From: an uncultured SAR86 cluster bacterium
GTDB lineage: Bacteria > Pseudomonadota > Gammaproteobacteria > Magnimaribacterales > AG-339-G14
Assembly (NCBI GenBank): GCA_902527995.1
Contig: CABZRA010000006.1
Coordinates: 1 to 39,316 of the forward strand
DNA: 39,316 bases
Direction: 5' to 3'
A model generated the notes under the pieces. The model had not been told where the DNA came from and ran no database searches. It was given only the letters and a program-made list of their open reading frames with translations. The position numbers and the translations under genes are program-made. This document shows, one piece after another, positions 1 to 39,316 of this stretch (position 1 is the first letter of the stretch; each line of letters starts with the position of its first letter).

Positions 1-2
1 AA

Positions 3-725
3 AAACATTATACAAATCTTGAAAAATCATATTCTAAAGTCGGCGATTTAACGTGGCAATATGAGGATTTTCTTGAAGAAAATATTAATTTCTCTAGGAG
101 CCTCTATACCTTGCAAAGCCTGTCTAATCGATGCCCAAAACCAAAAAATTTAGAGGTATATGCTTTAGTTTCCGGTTTAAGTTTTAGAAATAATTTTACT
201 AGGAGACTGGTAGCAATACAGGAGCAAATTTCCAAAACTTTAGAAGATAGTCTATGTTATTGGGTTAAGCCTAATAATTTAGGTGTAGAGTATGCAGTAT
301 TTAAATGGCCTGATGACCAGTGGGACAAGGCGAATTTAAAAATTATCAAAAATGCGCTCGTGTCGATTCAAAAACCCTCTTATAACTTTTGTATTAGAGG
401 TATACAAATAAATTCAGATGGTTGTGTGATTGCTAAGGGTTTTGATCAATCCAATACACTTTTCCAAATACGTGAACAGCTAAAATATGATCTGCCTTTT
501 ATTCCAAAGAAGCAATCAGGATGGGCTCATGTGCCTTTGGGTAGGATACTTGAGCCACTGGGCAAAGAGAAGTTTGCTAAATTAAAGAAACTTATTGAAC
601 CCTTGTTAAAAAAGGATATTGCGACAACAGAAATTAACGACATGAAGCTTGTTCATGAGACTAGGTGGTATATGGAAGAGAAAACTATTCTAGTTGAGTA
701 TCCTTTTAGAGGTAATCATAAGTAG
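3..725 (+). CDS. Degenerate 2H phosphoesterase-like protein, 5' truncated by the window edge
   Basis: The reading frame is open from base 3 with no stop, so the gene starts before the window. A TTG at 111 is available but nothing marks it as the true start, because coding-like sequence continues upstream of it. The last ~170 residues fit the 2H (2'-5' RNA ligase/CPDase) fold: a first strand block YAVFKWP where the first HxT/S motif would lie, then GWAHVPLGRI where the second HxTxxR motif lies, then KLVHETRWYM resembling the family's final strand. The first His is absent and the second motif reads HVP, so classic phosphodiesterase catalysis is doubtful. The stop codon is 23 bases before the preferred start of the cytidylyltransferase-aminotransferase fusion, suggesting co-expression. 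The fold call is by eye and moderate to low; the function is unknown. Confidence 0.45.
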   Translation, partial: KHYTNLEKSYSKVGDLTWQYEDFLEENINFSRSLYTLQSLSNRCPKPKNLEVYALVSGLSFRNNFTRRLVAIQEQISKTLEDSLCYWVKPNNLGVEYAVFKWPDDQWDKANLKIIKNALVSIQKPSYNFCIRGIQINSDGCVIAKGFDQSNTLFQIREQLKYDLPFIPKKQSGWAHVPLGRILEPLGKEKFAKLKKLIEPLLKKDIATTEINDMKLVHETRWYMEEKTILVEYPFRGNHK

Positions 726-748
726 TGGCAATCACGCGAGCTTCATTT

Positions 749-2815
749 ATGAATAAAAGACCTCGAGTTGTAGCGGTAATTCAGGCGAGGATGGACTCTA
801 CCAGGCTACCCGGAAAGACAATGATGGACTTATGTGGTACCCCGCTTATTGGAAGATTAATTTCGCAATTAAGCAATTCACGCACACTTGATAGTATTGT
901 GATTGCTACAAGTAATAAGGCTGCAGATAACGTTATAGTTAAATATTGTGAAAATATTGGAGTTGATGTTGTTTGTGGTTCCCATGATGATGTGCTGAGC
1001 AGATATGTGCATGCGGCAGAAAGAACAAATGCAGAAATTGTTGTTCGCCTAACTGGTGACTGTCCTTTACATTCATCTGACACGGTGGACGAAGTAGTAG
1101 AGGCCTTCTTAAATACTGACGCTGTGGATTATGCAAGTAATACTAGTCCATATACTCGCCCTGAAGGCCAGGATGTAGAAGTGTTTACTACAGATATCTT
1201 GAGGCAGGCTAATCTCTCAGCCGATCACGGCCCCGATCGAGAGCACGTAACTCCTTGGATTCGAAGAAATGTAATTGATAACAAGCTTGATGTATATCAC
1301 AAAGGACCTAATAATAGTAAATTACGATGGTCTGTTGATTATCAAGATGATTTTGAATTTGTACAATCGGTTTGGTCATATTTAGATAGATTTGGCTCAG
1401 GCCCTTTTAATTTTGAGGAAATTATGAAAGCAGTTAATGAAAGTAAAGCAACTCAAGGGAAGTCAATAATTAATGAGGGTTTCTATAAATCAATTTATAA
1501 TCAGGTTACTAATGAGCCTGCTGCTCCACTCACTCTTGACAAGAGTTTTGAATGGTTAGAACGCAGTGATAAAGTAATTCCTGGAGGCGCACAGACATAT
1601 TCTAAAAGTTGGCGTCATCACATTCGAGGAGTAAGCCCAATTTTCCTCGAAAAAGGCAAAGGTGCATTGGTTACTGATGTAGACGGCAATCAATATGTGG
1701 ATTTAATACAAGGGCTGCTTCCCAATATTTTGGGTTATGGTCATGAGGAAGTTAATAAAGCTGCGCTTGAAAGAGCCAACGAGGGTCACAGTTTTTCTAT
1801 AGCACATCCATTGGAAGTAGAACTTGCTGAAAGATTATGTTCCATTATCCCTTGTGCGGAAATGATTAGGTTTGGTAAAAATGGATCAGATGCTACTGCT
1901 GGAGCAGTTAGAGCGGCACGTGCTTTTACTAAAAGAGAGCATGTAGCTGTATGTGGTTATCATGGTTGGCAAGATTGGTTTATTGGAACAACTTCGAGAA
2001 ATGCAGGAGTTCCCAGAGGTGTCCAGGACTTGGCGCATCCATTTCCATACAATGATCTGGATTCCTTAGAGAAACTATTATCTTCTATGCAGGGTAAATT
2101 TGCTGCAGTAATTATGGAGCCTGTTAACTTTTATTGGCCAGATGCAGGATACCTAGAAAAAGTAAAAGAAATAACACACAAACATGGTGCGCTACTAATA
2201 TTTGATGAAATATGTTCTGGATTTCATTTTGGTTTAGGTGGTGCTCAGAAACTTTTTGATGTATTGCCAGATCTTAGTACTTTTGGTAAAGCAATGGGGA
2301 ATGGATGGCCAATTAGTTGCATAGGTGGCAGACGTGAAATAATGCAGATTTTTGATGATGCATTTGTCAGTTTTACTTTTGCAGGAGATGTTTCAGCGAT
2401 GGCTGCATCAAATAAGGTACTCGATATTTTAGAAACTGGCGATGCTTATGCTCGAATGTCATCGGCCGGAACCAAGTTATTTGATGGGGCTATGGTTATG
2501 GCTCGTGAAGCTAATTTAGAAAATAATTTTGTGTTAAAGGGACATCCTCACTGGCCTACTTTTTCTTTTGTAGATGATATGGGAGAGGACGACCCTATTA
2601 CTAAGGCGTTTTGGATTCAAGAACTTACTAGAAGAGGAGTGTTAATATTGACAACATTCAACATATCCTCAGCTCTTGATGAAAAATGCACAACTCAAGT
2701 GCTCGAAGCTTTTGCCCATGCTTTTAAAAGAATTGCTCATGCAAAAAGTTCTGGTGTTAATCTCATCTCATGGCTTGATGGACCTCCATGCACGCCAGCA
2801 TTTAAAGCCAGGTAA
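749..2815 (+). CDS. Fused SpsF-like cytidylyltransferase and GSAM-like class III aminotransferase
   Basis: This is a two-domain protein. Residues ~5-240 are an SpsF/KdsB-type nucleotidyltransferase with the signature IQARMDSTRLPGK and the acidic RLTGDCPL segment, so it should load a sugar or small acid with CMP. Residues ~270-690 are a PLP-dependent class III aminotransferase of the glutamate-1-semialdehyde aminomutase type, with VIPGGAQ, FGKNGSDA, FDEICSGF and the Schiff-base lysine in STFGKAMGNG (about residue 514 counted from the ATG at 749). The ATG at 749 is preferred because SpsF proteins begin a few residues before the IQAR motif; an in-frame GTG at 725 would add eight residues. In a polysaccharide cluster the aminotransferase half more likely aminates a sugar or keto-acid precursor than serves haem synthesis. 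Domain identities are strong; the substrate is unknown. Confidence 0.88.
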   Translation: MNKRPRVVAVIQARMDSTRLPGKTMMDLCGTPLIGRLISQLSNSRTLDSIVIATSNKAADNVIVKYCENIGVDVVCGSHDDVLSRYVHAAERTNAEIVVRLTGDCPLHSSDTVDEVVEAFLNTDAVDYASNTSPYTRPEGQDVEVFTTDILRQANLSADHGPDREHVTPWIRRNVIDNKLDVYHKGPNNSKLRWSVDYQDDFEFVQSVWSYLDRFGSGPFNFEEIMKAVNESKATQGKSIINEGFYKSIYNQVTNEPAAPLTLDKSFEWLERSDKVIPGGAQTYSKSWRHHIRGVSPIFLEKGKGALVTDVDGNQYVDLIQGLLPNILGYGHEEVNKAALERANEGHSFSIAHPLEVELAERLCSIIPCAEMIRFGKNGSDATAGAVRAARAFTKREHVAVCGYHGWQDWFIGTTSRNAGVPRGVQDLAHPFPYNDLDSLEKLLSSMQGKFAAVIMEPVNFYWPDAGYLEKVKEITHKHGALLIFDEICSGFHFGLGGAQKLFDVLPDLSTFGKAMGNGWPISCIGGRREIMQIFDDAFVSFTFAGDVSAMAASNKVLDILETGDAYARMSSAGTKLFDGAMVMAREANLENNFVLKGHPHWPTFSFVDDMGEDDPITKAFWIQELTRRGVLILTTFNISSALDEKCTTQVLEAFAHAFKRIAHAKSSGVNLISWLDGPPCTPAFKAR

Positions 2816-2924
2816 ATTTTATTAATATAAAATAAATTCTAAATGCGCAATTCTAAAAAATAGATTAGAAATCTAATAATTTTTATTTAATTTTAGTATT
2901 TCTTCATAAAAGTATATTAAGTTT

Positions 2925-4376
2925 ATGGTTAATAAAATTGATAAAGAATTCACCATCTTGACGATAGGCTGGTTTCCAGTTCTTATAGATAGACTTTTCA
3001 TTCCTATAGAGGCTAAAACTAAAATTAACTTTATTCACTGTCTCATGGATAACCCAGAGAGTTTAAGCATTATTAAAGAAAAATATCCAAAACCTAAGTT
3101 CATTTCAATATTAAAGGCAGAAGAAGAATTTTCAATTGAACCAGATTATAAATTGTTGGCAAGCATCGAATCTTTAGGCGTACCAACAATCAAAAGCATG
3201 ATTTTAGGTGATCCATATATAAAAAATCGCTCTGAATATGAATCTTTTGGCTACGCAACTTTTCTTGCTCGCTCCTTAAAGAAAACTTTTCAGGAATTAA
3301 AGCCAGACGTTGTTCTCGCTTCAAACGATCAGATCCACTCAGGTATAAGCTTAGCTATAGCAAAATCGTTGAATATTCCATGGGTTACTATGGCATTTAC
3401 TTCTATACCCGATAACTTAACTAGTTTTTGTTGTAGTTTAACTCCTGATACGATAATCCCCATATCACCTCAGATCAATAATAAGCACAGAAGTGAGGCA
3501 AAATCTCTTGTGGATAAGGTAATATCTGGCAAACAGCAAGTAGTGGCATATATAGAGCCTAACTCTTTTCTTGGTAGAGTTAGTATGTATAGTGTTTACA
3601 TTAAAAATTTGTTGAAGAGGATGATCGCAGGTCCTAGGCGAAGAGTTGAACTCTATACTGCGCCGACAATATGGGAGAGAGTGAAAGATATTTCTCGGCG
3701 ATCAGTAAACACTTTCACGTTGCCTCTAAAACAAATGCTTAGTTCGCCCCCAGCGGGACGTTATATTTACTACCCGCTCCATATGTCACCAGAGTCCATG
3801 ATTGATACCTGGGCGCCATTTTATCAGGATCAAATGGCTTTTATACGTCAACTATCATTTTCCATACCTGCAGATGTTGAATTCGTTGTAAAATTACATT
3901 TTAGTGATCCATATAACTATGGTTACTTTGAATTGAAGAACCTAATGCGTCATTACAATGTTCGTATAGCTAATCCCTTTGTTCCTAGCCGTCCATTTCT
4001 TGATGGGGCATCTCTAGTAGTTGGAATTACAGGTACATCAAATTTTGAGGCTGCGGTAAGAGGCAAACCTGTTTTGAAATTCGGTAATTCTCCTTACCAG
4101 CATTTTCCAAGAACTGAGAGAGCGTTGCGTCCACATGAACTTAATAGTCAGATTCAAAGAATGCTTAAGATGCCTTCACCTAGTGAGGACGAAATAGTAG
4201 AGTCTGTTGCTGTCTTTATGTCACGTTATATGCCAGGACAAATTAATGATTGGAACAGGCCATATGAATTGGACGAGCTTGATAAATATGCAGACTGTTA
4301 CTCAGCACTTGCTAGATATCTTGAAACTCCAGGTATAAAAGAGAATTGGTATAAACAACCTCCATTTGTTGAGTAA
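2925..4376 (+). CDS. Capsule-synthesis-type GT-B glycosyltransferase-like protein
   Basis: This is a 483-residue soluble protein without signal peptide or membrane segments. The C-terminal half (about 280-440) has the pattern of capsule polysaccharide synthesis/Kdo-transferase-like GT-B proteins: a YIYYPLHMSPE strand-loop, then VEFVVKLHF, a segment placing the sugar-nucleotide site around PFVPSRPFLDGASLVVG, and ITGTSNFEAAVRGKPVLKFG, which matches the TGT-x-x-E-A-x-x-x-x-K-P-V motif of that fold. The N-terminal half includes PDVVLASNDQIHSG, plausible as the acceptor domain. It lies 109 bases after the aminotransferase fusion and overlaps the TTG start region of the next gene, so both are probably translated from one mRNA. 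Donor and acceptor cannot be told from sequence. A CDP-glycerol-type transferase is an alternative. Confidence 0.62.
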   Translation: MVNKIDKEFTILTIGWFPVLIDRLFIPIEAKTKINFIHCLMDNPESLSIIKEKYPKPKFISILKAEEEFSIEPDYKLLASIESLGVPTIKSMILGDPYIKNRSEYESFGYATFLARSLKKTFQELKPDVVLASNDQIHSGISLAIAKSLNIPWVTMAFTSIPDNLTSFCCSLTPDTIIPISPQINNKHRSEAKSLVDKVISGKQQVVAYIEPNSFLGRVSMYSVYIKNLLKRMIAGPRRRVELYTAPTIWERVKDISRRSVNTFTLPLKQMLSSPPAGRYIYYPLHMSPESMIDTWAPFYQDQMAFIRQLSFSIPADVEFVVKLHFSDPYNYGYFELKNLMRHYNVRIANPFVPSRPFLDGASLVVGITGTSNFEAAVRGKPVLKFGNSPYQHFPRTERALRPHELNSQIQRMLKMPSPSEDEIVESVAVFMSRYMPGQINDWNRPYELDELDKYADCYSALARYLETPGIKENWYKQPPFVE

Positions 4377-5751
4377 TAATATTTTGATACATTCAAACTT
4401 TATAAAATTTGAAAATTTATTAATAGCGGCGATACTTTTTTATAGCGGTTTGGTTTTTTGTTTGCCAGTTCTTCCTCATTCATCGTGGGCAGAAACGATG
4501 AATTACCCTTGGTGGGCTAGCAGAATACAGTTTAACCTCATCATATTAAATGAAGCTTTATTTATTGTTTGGTTATTGCTGTTTGGCGGAAAATTTGTCT
4601 TGAGAAATATCTTTGACAAATTAGGTATACCAACTCGTCAAGCTGCAATATGCCTAATTTTTTTAGGGGTTTGGTGTGGTGTTGTCTCTGTAATTTTAGA
4701 TTTTTCCACAATTACACAAAATGTTGGCAGAACGTTTAGGCTGATACTGCTTGCTTTTATGTTGATAGCGGCAGTAAAGTGGGCAAAAAATTTAGGCATC
4801 TTTGTATTAGTGTGTTTTGTATTTGGAATACTAGTAGGTACCATTATTAATCTTATAATTTCATTTCAAAATCCATTTATTATGTGGGGATCCTTTCGTT
4901 TGCATGGGCAGAATACACCAGGAGTCTGGATTGGTTTAGCTGCACATCTTTCGGCATGGCTTTTTGCATTATCTAAAGATGTAAAAACAAAAATATTTTC
5001 TGCAGTTACTTTTTTTGTTTGTAGTTTTGCTTGCTTGCTAAGTTTTTCGAGAATTGGATGGATAGTTTTAGGGTTTGGAGTTATCTCCTGGCTTATTCTT
5101 TTAACTTTTAAAGCGAAATCTAATAGTAGAAAGAATACATTTATTACCTTTTTTATTCTTTTAATACCATTAAGCGTGCTTATTCCATCTTCACAATTCA
5201 CAAACATATCTAGCGATGTTATAAAACTAGTTAATCAGAAATCTTGGATAGGTAGTGTTAGTAACTCAGAGAGATATAGTTACATCTTTGGAACTGCCGA
5301 AATCGTTCTAAAAAATCCGCTTGGAGTAGGTTATTCAGGATTTTATGATGAAATGATAGAAACACAAATATATAAATCTGGGGAAGCTGCCAGAGAAACA
5401 AGACCCGAAGAAGCAAACCCTCATATGACTTTTCTTTGGTATGCTAGCACTGGGGGGATTTTAGCTTCCTTTTTATCAATCTTTTTATTTTATTTCTTGG
5501 CAAGGTCTATTAAAAATAATCTGATTAGACTATTTGGTCGACCTGGGTTGGTATTGTCGATTTGCTTTATAGTTTCAATGTTCATGATTGGAGTAACAGT
5601 ACCTTATTTATTCAATAGCCTTATTTTTTATCTCCCAGTAGCAATTACATCTGGCTTGGTAACATCTCGGTTGGATCGAGATCATGAATTTGATTTCTTG
5701 GTTGCCAACGGAATCTCTCGTAGAAGTAATTTTAGCAGCCAGACTAATTAG
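4366..5751 (+). CDS. O-antigen polymerase/ligase-type membrane protein (Wzy/WaaL family)
   Basis: This is a polytopic inner-membrane protein of ~460 residues with roughly ten to eleven hydrophobic segments, beginning with one at about residues 15-37. The large periplasmic loop carries KNPLGVGYSGFYDE followed by NPHMTFLWYASTGG, the layout of the O-antigen ligase/polymerase family, where the loop Arg and His residues handle the lipid-linked glycan. It would polymerise undecaprenyl-linked repeat units or ligate the glycan. The start is uncertain: TTG codons at 4366, 4369 and 4384 are in frame and no ATG occurs before the first membrane segment. The GAG at 4371-4373 would serve the 4384 TTG best. 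The first two TTGs overlap the end of the preceding gene, implying coupling. As the only such protein here, Wzy is more likely than WaaL. Confidence 0.8.
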   Translation: MLSNNILIHSNFIKFENLLIAAILFYSGLVFCLPVLPHSSWAETMNYPWWASRIQFNLIILNEALFIVWLLLFGGKFVLRNIFDKLGIPTRQAAICLIFLGVWCGVVSVILDFSTITQNVGRTFRLILLAFMLIAAVKWAKNLGIFVLVCFVFGILVGTIINLIISFQNPFIMWGSFRLHGQNTPGVWIGLAAHLSAWLFALSKDVKTKIFSAVTFFVCSFACLLSFSRIGWIVLGFGVISWLILLTFKAKSNSRKNTFITFFILLIPLSVLIPSSQFTNISSDVIKLVNQKSWIGSVSNSERYSYIFGTAEIVLKNPLGVGYSGFYDEMIETQIYKSGEAARETRPEEANPHMTFLWYASTGGILASFLSIFLFYFLARSIKNNLIRLFGRPGLVLSICFIVSMFMIGVTVPYLFNSLIFYLPVAITSGLVTSRLDRDHEFDFLVANGISRRSNFSSQTN

Positions 5752-5911
5752 AATAGTTCTTAAATTAATACCATCTCATCGAGTACAAATACAGAAATTT
5801 TTTTTATGATTTTTACGAACATGATACATTCAAACACATACTTTTATGAATGCGTTTTTAAACCATACTTAAGAAGTTGGAGCTTGAATTGAAATCAACT
5901 AATCTTTTGGA

Positions 5912-7078
5912 ATGTATAATATTTGGTGTTTTGTCATGTTAGGCAAGAAACTTGTTTCTGGATTCGGGATACTTTTTGAACCGACAAAGACTACATCAGG
6001 TCAACGTTTTTTTAAGGAAATGTTTGAAACTCTGGAATCTGAGGTTGTTCCATTCGAGCAACGGCCTAAGATAGTGCTTTTAAATATCTCTGCTCCTTGG
6101 TTTGAGTTCTTTAAAGCCAAGTGGCGTAGACAAAAGTTGGTAGTGCGTGTAGATGGGTTATGGATGGACAGAATTTCATTGCCTTATTTAGAACAGTTCT
6201 CGTGGCCTATGAGAGCCTTATTGAGCATGGGTTTATATTATCCTCGATTACATAACCCTTTAGCCCATATTGCTAATTTCTTTGTTCAAAATTATACAGC
6301 TTTTTTCCGAATTGCCTTGGCTGATCATGTGATTTATCAGTCAGAATATTCTCGTGTTTTACACCAAACTTATTTTCCAAAAAAAACCTCTAATATTATT
6401 GTAAATGGTTCTACTTTTAAGGGAGGGTTAATACCTACGAAGAAAAATTTAACAGAAATAAGGTTGGTTGTTATTTATAGCGCACAATCTAGTAAATGTA
6501 TCTATGAAACAGTTCAGTTTGTCCGATGGCTTTTTGAAGAGAAAGGCTTGTCAGTAGAGCTTGTAATTCTTGGTTATACTGGCGAGATACCAGAAATGGC
6601 ACCCAGGGACATGAAGCAGTTGATAGAGAATTCTCAATTTGTAAGGACACTTCCTTGGTTTAATGAGTTTACTAATGAAATAAGTGCCGAGCTAAATACA
6701 GCTGACTGTTATCTTTGCTTCAGTCGAAGAGACCCATGCCCTAACGCGGTCGTAGAAAGCATGGCTCATGGCTTGCCTGTAGTTGGAATTGCTAGTGGAG
6801 GGATACCAGATATTGTAGGCGATGCTGGCGAGCTGGTGCCGATAGATGACTTTTGCAATGGATTTTTTGCAGCACATCGTTGGGAGCATGACTTCAGACC
6901 TATCAGTTTTGATAGTGTATATGAAGCGCTGCAGAAAGTTTTAGATGCCCCACAAGAGTATCGGTCTAGGGTCAAACGACGCTTTTTAAGCCAACTTGAT
7001 ATTTCAGTTACAGCTAAGTTTTATGCAGATGTGCTTATAGAGGTAGGAATGTTAGATGACTCAGGAAAGGATTTGTAA
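5912..7078 (+). CDS. GT4 family glycosyltransferase
   Basis: This is a 388-residue GT-B fold enzyme. The C-terminal nucleotide-sugar domain is clear: a VIYSAQSSK strand-turn, FVRTLPWFNE, then CFSRRDPCPNAVVESMAHG followed by LPVVGIASGGIPDIVGDAGE, the E-x7-E type donor-binding motif of retaining GT4 enzymes. The N-terminal domain is less conserved, as expected for the acceptor side. It should add one sugar to a lipid-linked intermediate at the inner face of the membrane. An ATG at 5912 and a second in-frame ATG at 5936 (residue 9) are both possible; neither has a good Shine-Dalgarno. It is separated by 160 bases from the polymerase upstream and 181 bases from the next gene; a TATAAT at 7185-7190 in the latter gap lacks a matching -35 box. 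Confidence 0.85.
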   Translation: MYNIWCFVMLGKKLVSGFGILFEPTKTTSGQRFFKEMFETLESEVVPFEQRPKIVLLNISAPWFEFFKAKWRRQKLVVRVDGLWMDRISLPYLEQFSWPMRALLSMGLYYPRLHNPLAHIANFFVQNYTAFFRIALADHVIYQSEYSRVLHQTYFPKKTSNIIVNGSTFKGGLIPTKKNLTEIRLVVIYSAQSSKCIYETVQFVRWLFEEKGLSVELVILGYTGEIPEMAPRDMKQLIENSQFVRTLPWFNEFTNEISAELNTADCYLCFSRRDPCPNAVVESMAHGLPVVGIASGGIPDIVGDAGELVPIDDFCNGFFAAHRWEHDFRPISFDSVYEALQKVLDAPQEYRSRVKRRFLSQLDISVTAKFYADVLIEVGMLDDSGKDL

Positions 7079-7259
7079 TTCTTTTCGTATATTTGGAACT
7101 CTCTCATAATGCATTCTTTTATTAGTTTCAAAAAGTTAAATTTAGGTATAACTTTAATCACATTCTTGAATTATAGTCTAACATTATAATATCAATATTA
7201 GTCTTCACTTTGCTTTCGCTATATTATTTTAAGGTGGAGAATAAAATAGGAAGTTTAAA

Positions 7260-8201
7260 ATGAAAACTATATTAATTACCGGAGTTGCGGGCAATATTGG
7301 AAGCGCATTGGCTCAGGCGTTATTAAAAAGAGATGATTACTATATTGTCGGAGTAGATAATCTTGTAACAGGTTCTTTAACCAAACTACCAAAATTTTCC
7401 GACAGATTTCATTTTATCAAAGCGGATGTAAACAATTACCAAGAAATTTCAGCGATCTTTCTTTCAAGGCAATTTGACTATGTGTTTCATTTTGCAGCTT
7501 TAGTTGGAGTCCAGAGAACTCTAAATAACCCACTGCTAGTTTTAGATGACATAGATGGGGTGAGAAATATTTTATCTCTCTCAAAAAACTCTATTGTGTC
7601 AAGAGTATTCTTTTCATCCTCATCAGAAGTGTATGGTGAGCCTGTAACTTTACCTCAACATGAGGAAACAACCCCTTTAAATTCTAAACTACCATACGCC
7701 ATAGTTAAAAATCTAGCTGAAGCATACTTTCGCTCTTACTTTGATGAGCATGGCCTTTCATACACGATTTTTAGGTTCTTCAATACTTATGGCCCTAACC
7801 AGAGTGAGGACTTCGTTGTTCCAAGATTTTTGAAGAAAGCGCTCCAAAACCAACCTCTTCAGATTAACGGAGATGGAAGTCAAACTAGAACATTCTGTTA
7901 TATTGATGACAATATTGATACGATAATATCCTGTCTTGAAAAGCATCTTTATATAAATGATGTTCTTAATATTGGCTCAGATGTCGAATATACAATAAAG
8001 GAGCTAGCAGACATGACTATAAAGACCACTAAATCCAAATCTATTATTGAGCACCTCCCACCACTTAAGGAAGGTGATATGACTAGAAGACAGCCAGATA
8101 TATCCAAAATGAAATCTGCCTTGTGTCGTGAATTAATCCCAATCGAGGACGGGCTTAATGTTTTGACTGCTCATTATCTAAAGAAAACTGAGAGTGAATA
8201 A
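7260..8201 (+). CDS. Extended SDR: NAD-dependent nucleotide-sugar epimerase/dehydratase
   Basis: This is a 313-residue extended short-chain dehydrogenase. The N-terminal ITGVAGNIGSAL is the GxxGxxG cofactor motif, HFAALVG the conserved NAG-region equivalent, SSSSEVYG holds the catalytic Ser/Thr strand, YAIVK is the YxxxK catalytic pair, and FFNTYGPNQ plus the C-terminal RRQPDISK are typical of the UDP-glucose epimerase/UDP-glucuronate decarboxylase/GDP-mannose dehydratase group. It therefore modifies an NDP-sugar in the cytoplasm. The ATG has a good ribosome site, AGGAAG at 7248-7253. Its stop overlaps the GTG of the next glycosyltransferase by eight bases, so product and transferase may be linked: the modified sugar may be the donor for that enzyme. 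The precise reaction is not decided by visible residues. Confidence 0.85.
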   Translation: MKTILITGVAGNIGSALAQALLKRDDYYIVGVDNLVTGSLTKLPKFSDRFHFIKADVNNYQEISAIFLSRQFDYVFHFAALVGVQRTLNNPLLVLDDIDGVRNILSLSKNSIVSRVFFSSSSEVYGEPVTLPQHEETTPLNSKLPYAIVKNLAEAYFRSYFDEHGLSYTIFRFFNTYGPNQSEDFVVPRFLKKALQNQPLQINGDGSQTRTFCYIDDNIDTIISCLEKHLYINDVLNIGSDVEYTIKELADMTIKTTKSKSIIEHLPPLKEGDMTRRQPDISKMKSALCRELIPIEDGLNVLTAHYLKKTESE

Positions 8202-9261
8202 GAATATTAGAATTACATATTTGTGGGCCGAGATCACGGGATACGTAACTGGTGTATTAGATGCTCTGTGCAAGGACCATGACGTATCGGTTGATGTTGT
8301 TCACTGGGATAAAAGTAATCCTGATAGTACCTTTTACCAAATAGATGAATCTAAGCCGATAAACTTCTATAAGCGTTCAGAGCATACTCAAGATGATATC
8401 TTGAAAATCCTGTGTGACGGACAGCCTGATATCGTTGTTGTATCTGGCTGGGAAGATAAAGGTTATATTTGGGCATGTCGACGCTACAAAAGACTGTACC
8501 CTAAGACAAAATTTGTCGCGGGTATAGACGATCAATTACGCAAGACTATCAGGCAAAGACTTGGACGAATATACTATAAGTTATTTTATCGGGCTGTATT
8601 TGATTTTATGTGGGTAGCAGGTAGCGAACAGTTCGCTTTCGCGCGTACGTTTGGATATAGTCAAAATAGTATAATATCTAATCTTTACTCCGGTGTATTT
8701 TGTAAAATTAATCAGGAGCATAAACATATAAAAAGATTTGTATACTGCGGCAGACTGGCTCATTCAAAGGGTACAGATTTAATAATTTTGGCACATAAGC
8801 GCTTACCCGAAGAATTAAGAAAAATTTGGCCATTAGTTATTATTGGATCAGGTGACATGCTTACCTTTTTGGAAAGTAACAAAGATCAATATATACAACA
8901 TATTAGTTTTATCCAACCCAGTGAGCTTCGCCTAGAATTAAGAAAGGGCGGTGTTGGAACTATGCCAAGCAGATGGGGAGGCGAGCAATGGGGGGTTGCA
9001 ATTCATGAGTATGCACAATTTGGCATGCCCTTATTATTAAGCAATGAATGTGGTGCTGCTAATGAATTTCTTATCTCTGGATTAAATGGCTTTAAATTTA
9101 TTAATGGTAATTTAGATGATTTACACAAAGGTATGAAAAAATTTACCTCCATGAATGAAAAAGAATATATAGAAATGTCAAAAAATAGCACATTATTGAG
9201 CCGTAAGATTAACCCTGAAATAAGTGCCGCCTCGCTACTTTCTGTTTTGTATGATAATTAA
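8194..9261 (+). CDS. GT4-like glycosyltransferase
   Basis: This is a 355-residue GT-B glycosyltransferase starting with GTG inside the end of the upstream epimerase gene (ATG is not available nearby), a layout that implies translational coupling. The donor-domain strands are readable: RFVYCGRLAHSKGTDLII, LVIIGSGDML, and GTMPSRWGGEQWGVAIHEYA followed by GMPLLLSNECGAANEFL, corresponding to the E-x7-E region of GT4 enzymes with Glu-257/Gln and His-Glu positions somewhat divergent. The N-terminal part (DIVVVSGWEDKGYIWACRRY) is the acceptor domain. It probably transfers the sugar made by the neighbouring SDR onto the growing repeat unit. Family assignment is good; linkage and substrate are unknown. 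Confidence 0.8.
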   Translation: MNKNIRITYLWAEITGYVTGVLDALCKDHDVSVDVVHWDKSNPDSTFYQIDESKPINFYKRSEHTQDDILKILCDGQPDIVVVSGWEDKGYIWACRRYKRLYPKTKFVAGIDDQLRKTIRQRLGRIYYKLFYRAVFDFMWVAGSEQFAFARTFGYSQNSIISNLYSGVFCKINQEHKHIKRFVYCGRLAHSKGTDLIILAHKRLPEELRKIWPLVIIGSGDMLTFLESNKDQYIQHISFIQPSELRLELRKGGVGTMPSRWGGEQWGVAIHEYAQFGMPLLLSNECGAANEFLISGLNGFKFINGNLDDLHKGMKKFTSMNEKEYIEMSKNSTLLSRKINPEISAASLLSVLYDN

Positions 9262-9339
9262 AATGAGATTTGTATCTAAAAGATTTAGAGGATTTGTTAT
9301 CTCATTCAATCGTCCTCTATTAGAATTTAAATCCAGCAC

Positions 9340-10293
9340 ATGTTGAATAAACCCAAGTCTCCTGCTGACAGGCCTAGTGTTTGTGTGATTGGATGTTTCG
9401 AATTTGGAGCACAAATTTTAACTAGTTTGATTGAGGCCGACAAGTATGATGTTAATGTGGTCACAATCACTAAGGAACAAGCAGATATTTATGAGGTATC
9501 GAATTTTTTTGACTATACAGATATTATAGCTTCTAATGGCTTAAATTTTTACATTCCTTCAACTTACTCCTTGAAAAGTGAAGACGATATTAAGTACTTC
9601 ACTGAATGCAATTTTGATATAATTGTAATAGGTGGATGGAATAGATTAATACCAGAAAATATACTAAAAACAATAAAATATTGCGGTATAGGAATTCATG
9701 GAAGTCCTAATCTACTTCCAGTTGGTCGTGGGCGATCACCAATGAATTGGGCGTTAATTAATGGCGAAAATAGATTTATTATGCATCTGTTTAAATTGAC
9801 TCCAGGAATCGACGATGGTGATATATTAAGCTTGGCTCCATTTCAAATAACTGAGTTCGATAATATAGAAACTTTATATTGGAAAAGTACTATAGTAATT
9901 AAAAATGTCTTGCCAAGTGTGATTGAGAGTGTGTTAACTGGAACTGCAGATGCGGTTGCACAACAAGGTGAGCCGGAACATTATCCCAGGCGAAAACCTG
10001 AAGATGGTCAAATTCAGTGGGATAGCATGAGTATGATTGAAATATATAACTTTATTCGAGCTCAGACTAAACCATATCCTGGTGCATATAGCTATATGGG
10101 CAATAAAAAGGTAAAAATTTGGAATGCGATACCTTTCGATGAAACAATCATATACAAAGAAGCAAAGTATGGTGAGATTGTTGAGATCTTTGATAATTAT
10201 TTATTAGTTAATTGTCGAGGTGGAACTATATTGCTTAATCGCTATGAAGGTATAATCGACGCGGAAATTGGGATGCATTTTACTGTTATTTGA
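9340..10293 (+). CDS. Sugar N-formyltransferase-like protein (Fmt fold, two domains)
   Basis: This is a 317-residue protein with a formyltransferase N-terminal domain (about 10-205) and an Fmt-type C-terminal OB domain (about 225-315, with IYNFIRAQTKPYPGAY). It is not the housekeeping methionyl-tRNA enzyme by context: it sits in a glycan cluster and the next gene is a PIG-L deacetylase 12 bases away. The catalytic stretch reads GIGIHGSPNLLPVGRGRSP, with His-120 kept and Asp-158 kept in GIDDGDI, but the Asn of the usual N-x-H triad is Gly-118. I recall a related subfamily with G-x-H here, so this may be normal for it. Expected reaction: transfer of a formyl group from N10-formyl-tetrahydrofolate to an amino sugar nucleotide. 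The fold is certain, the substrate inferred. Confidence 0.8.
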   Translation: MLNKPKSPADRPSVCVIGCFEFGAQILTSLIEADKYDVNVVTITKEQADIYEVSNFFDYTDIIASNGLNFYIPSTYSLKSEDDIKYFTECNFDIIVIGGWNRLIPENILKTIKYCGIGIHGSPNLLPVGRGRSPMNWALINGENRFIMHLFKLTPGIDDGDILSLAPFQITEFDNIETLYWKSTIVIKNVLPSVIESVLTGTADAVAQQGEPEHYPRRKPEDGQIQWDSMSMIEIYNFIRAQTKPYPGAYSYMGNKKVKIWNAIPFDETIIYKEAKYGEIVEIFDNYLLVNCRGGTILLNRYEGIIDAEIGMHFTVI

Positions 10294-10305
10294 GGGTGTT
10301 TAAAG

Positions 10306-10992
10306 ATGAGTAATTTTACGAAACCAAACATTGTTGTGATTGCAGCTCACCCTGATGATGAAGTTTTAGGAGTTGGTGGAACCATACAAAAGCATATTCG
10401 AGAAGGGCATTCAGTTACCGTCATTTATGTTACTGATGGGTTTTATGACGATGCTGATGATGACAGAGTTTCATCGAAAAGAAAAAATGCAACTGATGCA
10501 ATGAATATGCTTGGTGTCACAAAGATAATTTTCTTAGGTTTTAAAGGTTTGAGACTAGACACTTATGAAAAATGCTCATTGAATGCAGAATTAACTAATA
10601 AATTTAAAGAAATTAAACCAAAAATTGTATATACCCATCATTGGGGGGACGTAAATTTTGATCATCAAATTGTTTTTGATATGACATTGGTGGCATGCAG
10701 ACCACATAGAGGAGTTCAAATAGAAGCACTATTCACATATGAAACACTCTCATCCACTGAATGGGCTGCTCCTAATCGTGATAGTTCGTTCTTACCGAAC
10801 GTATTTGAGATTTTGGATGAGGAAATGGTTAACTTAAAAGCTGCAGCTTTAGAACAATACGTGACTGAAATTTTTGATTATCCACATCCACGCAGTTCCA
10901 AAGGGATAAAGATTTTGGCCCAACAACGTGGGTTGATGATATCTGAGGAATATGCAGAAGCCTTCCATTTAGTTCGAAGCGTAAATAATTAG
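10306..10992 (+). CDS. PIG-L/LmbE family N-deacetylase
   Basis: This 228-residue enzyme opens with VIAAHPDDEVLGVGGT, the AHPDDE zinc motif at residues 14-19, and has a second metal and catalytic segment, THHWGDVNFDHQ. PIG-L enzymes remove the acetyl group from N-acetylglucosaminyl or related amino sugars in the cytoplasm. The ribosome site AGGG lies nine bases before the ATG and overlaps the stop of the formyltransferase gene, so the two are surely co-translated. Deacetylation would create the free amine the formyltransferase needs. No signal peptide or membrane segment is present, in keeping with a soluble nucleotide-sugar or lipid-linked substrate at the inner face. Confidence 0.88.
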   Translation: MSNFTKPNIVVIAAHPDDEVLGVGGTIQKHIREGHSVTVIYVTDGFYDDADDDRVSSKRKNATDAMNMLGVTKIIFLGFKGLRLDTYEKCSLNAELTNKFKEIKPKIVYTHHWGDVNFDHQIVFDMTLVACRPHRGVQIEALFTYETLSSTEWAAPNRDSSFLPNVFEILDEEMVNLKAAALEQYVTEIFDYPHPRSSKGIKILAQQRGLMISEEYAEAFHLVRSVNN

Positions 10993-11123
10993 CTTATCAA
11001 TATTGTTTTGCTCAACCATAAAATTTTGAGGTTATAGAGTGAAATTATGAGTTTAGTAATCACTAAAATTCTTTCAAAGGGCCTATAGATGAGATTATCA
11101 CAACATTATTTGAGAACCCATTA

Positions 11124-12992
11124 ATGTGTGGTTTAGTTGGCACAGTTTCTTTATTGCCTATAATTAATCGTGAATGGCTTAAAGTTGGTCGGGATGCTAT
11201 GGAGCATAGAGGCCCTGATGGTGCGGGCGAGTGGTGGTCTGATGATGGTCGAGTTGGCTTAGCGCATCGACGTCTCTCGATTGTTGATCTATCAATTGCT
11301 GGCCATCAACCCATGAGAAATGATCAAAGGGGTTTAACCATCGTTTTCAATGGAGAAATTTACAATTTCTTAGAGTTAAGAACTCAGTTGGAGGGTCATG
11401 GATATAGGTTTAAATCCAATAGTGACACAGAGGTATTGATAGCTGCATACCAAGTATGGGGAGAAGATTGCCTGAGTAAGTTAAAGGGTATGTTTGCTTT
11501 TGCATTGTATGATGAATTGCGACAGAAGATATTTTTGGCACGTGACCGAGCAGGTGAGAAGCCATTATTTTACTTTTTAGCTGATGGTTCGCTGTATTTT
11601 GCTTCCGAATTAAAGGCTCTAATGGCAAATCCAAAATTGCCTAGGAAGCTTAGTCATGAATCGCTCGATTGCTATCTTGCCATGGGATTCGTACCAGGTG
11701 AGCATTGTATTTTGGAGGGTTATAGTAAATTACCTGCTGGAAATGCACTCTGCTTTGACCTTGAATCTGGCGCTACGAAGGTTTGGCGTTACTGGCAAGC
11801 ACCAAAGCTAGCTAATACCCATGAGTTTGGAGAGCAAGCAGAGATTGAATTACTTGATGAAATGGAAGTATTGCTCGAGAAGTCGGTATCTCAACAATTA
11901 ATAGCTGATGTTCCGGTTGGTATTCTGCTTAGTGGTGGAGTCGATTCAAGCTTGATAACTGCTATGGCTGCACGATCTTCTGATGATATCCAAACATTCA
12001 CCATTGGTTTTCCTGGTCATGGCGCTTCGGACGAAACTACTTACGCTCGATCAATTGCCAGTCATTTCGGGACTAGACACACAGAGCTTTTTGCTCAGGC
12101 AACTACTGTCGATCTCCTACCAAAGTTAGCATCTCAATTTGATGAGCCTATAGTGGATTCGTCAATGATTCCAACATTTCTTGTAAGTCAGCTAGTAAAA
12201 GAACACTGCACTGTAGCTTTAGGAGGTGATGGTGGTGATGAACTCTTTGGAGGATATGATCATTATAATCGCCTTTTGTGGACGCAAGAACGCCTTGGAA
12301 AAATACCCAAACCAATTCGTAAATTTTTGGCATTTGGAGGGACTAAATTACCTGCAGGTTTTAAGGGGCGTAATTGGCTGCAAAGCCTTTCCTGTGACTT
12401 TAAAAAAGAATTACCTCTTATTGCAAGTTATTTTGACGCACCTAATAGAAAAAAACTTATGAGGCAACATAATAATTGGGTATTAGAGGCCGAGCATATC
12501 TACAATAGTCGCGTTCCAACAACCAAAGATTTATTACAAAGAGCTACACGAATGGACTTTCAAGATTATCTAGCAGAGGATATTCTTGTGAAAGTTGATA
12601 GAGCTAGCATGTTAAATTCACTTGAAATAAGAGCACCTTTTCTGGATGTCGATCTTATGAATTTTGCATTTAGCAAAGTACCTTCGAATCAAAAAAGTAC
12701 TTCACTAGATAAAAAGATACTTCTGAAACGTCTAACCGATAGAGTTCTTCCATCCAATTTTGATAAACAAAGAAAGCAAGGATTTTCAATCCCGCTAACT
12801 AAATGGCTATTGAGTGGGCCTTTTCTAAATTTATTTCAAGAGGTTCTGTATGATAGATCGTGTATGTTTGACCGCAGAGCTGTCGAAGATCTTTTTAGAG
12901 GCCAAAAGAAAGGACGAAATAACGGAGAACGTCTCTTCGCATTAGTTTTGTTTGAGCTATGGCGTCAGGAGTATTCAATTAATAAAATTTAA
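11124..12992 (+). CDS. asnB: Glutamine-dependent asparagine synthetase family amidotransferase
   Basis: This is a 622-residue class II amidotransferase. The N-terminal MCGLVG provides the catalytic Cys-2 that splits glutamine; EHRGPDG, HRRLSIVD and FNGEIYN are the glutamine-binding segments. The synthetase domain has the ATP-binding SGGVDS loop at residues 270-275 and LGGDGGDELFGGY. The length is slightly above E. coli AsnB and equals the AsnB-like proteins often found in O-antigen clusters, which may amidate a uronic acid rather than aspartate. It lies 131 bases after the PIG-L gene and 15 before a methyltransferase. Whether it supplies asparagine to the cell or modifies the glycan cannot be decided from the motifs. 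No strong Shine-Dalgarno is visible. Confidence 0.9.
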   Translation: MCGLVGTVSLLPIINREWLKVGRDAMEHRGPDGAGEWWSDDGRVGLAHRRLSIVDLSIAGHQPMRNDQRGLTIVFNGEIYNFLELRTQLEGHGYRFKSNSDTEVLIAAYQVWGEDCLSKLKGMFAFALYDELRQKIFLARDRAGEKPLFYFLADGSLYFASELKALMANPKLPRKLSHESLDCYLAMGFVPGEHCILEGYSKLPAGNALCFDLESGATKVWRYWQAPKLANTHEFGEQAEIELLDEMEVLLEKSVSQQLIADVPVGILLSGGVDSSLITAMAARSSDDIQTFTIGFPGHGASDETTYARSIASHFGTRHTELFAQATTVDLLPKLASQFDEPIVDSSMIPTFLVSQLVKEHCTVALGGDGGDELFGGYDHYNRLLWTQERLGKIPKPIRKFLAFGGTKLPAGFKGRNWLQSLSCDFKKELPLIASYFDAPNRKKLMRQHNNWVLEAEHIYNSRVPTTKDLLQRATRMDFQDYLAEDILVKVDRASMLNSLEIRAPFLDVDLMNFAFSKVPSNQKSTSLDKKILLKRLTDRVLPSNFDKQRKQGFSIPLTKWLLSGPFLNLFQEVLYDRSCMFDRRAVEDLFRGQKKGRNNGERLFALVLFELWRQEYSINKI

Positions 12993-13007
12993 TAGGAAAA
13001 TTTTATA

Positions 13008-14009
13008 ATGAAAAAAGAGCTAATAGAGATATTGCGTTGCCCAGTAACTGGACATGAACTGTCGTTAGATCCAACTAACTCACCTCACTCAACAGATGCA
13101 GAAATTGAAAAAGGATCATTGGTTACAAACGATGGCCAATTTTCATACCCCATTCGCAATGGCATCCCGCGGTTTGTACCTAAAAGTAACTACACTGAAG
13201 AAAATTTTGGAATGCAGTGGAATCACTTTAGTAAGACACAATTGGATAGTTATTCAGGACATCCGATAACAGCTGAAAGGTTTTGGGCAGCTACTGGTTG
13301 GAAGGAAAAAGATTTGAATGGTCAGTGGTTACTTGATGTTGGTTGTGGTTCGGGACGTTTTGCCGAAGTTGCTTTAAACGCTGGTGCGAAGGTGGTTGCG
13401 CTTGATTATTCCAGTGCAGTAGATGCCTGTTATGCTAATTTAAATAATCATCCAAATTTACATGTAATTCAAGGAGATATTTTTGCTTTACCCTTGAAAA
13501 AATCTTTCTTCCCTTTTGTATATTCACTTGGAGTACTTCAACACACTCCGAATGTTAAAAAAGCCTTCGAAGCCTTGCCGCCAATGGTTTCTTTGGGCGG
13601 ATTTATATCCGTAGACTACTATAAAAAGTCATGGACATCTATTTTCCAATTTAGATATTGGTTGAGGCCTATTACGAAGCGATTACCGCCAATGAAATTA
13701 TTTGCTTTATTGAAACGTTTGGTACCAATTTTGCTTCCTGTAAGTAGATTCTTGGCTAAGATACCTATTATTGGCAAAGTTCTCCATCGTGCCATACCAG
13801 TTGTGAATTTTGAGGGAATGTATCCTTTAAATGAACAACAGCTTTATGAGTGGGCTTTACTTGACACATTTGATATGCTCGCCCCTGCATATGATAACCC
13901 TCAGACGCCAGCAACTGTTAGGCGTTGGCTCGAAGAAGCTGGTATGGAGAATATTGAAGTTTTACATGCAGGTCATTTGGTTGGTCGGGGAACTAATAAA
14001 GAAAAATAA
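13008..14009 (+). CDS. Class I SAM-dependent methyltransferase with Trm112-like N-terminal segment
   Basis: This is a 333-residue protein. Residues 1-60 resemble the Trm112/zinc-ribbon lead found in front of many glycan methyltransferases (EILRCPVTG, then FSYPIRNGIPRFVP), but three of the four usual cysteines are missing and only Cys-11 remains, so zinc binding is unlikely. The Rossmann domain follows: LLDVGCGSGRFAEVA at about 108-122 (SAM motif I), VVALDYS, and VIQGDIFALPL then YSLGVLQHTPN, with the C-terminal part rich in hydrophobic and basic residues. It probably methylates a sugar or a lipid-linked glycan. AGGA at 12994-12997 serves the ATG. It is followed within one base by a glycosyltransferase. 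Confidence 0.8.
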   Translation: MKKELIEILRCPVTGHELSLDPTNSPHSTDAEIEKGSLVTNDGQFSYPIRNGIPRFVPKSNYTEENFGMQWNHFSKTQLDSYSGHPITAERFWAATGWKEKDLNGQWLLDVGCGSGRFAEVALNAGAKVVALDYSSAVDACYANLNNHPNLHVIQGDIFALPLKKSFFPFVYSLGVLQHTPNVKKAFEALPPMVSLGGFISVDYYKKSWTSIFQFRYWLRPITKRLPPMKLFALLKRLVPILLPVSRFLAKIPIIGKVLHRAIPVVNFEGMYPLNEQQLYEWALLDTFDMLAPAYDNPQTPATVRRWLEEAGMENIEVLHAGHLVGRGTNKEK

Positions 14010-14010
14010 C

Positions 14011-15144
14011 ATGATACTTGGTATTAACGCGAGTCGAGCTAGGTCTGGAGGGGCTGTTGCCCATTTAAAAGGGGTCTTGAGTAGTATTGATCCCTCAGAT
14101 TATAAGGTAACTGCTATTCACATTTGGGGTTATAAGCAGTTATTGGATGTGTTGCCAGAATATGACTGGTTGTTCAAGCATGAGCCAATTGAATTAAAAG
14201 GATCTTTATTGCGCCAATTAAGATGGGAGAGAACTTCTCTACCAAAAGAGCTTTTAGAAGCAAATTGCTCTATTCTTCTTAATGTAGATGCTGGTTCAGT
14301 ATGTCGTTTTAGCCCAGCGGTCACTATGAGCAGAGATATGTTGTCCTATGAGAAAGGAGAGATCGAACGTTATGGAATTAGTATTTCTAGGCTTCGTTTA
14401 ATTGCACTGCGTTATGTTCAAAATTCGTCATTAAGGTTTGCTGACGGAGTTATTTTTTTAACACAGTATGCAGCCAGAGTAATTCAAAAATCTTGTGGTA
14501 AGTTAGAAAACATAGCTTTTATTCCTCACGGAGTTGGAGATTCATTCCAAGATATAAAGCCAAAGGATAACTGGCCCGAATCTAAAAAAAGAGATATCCG
14601 GTGCCTATATGTGTCAAACACTGATTTATATAAGCATCAATGGCACGTTGTTAAAGCTATTGAGAAGCTTAGGCATAAAGGTTTTAATATTCAATTAGAG
14701 TTGATTGGTGGAGGATCTGGTAAGGCTAGGGCTTTACTTGAATCACAAATCATCAGCTCAGATCCAAGAGATCAATTTGTAACGTTAAGGGAGTTCGTTC
14801 CTCAAGAGAATTTACCAGGTTTTCTTAGAGAGTCTGATTTATTTATATTTGCTTCTAGTTGTGAAAATATGCCTAATACTTTAGTAGAGGCAATGGCTGC
14901 TGGATTACCGATTGCCTGTTCTAACAGGGGCCCTATGCCTGAAGTCTTAAAGGATGGGGGTGTTTATTTCGATCCTGAGATTGTAGAGTCCATTTGTTCA
15001 GCCATTGAACTATTAATCCTTGATAAAAATCAACGAAACCAAGTATCTGCAAAGGCTAAGGAGCTTTCTAGACAATATTCTTGGGTCCGTTGTGCCCACG
15101 AAACTTTTAATTTTCTTCGACAAGTATGGAATCAAGTAAAGTAA
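14011..15144 (+). CDS. GT4 family glycosyltransferase
   Basis: This 377-residue GT-B enzyme is taken to start at the ATG at 14011, one base after the methyltransferase stop: the protein from there opens MILGINASRARSGGAVAHL, a typical GT4 N-terminus with the glycine-rich acceptor loop. The same frame is open back to 13831, but that stretch lies inside the methyltransferase gene and does not look like protein. Donor-domain motifs are CLYVSNTDLYKHQW, LELIGGGSGKA and FASSCENMPNTLVEAMAAG followed by LPIACSNRGPMPEVL, with the E-x7-E pattern intact. It should transfer a sugar to the repeat unit; the closest described relatives are mannosyl- and hexosyl-transferases, but the donor is not decided. Confidence 0.87.
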   Translation: MILGINASRARSGGAVAHLKGVLSSIDPSDYKVTAIHIWGYKQLLDVLPEYDWLFKHEPIELKGSLLRQLRWERTSLPKELLEANCSILLNVDAGSVCRFSPAVTMSRDMLSYEKGEIERYGISISRLRLIALRYVQNSSLRFADGVIFLTQYAARVIQKSCGKLENIAFIPHGVGDSFQDIKPKDNWPESKKRDIRCLYVSNTDLYKHQWHVVKAIEKLRHKGFNIQLELIGGGSGKARALLESQIISSDPRDQFVTLREFVPQENLPGFLRESDLFIFASSCENMPNTLVEAMAAGLPIACSNRGPMPEVLKDGGVYFDPEIVESICSAIELLILDKNQRNQVSAKAKELSRQYSWVRCAHETFNFLRQVWNQVK

Positions 15145-15179
15145 ATCAAAAATCTTTTTTTTTAATTTTAGGAGTTTGA

Positions 15180-16334
15180 ATGCTCGAAAAAAAACACCAT
15201 GAAGGTTATCAAATTTGTTCGAGTTGTATTATGGATACTAGTGATCCTAATATTATTTTTAACGATGAAGGAGTATGTCATTATTGTACTAATTTCAACG
15301 ATGTTATCTTGCCAGGATGGGATACTGGCCCCGATGGTTTCGAAAAGCTTACAAATTTAGCTGAGGAAATTAAGCTCGAAAGCAAAGATCAAGATTTCGA
15401 TTGTATCATAGGTTTAAGTGGGGGACTTGATAGTTCATACACAGCTTATATTGCAGTTGAAAAGTTAGGCCTTCGTCCATTACTATTTCATGTCGATTGC
15501 GGGTGGAATACTGATCAAGCCGCTGGAAATATTGAGAAACTAGTTGATGGTCTTGGTTTAGATTTATATACAGAGGTCATTAATTGGGATGAAGTATCTA
15601 GATTACAAACTGCTTTTCTTAGATCAGGCATACCTGATCAGGATTTGGTGCAGGACGCATCTTTTTTTTCTGCTATGTATAATTTTGCCAGGAAAAATAA
15701 AATCAAACATGTGTTTACTGGATCAAACTTTTCCACTGAATGTTGTCGTGAGCCTGAGGAATGGGGTGGATACTTGGGCATAGATAAGCGTTTATTTAAA
15801 GATATCTGGAAGAAACATGGCATTGGAGAGCTAAAGTCCTTTCCAATTACTGATATATTAATTTATAAAGTACTATATCAAAAAGTTTTAGGTATGAGAG
15901 TTCATTATCCATTAAACTTTGTACCGTATATTAAGAATGAAGCAGAGGATCTTCTAAAAAAACAATTCGGCTGGAAGTCTTTTAAACATAAGCATCATGA
16001 GTCTAGATTTACAAGATTCTTTGAGGATTATTGGCTACCTCGTCGTTTTGGATATGACAAACGACGCGCCCATTTCTCTAGTCTAATTATGACAGGACAG
16101 ATGGATAGAGATGAAGCTATCCAAAGGATTTCAAGACCAGAAATGAGTGAGGAGTTCTTGGCACAAGAATATGAGTTTGTAGCTCATAAGTTGAATCTTA
16201 GTATTGATGAATTAGATGATCTTTTAAATAGTCCTAAAAAGAGCTACAGAGATTACAAAAATAAGCGATGGCTTATCGTTTTGGGAACAACTTTTATGAG
16301 ATATTTTGGTCCGGAGAAACGATACTTTAGATGA
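15180..16334 (+). CDS. wbuX: N-acetyl sugar amidotransferase (WbuX/WbpG family)
   Basis: This is a 384-residue PP-loop ATP pyrophosphatase. The N-terminal CSSCIMDTSDPNIIFNDEGV and the CHYC pair are the zinc-binding lead of this family, followed by the ATP-binding GLSGGLDSSY at residues 78-87. Family members activate the acetamido group of a nucleotide or lipid-linked sugar and use ammonia to give an acetamidino group. Ammonia comes from the next two genes, a HisH-like glutaminase and a HisF-like channel protein. A good ribosome site (AGGAG at 15170-15174) precedes the ATG and the stop overlaps the next start by four bases (ATGA). In E. coli O145 and P. aeruginosa O5 the same trio is found, so the assignment is strong; that the sugar is L-FucNAc follows from the fnlABC genes downstream. 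Confidence 0.92.
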   Translation: MLEKKHHEGYQICSSCIMDTSDPNIIFNDEGVCHYCTNFNDVILPGWDTGPDGFEKLTNLAEEIKLESKDQDFDCIIGLSGGLDSSYTAYIAVEKLGLRPLLFHVDCGWNTDQAAGNIEKLVDGLGLDLYTEVINWDEVSRLQTAFLRSGIPDQDLVQDASFFSAMYNFARKNKIKHVFTGSNFSTECCREPEEWGGYLGIDKRLFKDIWKKHGIGELKSFPITDILIYKVLYQKVLGMRVHYPLNFVPYIKNEAEDLLKKQFGWKSFKHKHHESRFTRFFEDYWLPRRFGYDKRRAHFSSLIMTGQMDRDEAIQRISRPEMSEEFLAQEYEFVAHKLNLSIDELDDLLNSPKKSYRDYKNKRWLIVLGTTFMRYFGPEKRYFR

Positions 16335-16954
16335 TAAAGATTATTGATTACGGTGTCGGAAATATACAAGCATTTCTGACTTTGTTAAAACGAATCGGAG
16401 TTCCGGCTGAACGAGCGAGATCCCAAGATGATATCGAAACAGCTTCTAGGTTGATTTTGCCTGGTGTGGGACACTTTGATAACGCGATGCGAAGGTTGAA
16501 TGAGTCAGGTATGCGAGAAATACTAGATCAAAAAGTTTTGCAAGATGAAATACCTATTATGGGTGTTTGTGTTGGTATGCAGATGTTAGCAACAAGTTCT
16601 GAAGAAGGTAATTTACCAGGACTAAACTGGATTCCCGGCAAAGTGCGTTCTTTCAATAGCTTGGGCAGTTTTACATCACCTCTTCCCCATATGGGATGGA
16701 ATCAACTGCGCGCAGAACCTCATTCTCATTTGTTCCAGAGAGGTTTTGATGAGACACCTCAATTTTATTTTTTACATTCTTATTATTTTGATGCTGAGGA
16801 TAAGAAAGATGTGTCTGCAAAGGCTTTTTATGGAATAGAATTTGAAGCAGGCGTTTCACGTGGTAATGTTCATGGAGTCCAGTGCCATCCGGAGAAAAGC
16901 CATCAATGGGGAAGTAATTTAATAAAGAATTTTACGCAGGTTGAAAAATGTTAA
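16331..16954 (+). CDS. wbuY: HisH-like glutaminase subunit (WbuY), ammonia source for the sugar amidotransferase
   Basis: This is a 207-residue class I glutamine amidotransferase with a full catalytic triad: Cys-80 in MGVCVGMQML, and His-186 and Glu-188 in VQCHPEKSH. It resembles the glutaminase of imidazole-glycerol-phosphate synthase, yet no other his genes are nearby; it is wedged between wbuX and a HisF paralogue with four- and seven-base overlaps. It should hydrolyse glutamine and pass ammonia to the partner protein for the acetamidino-forming step on L-FucNAc. The ATG lies in the ATGA overlap with wbuX. A role in histidine synthesis in this organism is unlikely but cannot be excluded without seeing the rest of the genome. 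Confidence 0.92.
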   Translation: MIKIIDYGVGNIQAFLTLLKRIGVPAERARSQDDIETASRLILPGVGHFDNAMRRLNESGMREILDQKVLQDEIPIMGVCVGMQMLATSSEEGNLPGLNWIPGKVRSFNSLGSFTSPLPHMGWNQLRAEPHSHLFQRGFDETPQFYFLHSYYFDAEDKKDVSAKAFYGIEFEAGVSRGNVHGVQCHPEKSHQWGSNLIKNFTQVEKC

Positions 16955-17727
16955 GACCAAGGATTATTCCTTGCTTATTAGTCCATCAAGAGGGCCTTGT
17001 TAAAACTCAGATTTTTAAGAACCCAAAATATGTAGGTGATCCAATTAACGCAGTGAAGATTTTTAATGAAAAAGAAGCAGATGAACTAATTGTTCTAGAC
17101 ATCGATGCAACTCGATTGGGCTATGGCCCAAATTTTGATTTAATTTCTAGAATTTCAGACGAGTGTCGTATGCCTCTATGTTATGGGGGTGGCGTAAAAA
17201 CAGCTAAACAGGCAGAGAAAATAATATGTATGGGCGTTGAAAAAGTGGCAATTAGCTCGGTTGCCATCGATAGTCCCTCAATTGTGTCAGAGTTCGTTTC
17301 TGCTGTAGGAAGCCAATCTGTCGTTGCAATTATTGATGTCCGAAAGAAAAAAGGTATCTTTAAGCAAGGTTATGAGGTGTATAGTCATAATGCTACAAAA
17401 GCACATCGTCTTAATCCTGTTGACTTGGCTTTAGAGTTGCAAGACTTTGGCATTGGAGAAATTGTGATTAACTCTATTGATCGTGACGGCATTATGCAAG
17501 GGTATGACTTGGATCTTGCCAAAATATTTAAGAAGAACTTGAACGTACCAATGACTATGTTGGGAGGCGCAGGATCATTAGAGCATTTAGAGAGCTTATT
17601 CGATACTGTCGGTATAATGGGAGCGGCTGCTGGAAGTTTGTTTGTTTTTAAAGGAAAATATCGAGCAGTGTTAATTAGTTACCCGACTCCGGCTAAAAAA
17701 TTTGAAATGTATCAAAATATAATTTGA
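16948..17727 (+). CDS. wbuZ: HisF-like ammonia-channel subunit (WbuZ) with Asp-11 replaced
   Basis: This 259-residue TIM-barrel protein aligns with HisF from its first residues (MLRPRIIPCL) through the YGGGVKT phosphate loop and LGGAGSLEHL near the C-terminus. HisF catalysis needs Asp-11 and Asp-130. Here position 11 is Leu (IIPCLLV) while Asp-130 is retained in VVAIIDV. So the cyclase reaction should be lost, while the barrel could still serve as the ammonia channel bound to the HisH-like partner. This fits the view that WbuY-WbuZ feed ammonia to WbuX. The CDS overlaps wbuY by seven bases. From memory, the P. aeruginosa HisF2 family shows a similar change. Confidence 0.92.
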   Translation: MLRPRIIPCLLVHQEGLVKTQIFKNPKYVGDPINAVKIFNEKEADELIVLDIDATRLGYGPNFDLISRISDECRMPLCYGGGVKTAKQAEKIICMGVEKVAISSVAIDSPSIVSEFVSAVGSQSVVAIIDVRKKKGIFKQGYEVYSHNATKAHRLNPVDLALELQDFGIGEIVINSIDRDGIMQGYDLDLAKIFKKNLNVPMTMLGGAGSLEHLESLFDTVGIMGAAAGSLFVFKGKYRAVLISYPTPAKKFEMYQNII

Positions 17728-17754
17728 AATATAGCTTTAAAGGAATCAATAGAG

Positions 17755-18792
17755 ATGTTTAAAAATAAAGTACTTTTAATTACAGGTGGAACTGGATCAT
17801 TCGGAAATACTGTCCTCAACAGATTTTTAACTTCAGATATTGCTGAAATAAGGATTTTTAGCCGTGATGAAAAGAAACAGGATGATATGCGAAAAAGATA
17901 TGATAATTCAAAACTAAAGTTTTACATTGGCGATGTGCGGGATTATCAATCTGTTTTGACTGCGGTTCGTGGTGTCGATTATATCTTTCATGCAGCTGCT
18001 TTAAAGCAGGTACCATCATGTGAGTTTTATCCACTCGAAGCAGTGAAAACTAATGTACTTGGCACTGAGAATGTTCTAGAAGCTGCAATTACCAATGGAG
18101 TAAAACGTATTGTTTGCTTGAGTACTGACAAAGCGGTTTACCCTATAAATGCAATGGGTATTTCTAAAGCAATGATGGAGAAAGTTATTGCGGCAAAGTC
18201 TCGAAATAACGATGTTGCTAAAACTGTTATTTGTACAACCCGATATGGGAACGTAATGGCTTCCAGGGGTTCGGTAATTCCTTTATTTCTTAGTCAGATT
18301 TTTACTAGCACTCCTATAACTATTACCGATCCAGACATGACTAGGTTCATGATGGCTTTAGATGATGCTGTGGATCTTGTAATGCATGCGTTCAAAAATG
18401 GAAAGAATGGTGATATTTTTGTACAAAAAGCACCAGCAGCTTCTATCGATGTGTTAGTAAAAGCATTGTTAAAAATTACTAAAAAAGAGGATCATGCTAT
18501 AAAAATAATAGGAACTCGTCATGGCGAGAAGCTCTATGAAGCTTTGTGCTCTCGAGAAGAAATGTTTGCAGCTCAGGATCAAGATAATTACTTTCGTATT
18601 CCAGCAGATAACAGAGACTTGAATTATTCCAAGTATATCGAGGAGGGTCAAAGAGATCTATCTCTGGTTGAGGACTATAATTCTCACAATACCAAGCAAC
18701 TTGATGTCGATGATATGGTGAAGCTTTTGCATAAGTTAGATTTTATTCCAGATATAGCTTCTGGCGGTAGAAATATTCCTGATGAATTTTAG
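17755..18792 (+). CDS. fnlA: UDP-GlcNAc 4,6-dehydratase/5-epimerase (FnlA/WbjB/CapE)
   Basis: This is a 345-residue extended SDR that begins UDP-L-FucNAc synthesis: it removes water from UDP-GlcNAc and inverts C5 to give a 4-keto-L-sugar. Visible motifs are the cofactor loop GGTGSFG (residues 11-17), AAALKQVPSCE, STDKAVYP with S123-K126, and MGISK at 134-138, where Met replaces the Tyr of the standard YxxxK as is usual in this inverting family. AAGGA at 17740-17744 gives a good ribosome site. It is followed directly by fnlB (stop TAG then ATG). The order fnlA-fnlB-fnlC matches that in E. coli and P. aeruginosa O-antigen clusters. Confidence 0.93.
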   Translation: MFKNKVLLITGGTGSFGNTVLNRFLTSDIAEIRIFSRDEKKQDDMRKRYDNSKLKFYIGDVRDYQSVLTAVRGVDYIFHAAALKQVPSCEFYPLEAVKTNVLGTENVLEAAITNGVKRIVCLSTDKAVYPINAMGISKAMMEKVIAAKSRNNDVAKTVICTTRYGNVMASRGSVIPLFLSQIFTSTPITITDPDMTRFMMALDDAVDLVMHAFKNGKNGDIFVQKAPAASIDVLVKALLKITKKEDHAIKIIGTRHGEKLYEALCSREEMFAAQDQDNYFRIPADNRDLNYSKYIEEGQRDLSLVEDYNSHNTKQLDVDDMVKLLHKLDFIPDIASGGRNIPDEF

Positions 18793-19899
18793 ATGAAAAT
18801 CTTAGTTACTGGAGCTAATGGCTTCATAGGTAAAAATCTTTGTGTTGCTCTTCGAGAGCAAGAGAAGTATGAAGTTCTTGAAGTTTATAGTGAGACTTCT
18901 GAATCAGTTTTGCTAGAGTATCTTTCTGTAGCAGATTTTATTTTCCATCTTGCCGGTATTAATCGTCCTAAAGATATATCTGAATTTAAGGAAGGTAATG
19001 AAAATCTGACAAAGTTTATTGTAAAGGCGCTAGAAAAACTAGATCGTAAAGTACCAATAGTGTTTAGCTCCTCAGCGCAGGTAAATAAAGCCAATCCCTA
19101 TGGAGAAAGCAAATTAGCAGCTGAAAAAGCTATTGAGATGTATGCAGATACGACAGGTGCTTTATACTATATTTTTCGGTTTCCAAATGTTTTTGGAAAA
19201 TGGTGTAAGCCAAATTATAATTCTTTTGTAGCTACATTTTGTAATAACATACTTAATGGAATTGAGATTTCTATTCATGATGCAAGTGCTAAAGTAAGAT
19301 TAGTATACGTTGATGATGTATGTGAATCTTTTCTTGAAATACTAGATGGAAAATCTAAACCAGGATTATGTAAAGTGCCCATTGAGTTTATTAGTACTGT
19401 GGGTGAGGTTGCAAATATTATTTCTACATTCAAATCATCTCGAGGTACGCTTATCACTGAGCGTGTGGGAGACGGACTTGAGCGCGCTTTATACGCGACT
19501 TATTTGAGTTACACTCCTCCTGAGGAGTTTAGCTATAAAATACCCAGCCACGAAGATCCCAGAGGTGTCTTTTGTGAAATGCTTAAGACAAAAGATTCAG
19601 GGCAATTTTCTTTTTTCACGGCGCATCCAGGGATTACGCGTGGGGAACATTATCATCATACTAAAAATGAGAAATTTCTTGTTATAAGAGGAAAAGCTGT
19701 TTTTAAATTTGAAAATATTAGCACTCTTGAACGTCATGAGTTAGAGGTAAATGGTTTAAATCCTGAAATTGTTGAAACAATACCTGGGTGGAGTCATAGC
19801 ATCACAAATATTGGCGATGAAGAGCTAATTGTTATGCTTTGGGCAAATGAAATATTTGATCATCAGCGACCAGATACAATTTCTAGAGAGCTTTTTTGA
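18793..19899 (+). CDS. fnlB: C4 reductase/cupin bifunctional protein of UDP-L-FucNAc synthesis (FnlB/WbjC/CapF)
   Basis: This is a 368-residue two-domain enzyme. Residues 1-240 are an SDR with GANGFIG (7-13), FHLAGINRP, and the catalytic YGESK at 103-107. Residues ~255-368 form a cupin, with PRGVFCEM, the metal-binding GEHYHH (His-286, 288, 289) and a WSHSITN segment. CapF homologues epimerise C3 with the cupin domain and reduce C4 with the SDR domain to give a UDP-6-deoxy-talose-type intermediate. The ATG follows the fnlA stop without a gap. The length matches CapF (about 370). The stop overlaps a possible TTG start of fnlC; the call is secure. Confidence 0.93.
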   Translation: MKILVTGANGFIGKNLCVALREQEKYEVLEVYSETSESVLLEYLSVADFIFHLAGINRPKDISEFKEGNENLTKFIVKALEKLDRKVPIVFSSSAQVNKANPYGESKLAAEKAIEMYADTTGALYYIFRFPNVFGKWCKPNYNSFVATFCNNILNGIEISIHDASAKVRLVYVDDVCESFLEILDGKSKPGLCKVPIEFISTVGEVANIISTFKSSRGTLITERVGDGLERALYATYLSYTPPEEFSYKIPSHEDPRGVFCEMLKTKDSGQFSFFTAHPGITRGEHYHHTKNEKFLVIRGKAVFKFENISTLERHELEVNGLNPEIVETIPGWSHSITNIGDEELIVMLWANEIFDHQRPDTISRELF

Positions 19900-19910
19900 G
19901 TAATAACTTC

Positions 19911-21041
19911 ATGCAAAGATTGAGAGTAATGTCGGTAGTAGGAACTCGTCCTGAAATAATTAGGTTGTCACGGGTTATTGCTAAATTGGATAAGCATTGT
20001 GAGCACATATTAGTTCACACGGGACAAAATTATGATTTTGAGTTGAATCAAGTTTTCTTTGAAGATTTAGGTATCCGAAAACCTGATTATTTTCTGGATG
20101 CAGCAGGTAAAAATGTGGCAGAAACCATAGGGCAAGTTATTATAAAAGTTGATCAAGTCATTGAATCAGTTAATCCTGAAGCAATGCTTGTTTTAGGTGA
20201 TACTAACTCTTGCTTAGCGGCTATTCCTGCTAAACGTAGAAAGATTCCGATTTTCCACATGGAAGCAGGTAACCGTTGTTTTGATCAACGTGTGCCAGAA
20301 GAAATAAATCGTAAAATTGTAGATCATATTGCAGATATTAATATGCCTTACAGTACTATCGCTAGAGACTATTTAATTTCTGAGGGTTTTGCAGCTGATC
20401 GAGTGGTGAAAACTGGGAGCCCTATGTTAGAAGTTCTCACACATTATATGGAAGACATTGATAGTTCAAAAATTTTAAACATTCTGAACATAGAACCTAG
20501 AAATTACTTTGTCATAAGTGTGCATCGCGAGGAAAATGTTGATGAGCCGGCACAGTTAGCTAAATTAGCAAGTTCGCTGAATGCAATTGGAGATTATTAT
20601 GGCCTTCCAATTATAGTATCTACTCACCCACGCACTCAAAAAAGAATCAGTGAGCAAGGAATAGAGTTTCATAAAAATATTAAATTGTTAAAACCATTTG
20701 GATTTCATGATTATAATAATTTGCAAAAAAATGCTAAAGCAGTCTTATCTGATAGCGGTACGATCAATGAAGAGTCTTCAATTATGAACTTTCCTGCATT
20801 AAATATTCGCGAGGCGCATGAGCGGCCTGAAGGAATGGAGGAGGGTGCTGTCATGATGGTTGGACTTGAACAAAAGACAATAATGCAGGCATTATCTGTG
20901 CTAGAGTCTCAACCTTCAGGTGAGGAAAGATTATTGCTGAAAATCAAGGATTACAATATACCTAACGTATCTGACAAGGTGCTTAGAATAATTCTTAGTT
21001 ATACTGATTATATAAATCGGGTTGTATGGAAGAAGTATTGA
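19911..21041 (+). CDS. fnlC: UDP-sugar 2-epimerase of UDP-L-FucNAc synthesis (FnlC/WbjD/CapG)
   Basis: This enzyme belongs to the non-hydrolysing UDP-GlcNAc 2-epimerase (WecB) family. Motifs seen are GTRPEIIR near the start, HTGQNYD, VLGDTNSC, HMEAGNR, VPEEINRKIVDHIAD, VISVHREENVD, STHPRTQKR and SDSGTINEE. In the fnl pathway it converts the UDP-L-talosamine-type intermediate to UDP-L-FucNAc. The ATG at 19911 is preferred, with GAG ten bases before it; a TTG at 19896 inside the end of fnlB would add five residues (MSNNF). Only 29 bases separate it from the WbuB-like transferase. A role as the usual UDP-ManNAc epimerase (WecB) is possible in principle but the neighbours argue for FnlC. Confidence 0.9.
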   Translation: MQRLRVMSVVGTRPEIIRLSRVIAKLDKHCEHILVHTGQNYDFELNQVFFEDLGIRKPDYFLDAAGKNVAETIGQVIIKVDQVIESVNPEAMLVLGDTNSCLAAIPAKRRKIPIFHMEAGNRCFDQRVPEEINRKIVDHIADINMPYSTIARDYLISEGFAADRVVKTGSPMLEVLTHYMEDIDSSKILNILNIEPRNYFVISVHREENVDEPAQLAKLASSLNAIGDYYGLPIIVSTHPRTQKRISEQGIEFHKNIKLLKPFGFHDYNNLQKNAKAVLSDSGTINEESSIMNFPALNIREAHERPEGMEEGAVMMVGLEQKTIMQALSVLESQPSGEERLLLKIKDYNIPNVSDKVLRIILSYTDYINRVVWKKY

Positions 21042-21070
21042 TATAGACCAAATAGATACAAGATTTATTT

Positions 21071-22321
21071 ATGGTTGAGCATAATAAAAAAAAGGTACTG
21101 ATCGTAACACAGTACTTTTGGCCTGAAGAATTTCGAGTCAATGAGCTGGTCAGAAAGCTTGTGGCCTCTGGCTGTGATGTTGATTTAATGACTGGTAGAC
21201 CTAATTATCCTGATGGAGTAATTTATGAGAATTTTATTACTTCGCCTGAGATGTTCAGTGACTATTTTGGTGCATCTATCTATAGAGTTAAAAATATTCC
21301 TAGAGGAAAAAATAAGTTTACTTTATTTCTGAATTACATTTCCTTCGCCTTTTTAGCCACAATATATTTATTAAAGAATTTTGGTGATAAACGTTATGAC
21401 TCAATTATAGCTGTTCAAGTATCTCCCATTTTTTCTGTAATTCCTGCACTAATTTATGGAAAGTACCACAAAGTTAAAGTAAATACTTGGGTAATGGATT
21501 TATGGCCCGATATTCTTTCTGCATTAAACCTGATATCAAATAGATTTATATTAAAGTTTCTAACATTTATTTCATCACTGATTTATCGTCTTTCGGATTC
21601 TTTATTAATAAGCTCTGAAGGTTTTAGAGCCAGGCTTTTACAGCTAGGAGTTGACGAAAAATCTATTCACCATTTTCCTCAATGGGTGGAGGATGTGATG
21701 GAGACTAAAAACATATCTTCAACTAAAGAATTTAAAAAAGTAGAGGCATTATTGAAAATTCATAGCCATTTAAAAAAGATTGTCTTCACTGGGAATATTG
21801 GAGAATGTCAGAATTTTCCTTCGGTACTGAAAGCTATTGAAATTCTTAAACATAGAAATGATTTCGTCTTATTAATTATTGGTACAGGGCGAGAAGAGGG
21901 CCGTGTAAAACGATTAGTCCAAGATTATGGCTTGGAAAATCAAGTTAAGCTACTTGGTAGATTCCCTGTTGAATACATGCCATCTTTTTATCATTTTTCA
22001 GATGCACTTCTGCTTCCTCTTGCTAAAGACCCTCTTTTCGAGATTACACTTCCAGGAAAAACTCAAAATTATTTATATGCAGGGCGTCCCATAATAGGTT
22101 TTCTTGACGGGGAAGGAGCTTCTGTTTTGCGAAGTTCAAATTCTGCCTTTGTATGTGCTGCTGGAGATCACATTGAACTTGCCAATGTAATTGAACAAGT
22201 TTGTAATTCAAGCCAGATTGAACTCAGTGAATTAGGTAATTCCGCAAAACGTTATGCTGAGGAACATTTTCTTTCAGAAAAAGTTATGGATACTCTTTTT
22301 GAGGTTTGCGGTTTAAGATGA
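21071..22321 (+). CDS. wbuB: Glycosyltransferase WbuB family, putative L-FucNAc/FucNAm transferase
   Basis: This 416-residue GT4 enzyme has the N-terminal signature of the WbuB/WbjE/WcaI group: VTQYFWPEEFRVNELV, a TGRPNYPDG loop, and WVMDLWPD, with a hydrophobic stretch near residues 75-100 that may touch the membrane. The donor domain shows IVFTGNIGECQNF, LLIIGTGREEGRV, and PLAKDPLFEITLPGKTQNY with GRPIIGFLDGEG. In E. coli O26 and O145 the homologue sits directly after fnlC and is thought to add L-FucNAc. That same position here supports the same donor. Its stop overlaps the next ATG (ATGA at 22318-22321), coupling it to the phosphoglycosyl transferase. Confidence 0.88.
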   Translation: MVEHNKKKVLIVTQYFWPEEFRVNELVRKLVASGCDVDLMTGRPNYPDGVIYENFITSPEMFSDYFGASIYRVKNIPRGKNKFTLFLNYISFAFLATIYLLKNFGDKRYDSIIAVQVSPIFSVIPALIYGKYHKVKVNTWVMDLWPDILSALNLISNRFILKFLTFISSLIYRLSDSLLISSEGFRARLLQLGVDEKSIHHFPQWVEDVMETKNISSTKEFKKVEALLKIHSHLKKIVFTGNIGECQNFPSVLKAIEILKHRNDFVLLIIGTGREEGRVKRLVQDYGLENQVKLLGRFPVEYMPSFYHFSDALLLPLAKDPLFEITLPGKTQNYLYAGRPIIGFLDGEGASVLRSSNSAFVCAAGDHIELANVIEQVCNSSQIELSELGNSAKRYAEEHFLSEKVMDTLFEVCGLR

Positions 22322-22893
22322 ATTGGTGTTTGAGGAAGTATTTCTTTGACATTTTTATCATACTAATATTTTCACCTTTTATCTTTTCAGTATTAACTCT
22401 GGTTGCTTTTTTCTTAATGTTATTTGAGGGAAGACCTATTATCTTTAAAAGTCAAAGAGTTGGCGTTAACCAAAAACTATTTACGATATATAAATTTAGA
22501 ACTATGGTTGTTGGTGCCCCTGTTATTGAAACTGATATGATGGACAACCAATCAACTTACATAACGAAGCTTGGACGTTTTCTCAGAATGACAAGTTTGG
22601 ATGAGCTTCCACAAATTTTTAACGTAATAATTGGTCAAATGTCTTTAGTGGGCCCCAGACCTGCGTTGCAAAGCCAGCATGATCTCAATAAATCTAGACT
22701 TGATTTGGGAATTTCACTTCATAAGCCAGGCATTACTGGGTTAGCTCAAATTAAAGGACGCGATACTCTTAGTCTAAATGATAAGCTAAGTTATGATAGG
22801 TTATATTGTTGTAAACAAAGTCTTAGATATGATGTGAGTATAATTATTTCTTCAATTATAAAAGTTTTAAGGCGTTCAAATATTTCACATTAG
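22318..22893 (+). CDS. Small monotopic phosphoglycosyl transferase (initiating sugar transferase)
   Basis: This 191-residue enzyme belongs to the bacterial sugar transferase family (PglC/WcaJ C-terminal type). It starts with a single hydrophobic re-entrant helix (about 10-35), then SQRVGVNQ, IYKFRTM, the catalytic Asp-95-Glu-96 in MTSLDELPQIFN, MSLVGPRPAL and GITGLAQIKGRD. It moves a sugar phosphate from a UDP-sugar to undecaprenyl phosphate, starting repeat-unit assembly. ATG at 22318 overlaps the wbuB stop; a TTG at 22306 would add four residues but is less likely. All catalytic motifs are intact, in contrast to the second such enzyme at 26860-27537, so this is the better candidate for the working initiating enzyme. 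Confidence 0.9.
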   Translation: MNWCLRKYFFDIFIILIFSPFIFSVLTLVAFFLMLFEGRPIIFKSQRVGVNQKLFTIYKFRTMVVGAPVIETDMMDNQSTYITKLGRFLRMTSLDELPQIFNVIIGQMSLVGPRPALQSQHDLNKSRLDLGISLHKPGITGLAQIKGRDTLSLNDKLSYDRLYCCKQSLRYDVSIIISSIIKVLRRSNISH

Positions 22894-23061
22894 ATGCAAT
22901 CAGGCACTATACAAGCTTAGCTATCTTTTTTTAACTTACAAATCTAATAACTATAGTAAAGGGTGTGCATGAAATTTCTATAAATTTTAAGATTTTATAT
23001 GATGAACAGATGATGATATATTTTAATTCAAAATTTTGGCAAAAAAAGAAGATAAAGTATC

Positions 23062-23853
23062 GTGTCCAATAGGATAAGGCTGGCAGTTCTAACTCAAGAG
23101 GATGGCTTTGCTATTCCAAAGAATATAAAGCTTATTGACCAAATGGAACTTGTAGATTTAATTGCTGTTGTGAAAATAGATGCTGCTGGCTCTATAAGAA
23201 ATAAGAAAACATTTTTTATGAAAGGTTTTGGACTGATTCAAGTGGGAAAGATGGCCTTGGCATTATTTTTTAATCAAATTTTAAATGCTATAGACAAATT
23301 GTTTTGTTTTAAATTAGGGCTGCTAAAAAGTCTTAAGTCTGCTTCCGTTGTATGCAATTCAATTTATAAAACTATCGAAGATCCTAATGATAGTTCTAAT
23401 ATTGATTGGCTAGTAAATCAAAAAGTTGACTTAGTTATTTCCTTTTCTGCCCCATGTGTTTTCAAAAGTGAACTACTTAATATTCCAAAGTTTGGTTGTA
23501 TAAATCTCCATTGCTCGCTACTTCCTAAGTATGCTGGTCTGCTACCTAGCTTCTGGACTTTATATAAAAAAGAAAACACACTTGGCGCGACGGTTCACAA
23601 AATGGATGACAAGATCGATAATGGTGAAATCTTAGGGCAGGTCAAAATTCCAAGACCATCAAACCCTTCCATGTTTAATGTGATTAGAGATACCAAACTA
23701 GCAGGTGGCCACCTTATGGTATCTGTGATAGAGAATATATTAGCTGGAAATACTAAAACTACGTCCAGTAAAAAAGATACCAACGATTACTACACTTGGC
23801 CAACTGTTGAAGAGATTAAAGAATTTCGTCGTAATGGGGGAAAACTTATATGA
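23062..23853 (+). CDS. Sugar N-formyltransferase-like protein (second copy, catalytic triad intact)
   Basis: This is a 263-residue formyltransferase-fold protein. It carries the complete triad: Asn-148 and His-150 in INLHCSLLP, and Asp-186 in KIDNGEIL; YAGLLPSFW is the adjacent substrate loop. It lacks the C-terminal OB domain of the other copy and has a longer N-terminal region (about 30-125) of unclear role. It should transfer formyl from N10-formyl-tetrahydrofolate to an amine on a sugar. The start is GTG at 23062, after a 168-base gap with no gene that I can see. Its stop overlaps the ATG of the deacetylase gene by four bases, so the two proteins are coupled. The substrate may be a nucleotide sugar or a lipid-linked sugar. 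Confidence 0.82.
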   Translation: MSNRIRLAVLTQEDGFAIPKNIKLIDQMELVDLIAVVKIDAAGSIRNKKTFFMKGFGLIQVGKMALALFFNQILNAIDKLFCFKLGLLKSLKSASVVCNSIYKTIEDPNDSSNIDWLVNQKVDLVISFSAPCVFKSELLNIPKFGCINLHCSLLPKYAGLLPSFWTLYKKENTLGATVHKMDDKIDNGEILGQVKIPRPSNPSMFNVIRDTKLAGGHLMVSVIENILAGNTKTTSSKKDTNDYYTWPTVEEIKEFRRNGGKLI

Positions 23854-24707
23854 AAAAAGCAGTGCTATCAATAGACGTAGAAGACTGGTATCACCTTGAC
23901 TATTTTAATAGAAATGAATGTGATACCAATAATTCTCTTCTTGATGGGCTTGATGTTTATATTGAGCTCCTTGAGTCATTATCTATTCCGTCTAGTTTTT
24001 TTGTTTTGGGAGAAATTGCTGATAGCAGGATCAATTTTTTCAAAGATCTTGTTAAGTCTGGGCATGATGTAGGATCTCATGGTTGGAGTCATATAAGGCC
24101 GATGACTTTAGGGATTGATGAATTTCGTATCGAGCTGAATCGATGTCGAGATATTATGAAAAAAATTAATGGTGAGCGTAGTTTTGGATATAGAGCTCCT
24201 TGCTTTAGTCTTGACCGAGAACGACTCGATATTGTGAGAGATTCTGGTTTCGCCTATGATTCAAGTCGCATTGAGTTTGGAAATCATCCTCTTTACGGCT
24301 CTATTGATATGCATGGATATGAAAAACATTCCGAAGCTGTCTATAGAAATGATGATTTTTTAGAGTTTGAATTAACAACCCTTTCGGTTTTGCGAAAGAA
24401 TATCCCCATTTCTGGAGGTGGTTATCTTCGGATCTTTCCATGGTTTTTGATGAAAAAGCTAGTAAGTCAATACCTCAAAACAAACAATATATATGTACTA
24501 TATATTCATCCATTTGAACTCTCCAAATTAGAGATACCACCGATGCCACCCTCCACATCTACTTTGACCAAATTTAGATATACTTATGGCCGAGATAAGG
24601 TCAAAGAAAAAATCATCAGACTTATAAAGTTATTAGACGATAATGGTTATACCTTTACTACTTTTAGTGAAATTCAGAAAGATATAAGTCGAGCTTCGCA
24701 TGGCTAA
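23850..24707 (+). CDS. NodB-type polysaccharide deacetylase family protein
   Basis: This 285-residue carbohydrate esterase family 4 protein opens with SIDVEDWYH, giving the base and metal aspartates (Asp-9, Asp-12). It has the zinc motif SHGWSH (His-77, His-81), then GYRAPCFS, and the late YIHPFEL segment of the family. It most resembles the group with the DVEDWYH start found in exopolysaccharide clusters. There is no signal peptide, so it acts in the cytoplasm, probably on an N-acetyl sugar bound to a nucleotide or lipid. It overlaps the formyltransferase upstream by four bases and the SDR downstream by eight. With the formyltransferase it would exchange acetyl for formyl on one sugar. Confidence 0.88.
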   Translation: MKKAVLSIDVEDWYHLDYFNRNECDTNNSLLDGLDVYIELLESLSIPSSFFVLGEIADSRINFFKDLVKSGHDVGSHGWSHIRPMTLGIDEFRIELNRCRDIMKKINGERSFGYRAPCFSLDRERLDIVRDSGFAYDSSRIEFGNHPLYGSIDMHGYEKHSEAVYRNDDFLEFELTTLSVLRKNIPISGGGYLRIFPWFLMKKLVSQYLKTNNIYVLYIHPFELSKLEIPPMPPSTSTLTKFRYTYGRDKVKEKIIRLIKLLDDNGYTFTTFSEIQKDISRASHG

Positions 24708-25569
24708 ATTAGGGCTGAAGAAACATATACTAATCACAGGTGGGACGGGTTACATTGGAAATTACCTAAGAAGTAAATTATTAAATTCTGGCTACAAAGT
24801 AACGTCCGTTTCACGAAGTGTCGAGTTAAACAATAATCATTTTGGTATAGATCTTGCTAATAAAAAAATAGTTGAGGAGTTTGCAGATGCACTACCACAC
24901 GTAGATATAATTATTCATTGTGCAGCTATTGCTCACGGTGAAAAGGCCCCTAAAAATCATTCAGTAGCTGATTTCAATACATTAATTACTAAAAACCTTT
25001 TGAAAGCCTTCGAAAATAATAAAATTCATTGGATATTTATTAGTTCGATTTCTGTTTATGGTGAGACTCATTCAAAGTCTCAGATTCCAATAATTTTTTC
25101 ACCTAAATCAGCAGATAACTATGGAAAGGGAAAACTGTTTGACGAGAGTTTATTTATCTCTAAATGTAAAAATCTAGATATACTCCGCCTGATGCCAGTT
25201 TATGATAGTGAAAATCTTGAAGACATTAAAAAACGAGTTTACTTTCCCAATACTAATCTCAAAATAGCTATCTGGCCTACTCCTTTTTACAGTATATGCA
25301 ATATAGAAAAAGTACTATTTGCTGTTCAAAGATCAATAAGATATGGTTCTGGCCAAAGAATAGCTCACGTGGGTGATATTGAGCCTGCAAGTCAAAAAGA
25401 TTTATTAGCATGGTTCTCAGGGAGTGCTATTTTTTTGCCGCAGGCGCTCTTTAGTATTGTTTTTTTTCTCTTACCAAAAAAACTCCTCTTTTTTAGGACT
25501 ATTGCGCTTATGATAAAAAAGCTTGCCTTAAATAATATTTATGAAATAGGAGTGAGAGAGTTAGAATAG
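24700..25569 (+). CDS. SDR nucleotide-sugar reductase/epimerase (possibly WbpV-like)
   Basis: This is a 289-residue extended SDR with ITGGTGYIGNYL at its N-terminus, HCAAIAHG, ISSISVYGET and the catalytic pair in YGKGK. The C-terminal end is hydrophobic (IFLPQALFSIVFFLLPKK). The order of motifs and the HCAAIAHG block resemble WbpV/UDP-QuiNAc C4-reductases and other 4-keto-reductases. It lies eight bases inside the deacetylase gene and 100 bases before a UDP-GlcNAc 4,6-dehydratase, which would make its 4-keto substrate. UDP-QuiNAc or UDP-FucNAc are therefore plausible products, a likely sugar for the phosphoglycosyl transferase. The reductase assignment is inferred from context; an epimerase is the alternative. 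Confidence 0.75.
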   Translation: MAKLGLKKHILITGGTGYIGNYLRSKLLNSGYKVTSVSRSVELNNNHFGIDLANKKIVEEFADALPHVDIIIHCAAIAHGEKAPKNHSVADFNTLITKNLLKAFENNKIHWIFISSISVYGETHSKSQIPIIFSPKSADNYGKGKLFDESLFISKCKNLDILRLMPVYDSENLEDIKKRVYFPNTNLKIAIWPTPFYSICNIEKVLFAVQRSIRYGSGQRIAHVGDIEPASQKDLLAWFSGSAIFLPQALFSIVFFLLPKKLLFFRTIALMIKKLALNNIYEIGVRELE

Positions 25570-25669
25570 AAATAAAATTTCTCAAATATTAAAGGTATTT
25601 ACTATATATTAAGAGTATTTACTTTTTCTAATATTTATACAAATTACTAAACTGAATAGATTATAAGGT

Positions 25670-26857
25670 TTGAATACATTAAAGATTATTGGTAGAAATA
25701 AAGAGTTATTTTCTATGGATTTGGAGCGTCTTTCAAAGACTCTAGAAAAGACTGTATCTGAATCAAGATTTTTGATTATTGGAGGAGCTGGAACTATAGG
25801 TCAAGCCGTAACTCGAGAAATATTTAAGCGTGATCCGCAAGTACTTCATGTCACAGATATCTCTGAAAATAATATGGTCGAGCTCGTCCGTGATCTTCGA
25901 AGTACTGTTGGTTATAGAGCTGGTGATTTTAAGACTTTTGCAGTAGATTGTGCATCCGTTGAATTTGAGGCTCTTATCAAAAATGAGGGCTCTTATGACT
26001 ACGTGTTCAACTTGTCAGCTTTAAAACATGTAAGAAGTGAAAAGGATGCATATACGCTTATGCGCATGATTATGGTTAATGTATTCAATACACTAAAGAC
26101 ACTGAGGATGGCAAAGGACGTAGGTGCCAAAAAGTATTTTTGTGTGTCGACGGATAAAGCAGCAAATCCAGTTAATATGATGGGTGCCAGTAAGAGAATT
26201 ATGGAGATGTTCTTAATGCGTGAGAGCTTGACCCAAAAAATATCTATGGCTCGTTTTGCAAATGTTGCTTTTTCTGATGGTTCGCTTCTCCATGGTTTTA
26301 ATCAAAGGTTTACAAAAAAACAACCATTCTCTGCCCCAAATGATGTTCGTCGCTATTTTGTAACGCCTCAAGAATCTGGAGAATTGTGTTTGCTCTCTGG
26401 ACTACTTGGCAACAATAGAGATATTTTCTTTCCTAAGCTAAGTGAGAAGTTAAATCTGGTTACTTTCTCTGAAATTGCTGTTAGCTATCTAAGAGAAAGA
26501 GGTTATGAGCCTTATGCGTGCGAGTCCGAGGATGAAGCCCGAGACAGAGCTGAAGATTTGATCGCCAAAAAACAATGGCCTTGTTATTTCTTCAAGAGTG
26601 ATACAACAGGTGAAAAAGACTTCGAAGAGTTTTTTACTGATAACGAAGATATAGATATGGAGCGTTTTGAGACGGTTGGGGTTATCAAAAATCAGCCTGA
26701 TTTCGATGAAGCTAAGTTAGACGATTTTATTCACGGAATTGAAACTCTAAGGGAAAAAGGTACTTGGGCCAAAGATGATATTGTTAAATTGTATTTTGGC
26801 CTCTTACCTGAGTTTGCTCATAAAGAGACCGGTAAATATCTAGATCAGAGGATGTAA
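25670..26857 (+). CDS. Soluble UDP-N-acetylglucosamine 4,6-dehydratase family protein (Polysacc_synt_2)
   Basis: This is a 395-residue SDR of the CapD/PglF/WbpM catalytic-domain family without membrane helices. Visible motifs: IIGGAGTIGQAV (cofactor loop near residue 37), DISENNMVELVRD, LSALKHVRSEKD, STDKAANPVNMMGASK (active-site region with Met in place of Tyr) and RFANVAFSDGS. The acidic C-terminus (ESEDEARDRAEDL, TTGEKDFEEFFT) is typical of a subfamily often found next to a phosphoglycosyl transferase, as here two bases downstream. It should make the 4-keto-6-deoxy intermediate from UDP-GlcNAc. The start at TTG 25670 is kept because the family opens with an IGR-x-x-LF lead, although an ATG at 25715 also exists. 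Confidence 0.88.
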   Translation: MNTLKIIGRNKELFSMDLERLSKTLEKTVSESRFLIIGGAGTIGQAVTREIFKRDPQVLHVTDISENNMVELVRDLRSTVGYRAGDFKTFAVDCASVEFEALIKNEGSYDYVFNLSALKHVRSEKDAYTLMRMIMVNVFNTLKTLRMAKDVGAKKYFCVSTDKAANPVNMMGASKRIMEMFLMRESLTQKISMARFANVAFSDGSLLHGFNQRFTKKQPFSAPNDVRRYFVTPQESGELCLLSGLLGNNRDIFFPKLSEKLNLVTFSEIAVSYLRERGYEPYACESEDEARDRAEDLIAKKQWPCYFFKSDTTGEKDFEEFFTDNEDIDMERFETVGVIKNQPDFDEAKLDDFIHGIETLREKGTWAKDDIVKLYFGLLPEFAHKETGKYLDQRM

Positions 26858-26859
26858 TA

Positions 26860-27537
26860 ATGGATCGTTTTTTTGATATTTTATTTTCCTCGATAGCTTT
26901 ATTGTTACTTTCTCCATTGTTAGTGTCTATAGCAGTAACATTAAGACTCACCGGCGAAGGTGAGGTGTTATTTTTACAGGAACGTATCGGTAAAAGCGGT
27001 GAAACCTTTAAGTTGTTTAAGTTTGCGACTATGCTAAAAAATAGCCCAAACATTGGTACTGGTACGGTGACCATGAGAGGTGATCCTAGAGTACTTCCGG
27101 TAGGCGCATTTTTGCGTAAAACAAAAATGAATGAGCTCCCTCAGCTTTTTAATATATTTTTTGGCGATATGAGCGTTATCGGCCCAAGGCCGCTTACTAC
27201 TCAAACGTTTAGAGCTTATTCGGAGAGCACTCAGCGTCTTATAACGCAAGTTAGACCAGGCCTCTCAGGGGTAGGTTCAATTATATTTCGTGGTGAGGAA
27301 GAGATAATGCATGGTGCAACCGCTTCCATTGACTTCTATGCGAATGTTATTGCGTCCTATAAGGGGGCGCTTGAGGAGTGGTTTATCTCGAATAAGTGCC
27401 TGTATATTTATTTTGTGGCGATTTTTGTCACAGCTTGGACGGTTCTTGTTCCAAGTACAAAGATAGCGTGGAGAGTTTTTAAGGATTTACCCGAGCCCCC
27501 GACCGAGTTGAAGCAAGTGCTGAATTTTAGTGAATAA
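26860..27537 (+). CDS. Second phosphoglycosyl transferase-like protein, catalytic Asp replaced by Asn
   Basis: This 225-residue member of the bacterial sugar transferase family has an N-terminal hydrophobic helix (about 3-30), QERIGKSGE, MSVIGPRPLT and a C-terminal hydrophobic segment near 185-205. Two key places differ from the canonical enzymes: the Arg of KFRSM is Ala (LFKFATML), and the Asp-Glu dyad reads Asn-91-Glu-92 in KMNELPQLFN. The aspartate forms the covalent intermediate in PglC, so activity by that route is doubtful. From memory, Asn is common in one subfamily that travels with the soluble 4,6-dehydratase, which is the neighbour here. AGAGG before the ATG is a fair ribosome site. 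It is the last gene of the polysaccharide cluster. Confidence 0.82.
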   Translation: MDRFFDILFSSIALLLLSPLLVSIAVTLRLTGEGEVLFLQERIGKSGETFKLFKFATMLKNSPNIGTGTVTMRGDPRVLPVGAFLRKTKMNELPQLFNIFFGDMSVIGPRPLTTQTFRAYSESTQRLITQVRPGLSGVGSIIFRGEEEIMHGATASIDFYANVIASYKGALEEWFISNKCLYIYFVAIFVTAWTVLVPSTKIAWRVFKDLPEPPTELKQVLNFSE

Positions 27538-27688
27538 TTGTTGTGGCTGTTCTTTTCCCATTAACATGATCTAATTTATAAGATATGACATTGCAGTGGA
27601 ATCCTTCTGTCAAACCCCTCTGAGCATTATCCTTTCTAGCGGCTCACTTTGTTCTAATAGATCAAGTGTTGTACCTACTCTAAATGAA

Positions 27689-27705
27689 CGGCCGCTGAGC
27701 GGCTG
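27689..27705. repeat. GC-rich inverted repeat, possible terminator of the polysaccharide cluster
   Basis: The 17 bases fold as a seven-pair stem (one G-T) around a TGA loop: CGGCCGC / GCGGCTG. It lies about 150 bases after the last glycan gene. There is no run of T directly after it, so it is not a standard intrinsic terminator. An AGCGGC copy occurs upstream near 27640. It could be a weak terminator, mRNA 3' structure or a protein site. Confidence 0.4.
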
Positions 27706-27718
27706 TATCTAGCTCTTT

Positions 27719-27745
27719 CTGACACCTGATAAATAAACTTATAAT
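27719..27745 (+). promoter_or_regulatory. Candidate sigma-70 promoter upstream of galU
   Basis: CTGACA at 27719-27724 (five of six matches to TTGACA) lies 15 bases before TATAAT at 27740-27745. The spacing is shorter than the preferred 17. It would give a leader of about 80 bases before the galU ATG. Another TATAAT lies at 27773-27778 inside the palindrome but has no -35 partner. Confidence 0.4.
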
Positions 27746-27769
27746 CGATAAAGAAAACTAGTAAGATCG

Positions 27770-27786
27770 ACTTATAATTTATAAGT
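27770..27786. repeat. Perfect 17-base AT palindrome upstream of galU
   Basis: ACTTATAA-T-TTATAAGT reads the same on both strands around one central base. A third ACTTATAA half-site occurs at 27737-27744, overlapping the candidate -10 box. It lies 46 bases before galU, downstream of the candidate start point, so it could be an operator for a dimeric regulator or an RNA hairpin in the leader. AT-rich sequence makes chance palindromes more likely. Confidence 0.4.
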
Positions 27787-27832
27787 ACTTTCCTTTTGAT
27801 TATCTTTAAAAAATAACTCACTTATATATTTA

Positions 27833-28717
27833 ATGAAAAAAATTAATAAAGTAATAGTTCCTGTAGCTGGTTTAGGCACAAGGATGCTTCCCGCAACAAA
27901 GGCAATTCCAAAAGAAATGCTGCCTGTGCTAAATAAACCAATTATTCAATATATAGTTGAAGAAGCAATTTATGCAGGATTTAAAGAGATTATTTTAGTG
28001 ACACATTCAAGCAAATCTTCTATAGAAAATCACTTTGATAAAAGCTTTGAACTAGAAGCAACTCTCGAAAAAAGAGTAAAAAGAGGAACGTTAAAAGAAA
28101 TACAAGCTTTATCAAAATTAAATGTCTCTATGCAAAGTATTAGACAAGGCGAAGCTAAGGGCTTGGGACATGCAATTCTTTGTGCTAAGCAATTAATAGG
28201 AAAAGAACCCTTTGCCGTCATACTGCCAGACATGCTCATTAGCAAAGATAAAGGAAATGCTGGAGATTCACTTAAAGAAATGAGATTAAACTTTGAAAAG
28301 GAAGAGATTTCTTCTGTTCTTCTTGGCAAGGCGAAAAAAGCAGATATTTCAAAATATGGAATTGCTCAAATCAAAAAGAATTCTAAATTGCCTGGACTTG
28401 GATTAATTGAAAGAATGATTGAAAAGCCTTCGATTAAAAGAGCTCCATCAAATTTATATGCTGTAGGAAGATATATATTTAATAATGATTTTTTTAAATA
28501 TCTTTCAAAAGTGAAGCCAGATAAAACCAATGAAATTCAATTAACCGATGCCATAGAGCATTACATAAAAGACGAAAAGAAAGTTAGTGCTTTTGCTTTG
28601 GAGGGTAATATATTTGATTGTGGAGACAATGCTGACTATATTTTAGCTAACATAGAATTTGCGATGAGAGATTCTATAATGAAATCCAAGATAAAAAATC
28701 ACTTGAAAATTAATTAG
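27833..28717 (+). CDS. galU: UTP-glucose-1-phosphate uridylyltransferase
   Basis: This 294-residue enzyme makes UDP-glucose from UTP and glucose 1-phosphate. The nucleotide loop VAGLGTRMLPATKAIPKEML at residues 11-30 is diagnostic, followed by YIVEEA, QGEAKGLGHAILCAK, FAVILPDMLI and the late FDCGDNADYI. The length matches bacterial GalU (about 290-300). The ATG lacks a clear Shine-Dalgarno. The gene sits at the start of the core region and its strong A richness differs from the glycan genes upstream, so it looks like a resident housekeeping gene and not part of the transferred cluster, though UDP-glucose may feed that cluster. The RNase D-like gene follows two bases after the stop. Confidence 0.96.
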   Translation: MKKINKVIVPVAGLGTRMLPATKAIPKEMLPVLNKPIIQYIVEEAIYAGFKEIILVTHSSKSSIENHFDKSFELEATLEKRVKRGTLKEIQALSKLNVSMQSIRQGEAKGLGHAILCAKQLIGKEPFAVILPDMLISKDKGNAGDSLKEMRLNFEKEEISSVLLGKAKKADISKYGIAQIKKNSKLPGLGLIERMIEKPSIKRAPSNLYAVGRYIFNNDFFKYLSKVKPDKTNEIQLTDAIEHYIKDEKKVSAFALEGNIFDCGDNADYILANIEFAMRDSIMKSKIKNHLKIN

Positions 28718-28719
28718 TT

Positions 28720-29586
28720 TTGATAGGTTTTTTAAAAAAATTTGGGTTTTATTTAATAAATAAAAAACCAATTTATCTAATAGATTCAGAGGAAGATTTT
28801 AATTTTTTAATTTTTTCTTTAAAAAATGAAGAGATACTGGGGATCGATACTGAATTTGATTGGCGTACTACTTATTTTCCTATTCTATCTCTTCTTCAAA
28901 TTTCCGCTAAAGATAAAATTTTTTTAATTGATTGTTTACAGTTTAAAAATCCAAAAAAACTAAAAAACTTAAAAAATATCTTAGAAGACCAAAATCGACT
29001 AATTGTCTTTCATTCCTCGAGAAGCGACTCTACAGTCTTATGTACAAATCTAAACATTAAAGTTAAAAATGTTTTTGACATTCAGATTGCAGAGAAAATA
29101 ATTCTTGGCGGAGACATAAAAAATTATGCCTCAATTGTAAAATCATACTTAAATATTTTTTTGGATAAATCTGAAACAAACTCAAATTGGCTTAAAAGAC
29201 CATTTACAAAAAGCCAAATAAATTACGCAGCTAACGATGTCAGGTTTCTTATTAGAATTTACGATAAACAAAAAAAGATCCTCAAAAAAAAGAACGCTTA
29301 TTACACCGTCAAAGACTTATCACAAAAAGAAGTTAGTTTAGGATCGCTAAAATTATATATTCCAAGATTAAAAAAATTAAAATTTCATAATAAAATTGAA
29401 AAAGATTTATTCATGTGGCGAGAAAATATGGCCATGGAAAGAAATGTTCCTCCGTCTTATATATTCAAAGATAAACATTTTAAAAAAATTCTAAAGGCTT
29501 TTGATGAAAATACTCAAAAAGATACCATTTATGATATTTTGAAGAACGAAAAATTAGCAAATAATCTAATAGAGAGTTTTGAGTAA
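28720..29586 (+). CDS. rnd: RNase D-like 3'-5' exoribonuclease with one HRDC domain
   Basis: This 288-residue protein belongs to the DEDDy exonuclease family. Motif I is IDTEFDW (Asp-43, Glu-45), motif II FHSSRSDSTVL (Asp-103) and motif III YAANDVRFL (Tyr-169, Asp-173), all complete. An HRDC-like helical domain follows at about 200-285, with LFMWRENMAMERNVPPSYIFKD. E. coli RNase D is near 375 residues with two HRDC-like domains; here only one is present, so the protein is a short form. It would trim 3' ends of tRNA and other small RNAs. The start is TTG at 28720, just behind galU; the unusual start suggests low expression or a shortened N-terminus, since the family typically has few residues before motif I. 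It is one of the most A/T-rich genes here. Confidence 0.88.
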   Translation: MIGFLKKFGFYLINKKPIYLIDSEEDFNFLIFSLKNEEILGIDTEFDWRTTYFPILSLLQISAKDKIFLIDCLQFKNPKKLKNLKNILEDQNRLIVFHSSRSDSTVLCTNLNIKVKNVFDIQIAEKIILGGDIKNYASIVKSYLNIFLDKSETNSNWLKRPFTKSQINYAANDVRFLIRIYDKQKKILKKKNAYYTVKDLSQKEVSLGSLKLYIPRLKKLKFHNKIEKDLFMWRENMAMERNVPPSYIFKDKHFKKILKAFDENTQKDTIYDILKNEKLANNLIESFE

Positions 29587-29909
29587 TGTATTTTTTTTGG
29601 ATTCTTTATTTTGCTCTTTCTTTTTTGATATCTTTTGCTTTTTATAAGCTTTTTTCTTATCGAACGTTAGGATTTATATCCTCCATCATACTGTATGGAT
29701 TATTATCAGGTGTTTGGTTTATCTATCCAGGTAGTCAAGAATTGGCTCCCATTGCTTCAATACTTTTTTTGGAGAATACAATTATTGAAAGCAATGGATA
29801 TTTAAGATTATTTAGGCCCTTTTTAATATCTTTATTTGTAGGATTATTTTTTGGACTGATATTTATTTTTTTAAAAAAGAAACTAAGTATTGGAAAGAGA
29901 AAAGATTGA
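29586..29909 (+). CDS. Small membrane protein of unknown function
   Basis: I do not recognise this 107-residue protein. It has three clear hydrophobic segments at about 2-20, 28-46 and 78-97, ending in a basic tail (KKKLSIGKRKD) that would face the cytoplasm. The ATG shares a base with the stop of the RNase D-like gene (TAATG), so it is translated from the same mRNA. Its last 27 bases overlap the end of a convergent methyltransferase gene on the other strand. Codon usage and A/T content match the neighbours, and the membrane pattern is regular enough for a real protein. Confidence 0.7.
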   Translation: MYFFWILYFALSFLISFAFYKLFSYRTLGFISSIILYGLLSGVWFIYPGSQELAPIASILFLENTIIESNGYLRLFRPFLISLFVGLFFGLIFIFLKKKLSIGKRKD

Positions 29910-30551
29910 AAACTTCCAGTAATTAATTCCATCTTTTTTACAAAAAGACCCTCTATCCAAGATATCAATATTTTGATTTAGCCTTTTAGAGAAAGGAACC
30001 TTTTCTGAATATATTTTTTGATAAGAATCAGGAAAAAACTGTTCGAAAGCTGTAAAGATTGATTTTTCATCTGAAAAAGATGTAGTACAAATGACTAATT
30101 CGCCATTCTCTTTTAAAAATTCCTTAGAATTAGCTATTACATTTAATATCAAATTTGCTCCAGAATCGTCAGCCTTAGGAACTTCCTCTGGAAACCAACC
30201 GGTTAGTCGGGCTACTTCTTCTTTCACCCCAGACACATCACAACATATCAAATCATATTTTTTTGAAACATTTTCAAATAAATTAGATTCAAAAACATTA
30301 ATACTCGCATTATTTAGATCAGAATTTTTTTTTGCAAACTTTAAATGTTCGTCATAAATATCTATGGCATCAACGCTTGTTGCTCCGTTTTTAGCAAAAT
30401 AAATAGCTAACGGACCAATTCCACATCCTAAATCCAGAATATTTTTATTTTTAAAGTTTGTATTTAATGCACATTTTTCACTTAATAAAGTTGGCCTAAA
30501 AACTTTCTCATTGTATTCAAGCTCTATGTTTAAAAAATTTACTTTATTCAT
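29883..30551 (-). CDS. Class I SAM-dependent methyltransferase, small-domain type
   Basis: This 222-residue protein carries ILDLGCGIGPLAIYFAKNG (SAM motif I), AIDIYDEHLKFAKKN (motif II with the acidic residue binding ribose) and DLICCDVSGV at motif IV. It resembles the PrmC/RsmC 'MTS' group, yet the NPPY motif needed for methylation of amide nitrogens or base amines is replaced by CDVSG, so the target is different or unknown. The ATG at 30551 overlaps the TGA of the phosphoesterase (TGATG); a TTG one codon earlier is less likely. It is the last gene of a - strand operon and overlaps a convergent gene by 27 bases. Confidence 0.75.
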   Translation of the reverse strand: MNKVNFLNIELEYNEKVFRPTLLSEKCALNTNFKNKNILDLGCGIGPLAIYFAKNGATSVDAIDIYDEHLKFAKKNSDLNNASINVFESNLFENVSKKYDLICCDVSGVKEEVARLTGWFPEEVPKADDSGANLILNVIANSKEFLKENGELVICTTSFSDEKSIFTAFEQFFPDSYQKIYSEKVPFSKRLNQNIDILDRGSFCKKDGINYWKFSIFSLSNT

Positions 30552-31039
30552 CAAAAATTTATCACCTTGGGCGGAGGGTTTTCAATATCTAAAATACCTA
30601 TTTGATTTTTCCCTTTTAAAAATCCTGCACATTCTCCGGGATTAAAAATTATTGTTTCATTGATTACTTCATTTCTATATCGATGAGTGTGACCATGGAA
30701 TATAAAATCGGATTGATCAATTAAACTCTCATTTATTAATTCTGGGTGATGCACAATTGTAATTTTTTTGTTACTCAATTTAAAGGAAAAAGGTTCGTCA
30801 TGCAGATTGCATTTGAATTGGTTCGAAGTTTCCAATAGATCATTTTTTTCATCAATGTCGTTATTTCCAAAAACTCCTAACAACTTACAATTTAGCTTTT
30901 CAAAAGCTTTTAAAGATTTTGGGAGAGTTACATCACCGGTATGTATAACTAAATCTACTTCTTCCGCATTAAAAATTTCGCATATTTTAGAGATATTTTT
31001 TAAGTTGTTGTGAGTATCTCCAACAATTCCAATGATCAA
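30551..31039 (-). CDS. YfcE/MJ0936-type metallophosphoesterase
   Basis: This 162-residue calcineurin-like phosphoesterase has a full set of metal motifs: GIVGDTHNN (D-x-H), HTGDVT (GD), GVFGNNDI (GNxD/E), VHHPELI (H) and FHGHTHRYR (GHTH). Such small proteins hydrolyse phosphodiesters in vitro; natural substrates are mostly unknown. The start is TTG at 31039, directly after the stop of the thiolase gene, and no ATG is available before the first motif. It lies in a four-gene - strand operon. There is no signal peptide, so it is cytoplasmic. Confidence 0.88.
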   Translation of the reverse strand: MIIGIVGDTHNNLKNISKICEIFNAEEVDLVIHTGDVTLPKSLKAFEKLNCKLLGVFGNNDIDEKNDLLETSNQFKCNLHDEPFSFKLSNKKITIVHHPELINESLIDQSDFIFHGHTHRYRNEVINETIIFNPGECAGFLKGKNQIGILDIENPPPKVINF

Positions 31040-32182
31040 TTAAGAGGTTTTTTCAAGGATATGAATGCCACAAGCAGTGCCAAGACCAATGACATGAGTC
31101 ATTCCTATCTTCGCACCTTCAACTTGTCTTTTACCAGCTTCTCCTCTTAAATGAGTACAGATTTCGTATATGTTTGCAATTCCAGTAGCTCCTAACGGAT
31201 GGCCTTTAGAGAGTAATCCTCCAGAAACGTTTACTGGTACTTTCCCACCTAGCTCCACATGACCTTCATCAATCATTTTGCCAGCTTCACCATCTTTACA
31301 AAGACCTAGGTTTTCATAATGCAACATCTCAGCTGTTGCAAAACAATCGTGTAGCTCCACAAGGTTTACATCTTCCGGGCCTATGCCGGCTTGTTCGTAT
31401 GCATCTTTAGCAGCCAACCTAGTGCAAGCATTGACGTCTGGCATGACTAAATCTCTATCAGTGTAAGGGTCACTGGCCATAGCAGAAGCTCTCACTTTAA
31501 CTGCTCTAGCCATTCCAAGCTCTTTTGCTTTCTTTTCTGAGACCAATACAGCAGCTGCAGAGCCATCAACGTTAACTGAGCACATTAGTTTAGTGTTCGG
31601 GTAAGAAATCATTTCTGCATTCATGACGTCATCTAAAGGAGTCTCAATTTGGTACATCGCTTTTGGATTCATAGTCGAATGATGATGATTTTTTACTGAA
31701 ATTTTTGCAAACTGCTCGAAAGTAGTCCCATATTCTTTGGCATGTTCCATTCCTGCTTCAGCAAAAACGCATGGCATTGTGCCAGAACCTAAGAGACCCT
31801 CCTTGGGAATTCCATCACCTGTTCCAGCTCCACCAAGCAACCCTTTACCCATTTGTTCTACCCCAACAGCTAAGACGACATCATACATGCCAGCTTTTAT
31901 CGACATCCAAGCTTCTCTAAAGGCAGTAGCACCAGTAGCGCAAGCGTTAGCGACGTTAACAACTGGCATTCCGGTCTGTCCAATTTCTTGAAGAATTCTT
32001 TGACCAACCATACCACTCGCTTGTCCTAAATTTCCGCAATAAAGTGCTTGCATGTCTTGAATACCAAGACCAGCATCGTCAAGTGCCATCAAAGCTGCTT
32101 CCGCACCTATGTTAGGAACGCTTCGGTCAGGAAACCTTCCAAATTTAATCATATCTACTCCCATTACATATACATTGCTCAT
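31040..32182 (-). CDS. SCP2-type thiolase (acetyl-CoA acetyltransferase family)
   Basis: This 380-residue thiolase-fold enzyme has the nucleophile Cys-81 in NVANACATGATAF, the NVSGGLLSKGHPLGATG motif with the catalytic His, and a second Cys near the end in GLGTACGIHIL. The overall form (about 380-390 residues, early VYVMGVDMIKFGRF) is that of the sterol-carrier/lipid-transfer thiolases instead of FadA or PhaA. The adjacent DUF35 protein, 12 bases upstream, is a well-known partner of this group and binds substrate acyl chains. GAGGT before the ATG is a good ribosome site. Likely role: cleavage or formation of a 3-ketoacyl-CoA; the particular chain or sterol side chain is unknown. Confidence 0.9.
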   Translation of the reverse strand: MSNVYVMGVDMIKFGRFPDRSVPNIGAEAALMALDDAGLGIQDMQALYCGNLGQASGMVGQRILQEIGQTGMPVVNVANACATGATAFREAWMSIKAGMYDVVLAVGVEQMGKGLLGGAGTGDGIPKEGLLGSGTMPCVFAEAGMEHAKEYGTTFEQFAKISVKNHHHSTMNPKAMYQIETPLDDVMNAEMISYPNTKLMCSVNVDGSAAAVLVSEKKAKELGMARAVKVRASAMASDPYTDRDLVMPDVNACTRLAAKDAYEQAGIGPEDVNLVELHDCFATAEMLHYENLGLCKDGEAGKMIDEGHVELGGKVPVNVSGGLLSKGHPLGATGIANIYEICTHLRGEAGKRQVEGAKIGMTHVIGLGTACGIHILEKTS

Positions 32183-32194
32183 ATTTTTACCTCA

Positions 32195-32605
32195 TCAAAT
32201 TGGTTCAAAAAAATAACTTAAATAAGAATTACCTTCTTTATCTTTTCTGCCTAGCGCGTCACCAAAAATAACTTTTACTGGCATGCTGAATTCAATTTTA
32301 TCAGGATCTGGCTCAATGTTGATAAGATTTCCTTTTATTGTGCCGCCACCTTCCAAGTCAACAATTGCTGATACATAAGGAACATCTATGCCAGGAAAAG
32401 ATCTATACACTATAGCAAAGCTATGCAAGGTGCCTTTATCTGAAAGCCGAATCACTTCCATTTCGTCTCTAGCAAAACACTTAGAACATACGTTTCTCTC
32501 TCCTAAGTAAGTAGCATTGCATTTTTTACAGCGGTAACCTTCAAGGTAAGGTTCTCCTTTTTCAGGAATTTTTAGGTAGTCAACTACCGGCAGCGGTTTG
32601 CTCAT
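32195..32605 (-). CDS. DUF35 OB-fold protein with N-terminal zinc ribbon, thiolase partner
   Basis: This 136-residue protein has a rubredoxin-like zinc ribbon at about 25-45 (YRCKKCNATYLG then NVCSKCFA, two CxxC pairs) and an OB fold with SFAIVYRSFPGIDVPYVSAIV, GTIKGNLI and MPVKVIFGD. This pair of domains accompanies SCP2-type thiolases and HMG-CoA pathway enzymes in archaea and bacteria, where it holds CoA or substrate. It lies just upstream of the thiolase in the same - strand operon, consistent with complex formation. GGGAGA before the ATG is a strong ribosome site. It is the first gene of the operon. Confidence 0.92.
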   Translation of the reverse strand: MSKPLPVVDYLKIPEKGEPYLEGYRCKKCNATYLGERNVCSKCFARDEMEVIRLSDKGTLHSFAIVYRSFPGIDVPYVSAIVDLEGGGTIKGNLINIEPDPDKIEFSMPVKVIFGDALGRKDKEGNSYLSYFFEPI

Positions 32606-32673
32606 AATTCTCCCAATAAACTCAATTATGTAAGATAATTAAAACACAGCAACATAAAAAATTTAATAAAAAT
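32606..32673. promoter_or_regulatory. Divergent intergenic region between the DUF35 gene and the DjlA-like gene
   Basis: These 68 bases must hold promoters for both directions. On the - strand the ribosome site GGGAGA lies next to the DUF35 start and a CATAAT-like -10 box is nearby. On the + strand GATAAT at 32634-32639 is a possible -10. No clear -35 boxes are seen. The DjlA-like ATG has no Shine-Dalgarno. Confidence 0.35.
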
Positions 32674-33408
32674 ATGAGTTTAATTGGCGGATTAGTAGGA
32701 GGCATGATTGGATTTACTTTTTTAGGACCTCTAGGCGCATTAATAGGCAGTGTCATAGGATCTAGAATGTCTGGAAATTCAGTTCGAAGAAAAAATCCAA
32801 ATAACTTTGACCATCAATTGGCCTTTTTTGCGGCCCTTTTTGCTTGCCTAGCAAAAATCGCAAAAGCGGATGGCCAGGTAACTTCCGATGAAATAAAAAA
32901 AATTGAAGATTTTATTTCTCATAAATTTAATTTAGATGGCGAACAGAGAGACTTTGCGATTAATATTTTTCAGAAAGCTAAAGACGATAAAGTCAGTTTT
33001 GATGCTTATGCAAAACAATTAGCTAACTTATTAAAGAGCAGTCCAAATTCCTTAGTTATTTTTTATGAGCTGTTATTTGAGTTAGCAATGGCCGATGGAG
33101 TCTTACATCCAAACGAAGAAAAATTATTGAAAAGAGTCCCTAGAATTTTTGGGTTTTCCGATGCTATCTACGACCAGTTATTTCAAAAGTATGGGCTCAA
33201 AACGAGAAATTTTTATCAAGTCCTTGGGGCTACTAAAGAAATGAAATTTGAAGAGATTAGAAAAATATACTTAAAAAAACGAAGAGAATTTCACCCAGAC
33301 AAATTAATTTCCAAAGGCTTGCCCGAAGAGCTCATAGAAAAAGCTAAAGAAAAGTTTATCGAGATTCAAGAAGCCTACGAAGAATTGGAAAAAATCCACA
33401 AAAAATGA
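32674..33408 (+). CDS. djlA: DjlA-like co-chaperone (TerB-like domain plus J domain)
   Basis: This 244-residue protein has three parts. Residues 1-35 form a glycine-rich membrane-like segment (LVGGMIGFTFLGPLGALIG). Residues ~45-165 are a TerB/DjlA central domain with acidic metal-type motifs KADGQVTSDEI and MADGVLHPNEE. Residues ~180-244 are a J domain with YQVLGATKEM and the essential HPD at 207-209. DjlA anchors DnaK to the inner membrane and helps envelope stress responses. E. coli DjlA is 271 residues, so this is near normal. It begins a + strand run with DoxX and pdxH, 11 bases before the former. Confidence 0.9.
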   Translation: MSLIGGLVGGMIGFTFLGPLGALIGSVIGSRMSGNSVRRKNPNNFDHQLAFFAALFACLAKIAKADGQVTSDEIKKIEDFISHKFNLDGEQRDFAINIFQKAKDDKVSFDAYAKQLANLLKSSPNSLVIFYELLFELAMADGVLHPNEEKLLKRVPRIFGFSDAIYDQLFQKYGLKTRNFYQVLGATKEMKFEEIRKIYLKKRREFHPDKLISKGLPEELIEKAKEKFIEIQEAYEELEKIHKK

Positions 33409-33419
33409 TAATTTGAATT

Positions 33420-33887
33420 ATGAATTTTTTTTCCTCTTTTAATCAGAAGTTAATGCAACTCAACGGGCTTGATTTTCTTATTTTATTTACCTTAAGAATC
33501 TACTTGGCTTATATTTTTTGGACTGCTGGAGTAAGAAAAATAGTCTGGGACAACGGCGTTCCTAATATAGATAGATTTGCAGGGTTTCTTGGTCCAGGCG
33601 GTAGCGATAATCTAAATTTATTTTTACCTCATTTTTTTGGATGGCTTGCTGTGCTTGCTGAAGCAGGAGGCGCAGTGTTACTTTTAGTTGGGCTTTTTTC
33701 TAGGTGGGCTGCAATACCTTTAATTATTACTATGTTAGTTGCTTTTTACTACCACTTGCCAAATGGCTGGAGTATTGATTCTGGAGGTGTAGAGATGACA
33801 GTAACTTACATAATAATGTTGGTTTTAATTTTAATTTTTGGTCCTGGAAAGTATTTATCTATGGATTATTGGGTTTTAAGAAAATAA
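33420..33887 (+). CDS. DoxX family inner-membrane protein
   Basis: This 155-residue protein has four hydrophobic helices, with FLILFTLRIYLAYIFWTAG and GVRKI near the start, FFGWLAVLAEAGGAVLLLVGLFSRWAAIPL in the middle and a last helix around TYIIMLVLILIFGPGKYL. The AEAGGAxLLLxGLxxRxAA pattern identifies the DoxX/DUF4166-like group. Members are linked to redox or envelope stress but no single reaction is established. The spacing to its neighbours is 11 bases and one base, so it belongs to an operon with djlA and pdxH. Confidence 0.88.
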   Translation: MNFFSSFNQKLMQLNGLDFLILFTLRIYLAYIFWTAGVRKIVWDNGVPNIDRFAGFLGPGGSDNLNLFLPHFFGWLAVLAEAGGAVLLLVGLFSRWAAIPLIITMLVAFYYHLPNGWSIDSGGVEMTVTYIIMLVLILIFGPGKYLSMDYWVLRK

Positions 33888-33888
33888 A

Positions 33889-34494
33889 TTGCTTATTCAT
33901 ACCGACATAACTGTTGAGCCGCTTTTAAGAGTTGCTGAAATTCTAAATAAAGCTATGACCAGAAATTTAGTTGATTGGAATGCGATGAACATTGCAACTG
34001 TGAGTTCTGAAGGCCAGCCTTCTTCAAGAATGGTGTTATTAAAAAAAATTGATGACAGAGGCTTTGTTTTTTATTCAAATTTTAATAGTCAAAAAGGTCA
34101 AGAAATAGAATTAAATAATTTAGTCGCTCTAAATTTTTGGTGGAGAGAGCTTAAAGAACAGATAAGAGTGGAGGGCTTTATTGAAAAACTATCGTCAGAA
34201 GAGTCTGATGAATACTTTAATTCAAGACCTTTGCAATCAAGAGTGGCTGCAATTGTCTCCAAACAAAGTGAAACAATAGAATCTTACGAAAAATTAAATG
34301 AAGAGATTCAAAATTTAACAAAAAAATTTGAAGAAACAGAGGAACATCCTGTTAGACCTGAGCATTGCGGTCTTTATTTGATAAGTCCTTCATCTATAGA
34401 AATCTGGAAGGAAGGAGATTTTAGAACGCACTTAAGAGAAAAATTTACAAAAAAAGATAAAAATAAATGGGAAAGTTGTTTTTTATCTCCTTGA
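33889..34494 (+). CDS. pdxH: Pyridoxamine 5'-phosphate oxidase
   Basis: This 201-residue FMN-dependent oxidase makes pyridoxal 5'-phosphate. Characteristic blocks are AMNIATVSSEGQPSSRMVLLKKID (split here as two motifs, with the FMN-binding SSRMVLLK), FYSNFNSQKGQEI, ALNFWWRELKEQIRVEG, SRPLQSRVAAIVSKQS, and the C-terminal IWKEGDFRTHLRE, where the R-x-H residues bind substrate. The length fits the family (about 200-218). The start is TTG at 33889, one base after the DoxX stop, and no earlier ATG is in frame. The product would serve PLP enzymes, including the fused aminotransferase in the glycan cluster, although linkage between them is only general. Confidence 0.92.
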   Translation: MLIHTDITVEPLLRVAEILNKAMTRNLVDWNAMNIATVSSEGQPSSRMVLLKKIDDRGFVFYSNFNSQKGQEIELNNLVALNFWWRELKEQIRVEGFIEKLSSEESDEYFNSRPLQSRVAAIVSKQSETIESYEKLNEEIQNLTKKFEETEEHPVRPEHCGLYLISPSSIEIWKEGDFRTHLREKFTKKDKNKWESCFLSP

Positions 34495-34504
34495 AATCTT
34501 AGGT

Positions 34505-34510
34505 TATAAT
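34505..34510 (+). promoter_or_regulatory. thrS: Candidate -10 box for the thrS-pheT operon
   Basis: A perfect TATAAT lies 31 bases before the thrS ATG. No good -35 is seen 16-18 bases upstream. The leader would be about 25 bases, too short for the structured thrS operator known from E. coli or for a T-box. Confidence 0.4.
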
Positions 34511-34541
34511 ATGATCTTGGACCGTTCGTATAGGTCAAAAA

Positions 34542-36470
34542 ATGATTGAAATTACTCTTCCTGACAATTCCGTAAAAAAATTTGATAACCCTGTTTCTGT
34601 ATTGGAAGTTGCTAAATCTATTGGATCTGGTTTAGCAAAAGCTACAGTTGCTGGCCGAGTGAACGGTGAGCTCAGAGATGCAAGTGATTTGATAGAGGAA
34701 AACTCCTTTCTAGAAATCATTCGTGCTCAAGATCAAGAAGGCTTGGAAATAATTAGACACAGTTGCGCTCATTTATTTGGCCATGCTTTAAAACAGATTT
34801 ATCCCAATGCAAAAATGGCAATAGGTCCTGTTATAAAAAATGGCTTTTATTACGATATTGATCTTGATGAATCCTTGTCAATGGAAGACCTGGAAAAGAT
34901 TGAACAAAGAATGAAGAAATTGGCTTCCTCGGAGTATGAAGTTATAAAAAAAATCGTGTCAAAAAAAGAAGCTGTAGAGGTTTTTAAGAAAAGAAAGGAA
35001 CCCTACAAGCTAGAAATTTTAGATGACATTAGCGACCATGAGTATGTTGGGTTGTACAACCACGAAGAATACATAGATATGTGTAGAGGTCCTCATGTCA
35101 ATTCGATGAAGCATTTGAAAGCATTCAAATTGTCGCATACTGCAGGAGCTTATTGGCGCGGCGATTCAAAAAATAAAATGCTACAAAGAGTTTATGGAAC
35201 TCTTTGGAATTCAGAAAAAGATTTAAAAAAACATTTAAATAATTTAGAGGAAGCTTCAAAAAGAGATCACAGAAAGCTGGGGCAAAAATTTGATCTTTTT
35301 CATTTTCAAGAAGAGGCTCCGGGTATGGTATTTTGGCATCCGAAAGGTTGGACTATATTTAGACTACTAGAAGACTTTATTAGAGAAAAGCAATTGAAGG
35401 CTGGGTATGAAGAAATTAAAACACCTCAAGTATTAGATAGAAAGTTGTGGGAAAAATCAGGACATTGGGAAAAGTATCGAGAAAATATGTACATAACCGA
35501 GATTGATGAAGAACACGCAAATGAGAAGAGAGTAAATGCTCTGAAACCGATGAGTTGCCCAGCACACGTGCAAATATACAATCAAGGAATTAAGTCCTAT
35601 AGAGATCTTCCGGTAAGACTGGCTGAATTTGGTTGTTGTCATCGTTACGAGGCTTCTGGAACTTTGCACGGTTTGATGAGGGTTAGACAGTTGACTCAAG
35701 ACGATGGACATATTTTTTGCACTGAAGATCAAATTGAATCTGAAACACAAAACTTTATAGAAATTCTTTCAGAGGTTTATAACGAGTTGGGATTTAAAAA
35801 TTTTAAAATCAATTTATCCACTCGACCTGACGTCCGAGTGGGTTCAGATAAAGTTTGGGATAAAGCAGAAAGTGCTCTTGAAAAAGCAATAACTAAACTT
35901 GATTTGGAATTTGGAGTCTCAGAGGGAGACGGAGCATTCTATGGACCGAAATTGGACTTTATTTTAACGGATGCTATCGATAGAGAATGGCAATGCGGTA
36001 CTTTGCAGTTAGATTTTAACTTGCCTGAGAGATTAGACGCCCAATTTGTTGGAGAGGACGGTGAAAGACATCAGCCTGTAATGATGCATCGAGCCATACT
36101 TGGCTCAGTAGAAAGATTTATTGGAATTTTAATAGAAGAATTTGATGGAAATTTTCCTGTCTGGCTTGCCCCAATTCAAGCAGTTGTGATGAATATTTCG
36201 CAAAAACATGAGGAAAAAGCTACGGAATTTGCAAAAAATCTAGAATCGAAGGGTTTTAGAGTCAAATTAGACTTGAGGAATGAGAAAATCACTTATAAAA
36301 TCCGCGATCACTCTATGCAAAGAGTGCCTTACCAACTAGTAATTGGGGATAAAGAAGAAAAATCGAATACTTTGTCTGTAAGAGCAAGAAAAGGTGAGGA
36401 TTTAGGAAGCATGAAATTGGATGAATTTTCAAACATGCTTTCAGAAAAAGTTAAATCAAAGGAGGTTTGA
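34542..36470 (+). CDS. thrS: Threonyl-tRNA synthetase
   Basis: The 642 residues equal the usual length. Domain order: TGS (1-62), the editing domain with [12 protein letters not shown] and [11 protein letters not shown] (the HxxxH zinc/editing motifs), the class II core with [10 protein letters not shown] (zinc Cys about 339), [19 protein letters not shown] (motif 2), and [19 protein letters not shown] (motif 3), and the anticodon-binding domain beginning at VWLAPIQ. It charges tRNA-Thr and clears mischarged Ser-tRNA-Thr. It is the first gene of the thrS-infC-rpmI-rplT-pheS-pheT operon, with a short leader that leaves no space for the E. coli-type autoregulatory operator. Its final codons (AAG GAG GTT) contain a strong ribosome-site sequence. 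Confidence 0.97.
36458..36466 (+). promoter_or_regulatory. Strong Shine-Dalgarno inside the end of thrS
   Basis: AAAGGAGGT is nearly perfect for anti-Shine-Dalgarno pairing. It lies five bases before a TTG at 36471 but 38 bases before the infC ATG, too far to serve that start directly. The bases also encode the last thrS residues (Lys-Glu-Val), so coding constraint could explain part of the match. Confidence 0.5.
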
Positions 36471-36500
36471 TTGGTTAAATTTTTTAAAGTTTCAGTCTAG
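36471..36500 (+). CDS. Candidate nine-codon leader ORF upstream of infC
   Basis: TTG at 36471, five bases after the AAAGGAGGT, opens a nine-codon frame (MVKFFKVSV) that ends at TAG 36498-36500. It is in the same frame as infC, whose ATG is only three bases after this stop. Such an arrangement could feed ribosomes to infC by re-initiation. It may equally be a chance frame behind the thrS end. No protein function is suggested. Confidence 0.25.
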   Translation: MVKFFKVSV

Positions 36501-36503
36501 TTT

Positions 36504-37043
36504 ATGGCTCAGGCAAGAAGGGCATTTGTAAAAAAAAATAAACAGCCCATAAACCAATTTATTAAAGCTGCAAAAGTAAGACTAATATCTCAAACTGGAG
36601 AACAATTAGGAATTCTGAACTTAGATGAAGCTTTAGCGAAAGCTAAAGACCAAGATCTTGATTTAGTTCAAATGAATAGCGATACAGACACACCAGTCTG
36701 TAAGTTAATGAACTACGGAAAACATTTGTTTGACCAAAAAAAACAAAAAGCCGCTTCCAAGAAAAAAACTAAAAAAACACAACTTAAAGAAATCAAATTT
36801 AGACCTGGTACTGATGAGAATGATTACCAAATAAAAATGAGAAACATTGTGAAGTTTTTAAATGAAGGCGACAAAACCAAAATAACGATGAGATTCAGAG
36901 GAAGAGAATTAGCTCACAAAGATATCGGTCTTAGGCTTTTGAAACGAGTTGAATCAGATCTTGCTGACATTGCTAGTGTTGAGCAAGAGCCCATTGCCGA
37001 AGGAAGACAATTTGTTATGCTTCTCAGTCCAAATAAAAAATAG
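36504..37043 (+). CDS. infC: Translation initiation factor IF-3
   Basis: This 179-residue protein has the N-domain ([23 protein letters not shown] and [12 protein letters not shown]), a lysine-rich linker (about 75-90), and the C-domain with [27 protein letters not shown] and [16 protein letters not shown]-3 binds the 30S subunit and proofreads start codons. E. coli infC starts with AUU and regulates itself through it; here the start is an ordinary ATG with no Shine-Dalgarno close by, preceded by the TTG mini-ORF. The N-terminal segment before the domain is of ordinary length. It is followed two bases later by rpmI. Confidence 0.96.
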
Positions 37044-37045
37044 AT

Positions 37046-37243
37046 ATGCCAAAAATTAAAGTTCACAGTGGCGCGGCCAAAAGATTTAAAAAAACTGGTA
37101 GCGGCATCAAAAGGAAGCATGCTAATAAGAGTCATATTTTGACCAAGATGACCACTAAATCAAAAAGGCAATTACGAGGAACTGTATCCTTAGCAGCCGG
37201 TGATGAGAAATTAGTAAAAAGAATGTTTAAGGAGAAATCTTAA
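37046..37243 (+). CDS. rpmI: Ribosomal protein bL35
   Basis: This 65-residue basic protein matches bL35 throughout: [20 protein letters not shown] then [14 protein letters not shown], with the typical KR-rich C-terminus. It is two bases after infC and its stop shares a base with the rplT start (TAATG). The order infC-rpmI-rplT is universal in bacteria. Confidence 0.97.
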
Positions 37244-37599
37244 TGGCCAGAGTAAAAAGAGGTGTTGAGGCAAGAAGGAAGCATAAAAAAGTCTTAAAAC
37301 TTGCTAAAGGCTATCGTGGAGCTAGAAGTAGAACTTTTAAAGTTGCCAAACAGGCGGTTACAAGAGCTGGACAATATGCTTACCGAGATCGAAAAGTTAA
37401 AAAAAGAACTTTTCGTTCTTTATGGATTGTTAGAATCAATGCTGCAGTTAGAGAACATGGCATGTCATATAGCGTTTTTATGAACAGTTTAAAAAGAGCT
37501 AACATTAGCCTTGACCGAAGAGTTTTAGCAAATATTGCTGCGGAGGATTCAGAATCTTTTGCAGATTTAGTCGAAATTGCTAAACAAAATGCAGCATAA
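37243..37599 (+). CDS. rplT: Ribosomal protein bL20
   Basis: This 118-residue protein is a standard bL20: [52 protein letters not shown] and [15 protein letters not shown]. In E. coli bL20 represses rpmI-rplT translation; no such long-range structure is evident here by eye. A strong AAGGAG at 37229-37234 lies in the end of rpmI. It is followed nine bases later by pheS. Confidence 0.97.
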
Positions 37600-37607
37600 T
37601 ATGCTGT

Positions 37608-38582
37608 ATGGACTTAGCAAAACTTAAAGCAGGTTTAAAAAAAGATTTTATCTCATCTTCGTCTTCTGAAGATCTTCAAAAATTAAAAGTTAAGTATTTT
37701 GGAAAAAAGGGAAAAATCACCAATTTATCTAAGCAACTTGGTAAATTAGATATAAAGCAAAGACCCAAGGCTGGAAAAAAAATCAATGAGTTAAAACTTC
37801 TTTTTGAAGTACTAAATAAATCAGCAAGTCAAAAAATTGAGAAAAAAGAACTTGAAACGGCTATTTCTAAAGAACAGATCGACGTCTCTCTACCAGTTGA
37901 TTCTGATTATATCGGCGGATTGCATCCAATCACACGCACAATAGAAAAAATCTGTTCTTACTTTTCTGCTAAAGGCTACTTAATTGAAGATGGGCCTGAA
38001 ATAGAAAGTGAATATTACAACTTTGACGCTTTAAATATTCCTCAAGATCATCCAGCAAGAGATATGCATGATACTTTTTATCTTGATTCAGGGAAATTAT
38101 TAAGAACCCATACATCCCCAGTACAAATCCATGCAATAGAAAAACATAAAGTTCCTCTGAAAATACTTTGTCCAGGAAAAGTTTATAGGAGTGACTCAGA
38201 CCCGACTCATACCCCTATGTTTCATCAAGTGGAAGGATTGTTAATTGATGAAAGTGTAAATTTTGGTAATTTAAAAAAAGAATTAATAGATTTTCTAAAT
38301 TACTTTTTTGATAAAAATCTCCAAGTAAGATTTAGACCTTCTTACTTTCCCTTCACTGAACCATCCGCTGAGGTAGATATTATGGATAAGAAAGGTTGGC
38401 TTGAAATTATGGGTTGTGGCATGGTGCATCCTAATGTTCTGGAGATGTCAGGTATCGATTCTAAAAAGTATTCAGGTTTCGCTTTCGGTTTAGGAATCGA
38501 AAGAATGGCAAAGTTAGATTTTTCAATTAATGACATGCGTGTTTTGTTTGAAAATGATTTGAAAGCAATTTCAGGAAAATAA
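37608..38582 (+). CDS. pheS: Phenylalanyl-tRNA synthetase alpha subunit
   Basis: This 324-residue protein has the N-terminal coiled coil (about 1-85, rich in lysine) and the class II catalytic core: GGLHPITRTIEKICSYF, TFYLDSGKLLRTHTSPVQ, CPGKVYRSDSDPTHTPMFHQ (motif 2) and GFAFGLGIERMAKL (motif 3). The length is close to the E. coli protein (327). It works as an alpha2-beta2 enzyme with PheT, whose gene begins directly after the stop. The N-terminal coiled coil that contacts tRNA-Phe is present, which matters because the PheT partner lacks its own N-terminal tRNA-binding domain. Confidence 0.97.
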   Translation: MDLAKLKAGLKKDFISSSSSEDLQKLKVKYFGKKGKITNLSKQLGKLDIKQRPKAGKKINELKLLFEVLNKSASQKIEKKELETAISKEQIDVSLPVDSDYIGGLHPITRTIEKICSYFSAKGYLIEDGPEIESEYYNFDALNIPQDHPARDMHDTFYLDSGKLLRTHTSPVQIHAIEKHKVPLKILCPGKVYRSDSDPTHTPMFHQVEGLLIDESVNFGNLKKELIDFLNYFFDKNLQVRFRPSYFPFTEPSAEVDIMDKKGWLEIMGCGMVHPNVLEMSGIDSKKYSGFAFGLGIERMAKLDFSINDMRVLFENDLKAISGK

Positions 38583-39316
38583 ATGAAATTCCTTAAGTCT
38601 CACCTTTTAGAAAAAGTACCAATGAAAATTGATACTTCAAAACTTGAGTCTGAATTGACAAGACTTGGATTAGAGGTTGATTCAATAGAAAAACTTAAAA
38701 ATAAGTCTGATGTTTTATTTGATCTAGACTTGACGCCAAATAGAGGAGATTGTTTTAGTGTTCTTGGCATTGCGAGAGAGCTGGCAGCTGTAAGTAACAA
38801 AAAAATTAAAAAGGAAAGCAATGGCTTAATAGCTTCTAAACTTTCACCAAACTCAAAAGTTAAAATCTCCGCAAAAGCTGCCTGTCCAAGATACTGTTTT
38901 ATTGAAATATACAATTTAGACAATACAAAAAAGTTACCTAGTTTTATTAAAGAAAGACTTGAGGCGGGTGGAATTAACTCTATAAATCCAGTTGTGGATA
39001 TTTTGAATTATGTAATGTTGGATTTAGGACAACCAATGCACGCCTTTGATTTAAATAAAATTGGAAAGCAGATAAATGTAAGATTCGCTAAATCAAAAGA
39101 AAAAATTCATCTTTTAGATGAATCTTCTAAAGTTTTAAATGACAAATGCCTTGTTATATCAGATGAGAAAGAGCCTTTAGCTTTCGCTGGCATAATGGGG
39201 GGTATTAAATCTTCGGTATCTGCAACTACTGATTCGGTTTTTATAGAATCTGCTTTTTTTGCTCCAAACATTATACGAGGTAAAGCAAGAAACTTTAATA
39301 TTCAAACTGATTCTTC
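38583..39316 (+). CDS. pheT: Phenylalanyl-tRNA synthetase beta subunit, 3' truncated by window, lacking the N-terminal tRNA-binding (B2) domain
   Basis: The frame runs open to the window end (244 full codons). It begins MKFLKSHLLEKV, the first half of domain B1, with GLEVDSIEKL at about 29-38. In a normal PheT an OB-fold tRNA-binding domain of about 110 residues (with HPNADKL and CGAPN motifs) then interrupts B1; here the sequence passes at once to DLDLTPNRGDCFSVLGIARELA (shown as TPNR at 51-54), the second half of B1. No trace of the OB motifs occurs and the frame is uninterrupted. The editing B3/B4 region follows intact, with PVVDILNYVMLDLGQPMHAF and PLAFAGIMGG. It follows pheS without a gap. 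Similar loss is known for mitochondrial and some other PheRS forms. Confidence 0.93.
   Translation, partial: MKFLKSHLLEKVPMKIDTSKLESELTRLGLEVDSIEKLKNKSDVLFDLDLTPNRGDCFSVLGIARELAAVSNKKIKKESNGLIASKLSPNSKVKISAKAACPRYCFIEIYNLDNTKKLPSFIKERLEAGGINSINPVVDILNYVMLDLGQPMHAFDLNKIGKQINVRFAKSKEKIHLLDESSKVLNDKCLVISDEKEPLAFAGIMGGIKSSVSATTDSVFIESAFFAPNIIRGKARNFNIQTDS

Follow-up and report, generated by a model that had tools for sequence, protein, structure and literature searches.

The pheT gene at the end of the window (the whole stretch of 39,316 nucleotides analysed here, from an uncultured SAR86 cluster bacterium) encodes a genuine N-terminus of the β-subunit of phenylalanyl-tRNA synthetase (PheRS) that lacks domain B2, the tRNA-binding OB fold inserted into domain B1. 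We consider it highly probable that an ancestor of the SAR86 order lost B2, and that the PheRS of this lineage charges tRNA-Phe and edits at its B3/B4 site, with the capture of mischarged tRNA less well assisted.

The gene starts directly behind an intact pheS (37608..38582, plus strand; 52% identity to Escherichia coli PheS, 318/324 residues), the stop codon of which adjoins the pheT ATG at 38583. The gene order thrS-infC-rpmI-rplT-pheS-pheT is that of E. coli, except for the pheM leader. From 38583, the reading frame runs without a stop for 244 codons up to the last base of the window, and these codons (38583..39314, plus strand) form the 5' part of a gene that is ended by the contig end. 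The source genome is a metagenome-assembled genome (MAG), 71% complete and in 45 contigs, and the remainder of pheT lies elsewhere in this genome, on contig C30 (C30:6-1094), where it corresponds to residues 313–677 of a same-genus protein; approximately 68 pheT codons between contigs C6 and C30 are unseen. Each of the 2 contig pieces is a partial match to the bacterial PheT model TIGR00472, with 208 and 314 bits for a cut-off of 402.65, and the complete pheT of a same-genus genome (G004) matches this model with an E-value of 3.5e-174. The window protein matches TIGR00472 at 5.5e-65 versus 9.4e-7 for TIGR00471, the model for archaeal and eukaryotic PheRS β.

The sequence proceeds from the first half of B1 (38583..38693, plus strand; residues 1–37, aligned to E. 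coli 1–38) via a short linker (38694..38711, plus strand; residues 38–43) to the second half of B1 (38712..38820, plus strand; residues 44 to approximately 79), which carries the TPNRGDC motif. The editing domain B3/B4 follows at 38880..39314 on the same strand (residues 100–244, incomplete at the contig end) and is recognised by Pfam with an E-value of 2e-50 (PF03483); the PhetRS_B1 match (residues 5–69) is weak and under its cut-off, and a Pfam search of the window PheT did not find a tRNA_bind domain (PF01588). TIGR00472 matches only at model positions 1–46 and 158–359, leaving a gap at 47–157 (approximately 111 positions), and PheT chains in the PDB align in 2 pieces, with query residues 1–38 and 37–243 corresponding to E. 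coli 1–38 and 150–355. B2 and its linkers comprise approximately 113 residues in E. coli. The first-pass annotation had described a clean, in-frame loss of an OB fold of about 110 residues that leaves B1 continuous, the frame open and the editing motifs intact, and these results bear it out; the roughly 10 residues that it counted between the 2 parts of B1 shrink to about 6 (38–43 in the model). In the full-length PheT of a SAR86 relative, the domains B1a/B2/B1b/B3-4/B5/B6-7/B8 measure 38/3/37/209/76/209/105 residues, so that apart from B2 every domain is of unchanged length.

An AlphaFold model of the 244 residues in the window, based on a 36-row alignment, has a mean pLDDT of 90.7 and shows B1 as a closed unit: strands 31–37 and 44–49 (pLDDT approximately 90) are joined by a 6-residue turn at the B2 insertion point. 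Foldseek retrieves the PheT proteins of Pseudomonas aeruginosa (best), Acinetobacter baumannii, and E. coli, with query TM-scores of 0.91–0.92. At the level of individual residues, a 97%-identical relative retains G261, P263, H265, G318, E334, and T354 (E. coli numbering), which we take to be the editing-site residues of PheT, and there is S or A at position 356. Across B2-less PheT, His265 (84/88), Gly318 (88/88), and Glu334 (85/88) are conserved, as is Thr/Ser354 in nearly all, and the editing site is therefore under selection. As raw counts, R244 is present in 91 of 102 B2-full versus 17 of 88 B2-less rows; with 3 independent pairs and a p-value that is not significant, we rejected a coupling between B2 loss and the change at R244. 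Changes in B1/B3 (R9, W233, and R240) were likewise rejected as signs of altered editing, as they also occur in fast-evolving B2-full families (f133).

The same junction is present in close relatives at 97%, 92%, 77%, 76%, and 72% identity. A survey of 61 genomes from 4 families of the order, of the kind that the first-pass annotation had proposed, gave a PheT match in 55, with the deletion common to every intact frame. The matching frames are 634–691 aa long (E. coli PheT, 795), the exceptions being the window's own gene, a stop-interrupted gene (G033), and a 328-aa partial frame (G039). Single-contig genomes (G004, G040–G042, and G059) are among those with the junction. This order corresponds to SAR86: the named SAR86 assemblies AH-779-I09 and AG-914-M02 gave the same PheT alignment results as 2 relatives in the window's family, and the PheT proteins of other members of the order match further named SAR86 assemblies. 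In the stop-interrupted case (G033:C1:758887-759610), the PheT of a SAR86 relative is broken by a TAA and in pieces, either through sequencing error or as a pseudogene.

A tRNA_bind domain (PF01588) does occur elsewhere in the order, in 98 of 117 genomes. The window's own genome has neither a PF01588 match nor a recognisable metG, which is consistent with its completeness of 71%. Families f1, f2, and f4 carry the domain as a free-standing frame of 110–118 aa that is 47–58% identical to residues 569–677 of E. coli MetG and gave no match to PheT B2 at an E-value of 0.01 or better. Its gene lies directly behind a metG frame of approximately 550 aa. For most f1 genomes, the metG stop and the start codon of this gene overlap (AATGGATGA); the overlap in an f4 genome reads AATGAGTGA, and in an f2 genome the metG TAA is just upstream of the ATG, 1–2 bases apart. 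As judged from these sequences, the C-terminal tRNA-binding OB domain of the SAR86 methionyl-tRNA synthetase (MetRS) in f1, f2, and f4 is a separate, coupled gene that follows the anticodon-binding part, and the overlap suggests translational coupling or reinitiation. A representative split locus is L205 (G005:C1:225000-234000; positions 4131–6105, minus strand), and the split is also seen in L200, L201, L204, L206, L207, L209, L210, and L211. Family f3 has a fused MetG and a B2-less PheT, so the absence of B2 is independent of the MetRS split.

These observations bear on the alternatives to an ancestral loss. A gene ended by the contig border, in a MAG of such completeness and fragmentation, invites the suspicion that some 330 bases were dropped in assembly or binning of this genome only. 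However, the junction is shared by close relatives and by all PheT frames of the order that are intact, in single-contig genomes as well as in SAR86 assemblies from other projects, which excludes chance or assembly error and leaves an artefact with practically no probability. B2 might instead have moved to a separate gene that supplies the OB domain to PheRS in trans, and in favour of this, f1, f2, and f4 have free-standing tRNA_bind proteins, and many tRNAs are bound by OB proteins of this kind (PMC11286949). We regard this as very improbable: the free-standing frame encodes the C-terminal domain of MetG and begins on, or immediately beside, the metG stop, f3 has a B2-less PheT despite its fused MetG, and the other B2-less families show a single tRNA_bind domain in a MetG-sized frame (assigned by frame size, not individually typed). 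The search for a separate gene encoding PheT B2 thus came back empty. A broader version, in which f1, f2, and f4 would have remodelled all their synthetase-linked OB domains, with B2 gone and the MetRS domain freed as a dimerising tRNA-binding protein that could serve several synthetases in trans, including PheRS, in the manner of a minimal Arc1p/AIMP1-style cofactor, is in our view highly unlikely as well. Finally, the loss could be one step in a decay of PheRS editing, with relaxed proofreading and tolerated mistranslation of Phe codons. The contribution of B2 to editing that is ascribed to Roy & Ibba 2006 speaks for this possibility, but the conservation of His265, Gly318, Glu334, and Thr/Ser354 in B2-less PheT indicates a selected editing site, making such a decay improbable.

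To delineate the distribution of B2-less PheT, a profile describing the B1 junction without B2 was run over 369 gammaproteobacterial genomes. The matches are bimodal, being either contiguous, with frames mostly of 640–760 aa, or split, with frames of approximately 795 aa. Nearly all contiguous matches have E-values below 1e-18, with the divergent G311 and G155 near 1e-15. Outside the order, contiguous matches occur in families f40, f42, f76, f81, f99, f108, f138, f145, f166, and f172; together with f20, where PheT is B2-less by alignment and too divergent for the profile, this amounts to 11 gammaproteobacterial families besides the SAR86 order. In 398 genomes sampled across the phylum, a set in which none of these families is represented apart from the window itself, the window's own was the only contiguous match among the best-scoring matches listed. 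Named organisms with B2-less PheT include Syntrophomonas and Syntrophothermus (Bacillota), 2 "Deltaproteobacteria" MAGs (Myxococcota in NCBI), candidate division B38, one Berkelbacteria of the candidate phyla radiation (CPR), a Legionellales bacterium, and several gammaproteobacterial MAGs. Over 190 proteins, the B2 segment has either 0–24 or at least 80 residues, with none in between. The first-pass view that the loss is lineage-specific and unusual for a gammaproteobacterium gains no support from this survey. Two other architectural variants were seen: the B2-less PheT of f42 (L070 and L071) and G050 is also without TIGR00472 positions approximately 622–678 (B6/7), and in G388 and G177 (L057 and L058; family f121) the PheT frame of 1117 aa has approximately 320 extra residues ahead of B1, representing a fusion or an unrecognised upstream start.

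Compared with the bacterial PheRS β-subunits of known structure (TIGR00472; Thermus thermophilus 1PYS, E. coli 3PCO, and P. aeruginosa 4P71), SAR86 has the same B1, B3/B4, B5, B6/7, and B8 at normal length, the same pheS-pheT order and the same editing-site residues, but the B2 OB fold (tRNA_bind, PF01588) is theirs alone. Archaeal and eukaryotic cytosolic PheRS β (2CXI and 3L4G) have no B2 insertion. Their fold match to the SAR86 protein is, however, much weaker (query TM-score approximately 0.5 versus 0.92), and together with the E-values for TIGR00471 and TIGR00472 given above, this led us to reject an archaeal/eukaryotic type. Since B2 is not universal in the family, its absence is compatible with membership of the bacterial PheT. 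The PheRS β of CPR bacteria (e.g., OGE14653.1), for which absence of B2 has already been published (PMC5370408), is also a bacterial-type PheT without B2, in a phylum different from that of SAR86. The Berkelbacteria protein (L131) has a continuous B1 with the same junction as SAR86, but its B6/7 has 162 residues versus 209 in the SAR86 relative. The loss in SAR86 is thus genuine but not unprecedented, given that B2-less bacterial PheT is already known from the CPR. In the open-access literature, we found no report of B2 loss in Gammaproteobacteria and none linking SAR86 with aminoacyl-tRNA synthetases.

How often B2 was lost depends on the tree. A PheT tree of 89 rows requires 9 changes of B2 state, at least 3 of them on well-supported branches, and a tree of 50 rows requires 3, at least 2 of them on well-supported branches; in an approximately unbiased (AU) test, placing all the B2-less PheT sampled from Gammaproteobacteria in one clade is not rejected (p 0.41). 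Family f99 has both states, with a B2-less protein of 692 aa (L063, in G155) and B2-full proteins of 800 aa (L216 and L217, in G373 and G275), so that at least one change must be recent, via loss or gene transfer. The B2-less PheT of this family (L063) is not specially close to the B2-full members, which are absent from its top 14 matches, and gene transfer is therefore possible. Overall, the pattern fits a few old losses with some later loss or transfer. The first-pass annotation had taken the loss as streamlining of a core enzyme. In this marine member of the Gammaproteobacteria, whose genome is small, a core enzyme has indeed been trimmed, but streamlining as the cause is doubtful: B2-less PheT occurs in genomes of 2–3 Mb, such as G378 (3.0 Mb), and the B2 segment is kept in very reduced genomes of 0.3–0.4 Mb (G078 and G334). 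Streamlining alone is for this reason a poor predictor, and a weak explanation of why B2 was lost.

With regard to mechanism, an ancestor of the SAR86 order would have lost the inserted B2 from the PheT of a normal bacterial heterotetrameric PheRS, with B1 predicted to close on itself as a β-hairpin over the short linker. The resulting enzyme most likely charges tRNA-Phe as usual, and hydrolysis of Tyr-tRNA-Phe at the B3/B4 site most likely proceeds as usual too. According to Roy & Ibba 2006, as cited in PMC5370408 and PMC12494982, B2 of PheT is reported to be dispensable but to contribute to editing, which points to editing and not to charging. Their work apparently removed B2 from the E. coli PheRS, and such a construct would be an engineered counterpart of the natural state of SAR86. 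The 3' CA end of tRNA is bound by Trbp111, whose OB fold is related to B2 (PMC11286949), an activity that fits a role for B2 in handling the aminoacylated end. Without B2, the SAR86 enzyme would have no auxiliary OB fold to grip tRNA and to help deliver mischarged tRNA to the editing site, and post-transfer or trans editing may be less efficient, leaning more on core contacts.

A domain that is part of the textbook structures of bacterial PheRS can thus be dispensed with in an abundant marine lineage as well as in many further bacteria, and B2 should not be used to define bacterial PheT. For genome annotation, "missing" PheT domains in MAGs are not necessarily assembly errors. The split MetRS of SAR86 is a worthwhile side finding, and the natural B2-less enzymes offer ready comparisons for the role of B2 in charging and editing.
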